Source: a bacterium
GTDB taxonomy: Bacteria > Patescibacteria > Paceibacteria > UBA6257 > Brennerbacteraceae
Direction: 5' to 3'
NCBI GenBank assembly: GCA_021813305.1
Contig: JAKALE010000001.1
Span: forward strand, 1 to 15,071
DNA: 15,071 nt
Made by a program: the position numbers and the translations under genes. This document shows positions 1 to 15,071 of the stretch, one piece after another. The notes under the pieces were generated by a model that worked only from the letters and a program-made list of their open reading frames with translations, ran no database searches and was not told the DNA's origin. Each line of letters begins with the position of its first letter. Positions within the stretch are counted from its first letter, which is position 1.

Positions 1-54
1 AGGTCTGCGGCGCGTCATAATGACTTGTTCGGGTTGCAATTTGGGTACGTCCAT
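1..54 (-). CDS. 5' end of the gene after pilO in the pilus cluster (partial)
   Basis: An ATG three bases after the pilO stop opens a frame with no stop up to the window edge. The 18 visible codons read MDVPKLQPEQVIMTRRRP. The 3-bp spacing to pilO and the same orientation make it the next gene of the pilM-pilN-pilO operon. The visible residues are hydrophilic and have no membrane segment or lipobox, so I cannot say whether it is a PilP-like protein, a pilin or something else. It is cut by the window edge rather than broken. Confidence 0.6.
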   Translation of the reverse strand, partial: MDVPKLQPEQVIMTRRRP

Positions 55-57
55 AGG

Positions 58-675
58 TTATGGCAATGTGAATTGAGGCGGCGTGATGTAATACGCTTTT
101 GCATCAAGACGGAATGCGAAGCTGGGCGTTTTGCTCCCCGTGGTAGGAAGCGGAGACAAGCTGAACGTCGAAACATCGATAAGCCGCTGTTCGGTTTCAA
201 GGGAATTCAAAAAATCTTTGACGCTGCTATAATCCCCGGATCCGGATATGGACACGGTTACGGTCATGGTTTTTGCGGGCGCGATCGGAGCTCCCGGAGC
301 CGTTGCGGGCGCGATCGTCGGCGTCTGGTTCGCGCTCACGGACGTAAACGTGATCTGGTCCAGCGATACATGATTGTTGCCCGTCATGGTCTCGATGGTT
401 GCGAGCAATTCCGGAATATTCATGGAATCGGGCAAGGTGTTGCTGATCAGCGTGATCTGCGCATCAAGATTGGTGAATTGCGCCACTTCCTGGCGGAATT
501 GATTGATGAGATCCATCAAGTGATCGCGTACGGCTTGGCGCTCGGCAACCTGATAGCGCGACGTTTGCACATTCTGCCACTGGGGCATGTCCAATCCGAA
601 CAAAACGTACAATGCCGCGACGAAAATAAGCGCGCTGAACAAAAACATGGAAAGGACGCGGGCCGAGCTGTTCAT
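58..675 (-). CDS. pilO: PilO-like type IV pilus inner-membrane assembly protein
   Basis: The 205-residue protein has a single N-terminal membrane segment (about residues 7-27), then a helical stretch likely to be coiled coil (about 33-75), then a compact C-terminal region of alternating strands and helices ending in a hydrophobic strand. That is the PilO plan. In known systems PilO pairs with PilN in the inner membrane and links the cytoplasmic PilM platform to the outer parts of the pilus machine. A Pro/Ala-rich linker lies at about 120-135. The start codon is one base after the pilN stop, so translation is very probably coupled. Sequence identity to classical PilO is low, as usual for this family; the call rests on topology and on position after pilM and pilN. 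Confidence 0.72.
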   Translation of the reverse strand: MNSSARVLSMFLFSALIFVAALYVLFGLDMPQWQNVQTSRYQVAERQAVRDHLMDLINQFRQEVAQFTNLDAQITLISNTLPDSMNIPELLATIETMTGNNHVSLDQITFTSVSANQTPTIAPATAPGAPIAPAKTMTVTVSISGSGDYSSVKDFLNSLETEQRLIDVSTFSLSPLPTTGSKTPSFAFRLDAKAYYITPPQFTLP

Positions 676-676
676 A

Positions 677-1228
677 TTACTGGGAAATCAATAAACTTTT
701 GAGAATATACACGTCGAGCTTGAAGGTATACGATCTGCCGTCCCGTCCCACCCCGATATCGTGAATCACGACGTCGCGCACATCCTGCTCGTCCTGCTTG
801 AGGGCTGCGGCCTGCAAGCTCACGTCGGTCAAGGTCGGCGCGGTTCCCGCGAGCTGCAAAATATTCGTGGTTGTGTCCAAGTTCATGCTGGTGAACGTGA
901 TCTTCGGGCTTGTGTTCTTCTCGAGAAAATCGAACACATGCGACATATACACATGTCCGGGCAGCAGTACTTTGAGTTTTTTGATCTCCGCGTCCAAGGT
1001 CAGAACTTTTTGCACTTCGTCTTTCGACAATGATGCAACCGTATCCTGGATCTCGTTATCCAAGCTTTGCACTTGAGATGCAGCGACCTTCTGGTATCCG
1101 GCGCAGAACAAATAGAAACCCGCCGCGACGAACAGAAAAATAAGCGACCCGAGCAGCAAATTGCGCGGGGTCGCCGGAGCGGCAATCTCGGTCTTGGGCA
1201 GCTGTTGGATGTTTTGCGGAGCTTCCAT
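677..1228 (-). CDS. pilN: PilN-like type IV pilus inner-membrane assembly protein
   Basis: The 183-residue protein has a short cytoplasmic tail with several prolines (1-22), one membrane segment (about 23-45), a heptad-like helix (about 48-85) and a C-terminal alpha/beta domain, which is the PilN/GspL-C architecture. The cytoplasmic tail of PilN is known to dock into PilM. Here it holds the motif NIQQLPKTE at 6-14, which may stand in for the classical INLLP docking sequence; that equivalence is inference. It lies 69 bp downstream of pilM and 1 bp upstream of pilO. An extended -10 element in the 69-bp gap suggests it can also be transcribed independently of pilM. No Shine-Dalgarno sequence precedes the ATG. 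Confidence 0.72.
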   Translation of the reverse strand: MEAPQNIQQLPKTEIAAPATPRNLLLGSLIFLFVAAGFYLFCAGYQKVAASQVQSLDNEIQDTVASLSKDEVQKVLTLDAEIKKLKVLLPGHVYMSHVFDFLEKNTSPKITFTSMNLDTTTNILQLAGTAPTLTDVSLQAAALKQDEQDVRDVVIHDIGVGRDGRSYTFKLDVYILKSLLISQ

Positions 1229-1240
1229 GGAGATAGACGT

Positions 1241-1249
1241 ATTGTATCA
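1241..1249 (-). promoter_or_regulatory. Internal extended -10 promoter before pilN
   Basis: On the minus strand TGATACAAT fits an extended -10 (TGn plus TACAAT) and ends 12 nt before the pilN ATG. No convincing -35 is seen at 16-18 bp. Several promoters in this window use the same TGnTATNNT form, which supports the call. Confidence 0.4.
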
Positions 1250-1284
1250 CCCGTTATGTGAAAAGTCCTTGTGGAAACAAGCGT

Positions 1285-1293
1285 TTATCCACA
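1285..1293 (+). promoter_or_regulatory. Exact DnaA box in the pilM-pilN gap
   Basis: The gap contains TTATCCACA, the strongest consensus DnaA box. A weaker match, GTTTCCACA, lies on the other strand about 10 bp away (1269-1277). A nine-base match can arise by chance in a window of this size, and there is no box cluster or AT-rich unwinding region here. I read it as a possible DnaA-responsive site rather than an origin. Confidence 0.3.
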
Positions 1294-1297
1294 TCCG

Positions 1298-2401
1298 TCA
1301 CTTCTTGAATCCTTTGAGTGCCGCGCCCAGGGCAACCGAATACGAATTGCCAGTTTCCTTGAGCACGGGCGCGAGCATCTGATTGTACGTAACATTCGAA
1401 AATGGATCGCCCAGCACCGTCGATACGTGCAATTCTTGCTCGAAATATTCGCGGATGCCCGGCGGCAATACCGCGCCGCCAGTAAGCACAACCTTTTTTA
1501 CTTCCCGGTGCGTGCGGTCCGTGTAGCGCTTCATGAGCTTTTGCACTTCGGAGATCACAATATCCAGAATCGGGGTCATGAGTGCGGGCAAAAACTGCTG
1601 GTCCGGCGCAACCCTGAGTCCCTGGGCCTTTTTCAAATCTTCGGCTTTTGCTGCCACGATATTGAGTCCGCGCGCGACCGACATGGTAAGATCATTGCCC
1701 GCGGTATCGATGTCGTGGGTCAAGCGTACGTGTTTTTCGTCGACAATGGAAATGCTCGTCGCACGCGCACCCATATCAACCACGACCATGGTGCTGGGAT
1801 CTTCGCCCAGAAGCGCCCTGGCCAAGGAGACCGGCTCGAGCTCCAACGCACGCAAGTTGAGTCCCGCCTTTTCCGCGATACGATAATACTTGTTCACCAC
1901 GTCCTGGAGCACGGCGATCAGCAACACCTCAGTTCGGTTTGTCTGCGCGCCGGGCAACGGCGTAAGCACTTCCCAATCGAGCACCACTTCGGTCAAGGGA
2001 AACGGAACATATTGGCGTGCTTCGTAAGGCACGGCCTGCCCGACTTCTTTTTCCGTGACATTGGGCAATTCCATGACCGTGACAAACGATGAAAACGCAG
2101 GCAATGAAAATACCGCGTTTTTCGATGTGGGCCCCATCTGGTTCAACAGTTCCTTGAGCAACCCCGCGGTCATCTCGTCCATAATCTTGAGGGAACTCGT
2201 CTGGATCGCGGCGTTTTCCCGCTCCAAGTGTCCGGTATTCTCAAGCATGCCATAATTGCGCAGCGCGATCGCTCCGTTCTGATGTTCCAGCTCCACGACT
2301 TTGATAGATGTGGTTCCCACGTCAATGCCCAGCACGCTCGCCGAAGGCACCAAAAAATCGCGTACCTGTCCCAATACCTTGTTCAAATCAAGCGCTGCCA
2401 T
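1298..2401 (-). CDS. pilM: Type IV pilus assembly protein PilM (actin-like ATPase)
   Basis: The 367-residue protein has the actin/FtsA-like nucleotide-binding motifs in order: phosphate-1 motif GIDVGTTSIKVVEL at 25-38, phosphate-2 motif MVVVDMGARATS at 205-216, and adenosine motif VVLTGGAVLPPG at 304-315. The PilM signature VPYEARQYVPFPL lies at 124-136 and a SHS2-like insert in between. PilM is the cytoplasmic member of the PilMNO platform and binds the PilN tail. Length matches family norms. The start is set by a good promoter with its -10 just 12 bp upstream; there is no SD. Expression of pilMNO and the following gene probably starts here. Confidence 0.92.
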   Translation of the reverse strand: MAALDLNKVLGQVRDFLVPSASVLGIDVGTTSIKVVELEHQNGAIALRNYGMLENTGHLERENAAIQTSSLKIMDEMTAGLLKELLNQMGPTSKNAVFSLPAFSSFVTVMELPNVTEKEVGQAVPYEARQYVPFPLTEVVLDWEVLTPLPGAQTNRTEVLLIAVLQDVVNKYYRIAEKAGLNLRALELEPVSLARALLGEDPSTMVVVDMGARATSISIVDEKHVRLTHDIDTAGNDLTMSVARGLNIVAAKAEDLKKAQGLRVAPDQQFLPALMTPILDIVISEVQKLMKRYTDRTHREVKKVVLTGGAVLPPGIREYFEQELHVSTVLGDPFSNVTYNQMLAPVLKETGNSYSVALGAALKGFKK

Positions 2402-2413
2402 AGTTCAAAATCC

Positions 2414-2441
2414 ATTATACACTATCTATATTCTCCGTGAA
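2414..2441 (-). promoter_or_regulatory. pilM promoter (short leader)
   Basis: On the minus strand TTCACG (2436-2441) and a perfect TATAAT (2414-2419) are separated by 16 bp. The -10 ends 12 nt before the ATG, so the transcript would carry only about 4-6 leader bases, too few for a ribosome-binding site. Confidence 0.6.
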
Positions 2442-2598
2442 GCGTTCAGGTTTCGAAAAATCTTTTGTCCTTGAACATAGTTCTCGTAGGCGTCGGAAGC
2501 TCGGTCCCTAAAAGGGTTCCGGCGCCGAGAGCACAGGCAATCGCAAGCCGCAGGAGCATGCGAATTGCCGGTATGGTCAAGGATAAGGGATTTTTCAC

Positions 2599-3330
2599 AT
2601 GAACAGCTTCTTTTCCTTTCTTCTTGATTGTCTGTTCCCGCTCCGCTGCAGGATTTGTTCCGAGCCCCAGAATCCAGAAACCAACCCTGGAGGATTTGTC
2701 TGCAAAGATTGCTTTTCCTCCATTGCCGTGCACCAATGGACGTTTTGCCCGGTATGCGACAAAAAATGCATCGGATTCGAGCAATGCCCATCCCACAAGG
2801 TTCCCATGCGATTTTTGGGAGTTGCCGGTTCATACCAAAACCAAGCGCTCAAGCGTCTGCTCTGGGACTACAAATACAAATTCATCGAGCCGCTCGCGGC
2901 ATGGCTTGCCGGCTTGCTTGTCAAACATTATGAAGCCGCGTTCAAATCCTACGTCGAACAAAACAAACAAGAGTGGATCGTAACGGCAATTCCCCTGGCC
3001 TCCTCGCGCTTACGCTGGCGCGGCTTCAATCAGGCAGAACTCCTGGCAAAAGAATTCTCGCGCACAACGGGCATTCCGTACGTACCAATACTTGAACGCA
3101 CGAGTTTCAAATCATCGCAAATGCAGCTGGGAACACACGAACTACGAAAAGAAAACGTGAAAAATGCATTCCGTGTGAAATCCGATGCAGGTGTTTCAGG
3201 TAAACGCGTCATCCTCATCGACGACATCGCGACATCTGGGGCGACATTGCTCGAAGCTGCGCGCACGCTCAAACAAAACAAGGCCAAGGAAATCCTCGGC
3301 CTTGTGGTTGCGCGAAACGATCCGGTCTAG
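2599..3330 (+). CDS. comF: ComF family phosphoribosyltransferase-like competence protein
   Basis: The 243-residue protein begins with a double zinc-ribbon: Cys17/Cys20 with Cys35/Cys38, and a second set at Cys50, Cys53, Cys57 and Cys63. A type I phosphoribosyltransferase domain follows, with PRPP-binding motif VILIDDIATSGAT at 204-216. ComF is required for natural transformation in several bacteria and binds single-stranded DNA and helicase partners in the cytoplasm; the substrate of its PRT domain is not settled. A purine-rich AAGGG about 9 nt before the ATG is a weak ribosome site. It is divergent from pilM and convergent with the PAP2 gene; the two stop codons share one CTAG. Proximity to the pilus cluster and dprA fits a DNA-uptake role. 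Confidence 0.9.
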   Translation: MNSFFSFLLDCLFPLRCRICSEPQNPETNPGGFVCKDCFSSIAVHQWTFCPVCDKKCIGFEQCPSHKVPMRFLGVAGSYQNQALKRLLWDYKYKFIEPLAAWLAGLLVKHYEAAFKSYVEQNKQEWIVTAIPLASSRLRWRGFNQAELLAKEFSRTTGIPYVPILERTSFKSSQMQLGTHELRKENVKNAFRVKSDAGVSGKRVILIDDIATSGATLLEAARTLKQNKAKEILGLVVARNDPV

Positions 3331-3860
3331 CGCGTGTGATGCTTGGACGGAAACATTCTTCTGATGAAAAGGATTTCCGGAATTGAAAACACCACGCCCA
3401 AGATCGCGCCCCCCAGGATATCCGATGACCAGTGCACGCCGGCCGCAATGCGCGCAATGCCGACCAGGGCCGCAACGGCAAATAATGCAGCTCCTGCTTT
3501 TTTGTTTTCAAACCATACCGAGGTCGCCAGGGAAAACAGGAAAATCGTGTGATCCGACGGAAACGACGTATACCATTCCCGCGGGGCAACAAAAACCAAC
3601 GGCGCCAAGTGATCTGTGATGAACGGACGCGGCGAGTATACGACCATGCGGATCAGCTGTGCGAGCACCAGATAATTGCCTCCGGCAGGCACGAACAGCA
3701 ATATCGTATGCCACAGATCCTTTCTGCGCATCCATGCCCAATAGAGCACCACGACCGCCGTGATATACACCAGATATTTTGCAAAGAAAATCACGAGGTA
3801 TTTTGCGATCGCGCTTGATACCGCCCAGGAATACAAAAAAGAAGAAAGAAATTGGTTCAT
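3327..3860 (-). CDS. PAP2-family membrane phosphatase (undecaprenyl-diphosphatase-like)
   Basis: The 177-residue membrane protein has about five hydrophobic segments and all three PAP2 motifs: R71-x6-R78-P79, P101-S-D-H104, and R137-x5-H143-x3-D147. His104 and His143 are the expected catalytic pair. PAP2 membrane enzymes of this size often recycle undecaprenyl diphosphate to the monophosphate carrier (BcrC type) or act on phosphatidyl lipids; the motifs do not separate these. The ATG is 9 bp after the ClpP-like stop, so the two may be co-transcribed. AAGG lies too far upstream to be a good SD, and the AT-rich gap could itself hold a -10. Confidence 0.85.
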   Translation of the reverse strand: MNQFLSSFLYSWAVSSAIAKYLVIFFAKYLVYITAVVVLYWAWMRRKDLWHTILLFVPAGGNYLVLAQLIRMVVYSPRPFITDHLAPLVFVAPREWYTSFPSDHTIFLFSLATSVWFENKKAGAALFAVAALVGIARIAAGVHWSSDILGGAILGVVFSIPEILFIRRMFPSKHHTR

Positions 3861-3869
3861 AATTTATAT

Positions 3870-4412
3870 TTAACCTTTTATCAAGGGAATTGTTTCCACA
3901 ACATCATGCACGAGACCATATTTCGTTTTTGCATCATTTGTTGTTAAAATGTCGCCGGTTTTCAGAATAACACGCATTTCTTCATCACTTTTCTTCAACT
4001 CTTTAGCAAAGATATCAACATATCTTTTATATAGATCTTGCATAACCTTCAATGTCTCTTCATGTATATGTAAAGGGGCAACTTGGTTACCACTAAATGT
4101 TCCCTCGTGCAAAAAGAAGCGGCAACCAGAAACCGCCGTACGTCTTTGTCCTGCCAAAAAGATTACATTAGCTGCGGAATCTATCTGGGTGAATCCAATA
4201 GTTTCGACTCTGAACGGCAGGGATTTTAAATAAGTATATGCGCGTATGGCAGAATCCATATCCCCACCGTTCGAGGAAATGAATAATTTCAATTTTTCTA
4301 TATTTTGTCCAGAATATACTTGACCACTAAGCCAAGTAATTAATTGATTTATTGAATTTGAATCAATTGTGCCTGTGAATGTATACCAAATTTCCATATC
4401 CTTAATCTTCAT
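3870..4412 (-). CDS. Orphan ClpP-like (Clp/crotonase fold) serine protease
   Basis: The 180-residue protein aligns with ClpP through its core. ISSNGGDMDSA at 45-55 matches the oxyanion strand region (usual INSPGG). Ser79 in DSAANVIFLAG takes the nucleophile position. His102 in FFLHEG and Asp154 in the segment before KYGL complete the triad. The catalytic set is intact but the sequence is far from housekeeping ClpP: the usual AASM around the serine is replaced and the N-terminal loop that docks to ClpX/ClpA is not recognisable. The gene is visibly more AT-rich than its neighbours, has no Clp ATPase beside it, and lies next to a tRNA-like repeat, which suggests horizontal acquisition. It could be a membrane-associated or phage/plasmid-type Clp-fold peptidase. 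Confidence 0.75.
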   Translation of the reverse strand: MKIKDMEIWYTFTGTIDSNSINQLITWLSGQVYSGQNIEKLKLFISSNGGDMDSAIRAYTYLKSLPFRVETIGFTQIDSAANVIFLAGQRRTAVSGCRFFLHEGTFSGNQVAPLHIHEETLKVMQDLYKRYVDIFAKELKKSDEEMRVILKTGDILTTNDAKTKYGLVHDVVETIPLIKG

Positions 4413-4443
4413 TAATAAATTTTCTCAACAGATATGACTGGGG

Positions 4444-4460
4444 TCGAACCCGCGATACCC
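4444..4460 (-). repeat. 17-bp copy of tRNA-Ser T-arm/variable-arm sequence
   Basis: TCGAACCCGCGATACCC occurs here and at 4901-4917 inside tRNA-Ser, in the same orientation. Read on the minus strand it is variable-arm end, T-stem and the start of the T-loop. Around this copy no acceptor stem, anticodon arm or D arm can be built, so it is not a functional tRNA. It is either a scar of an old tRNA-directed insertion or the remnant of a second tRNA. Confidence 0.6.
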
Positions 4461-4488
4461 ACATACATAACGCCTAGAATTTAGCCCC

Positions 4489-4845
4489 TCATGCATGGCA
4501 TACAAGCGACCCATTGCACAAGATTTGCAACAACGCGATCGCAATGCCAATTAACGCAAGATTCGCGACGGGCAGTAGGGCAAAAACCATCCCCCAACGG
4601 AGCTTCTTGGGGGACTGATTACCAAACGCGCAGAACAATCCTCCAATGCAGGACACAAGGAGCATAACCGGAACAACGGCAAGGCTGAACGCGAACAAAA
4701 TCGTCGGGATGCTGGTCTCCGATCCTGGCGCGTCGAACAAAAATGCTGCGCTCAGTGCAAGCAAAACGCCCGGCAGTACCAACAGTCCATACACAATACT
4801 GAGAATTCTTGATATCCAACGTTTTACCGAATCTGAGAGTTTCAT
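4489..4845 (-). CDS. Small hydrophobic membrane protein, family unknown
   Basis: The 118-residue protein has a basic N-terminus (KLSDSVKRWISR) and three hydrophobic segments at about 14-36, 48-75 and 84-108. A short loop with the basic patch SPKKLRW sits before the last segment. I see no catalytic motif and do not recognise a family. It is bracketed by tRNA-Ser on its 5' side and the 17-bp tRNA-derived repeat on its 3' side, so it is the sole gene of a possible small insertion. No SD or clear promoter precedes the ATG; read-through from the tRNA-Ser promoter is possible. Composition resembles the rest of the window. Confidence 0.5.
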   Translation of the reverse strand: MKLSDSVKRWISRILSIVYGLLVLPGVLLALSAAFLFDAPGSETSIPTILFAFSLAVVPVMLLVSCIGGLFCAFGNQSPKKLRWGMVFALLPVANLALIGIAIALLQILCNGSLVCHA

Positions 4846-4885
4846 GCGCGAATGTAATCTTTAATTTAAGACTGCTCGATAGCAG

Positions 4886-4972
4886 CGGAGAGGGCGGGAT
4901 TCGAACCCGCGATACCCTTTCGGGTATACCACATTTCGAGTGTGGCGCCTTCGGCCGCTCAGCCACCTCTCC
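4886..4972 (-). tRNA. tRNA-Ser(CGA)
   Basis: The 87-nt cloverleaf has acceptor GGAGAGG/CCTCTCC, discriminator G, anticodon stem CCACA/TGTGG with loop CTCGAAA (anticodon CGA), a long class II variable arm (TACCC/GGGTA) typical of serine tRNA, and T-arm GCGGG/CCCGC with loop TTCGAAT. The discriminator is followed by CTG, so CCA is added after transcription. Confidence 0.96.
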
Positions 4973-5009
4973 GTAATTATTTTGCCGTTCCTATCAAATA
5001 GAATTAATC

Positions 5010-5051
5010 AGCCACTCACCGCCTTTGGCGGGACCCCGCTGTGCGGTGGCT
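5010..5051. terminator. GC-rich hairpin between the vanY-type gene and tRNA-Ser
   Basis: Outer arms AGCC-ACCGC pair with GCGGT-GGCT around a 4-nt bulge. Inside, two mutually exclusive hairpins are possible: CCGCC/GGCGG with loop TTT, or GCGG/CCGC with loop GACC. It lies downstream of the vanY-type stop. There is no good U-tract, so it may instead be a leader structure of the tRNA-Ser transcript. Confidence 0.3.
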
Positions 5052-5065
5052 CTCCAAACTATTCC

Positions 5066-5074
5066 GTTATACCA
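5066..5074 (-). promoter_or_regulatory. tRNA-Ser extended -10 promoter
   Basis: On the minus strand TGGTATAAC is an extended -10 about 90 bp upstream of the tRNA-Ser 5' end. The predicted transcript would start near 5058 and cover the GC-rich hairpin before the tRNA. Confidence 0.4.
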
Positions 5075-5100
5075 TATTCGCCCTGTCCGGGCTACGCGCA

Positions 5101-5862
5101 TTACTTCCCTACGTACCGCCAGTGCCACGGCTCAAATTTGATGCCTTTGGCATTCTTGGGAACATACGAAAGCGCGAATCCGAACCGCCGGGCGTTTTTG
5201 AGCATCCATTGATATTCTTTCGTTGCAATCATATGCTTCACGGTCTGGTCGTACGAATCCATATCATCGGGAATGCCGCTGTCGAACCTGATATCCATTG
5301 CCTGATGCTTGGGATCGCAATGCTCGCTGTACCCGGGCAACATGACCAGGCGCATAGCCGACATAAAATGATACCCGCACAATTGCCATTGGCGCAAAAA
5401 CGCGTTGAGCTGATAGGCAGGCGAACGATACCCGGAAAAAATATGCATGCTTGTTTCCAGCTCTTGTTTCATGGCGTGATTCATTTTTTGAAACGCGTCG
5501 TATGCCGGCTTGATAACATATTGGGTCCAGGTCACGCGCTGTTCGCCCTTGTACTCATACCGGAACGGCGGGATCCGCACCATGTTTTTGGGCACTTTGT
5601 GCACGCCGATTTTCTTTGCCGGCACGCCCCAGTGATTCGGGTTGATGGCAAGCACTCGCCTGATCAGCGCATGCTCGGCTTTGGTCAAACCCGTAGTTCT
5701 GCGAAAATTGGACAACAATTTGTCGAAATGGGAAAAATCGGAAACGAGCAAAACATTACCCTGCTCTTCGTTTTTCGCGCCGCGCAAAATTTTGTCCTTG
5801 AATACTTTACGCAAAATGGAATCGGCAACCAAAATATCGTCGGACGTAAGAGGGTATCGCAT
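5101..5862 (-). CDS. VanY-type (M15B) D-alanyl-D-alanine carboxypeptidase-like protein
   Basis: From the start chosen here the protein has 253 residues. The C-terminal half carries the M15B set: SGYRS at 143-147, LPGYSEH ending at His181, Asp190 in AMDI, and FEPWHWRY at 243-250 with Glu244 (general base) and His247 (third zinc ligand). Such enzymes trim the terminal D-Ala from peptidoglycan stems outside the membrane. Two oddities: the His181-Asp190 spacing is two residues longer than the usual SxHxxGxAxD and lacks the glycine, and no signal peptide or membrane anchor is visible. A longer frame starts at 5919, but a TATGAT -10 ends 7 nt before the ATG at 5862, which favours a leaderless start there. 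The approximately 120-residue N-terminal region is unassigned. Confidence 0.75.
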   Translation of the reverse strand: MRYPLTSDDILVADSILRKVFKDKILRGAKNEEQGNVLLVSDFSHFDKLLSNFRRTTGLTKAEHALIRRVLAINPNHWGVPAKKIGVHKVPKNMVRIPPFRYEYKGEQRVTWTQYVIKPAYDAFQKMNHAMKQELETSMHIFSGYRSPAYQLNAFLRQWQLCGYHFMSAMRLVMLPGYSEHCDPKHQAMDIRFDSGIPDDMDSYDQTVKHMIATKEYQWMLKNARRFGFALSYVPKNAKGIKFEPWHWRYVGK

Positions 5863-5869
5863 GGCTTCC

Positions 5870-5878
5870 ATCATACCA
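5870..5878 (-). promoter_or_regulatory. vanY-type gene extended -10, leaderless
   Basis: On the minus strand TGGTATGAT ends 7 nt before the ATG at 5862, so transcription would begin at or next to the A of the start codon. This element decides the start chosen for the gene. Confidence 0.5.
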
Positions 5879-5883
5879 TTTCG

Positions 5884-5910
5884 TTGCAAACTTGCGTAAA
5901 GCGCGATAAA
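5884..5910 (+). promoter_or_regulatory. tRNA-Ala(GGC) promoter candidate
   Basis: TTGCAA (5884-5889) and GATAAA (5905-5910) are 15 bp apart, a short spacing. The predicted start is about 5 nt before the tRNA 5' end. It is divergent from the vanY-type promoter. Confidence 0.4.
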
Positions 5911-5921
5911 GTAGAGCACGC

Positions 5922-5992
5922 GGGCCTATGGTTCAACGGCAGAACATTGCCATGGCATGGCAAGGGTCGGGGTTCAATTCCCCGTAGGTCCA
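5922..5992 (+). tRNA. tRNA-Ala(GGC)
   Basis: The 71-nt cloverleaf has acceptor GGGCCTA/TAGGTCC, including the G3:U70 pair that marks alanine tRNAs, anticodon stem TTGCC/GGCAA with loop ATGGCAT (anticodon GGC), T-arm CGGGG/CCCCG with loop TTCAATT, and discriminator A. CCA is not encoded. Confidence 0.95.
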
Positions 5993-6092
5993 CACAAGCC
6001 ATTCCTGCCCTATAGCTTCCTCCTTCGCTCTCATTCGCATTCGAGCTCCGGACGGACGAGCGTCTTGATATCATAATGCTTGCCCATACGAA

Positions 6093-6112
6093 ACTCTGAT
6101 GCAAATCAGAGT
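6093..6112 (+). other. Hairpin with GCAA tetraloop between two tRNAs
   Basis: ACTCTGAT and ATCAGAGT form a perfect 8-bp stem closed by GCAA, a stable GNRA-type loop, 8 bp before tRNA-Arg. There is no T-tract, so it is more likely a processing or spacer structure in a joint tRNA-Ala/tRNA-Arg precursor than a terminator. Confidence 0.5.
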
Positions 6113-6120
6113 GTAGTAGG

Positions 6121-6192
6121 GCCCCTATAGCTCAACGGATAGAGCAGATCCGTCCTAAGGATAAGATGAGGGTTCAATTCCTTCTGGGGGCA
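6121..6192 (+). tRNA. tRNA-Arg(CCT)
   Basis: The 72-nt cloverleaf has acceptor GCCCCTA/TGGGGGC (with one U-G pair), D-arm GCTC/GAGC, anticodon loop GTCCTAA (anticodon CCT), T-arm GAGGG/CCTTC with loop TTCAATT, and discriminator A. The outermost anticodon-stem pair is G-A, so that helix has four canonical pairs. CCA is not encoded. Confidence 0.93.
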
Positions 6193-6242
6193 CATTGAAA
6201 CATTCACACCCCTTGTCACGCGGCTCATTGCGGCTTTTCATT

Positions 6243-6251
6243 TGCTATACT
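6243..6251 (+). promoter_or_regulatory. Extended -10 promoter of the HtrA-like gene
   Basis: TGCTATACT is an extended -10 with no -35 at the right distance. The predicted start near 6258 falls on the first bases of the left arm of the inverted repeat and on an ATG, giving a leader of about 130 nt before the protease. Confidence 0.5.
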
Positions 6252-6257
6252 GGATGC

Positions 6258-6278
6258 ATGCCCGGTAGTGAATTTTGA
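6258..6278 (+). CDS. Possible 6-codon leaderless upstream ORF 1
   Basis: An ATG 6 nt after the TGCTATACT element opens MPGSEF followed by TGA. The -10-to-ATG spacing equals that of dprA. Such a short frame could be accidental; its position at the predicted transcript start is the only support. Confidence 0.25.
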   Translation: MPGSEF

Positions 6279-6306
6279 ATCGCTTGCGACTATCATTAGG
6301 ACACAC

Positions 6307-6320
6307 CGCAAACGTTTGCG
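6307..6320. promoter_or_regulatory. 14-bp perfect palindrome resembling a LacI/GalR-type operator
   Basis: CGCAAACGTTTGCG is a perfect palindrome with a central CpG, the form bound by LacI/GalR-family regulators (close to the enterobacterial PurR box). It lies about 50 bp downstream of the predicted start, where a bound repressor could act as a roadblock. No such regulator is encoded in the window. It could instead be an RNA hairpin. Confidence 0.4.
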
Positions 6321-6330
6321 AACTCACAAT

Positions 6331-6390
6331 ATGAAAACCCGGCGCATTCACGTTTATTTAAAAATATTCAAAATCTACTACCGGGCATGA
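6331..6390 (+). CDS. Possible 19-residue upstream ORF 2, overlapping the protease start
   Basis: ATG at 6331 opens MKTRRIHVYLKIFKIYYRA and ends at a TGA that overlaps the protease start as ATGA (6387-6390). This is the classic arrangement for translational coupling and would explain how a start codon buried in the inverted repeat is opened. The peptide is strongly basic (K3, R3) and aromatic. No SD precedes it. It may be a leader peptide or chance. Confidence 0.35.
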   Translation: MKTRRIHVYLKIFKIYYRA

Positions 6391-7352
6391 CTATTCCTGA
6401 CGTCATCAAAAAAACTTCGCCGGCACTGGTCAGCATCATTTTGACCAAGCACGATGCGCGATCTCAGGATCAGCACGATATCCCTTCGACCGAAGTGGAA
6501 ACTGGGACCGGATTTTTCGCGGACAAAAACGGACTCGTCCTCACCAACCGCCACGTGGTGTTCGAACTCAATGCCGATTACTGGGTATGGTGGAACAACA
6601 AGAAATATTTTGCCGAAATCCTCGGCAGGGATCACGTCAACGATGTGGCACTGTTGCGCATCCAGGAAAAACGAACGCCCTCCATTGACCTGGGCGACTC
6701 GTCGCGCATCGTGCTGGGCGAAGACGTGATCGCCCTGGGCAATGTGTTCGGAGAATTGCACAATACGGTCTCGGCGGGCATTATTTCCGGATTGTCACGC
6801 AACATTTACGCCGTGGACGAACCGTACCGCAAAACGTTCGAACTGCGTGGCCTCATCCAAACCGATGCAGCCATCAATCCGGGCAACTCCGGCGGACCTT
6901 TAGTCAATATGAGAGGACAAGTCATTGGCATCAATACCGCGACCGTAAGCGGATACGAGAATATCGGGTTTGCGATTCCGATCAATCATGCGCGGTTTGA
7001 CATCCAGGAAATCAAGAAATTCGGCGCCATCAGAAAACCGTACTTGGGCATCCGCTATATTACGCTTGACCAAAGCCTTGCCGCACGCTATGTGCTGCCC
7101 GTTGACCATGGCGCGTATGTTTTAAGGGAACCGGAACCTGACGGGCTAGGCATCATTCCCCAAAGTCCAGCGGATAAAGCCGGCCTGAAAGAGGGAGATA
7201 TCATTATTTCCTGCGACAACAAGCAGATCACCTACGAAAAAACCCTCAAAGACCTTATCCGGGAAAAGCAAATCGGATCAAAAGTAAGATTGCGCGTACT
7301 CCGAAATGGGAAATACCTCGAAACCGATCTTATGATCCAAGAGCAGAAATAG
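6387..7352 (+). CDS. HtrA/DegP-like trypsin-fold serine protease with one PDZ domain
   Basis: The 321-residue protein has a chymotrypsin-fold protease domain (about 1-205) with triad His56 (TNRHVV), Asp86 (NDVALLRI) and Ser168 (NPGNSGGPL), then one PDZ domain (about 215-315) containing SPADKAGLKEGDIIISCDN. HtrA proteases act in envelope or protein quality control. Unlike most HtrA proteins it has no signal peptide or membrane anchor: MTIPDVIKKTSPALVSI leads straight into the protease fold. It therefore looks cytoplasmic, unless an upstream start is used by frameshift from the coupled leader ORF. A strong terminator follows at once, so it is a single-gene unit. Confidence 0.9.
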   Translation: MTIPDVIKKTSPALVSIILTKHDARSQDQHDIPSTEVETGTGFFADKNGLVLTNRHVVFELNADYWVWWNNKKYFAEILGRDHVNDVALLRIQEKRTPSIDLGDSSRIVLGEDVIALGNVFGELHNTVSAGIISGLSRNIYAVDEPYRKTFELRGLIQTDAAINPGNSGGPLVNMRGQVIGINTATVSGYENIGFAIPINHARFDIQEIKKFGAIRKPYLGIRYITLDQSLAARYVLPVDHGAYVLREPEPDGLGIIPQSPADKAGLKEGDIIISCDNKQITYEKTLKDLIREKQIGSKVRLRVLRNGKYLETDLMIQEQK

Positions 7353-7365
7353 GTGTATCGGAAAG

Positions 7366-7402
7366 ACACGCAAAAACGCCCTTATCGGGCGTTTTTGCGT
7401 GT
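7366..7402. terminator. Strong bidirectional intrinsic terminator
   Basis: A perfect 16-bp stem (7366-7381 with 7387-7402) and a 5-nt loop TTATC, with AAAAACGCCC on one side and GGGCGTTTTT on the other, so each strand has a T-run in its stem. It sits between the convergent protease gene and tRNA-Ala(TGC) and can serve both. Confidence 0.9.
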
Positions 7403-7416
7403 TCATATCCTCTGAG

Positions 7417-7487
7417 TGGACCTAGCCAGAATCGAACTGGCGCCTACGCGATGCAAACGCGTCGTTCTACCACTAGACCATAGGCCC
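7417..7487 (-). tRNA. tRNA-Ala(TGC)
   Basis: The 71-nt cloverleaf has acceptor GGGCCTA/TAGGTCC with the G3:U70 alanine identity pair, anticodon stem ACGCG/CGCGT with loop TTTGCAT (anticodon TGC), T-arm GCCAG/CTGGC with loop TTCGATT, and discriminator A. CCA is not encoded. Its acceptor is identical to that of tRNA-Ala(GGC). Confidence 0.96.
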
Positions 7488-7516
7488 ATAAAGGGACGCA
7501 TTGAGCGTCCCTTTAT
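7488..7516 (-). other. 12-bp perfect hairpin flush with the tRNA-Ala 5' end
   Basis: ATAAAGGGACGC and GCGTCCCTTTAT pair perfectly around a 5-nt loop. On the minus strand the stem ends at the base before tRNA position 1. No promoter fits between it and the tRNA, so the tRNA must be made by read-through from the DUF5679 gene. A partial terminator or a processing guide is possible; the U-run is poor. Confidence 0.7.
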
Positions 7517-7530
7517 GTGTAGCAAAGAAG

Positions 7531-7683
7531 TTATGCTTTGCCAAGGATGCGAACCATCTTGGTTCCGCAGATCTCGCACATTCCCTTCATGACTCTGCGA
7601 TCTCCGCGCTTTCCGTGCATCACTTCTTCCTTCTCATCCTTCATGTTGCGCTTTGCTTTGCACTTTACGCAATATGCTTCCAT
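7531..7683 (-). CDS. DUF5679 mini zinc-ribbon protein
   Basis: The 50-residue protein starts MEAYCVKCKAKRNMKD and ends CEICGTKMVRILGKA. Two CxxC pairs (Cys5/Cys8 and Cys36/Cys39) flank a basic middle, the layout of the DUF5679 family, common in candidate-phylum bacteria and of unknown function; its size and charge recall small zinc-ribbon ribosomal proteins. It is followed by a perfect hairpin and tRNA-Ala(TGC), with which it is probably co-transcribed. CCTATAAA lies just before the ATG but too close (4 nt) for an ordinary -10, and there is no SD. Upstream at 7715-7736 a GCGG/UCGC stem with A/T runs can form. Confidence 0.85.
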   Translation of the reverse strand: MEAYCVKCKAKRNMKDEKEEVMHGKRGDRRVMKGMCEICGTKMVRILGKA

Positions 7684-7806
7684 GTTTTTTATAGGTTTTT
7701 ATTTTTCTAAAGCGATTTTTCGGCAAAAACCGCTTCTTCAAACCGTTTTCATTATATCCTGTTCTCCTCTAAAATGCAACGGATGGATCGTTTTAAGAGG
7801 AAAATA

Positions 7807-7815
7807 TGCTATATT
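7807..7815 (+). promoter_or_regulatory. Extended -10 promoter of the 210-nt RNA candidate
   Basis: TGCTATATT, an extended -10 of the form seen elsewhere in the window, with no clear -35. The predicted start, about 7822, falls just before the 5' strand of the RNA's closing stem. Confidence 0.5.
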
Positions 7816-7821
7816 TTATGA

Positions 7822-8034
7822 ACAGATGCAGAAACAGAAGGAGTTCCGAGGACGGGTTCGAATCCCATCCCTGTATAACCGGAATCGGATTCTCTTGTTC
7901 AAAGCGTAGCCTGGGAGACTATGAAGCTGCGTCTTTGGGCGCAGCGGAGTCGAAAATGGAACACCAGCATCAAGAAAATCTTGTTTCGGCTTCTGCATAT
8001 GAGGCCGCCATTACTTGGCGGCCTGTTTTATTTT
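7822..8034 (+). ncRNA. Candidate structured RNA of about 210 nt, family unknown
   Basis: Bounded by an extended -10 promoter and an intrinsic terminator, with no convincing protein frame. The ends close on each other: ATGCAGAA (7826-7833) pairs with TTCTGCAT (7991-7998). Inside are ACAG/CTGT enclosing GGACGGG-TTCGAAT-CCCATCC, a close mimic of a tRNA T-arm, and GCTGCGTC/GGCGCAGC with a TTTG loop nested in GACT/AGTC. CAAGA/TCTTG forms a small hairpin near the 3' end. I checked for tRNA, tmRNA, SRP RNA, RNase P RNA and T-box signatures and found none complete. Size and end-closing would fit a 6S-like RNA, but I cannot support that name. Confidence 0.55.
8002..8034 (+). terminator. Intrinsic terminator of the RNA candidate
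   Basis: AGGCCGCC and GGCGGCCT form a perfect 8-bp stem around ATTACTT, followed by GTTTTATTTT. Confidence 0.85.
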
Positions 8035-8065
8035 CCAAAACAAAAGCAGCTTTAACGTAAGCTGC
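8035..8065 (-). terminator. Minus-strand intrinsic terminator of unit 3
   Basis: On the minus strand GCAGCTT/AAGCTGC with a 6-nt loop is followed by TTTTGTTTT. It sits back to back with the plus-strand terminator of the RNA candidate, so two convergent small transcripts end here. Confidence 0.7.
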
Positions 8066-8079
8066 AAACGATAATATCT

Positions 8080-8105
8080 ACTGCACAAGGATTTCCTCGT
8101 GCAGT
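8080..8105 (-). other. 11-bp hairpin downstream of micro-ORF 3
   Basis: On the minus strand ACTGCACGAGG and CCTTGTGCAGT pair (one G-U) around AAAT, about 24 nt after the stop of the 9-codon ORF. There is no T-run; it is an internal structure of the small transcript. Confidence 0.6.
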
Positions 8106-8118
8106 ATGAAACGCGACA

Positions 8119-8148
8119 TTGACAGGCATCAGTTATTAAAACGATTAT
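8119..8148 (+). promoter_or_regulatory. Possible antisense promoter over micro-ORF 3
   Basis: A perfect TTGACA (8119-8124) and GATTAT (8143-8148) lie 18 bp apart. A transcript starting near 8155 would be antisense to the SD and promoter region of micro-ORF 3 and would stop at the terminator 8204-8239, giving an RNA of about 85 nt. Confidence 0.35.
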
Positions 8149-8158
8149 AAGCAGTCAT
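8129..8158 (-). CDS. Micro-ORF 3 (9 codons) with near-perfect SD
   Basis: AAAGGAGG (8164-8171) lies 5 nt before ATG, followed by MTAYNRFNN and TGA. A TGGTATATA extended -10 predicts a start a few bases before the SD, so this is a complete mini-gene: promoter, SD, ORF, hairpin, terminator, about 140 nt in all. It shares the start Met-Thr and the in-frame word GCTTATAAT (Ala-Tyr-Asn) with micro-ORF 2. Function unknown; a translated leader or sensor is more likely than a functional peptide. Confidence 0.5.
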   Translation of the reverse strand: MTAYNRFNN

Positions 8159-8181
8159 GTGCGCCTCCTTTCTAAATTCAG

Positions 8182-8190
8182 TATATACCA
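8182..8190 (-). promoter_or_regulatory. Extended -10 promoter of unit 3
   Basis: On the minus strand TGGTATATA ends about 10 nt before the AAAGGAGG ribosome site of micro-ORF 3. Confidence 0.5.
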
Positions 8191-8203
8191 TTCCTTGAAT
8201 ATG

Positions 8204-8239
8204 AAAAGCTGCGCACCATAATACGATGCGCAGCTTTTT
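8204..8239. terminator. Bidirectional intrinsic terminator
   Basis: AAAAGCTGCGCA and TGCGCAGCTTTT form a perfect 12-bp stem; the plus strand continues into a fifth T. It would end the long minus-strand unit 2 and any plus-strand RNA from 8155. On the minus strand it lies directly upstream of the unit 3 promoter. Confidence 0.8.
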
Positions 8240-8240
8240 C

Positions 8241-8271
8241 CGGCAGGTTAGATGTAAGATGCCACCTGCCG
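8241..8271. other. 8-bp hairpin in the RNA island
   Basis: CGGCAGGT and ACCTGCCG pair perfectly around a 15-nt loop. No T-run. It is within unit 2 if that transcript runs to the 8204-8239 terminator. Confidence 0.45.
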
Positions 8272-8287
8272 ACCTAAAAACCAGCCT

Positions 8288-8326
8288 GCGAGGAGTTTTT
8301 GCGTTGCAAGCGCAAACCCCTCTCGC
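8288..8326. other. Two-part stem in the RNA island
   Basis: GCGAG/CTCGC is the base and TTTGCG/CGCAAA the tip of an interrupted stem around TTGCAAG. Confidence 0.45.
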
Positions 8327-8332
8327 CAGTAT

Positions 8333-8379
8333 CCTCCTTTTCGTTTCGCACAAAATCGCGCGAAACGATCACGAGGAGG
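8333..8379 (+). promoter_or_regulatory. Hairpin that sequesters the SD of the 51-codon ORF
   Basis: TCGTTTCGC and GCGAAACGA form a perfect 9-bp stem (8341-8368). Below it CCTCC (8333-8337) can pair with GGAGG (8375-8379), the ribosome site of the ORF starting at 8387. Read on the minus strand the same structure hides the GGAGG at 8333-8337, but no start codon follows that one at a usable distance. Confidence 0.55.
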
Positions 8380-8386
8380 TGAAGAA

Positions 8387-8542
8387 GTGAAGACATTGCT
8401 CCTCCTCAATCAAGTAAAGCCTTTTGGGGAACCCAATTCAACCATGCGCGAGTCGGAATTTTATCCGGAGGGTCTTCTCGACGCCCTCTTTCCGAAATCT
8501 TCAATGGTTACTCGCAATTATAAGCGTAACGCCAGGTCATAG
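8387..8542 (+). CDS. Possible 51-residue protein with strong SD, family unknown
   Basis: GTG preceded at 6 nt by GAGGAGGT opens a 51-codon frame ending in TAG. The N-terminus is MKTLLLLNQVKPFGEP and the C-terminus is basic (RNYKRNARS). No domain is recognised, and the short leucine run is too short for a membrane segment. Its 3' third is antisense to unit 2 (micro-ORF and pseudoknot), so the two strands compete for interpretation. The SD favours translation here; the conserved-looking RNA folding inside 8440-8515 favours a minus-strand RNA. A weak TGTAAGAT at about 8253-8260 is the only upstream promoter candidate. Confidence 0.4.
   Translation: MKTLLLLNQVKPFGEPNSTMRESEFYPEGLLDALFPKSSMVTRNYKRNARS
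8440..8515 (-). ncRNA. Pseudoknotted RNA element downstream of micro-ORF 2
   Basis: Read on the minus strand: GCGAG (8515-8511) and TCGGAA (8495-8490) pair with the contiguous TTCCGACTCGC (8458-8448), 11 bp in two steps with a 15-nt one-sided bulge. AACCAT in that bulge (8509-8504) is complementary to ATGGTT (8445-8440) two bases past the helix, which makes a pseudoknot. GAGGG/CCCTC forms a hairpin in the apical part. The micro-ORF 2 stop codon (TAA) overlaps the bulge, so translation would disturb the fold. Confidence 0.5.
8508..8540 (-). CDS. Micro-ORF 2 (10 codons) with SD
   Basis: AAGGAG (8550-8555) lies 9 nt before ATG, then MTWRYAYNCE and TAA. The leader word TTTAGAAAAGGAG matches TTTAGAAAGGAG of micro-ORF 3, both begin ATGAC, and both contain in-frame GCTTATAAT. 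It is the start of a structured transcript that could run to the terminator at 8204-8239 (about 350 nt). It overlaps the 3' end of the plus-strand 51-codon ORF. Confidence 0.45.
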   Translation of the reverse strand: MTWRYAYNCE

Positions 8543-8565
8543 GCTCACTCTCCTTTTCTAAACAA

Positions 8566-8574
8566 ACCATAGCA
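8566..8574 (-). promoter_or_regulatory. Extended -10 promoter of unit 2
   Basis: On the minus strand TGCTATGGT, predicting a start near 8559, just before the SD of micro-ORF 2. No clear -35. Confidence 0.45.
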
Positions 8575-8582
8575 TATCTTAT

Positions 8583-8615
8583 GAAAAATAAAAGATGGGC
8601 TATATTCCAAGCCCA
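8583..8615 (-). terminator. Intrinsic terminator of unit 1
   Basis: On the minus strand TGGGCT/AGCCCA around an 8-nt loop is followed by TCTTTTATTTTTC. It lies about 10 bp upstream of the unit 2 promoter. Confidence 0.75.
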
Positions 8616-8625
8616 CCCGTTTCGT

Positions 8626-8657
8626 CCCTGCTGAGTCACAATTGTGACGCAGCAGGG
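8626..8657. repeat. 32-bp near-perfect palindrome
   Basis: CCCTGCTG and CAGCAGGG flank GTCACAATTGTGAC, itself a perfect palindrome, with one mismatched pair (8634/8649). As RNA it is a 13-bp stem with an AATT loop starting 4 nt after the stop of micro-ORF 1. As DNA it could also be a protein-binding site. Confidence 0.75.
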
Positions 8658-8661
8658 AAAC

Positions 8662-8679
8662 TCATAAAGAACTCTTCAT
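8662..8679 (-). CDS. Micro-ORF 1 (5 codons) with SD
   Basis: GAGGAG (8687-8692) lies 7 nt before ATG, then MKSSL and TGA. It sits between two strong hairpins (8708-8735 and 8626-8657) and before a terminator. The organisation resembles a leader-peptide attenuator without a downstream structural gene. Too short for coding statistics. Confidence 0.35.
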   Translation of the reverse strand: MKSSL

Positions 8680-8707
8680 AATTCTTCTCCTCTGCAGTTG
8701 AAAACGG

Positions 8708-8735
8708 ACTGTGCAAATTCGCAAATTTACACAGT
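8708..8735 (-). other. 12-bp hairpin upstream of micro-ORF 1
   Basis: On the minus strand ACTGTGTAAATT and AATTTGCACAGT pair with one U-G around TGCG, in the predicted 5' leader of unit 1. Confidence 0.6.
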
Positions 8736-8747
8736 AGATAGATATTC

Positions 8748-8756
8748 ACTATAGCA
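8748..8756 (-). promoter_or_regulatory. Extended -10 promoter of unit 1
   Basis: On the minus strand TGCTATAGT, with TTAAGT 16 bp upstream of the hexamer as a weak -35. It is divergent from the dprA promoter, 30 bp away. Confidence 0.45.
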
Positions 8757-8785
8757 CTATTTGTAAAAAACTTAAGGTCCATAAG

Positions 8786-8794
8786 TGCTATGCT
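8786..8794 (+). promoter_or_regulatory. dprA extended -10, leaderless
   Basis: TGCTATGCT ends 6 nt before the dprA ATG, so the transcript should start at or beside the start codon. No SD is present. Confidence 0.5.
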
Positions 8795-8800
8795 GAACAT

Positions 8801-9661
8801 ATGCCAATCCAGGAACTGCATCCGCGCGATGCGTTATACCCGTTTTTGCTCGAGCAAATACAGAAATCGCCTGACCCGCTCTATGTTTCAGGCACGCTGC
8901 TCAAGCATGAGCCCTGTTTCACGGTCGTGGGCACGCGCAAACCAACTGCATACGGCATCGAAGCATGCAGATATTTCGTCGCGGAGCTCTGCCGCGCAGG
9001 ATTCACCATCGTAAGCGGTTTGGCATTCGGCATCGACGCCATGGCGCATCAAACCGCGCTCGAGTCGCATGGACGCACCATCGCCGTACTCGGTTCAGGC
9101 CCCGATATCATCACGCCACGGTCAAACGAGCCGCTCGGAAAACAAATCGAACAGCACGGTGCCCTTGTTTCGGAATTTGCTCCGGGCACGGATGCGCAAA
9201 AATTCACGTTTCCGCAACGCGACCGCATCATGGCAGGGTTTTCCTTCGGAACTCTGGTCATTGAAGCAGGATATAAATCAGGCGCGCTTATTACGGCACG
9301 CAATGCGACCGAGCACGGCCGCGACGTATTCTGCGTGCCAGGCCCTGTTTTTTCCCTTGCGTCCCAAGGAACGAATATGCTTATCCAGCAGGGCGCGAAG
9401 TTGGTCATGACTGTCCAGGATATTCTCGAAGAATATAAAGAAATTCAGCAAACGAATCTCGGTTTTCCGCGGCCGGACCAAAAACTCGATGCCGTGCAAA
9501 AGAAAATCGTCGCGTGTTTGACAGAACCAAAATCCCTTGATGCAATACATGCCGAGACGCACATCGCGCTGAACGAACTCCAAAGCGCAATTACAGCGCT
9601 TGAATTGGAACGCTTGATCGCGCATCTTCCGGACAATACGTATCGCCTGATCCATGGCTAA
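8801..9661 (+). CDS. dprA: DNA-processing protein DprA (Smf)
   Basis: The 286-residue protein has the DprA Rossmann-like domain with VGTRKPTAYG at about 43-52, SGLAFGIDAMAHQTAL at about 72-87, FPQRDRIMAGFS in the middle and IEAGYKSGALITARNA further on, then GTNMLIQQGAKLV and a C-terminal winged-helix-like domain (about 225-286). DprA loads RecA onto incoming single-stranded DNA during transformation. It is short at the N-terminus, lacking the SAM/HhH extension of many homologues. The start is fixed by the leaderless promoter. The stop overlaps the topA start by 8 bp, so topA translation is probably coupled. It pairs functionally with the pilus genes and comF in this window. Confidence 0.93.
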   Translation: MPIQELHPRDALYPFLLEQIQKSPDPLYVSGTLLKHEPCFTVVGTRKPTAYGIEACRYFVAELCRAGFTIVSGLAFGIDAMAHQTALESHGRTIAVLGSGPDIITPRSNEPLGKQIEQHGALVSEFAPGTDAQKFTFPQRDRIMAGFSFGTLVIEAGYKSGALITARNATEHGRDVFCVPGPVFSLASQGTNMLIQQGAKLVMTVQDILEEYKEIQQTNLGFPRPDQKLDAVQKKIVACLTEPKSLDAIHAETHIALNELQSAITALELERLIAHLPDNTYRLIHG

Positions 9662-11735
9662 CCGCACGCTTATCATTGTCGAATCCCCTACCAAAGCCCG
9701 CACAATAGGCGGTTTTTTGGGGAAAGAATACGAAGTTTTGTCCTCATTCGGTCACGTGCGCGATCTTCCAACCAACAAGTTCGACAAGCAAACGCGCTTC
9801 GGCATCGACATTGAACACGATTTCGAACCCCGGTATGTCGTCCCCGCAAAAGCAAAAGAAAACGTGACAAAACTGCAAAAAGCAGCTGCCAATGCTACGC
9901 AAGTGATCCTTGCGACCGACGAGGACCGCGAAGGAGAAGCCATTGCATGGCACCTTGCGTATCTCTTGAACAATCCCGAATCCGCAAAGCGGAAAACGAA
10001 GAAAGCTGCAAAGACCCCTGTCCCAACCCGGTTTTCCCGTATCGTGTTCCATGAAATCACGAAACAAGCGATCAATGAAGCGTTGGAACATCCGCGCGAC
10101 ATCGACCAACGTCTGGTCGACGCGCAGCAGGCTCGCAGGGTGCTTGACCGCTTGTCCGGATACGAGCTGTCCCAGTTCTTGTGGCACAAGATCAAATACG
10201 GCCTGTCCGCAGGAAGGGTGCAGTCGGTCGCGCTGCGGCTTTTGTGCGAACGCGAAGCACAGATCCAGGCATTCATGCAAACGGAATATTTCGACATCAC
10301 GGCAACGTGTGCAGCGCACAAGGCAAAAACAAAAAAGCAAGGATTTTCCGCGCAGCTTATTTCAATCAACAACGAACCCATTAAAGAGCCCGGCATCCTG
10401 GACAAAGCGCAAGCCGACGCGGCCGTCAAAGACCTTGAAAAAAGCGAATTCATCGTCAAAGACGCGCAAACGCGCGTGGTAACCCGTTCGGCACCGGCTC
10501 CATTCACGACCAGCACCTTGCAGCAGGCTTCGTGGCAAAAGCTCCGCTTCTCCGCAAAGCAAACCATGATGGTTGCGCAACAGCTTTACGAACAAGGACT
10601 TATCACCTACATGCGCACGGACTCGACCAATCTCTCGCAGCAATCCGTGCTTGCCGCGCGCGCATACGTCGAAAATGCGTTCGGCAAAACCTACGTGCCG
10701 GATCATTTCAACGTATACAAGACGAAAAGCAAGCTTGCGCAGGAAGCGCACGAAGCCATCAGACCAACGGACGCGTTCAAAACCCCGGAAACCATGGTGC
10801 AGCTGGATGCACGCCAGCACAAGCTCTATGCACTGATCTGGTCGCGCTTTGTTGCATCGCAAATGGAAAAAGCAAAGCTTGCGCAGCAAAGCATCATCGT
10901 GACTGCGCATTCCCTTGTGACGCAAACGGATTACACGCTCAAAGCAAACGGACAAACCATTGCGTTCGACGGATTCCTGGCAGCCTGGGATTCGGTGCAA
11001 AAACAAAATGCCCTGCCCGACCTTGCCAAGGGCGATGCGCTTGACGCAAGCGATATCCAAGTTTCCCAGCATTTCACCCTGCCCCCCGCGCGCTACAACG
11101 ACGCGTCATTAGTCAAAACCATGGAAGAGCTCGGTATCGGCAGACCATCCACGTACGCGAGCATCCTCAACACCATCATTGTGCGCGGGTATGTCGAGCG
11201 CACGCAAACACGTTCGTTGCAGCCCACGGGACTTGGCATGATCGTCAACGAGCTTTTGGTCAAACATTTTCCCTCGATTCTGGATTACCAATTCACCGCG
11301 CAAAATGAAGACGAGCTTGACCAAGTTGCCCAGGGCGAGCGCGTATGGCACGACGTCATCCGCGCATTCTATAATCCGTTCCACGAACTCGTGGAACAAA
11401 AAGAAAAAGAGGTGACCCGAAGAGAAGCGAGCGAGCGCCCGTCGGACGAGGTCTGCGACAAATGCGGCTCGCCCATGGTGGTCAAATGGGGGCGCTATGG
11501 CAGGTTCCTTGCCTGCTCCAATTACCCCGCATGCTCGAATATAAAGAAAATGAAAACAGAACAGCAAGATCTCGGGCCGTGTCCAACCTGCGGGCAAACC
11601 GAAGGCGGAAAAATTGTCATGCGCAAAACAAAAAAACGCGGCAGACCGTTCTACGGCTGTTCGCGCTGGCCAACATGCACATTCGCGTCCTGGAAAAAAC
11701 CGGAGGAAAACAATGAAACCACTGCAGCTTCATAA
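9654..11735 (+). CDS. topA: DNA topoisomerase I (type IA)
   Basis: The 693-residue enzyme relaxes negative supercoils. The TOPRIM domain carries Glu10 (VESPTKA) and Asp89-x-Asp91-x-Glu93 (ATDEDREGEAIAWHL) for magnesium. Tyr319 in TYMRTDST is the catalytic tyrosine, and SAGRVQSVALRLL is the conserved domain IV motif. Two C-terminal zinc ribbons begin at Cys601 (CDKCG) and Cys643 (CPTCG) and end in Cys-x4-5-Cys pairs. Length is typical of compact bacterial TopA proteins. It overlaps dprA by 8 bp and the next gene by 23 bp; dprA-topA linkage is common in bacteria. No SD or promoter of its own is visible. Confidence 0.97.
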   Translation: MANRTLIIVESPTKARTIGGFLGKEYEVLSSFGHVRDLPTNKFDKQTRFGIDIEHDFEPRYVVPAKAKENVTKLQKAAANATQVILATDEDREGEAIAWHLAYLLNNPESAKRKTKKAAKTPVPTRFSRIVFHEITKQAINEALEHPRDIDQRLVDAQQARRVLDRLSGYELSQFLWHKIKYGLSAGRVQSVALRLLCEREAQIQAFMQTEYFDITATCAAHKAKTKKQGFSAQLISINNEPIKEPGILDKAQADAAVKDLEKSEFIVKDAQTRVVTRSAPAPFTTSTLQQASWQKLRFSAKQTMMVAQQLYEQGLITYMRTDSTNLSQQSVLAARAYVENAFGKTYVPDHFNVYKTKSKLAQEAHEAIRPTDAFKTPETMVQLDARQHKLYALIWSRFVASQMEKAKLAQQSIIVTAHSLVTQTDYTLKANGQTIAFDGFLAAWDSVQKQNALPDLAKGDALDASDIQVSQHFTLPPARYNDASLVKTMEELGIGRPSTYASILNTIIVRGYVERTQTRSLQPTGLGMIVNELLVKHFPSILDYQFTAQNEDELDQVAQGERVWHDVIRAFYNPFHELVEQKEKEVTRREASERPSDEVCDKCGSPMVVKWGRYGRFLACSNYPACSNIKKMKTEQQDLGPCPTCGQTEGGKIVMRKTKKRGRPFYGCSRWPTCTFASWKKPEENNETTAAS

Positions 11736-12369
11736 ACTCCATCGCACGTCAAACGCCCTGCACAAAACCTTTGGCGACGCGAACTATTGTTCGATCAACG
11801 GGGCTGGCTGCACAGAAAAACCGCGTTGCATGTTCGTGTTCATGAATCCGACCGCGGCGAATGTTTCTGCGCGCAAATCATGGCGGTCATTGCGCGCGCC
11901 CTGGATCGGTACGAAAACGGTGTGGAAATTATTCCATGCCATCGGCGGCATATCGGACAAAACCTATCAAGCAACGCAATGCATGCAAGCGCATGCATGG
12001 ACCCCTGTGTTCGCGAAACAGATATATAGGGAATTGGCGCACAAGAAATTTTACATAACCAATCTTGCCAAATGCACACAGCCCGATGCGCGGCCGCTTT
12101 CCAATCACGTTTTCAAGCAATACATGCCCCTCTTCCGGCAAGAAACGCTTCACGTACGCCCGCGCGCGATTATCGCTTTCGGCAACCAGGTCAGCTCCAT
12201 CCTGCTTGAAAAACAAATACGCGTGGGCGACTACCGAACGAACGCACATGAACTGATCAAGACAAAAAGAAAGGAATTCCGCGTATATCCCACGTATTAT
12301 CCTGTCGGACAAGGCATGCGCAACATGCCCAAGGCCATCGCGCGGATCAAAAACATCCTTGCTATCTGA
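11713..12369 (+). CDS. Uracil-DNA glycosylase superfamily-like protein
   Basis: From the ATG preceded by GGAGG at 6 nt the protein has 218 residues; the start lies inside topA (23-bp overlap). It fits the UDG superfamily fold: FVFMNPTAANVSARKSW at 41-57 where family 4/5 enzymes have GEAPG, FYITNLAKCTQPDARPLS at 113-130 matching the 'itNvvKcrPp..R' motif, and PRAIIAFGNQVSSILL at 150-165. The usual HPS motif near the end is replaced by YPTYYPVGQG (192-201). Cys26, Cys33, Cys39 and Cys121 could hold a modified iron-sulfur or zinc site. The replaced motifs mean uracil excision is not assured. Operon position with topA and dprA supports a DNA-related role. Confidence 0.65.
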   Translation: MKPLQLHKLHRTSNALHKTFGDANYCSINGAGCTEKPRCMFVFMNPTAANVSARKSWRSLRAPWIGTKTVWKLFHAIGGISDKTYQATQCMQAHAWTPVFAKQIYRELAHKKFYITNLAKCTQPDARPLSNHVFKQYMPLFRQETLHVRPRAIIAFGNQVSSILLEKQIRVGDYRTNAHELIKTKRKEFRVYPTYYPVGQGMRNMPKAIARIKNILAI

Positions 12370-13105
12370 CTTTTGTCGCGCCCACGATGATATACGTGGG
12401 AATATGATGCGACTTCTGAAGCGGCTTCGAAAACTGCGTTGCGAATCCTTTTGATTCCGGTTCGTACACAGCGTGCACGAACAGTCCGTATTTCGCCATG
12501 GCGTTCACGTACGCATTCAACGAGCGGTTGATCAAGGATAGCTTTGTTTTCTTGTCCCAACCGGAACTCACGGCAACCCGGATATCCTTGAGATATCCGG
12601 TTGTTTTTATGAACAATCTTTCTTTGCCTTGCACCGTCCCCTTCACCCATTCGGAATACGGATATGCCGGACGCAAAAAATGGTTCGTGGCAAAAACCAC
12701 GATGCCGTTTGGTTTCAGAATCCTGGAAATACCGCGAAACAGTGCTTCGATATCCTTGATGTAATTGATCACCATATTCATGATGACCGCATCGAATTTT
12801 TTCGCTCCCAATCCGTGGAAATCGACTCCATCCCGTACGGAATATTCAATATTCAGACCTTCACTCTTTTCCTGCGCAATACCGATCAATGCCTTGGAAA
12901 TGTCTGAGGCAACCACATGCACGCCTTTCTTTGCGAGATTTCGCGCCATGTACCCGTTCCCGCAGCCGATATCGTATATCCGCTTGCCCTTGGGATTGCC
13001 GATAATCTTGTAAATATACGGATCGATCTGCGTGCGGTGATAAAAATCGCCGTGTTCGGACATGGCGTCGGCATATTGCCATGCAAATTTGTCGTAACTG
13101 GCCAT
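12362..13105 (-). CDS. Class I SAM-dependent methyltransferase
   Basis: The 247-residue protein opens with YDKFAWQYADAMSEH, typical of UbiE/COQ5-like or Methyltransf_11/25 proteins. Motif I IYDIGCGNGYMARNL is at 43-57, the acidic motif II loop HVVASDIS at 63-70, and the post-II strand FDAVIMNMVINYIKDI further on. The substrate cannot be deduced. It converges on the UDG-like gene with an 8-bp overlap of the 3' ends and starts 19 bp after the aldo/keto reductase gene, so it probably belongs to the parB transcript. No SD is visible. Confidence 0.85.
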   Translation of the reverse strand: MASYDKFAWQYADAMSEHGDFYHRTQIDPYIYKIIGNPKGKRIYDIGCGNGYMARNLAKKGVHVVASDISKALIGIAQEKSEGLNIEYSVRDGVDFHGLGAKKFDAVIMNMVINYIKDIEALFRGISRILKPNGIVVFATNHFLRPAYPYSEWVKGTVQGKERLFIKTTGYLKDIRVAVSSGWDKKTKLSLINRSLNAYVNAMAKYGLFVHAVYEPESKGFATQFSKPLQKSHHIPTYIIVGATKVR

Positions 13106-13124
13106 GTAGACTTTTACTGAATCT

Positions 13125-14174
13125 TTAAGCTTCTATAAAGTTTTGTTCCACTAGCGCAGGGTCATGGCAATCATCATAAAAATTCCTTTCCCATGCATGT
13201 TTTTTCAATGCATCCATCATTCCTTGTGATAATTTCCTGCCGTCAGAAACAGCGATATTCGATTTCACGTGCTCAATTTTTCTCATTCCGGGAATTACTG
13301 AAGAAATTTCATCAAATGAAAGAATGTATCTTAAGGCAAGTTCCGGGATAGAATTTGCCTCTTTTCCCAAAAGAACTTTAAGGTTATTAATCCGCGCTTC
13401 AAGCTCTACCAATCGCTCCGAATTGAAATAATGTGCGCCCCTGAAATCGCCTTCTTGAAACACTGTTTTTGTGTCTATTTTTCCTGATAAACCGCCCTCA
13501 TCCAATGGGACCCTGGCAATTAAACCAATGTTGTTCGCTTTAGCATAAGGGAGAAGTTTTTCCGCAGGCTTCTGATGGAAAATATTGAAAATAAATTGGA
13601 TTGTCGAAATTAAGCCGGTATCCAGGGTTTTCAGACAGTTGCTTGGCTGATAATCGTTAACGGAGATGCCCCAATGTTTTACTTTGCCCTGTTTAGTAAT
13701 CTTCTGAATTAAATCTTTCCACCATTCTTCTTTTACAAAATCATCCTGCCAAACATGAAATTGGACCAAGTCAATAACATCAACCCCTAATGACTTCAAA
13801 GAATCATCAACGCTCGTTTCAATTTTTTCTGGCGTGAAAACTTCAGACATCGGAACATTTTTCCAGGCCGGCCACTTCCAATTAAGCGGCGCGATTTTTG
13901 TAGCAATAACCAATTGATCCCTTTTACCGGATTCTTTAAGAAATCTACCAATAAGTTCCTCGGAAGGATGTTTGTCGGGTGCACTATCGGAATATCCATA
14001 AACCCATGCAGTATCAATAAAATTTCCACCCTGTTCAGTAAACTCATGCAAGCAACGCACGCTTTCATTCAAGTCTGCGCCGGCCCACATATTTGGATCG
14101 TTTGCTAATTGCCACGTACCAAAGCCGACTTCAGAAATTTTCAATCCCGTTTTACCTAAAATGCGGTATTTCAT
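13125..14174 (-). CDS. Aldo/keto reductase
   Basis: The 349-residue TIM-barrel NADPH oxidoreductase has the full AKR tetrad: Asp54 and Tyr59 (FIDTAWVYG), Lys93 (IATKIAP) and His140 (DLVQFHVW). N-terminal MKYRILGKTGLKISEVGFGTW is typical of the YghZ/tas-like open-chain-sugar and carbonyl reductase subgroup. The C-terminal region has SSVIPGMRKIEHVKSNI, the cofactor-phosphate loop. It lies 12 bp after parB. The gene is visibly more AT-rich than parB and the methyltransferase gene, which suggests acquisition by transfer and insertion into the operon. The substrate is unknown. Confidence 0.93.
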   Translation of the reverse strand: MKYRILGKTGLKISEVGFGTWQLANDPNMWAGADLNESVRCLHEFTEQGGNFIDTAWVYGYSDSAPDKHPSEELIGRFLKESGKRDQLVIATKIAPLNWKWPAWKNVPMSEVFTPEKIETSVDDSLKSLGVDVIDLVQFHVWQDDFVKEEWWKDLIQKITKQGKVKHWGISVNDYQPSNCLKTLDTGLISTIQFIFNIFHQKPAEKLLPYAKANNIGLIARVPLDEGGLSGKIDTKTVFQEGDFRGAHYFNSERLVELEARINNLKVLLGKEANSIPELALRYILSFDEISSVIPGMRKIEHVKSNIAVSDGRKLSQGMMDALKKHAWERNFYDDCHDPALVEQNFIEA

Positions 14175-14186
14175 ATTTTTTAAAAA

Positions 14187-15047
14187 TTAGAAATCTTCCA
14201 GTTCGTCTTTTTTCAGAATCTTCTGGATAATCGCACCCAGTTCTTCGGGCGAATTGAAATTGATCGCGATCACGCCTTTGGGGCCGCGCTTGCGCACCAG
14301 CACGCGCGTATTGAGCACCTCTTCCAGTTTTGACCCCAGTTCCTGAAGTTGCGGATCCGCATCCTCGTTTTGCTCCAATGCAGCCGGCTGCAATGCGTCC
14401 ATGGCCTGGTACATGTCCTGTTTCATGATCTGCTTTGCCGCAAGCTCGGTCTGGCGCACGGTCATGGCATTGGCGAGGATGCGCGCCAAGAGCAGACGCT
14501 GTTTGTCCGGGCTTGCCACGCTCAAAATCACGCGCGCATGGCCTTCGGTGATCCTTCGTTCCTCCAATGCTTTCTGGATTTCGAACGGCAGCTGCAACAA
14601 ACGCATGGCATTGGCGACCGCTTCGCGCGATTTGCCAACCCGAAACGCGACCTCGCGCTGCGACAGGCCGAATTTGTCCGCAAGTTGCGCGAATGCGCGC
14701 GCACGCTCAACAGGATTGAGATCCTCGCGCTGCACGTTCTCGATGATCGCGATCTCGAGCTTTTCGCGGTCCTGTACGTTGTCCTTGATGAGCGCCGGCA
14801 CCGTGGAAAGACCCACGATCTTGGCAGCCAACAATCTTCGTTCTCCGGCAAGCAATTCGTAATTGACGTCATGCCCGGACGCAGTTTCGACTTCCTTGCG
14901 GGTGACGATCAACGGTTCCAAAATTCCGTATTCCCTGATGGAATTAGCAAGTTCATCAAGATATTCCTGATTGAAATCCCTGCGCGGCTGGAACGGATTG
15001 GGTTTGATCTTCTCAACTTCGAGATAAAAAACTGATTTGGGTTCCAT
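14187..15047 (-). CDS. parB: Chromosome-partitioning protein ParB
   Basis: From the start chosen here the protein has 286 residues. The N-terminal CTPase domain has NPFQPRRDF at 17-25, LLAGERRLLAAK at 65-76 (the GERR box) and ENVQREDLNPVERARAF at 103-119. A helix-turn-helix (about 128-150, GLSQREVAFRVGKSREAVANAM) would bind parS, and a C-terminal dimerisation region follows a Glu/Asp-rich linker. ParB clamps spread from parS and with ParA segregate origins. An in-frame ATG three codons earlier (15056) is possible, but TATCAT ends 7 nt before the ATG at 15047, which favours a leaderless start there. The promoter abuts the window edge, so a parA partner is not visible. Confidence 0.95.
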   Translation of the reverse strand: MEPKSVFYLEVEKIKPNPFQPRRDFNQEYLDELANSIREYGILEPLIVTRKEVETASGHDVNYELLAGERRLLAAKIVGLSTVPALIKDNVQDREKLEIAIIENVQREDLNPVERARAFAQLADKFGLSQREVAFRVGKSREAVANAMRLLQLPFEIQKALEERRITEGHARVILSVASPDKQRLLLARILANAMTVRQTELAAKQIMKQDMYQAMDALQPAALEQNEDADPQLQELGSKLEEVLNTRVLVRKRGPKGVIAINFNSPEELGAIIQKILKKDELEDF

Positions 15048-15054
15048 GCCTTTC

Positions 15055-15060
15055 ATGATA
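15055..15060 (-). promoter_or_regulatory. parB -10 element, leaderless
   Basis: On the minus strand TATCAT is followed by GAAAGGC and then ATG, the same geometry as the vanY-type gene. The -35 region lies beyond or at the window edge. Confidence 0.4.
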
Positions 15061-15071
15061 CAGCAATTCTT

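Follow-up and report, generated by a model that had tools for sequence, protein, structure and literature searches.

Tandem promoter, Shine-Dalgarno and micro-ORF units on one strand of a Patescibacteria contig, with a candidate leader-peptide-gated small gene

Introduction

The minus strand of a gene-poor stretch in the studied window (the whole 15,071-nt piece of DNA that was analyzed) carries the same succession of elements, an extended -10, a Shine-Dalgarno (SD) sequence and a micro-ORF, three times within 726 nt. The question is whether these units are genes at all and, if so, how their SDs would be read. None of the 15 window genes has an SD (the earlier note on this DNA had claimed the same for the conventional genes nearby), and a correctly spaced GGAGG-type motif precedes the ATG in all three units. 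If the micro-ORFs are translated, they would be SD-led genes in bacteria with two relatives whose 16S rRNA has no anti-SD, and would provide a natural test of SD function without an rRNA partner. The window yields a small set of predictions, consisting of three transcription start sites, three micro-ORF starts and one longer frame, ORF2.

Results

The promoter, SD and micro-ORF positions proposed earlier (with 5, 10 and 9 codons) are all located as claimed (Table 1), and the three-unit pattern is confirmed as real and non-random. The joint -10/SD/micro-ORF arrangement, observed three times, is absent from 2988 of 3000 shuffles, occurs once in 12 and twice or more in none. Considered separately, the three extended -10 elements of the minus strand (shuffle mean 0.25) and the three micro-ORFs with SD and ATG (shuffle mean 0.106) are each reached in 1 of 1000 shuffles; when GTG and TTG starts are also admitted, the count of SD-led micro-ORFs is reached in 11 of 1000. 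The same joint scan yields three units in 1.05 M strand-bases of the relative G440, none in 0.88 M of the relative G409 and one in other loci from Patescibacteria, which amount to 1.68 M. Moreover, the minus-strand RNA folds far more strongly than shuffled RNA (z -8.7, n=20 shuffles). The terminator scan lists four sites against a shuffle mean of 2.1, and thus any single site carries little weight. Of the terminators claimed in the earlier note, the hairpins of units 1 and 3 are present in the scan, while the one at 8204-8239, whose T run falls within its own stem, is not.

Table 1. Features of the region and the basis of their assignment
Feature	Position	Strand	Basis or remark
Unit 1 extended -10 (TGCTATAGT)	8748..8756	-	position read, chance test
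Unit 1 SD-like GAGGAG	8687..8692	-	position read
Unit 1 micro-ORF MKSSL	8662..8679	-	absent from G440 interval (direct reading)
Unit 1 hairpin 8626-8657 and terminator-like hairpin 8593-8618	8593..8657	-	fold, terminator scan
Unit 2 extended -10 (TGCTATGGT)	8566..8574	-	position read, chance test
Unit 2 SD1 AAAAGGAGAG	8548..8557	-	aligns with G440 SD
Unit 2 micro-ORF MTWRYAYNCE	8508..8540	-	G440 counterpart MTRFNCFVMANSE at L141:315-356
P1, 8510-8515 with 8448-8453 (includes micro-ORF end), enclosing P2, 8491-8496 with 8464-8469	8448..8515	-	
SD2 GAGGAGGAG of ORF2	8399..8407	-	position read
ORF2, small ORF, 40 aa	8274..8396	-	relative P0122; G440 counterpart L141:480-623, in frame
CCUCCUC, can pair with SD2 or downstream GGAGG	8373..8379	-	core pattern also in G440
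Competing AAGGAGGAU	8331..8339	-	position read, pattern scan
Unit 2 3' hairpin, possible terminator	8204..8238	-	fold; not listed by terminator scan
Unit 3 extended -10 (TGGTATATA)	8182..8190	-	position read, chance test
Unit 3 SD AAAGGAGG	8164..8171	-	position read
Unit 3 micro-ORF MTAYNRFNN	8129..8158	-	absent from G440 interval (direct reading)
Unit 3 hairpin 8080-8105 and terminator-like hairpin 8046-8065 with T run	8036..8105	-	fold, terminator scan
Predicted stand-alone structured RNA, L1-stalk-like core 7897-7972, terminator 8002-8031	7822..8031	+	5' end estimated

The encoded micropeptides are weakly similar to each other (pairwise shuffle values 0.05-0.12, their sum being reached in 18 of 3000 shuffles). 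The residues W, Y, F, N and C, a set picked afterwards, make up 15 of 29 in micro-ORFs 2 and 3 and the G440 counterpart, and 15 of 33 when unit 1 is added, whereas they make up 13.7% of window proteins and would make up 21.4% given the base composition.

The lack of conservation in close relatives was named in the earlier note as a result that would speak against the units, and here the outcome is divided. Units 1 and 3, each with one DNA copy, are absent from the syntenic G440 interval, while unit 2, with two copies (window and G440), is kept and is the only one that is demonstrably old. At the syntenic place, G440 contains a single micro-ORF with an SD, likewise on this strand and in frame (+9 nt); it retains the start, the Glu-stop end and the frame of micro-ORF 2, sharing GCCTATGAC at its start and GCGAGTA at its end. 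The local score of unit 2 against the G440 element (16.5) is reached in 3 of 500 shuffles, and in the reverse-complement control in 98 of 500. A covariance model made from the window copy of unit 2 does not recover G440 significantly (E 3.6, behind two chance matches). Relatives were obtained via DprA searches; TopA searches of genome contigs reached 52% identity at best. In blastn searches of the region against six family genomes only short chance-level matches are found (best E 0.003 over 30 nt), but the same search also missed the G440 unit and is therefore too blunt to exclude units elsewhere. No same-strand SD-led micro-ORF was found upstream at the DUF5679 loci of three further genomes, G210, G430 (242 nt read) and G395.

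The stretch had been described as gene-free, which does not hold, since micro-ORF 2 is followed by ORF2, an SD-led frame of 40 codons with a predicted relative. For the same reason the suggestion that the units are "detached from a structural gene" is not supported for unit 2. In sequence terms, ORF2 is preceded by a short SD-led leader ORF (8508-8540), with no terminator listed between them; a weak terminator-like site (5-pair stem, 8359-8373) lies inside ORF2. The relative P0122, the sole match of the ORF2 profile search, has 46 aa and 69% identity (E 1.1e-5), including 17 consecutive identical residues; its contig and the contig of a DprA with 81% identity are both 8932 bases long. ORF2 belongs to no Pfam family and has, by eye, a short hydrophobic stretch only and no membrane span. 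Its G440 counterpart is barely alike in sequence. The variable parts of ORF2 fall, by eye, on RNA loops, and thus RNA constraint could account for its conservation.

Beyond the arrangement of unit 2, its non-randomness, its positional conservation and the ORF2 relative, all of them observed, we infer a pairing switch. Among 244 genomes of the order, 4 contain the switch core GAGGAG..CCTCCTC..AGGAGG, and G440 has it once, exactly at the syntenic place; as the pattern was written from the window and G440 copies and its reversed control gives 7 matches in 3 genomes, it is the place that counts and not the rarity. P1 is present in the minimum-energy fold of unit 2 in the window, but neither in that of the 141-nt piece nor in that of G440. 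P2, a hand-drawn stem, is seen in neither of the minimum-energy folds; compensatory changes in it are seen by eye in G440. In the folding model, going from the prefix to the full transcript does not make SD2 any freer, and hence the switch has no support from energies.

The 16S genes located in G440 and in G409 terminate in GAAAAUUUCUUU and lack CCUCC, which makes the classical SD reading doubtful; for the organism of the window this absence is taken by proxy from these two relatives. Against that tail, the SDs of the window and G440 are predicted to pair at -3.9 to -5.2 kcal/mol (random 20-mers, -1.6), and against a canonical tail at -8.1 to -14.6 kcal/mol (random 20-mers, -3.9). In G440, GGAGG is found 4-9 nt before the ATG of small ORFs in 19 matches (18 starts) vs 5.5 expected, and in G409 there is no such enrichment (5 vs 4.8 expected). 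A scan for trans-acting anti-SDs gives four CACCTCCT-type matches in G440 and six in G409, two in each genome being outside long ORFs; one of the matches is at L216:9112. In G440, a hairpin plus GGATCACCTCCTTA is located away from all rRNA genes. No CsrA-like protein was detected in G440 and G409 by one regular expression, a crude test, and leader motifs of the AAAGA type, which match the derived 16S tail, are not clearly enriched.

Discussion

We tentatively read the cluster as separately transcribed, SD-led mini-genes, whose transcription and translation we infer, with unit 2 gated by its leader; this joint reading is given somewhat less than an even chance. Unit 2 probably represents a small gene gated by a leader peptide. 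Its leader ORF of 10-13 codons would be followed by RNA able to refold and then by ORF2 (40-47 aa). CCUCCUC could cover the SD of ORF2, the downstream GGAGGA would compete for CCUCCUC, and the last codons of the leader ORF together with its stop would sit in stem P1. A ribosome on the leader ORF would thus decide on the formation of P1 and P2, by this on the partner of CCUCCUC and finally on the level of ORF2 translation. The leader-peptide proposal of the earlier note gains for unit 2 from the kept start, stop end and frame, and from possible alternative pairings. Units 1 and 3, neither of which is followed by an ORF2, may be simpler transcripts, seen in the window only, with the micro-ORF directly before hairpins and a terminator, and could be micropeptide genes or ribosome-gated sRNAs.

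In translational attenuation of the ermC type, an internal anti-SD can mask the SD2 of a second ORF, which comes after a leader ORF with SD1. Unit 2 has the same layout, but ORF2 would encode a protein of 40-47 aa that belongs to no known family, a downstream element would compete for CCUCCUC, and the switch is putative. In the dual-function sRNAs SgrS and RNAIII, a structured small RNA contains a short ORF, as in the units described here, which differ in having ORFs of 5-10 codons and no known target. If the reading of unit 2 is true, it would be a leader-peptide device controlling a small protein without known family in Patescibacteria, of which no case was met in a limited literature search. 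The rnTrpL/peTrpL system of Sinorhizobium meliloti is a ribosome-dependent attenuator whose terminated product acts in trans; its short leader ORF and terminator yield a small RNA that stands alone and is accompanied by a peptide (PMC7298713). The window units are similar in this respect but are three in tandem, have no downstream biosynthetic gene and are SD-led, while rnTrpL starts at its own ATG and is leaderless (PMC7298713). According to another study, organisms without a perfect anti-SD in general also have no recognizable SD (PMC6107228). The 16S tail without CCUCCU and the SD-less ordinary genes agree with this, unlike the SD-led set enriched in small ORFs that is retained in G440.

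The SDs may serve another purpose. It is possible, though we rather doubt it, that the units are untranslated structured sRNAs, in which GGAGG and CCUCC form helices or bind proteins while the micro-ORFs and ORF2 are incidental. The tails of the two 16S genes, the strong folding, the location of ORF2 variation in RNA loops and the disuse of SDs by ordinary genes agree with this, but it leaves aside three correctly spaced SD and ATG frames, the reading frames that the window and G440 share in micro-ORF 2 and ORF2, and the GGAGG enrichment at SD distance in G440. Foreign mini-genes from phage or mobile DNA, with SDs tuned to other ribosomes, would account for good pairing with the canonical tail only and for a G440 interval that has neither units 1 and 3 nor the plus-strand RNA; this origin is unlikely given that unit 2 is syntenic in G440, that 50,697 phage records contain no match and that the other window genes look housekeeping-like, if by eye only. 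Pure coincidence or sequence decay, for which the single-copy state of units 1 and 3 could speak, is very improbable, as no shuffle of 3000 contains two units.

Two further explanations were weighed. A type I toxin-antitoxin system, in which ORF2 would be the small toxin, preceded by a structured leader and accompanied by an antisense RNA, resembles tisB and hok arrangements in the leader ORF and sequestered SD, and a sigma-70-like plus-strand site at 8119-8148 is antisense to unit 3; yet ORF2 has no membrane span by eye and no Pfam family, there is no plus-strand extended -10 within 8035-8760, and we give this explanation a slim chance. It is hardly credible that the units simply attenuate transcription of the DUF5679 gene downstream: the gene is on the same strand and terminator-like hairpins follow the micro-ORFs, but by eye it has its own TATAAT-like promoter in both the window and G440, and a convergent predicted RNA lies in between in the window. 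Returning to SD-led mini-genes, a long shot is that a lineage without anti-SD, in an order without uL1, keeps them as a second translation channel beside the RNA with the L1-stalk copy; this channel would be read by an anti-SD RNA acting in trans (unit 2, or a piece like the G440 hairpin plus GGATCACCTCCTTA), by a variant ribosome or by the ribosomes of a host.

A pattern scan of viral contigs was set aside, all 42 of its 42 matches being starts of ORFs with 89-149 codons.

At the gathering score, Rfam gives four tRNAs only in the window, and weak sub-threshold matches in 7690-8810; among them a c-di-GMP-II hint (17.9 bits) was rejected, the stretch being an L1-stalk copy. It belongs to a structured plus-strand unit (~7822-8031) absent from the earlier note, a neighbor outside the three-unit finding that is not in the G440 interval. 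This predicted stand-alone RNA of ~210 nt carries a copy of the 23S L1 stalk, and the 39 L1-stalk copies checked elsewhere are all within 23S.

Three units on the minus strand

The earlier note had placed three successive units (1, 2 and 3) on the minus strand of 8035-8760, each with an extended -10 element, an SD, a micro-ORF and a hairpin, and re-reading of the sequence bore out the positions of these elements. The arrangement is non-random, three tests speaking against chance. Three minus-strand micro-ORFs with an SD and ATG are observed, a number reached by 1 of 1000 shuffles (11 of 1000 if GTG and TTG starts are also admitted); the count of extended -10 elements, also three, is equalled by one shuffle in 1000; and the ordered combination of -10, SD and micro-ORF, observed three times, is missing from 2988 of 3000 shuffles and occurs once in each of the other 12. 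A combined scan of the entire window finds units 1-3 only. On both strands, the same scan yields three matches per 1,045,852 strand-bases of the relative genome G440, none per 882,686 of another relative, G409, and one per 1,676,054 of loci from other Patescibacteria (L001-L041 with L081-L140, a set in which some loci overlap one another or G440). The three-unit finding is real and odd.

A counterpart of unit 2 in a syntenic interval

By its DprA and TopA, the window belongs to Patescibacteria. The relatives compared form one family of six genomes, reached via DprA searches. In G440, the start of DprA (residues 1-69, 74% identical to the window's) lies at the end of contig C18 (locus L141), and dprA is followed by DUF5679, tRNA and HtrA, with one additional ORF between tRNA and HtrA; this order matches the window, and the interval is therefore syntenic. 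The gene names in it, except DUF5679, are presumed. In G409, G430 and G395 dprA has different neighbours, as far as these can be read, and no SD-led micro-ORF was found on the same strand upstream of DUF5679 in G210, G430 and G395.

The G440 interval between dprA and DUF5679 contains one unit only, which matches unit 2 of the window. In the alignment, GGAGAG..GCCTATGAC is kept where the micro-ORF starts and GCGAGTA where it ends, and the two micro-ORFs differ by 9 nt with the frame preserved. When unit 2 is shuffled, 3 of 500 versions reach its local alignment score of 16.5; in the same test, the other stretches have scores of their own, reached by 11 of 500 shuffles for unit 3, 98 for the reverse complement of unit 2, 167 for unit 1 and 465 for the neighbouring plus-strand RNA. 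This counterpart is not among the three G440 scan matches, since its TATAAT has no TGn. The shorter G440 interval has no room for units 1 and 3 or for the plus-strand RNA, and units 1 and 3 have one copy each, in the window. The earlier note had made its reading depend on conservation in close relatives: for unit 2 the start, end and frame of the micro-ORF are kept in G440; units 1 and 3 are absent from the G440 interval. An inverted repeat near the DUF5679 promoter, CCTCTaAAAt..aTTTTAGAGG, is also kept (by eye, one half aligned), and is a possible operator.

Features of the window and of G440 (L-numbers are G440 loci)
Feature	Location	Strand	Details
ORF2, 40 aa	8274-8396	-	SD GAGGAGGAG
Weak terminator-like site within ORF2	8359-8373		
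Antisense GTG ORF, 51 codons	8387-8542	+	SD-led
Structured RNA, predicted stand-alone, ~210 nt	7822-8031	+	core 7897-7972
Inverted repeat, window	7740-7815		
Inverted repeat, G440	L141:690-780		
G440 unit	dprA-DUF5679 interval		TATAAT box, SD, micro-ORF, structured stretch, terminator-like hairpin
G440 micro-ORF	L141:315-356		MTRFNCFVMANSE
G440 counterpart of ORF2, 47 codons	L141:480-623		SD-led, same place as ORF2
G440 SD-led small ORFs, examples	L223:961, L216:9300, L222:7848, L218:367, L218:2112		
G440 hairpin followed by GGATCACCTCCTTA	L216:9076-9122	+	

ORF2 and a possible switch at its SD

The earlier note had taken the stretch to be gene-free, overlooking a small ORF (ORF2) located after micro-ORF 2. 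A search of 5.8 billion proteins gave one match to ORF2, the 46-aa protein P0122 (69% identity, E 1.1e-5, 17 identical residues in a row); a profile search added nothing to it, and no Pfam family was assigned to ORF2. P0122 probably shares a contig with P0002, a DprA 81% identical to the window's, because both contigs measure 8932 bases. The G440 counterpart bears little sequence likeness to ORF2, and has CTCCTC and GAGGAGGAT in the same frame.

By computation, CCUCCUC can pair either with the SD of ORF2 (SD2) or with a downstream GGAGGA. In both copies the downstream partner gives the stronger local duplex (-23.1 vs -14.1 and -14.0 vs -11.0 kcal/mol). The computed accessibility of SD2 is almost the same in the full transcript and in the prefix. 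GAGGAG, CCTCCTC and AGGAGG, a pattern derived from the window and G440 copies themselves, occur in this order in 4 of 244 genomes of the order (five places in total), in G440 at the unit 2 locus only; the reversed control gave seven matches in three genomes, and therefore a pattern of this type is not rare in itself. The antisense GTG ORF opposite unit 2 matches no Pfam family, and its SD may be merely the complement of CCUCCUC.

Two stems were considered at 8448-8515 (-) in unit 2, P1 enclosing P2. P1 is present in the minimum-energy fold of the window's unit 2 and missing from those of a shorter piece and of G440; P2, drawn by hand, is in neither fold, and the window and G440 differ in it by compensatory changes. 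Because a covariance model of the window's unit 2 leaves G440 at E 3.6 in an unfiltered search, below two chance hits, these stems are weak evidence.

SD use and the 16S tail

As the earlier note had claimed, the nearby genes lack SDs (0 of 15 window genes). In G440, 11 of 479 ordinary genes have one, vs a background of 1.2%; a second test gave 12 of 412, which equals the 2.9% background of that test; its Clostridia control gave 62 of 168. The 16S genes of G440 and G409, both full-length matches (to Rfam in G440), end in GGATGGAAAATTTCTTTAAAG (3' ends at L218 4728-4790 and in L382), and those of two Falkowbacteria loci in GGATGGATCACCTCCTTTC. Both family 16S genes found, which come from two of the six family genomes and stand in for the window's, lack the anti-SD. 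The finding poses a sharper question, that of SDs without an anti-SD. According to a published survey (PMC6107228), an organism that lacks a perfect anti-SD generally has no recognisable SDs either. The CPR papers listed in literature searches on this question included no account of this family.

GGAGG stands 4-9 nt ahead of a small-ORF ATG 19 times (18 starts) in G440, vs 5.5 expected. The corresponding counts are 2 vs 0.5 in the window, 5 vs 4.8 in G409, 0 vs 2.0 in other family loci, 11 vs 9.8 in other loci of the order, 9 vs 6.8 in other Patescibacteria and 11 vs 4.0 in Clostridia. With the canonical tail, the window SDs have predicted pairing energies of -9.5 to -14.6 kcal/mol, and with the derived tail -3.9 to -5.1; the corresponding values are -3.9 and -1.6 for random 20-mers, and -4.9 to +1.4 and -1.2 to +0.2 for four ordinary window leaders. 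Some pairing with the derived tail is therefore possible.

The SD-led small ORFs of G440 are often hydrophobic and have strong SDs (AAAGGAGG..), although its 16S lacks the anti-SD. At L216, the hairpin leads into a sequence that reads as a canonical 16S tail and lies in no rRNA gene; read on the opposite strand, the element comes directly after the stop codon of a small SD-led ORF, and its strand and meaning are therefore ambiguous. TATAC and CATAA motifs are enriched 3-11 nt before start codons in G440 and G409, which suggests many leaderless mRNAs.

Interpretation of the units

The best supported reading is that the units are SD-led mini-genes, unit 2 being leader-gated. The sequence shows their arrangement, its non-randomness, the synteny and the ORF2 relative; transcription, translation and the switch we infer. 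The main rival, and a plausible one, is that they are purely structural RNA: judged by eye, conserved positions of ORF2 fall in predicted helices and variable ones in loops, and the relatives have no rRNA partner for an SD. No Rfam family matched the units at the gathering score, nor did any of 50,697 phage records. The units probably do not attenuate DUF5679: judged by eye, that gene seems to carry a promoter of its own in the window as well as in G440.

A predicted plus-strand RNA resembling the L1 stalk

The predicted neighbouring plus-strand RNA is immediately preceded by an extended -10 (TGCTATATT, by eye), has a terminator-like hairpin and folds strongly (z -3.5), and it includes a stretch like a tRNA T arm, GGGTTCGAATCCC. 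A blastn search with 7815-8035 hit 18 of the 243 genomes of the order at E 0.01 or better. The hits to the core (72-76% identity over 50-76 nt) fall within 23S rRNA, at the L1 stalk; the others are short and map elsewhere in the query. In a search with a model that includes the window copy, 163 of 243 genomes gave a match and 12 of these gave two. Flanks were examined at 39 of those places, namely 30 best loci and nine fetched stretches: 23S sequence adjoins 38 of them on both sides and one on a single side, and it adjoins the window copy on neither. The core of this predicted RNA copies the L1 stalk of 23S and lies in no rRNA gene.

uL1 was found in 0 of 243 genomes of G440's order (controls, 14 of 14). 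Lineage-specific uL1 loss and H78 shortening in CPR are described in a published study (PMC12641178). Judged by eye, the window RNA has a stalk more like those of other families in the order than those of its own family.
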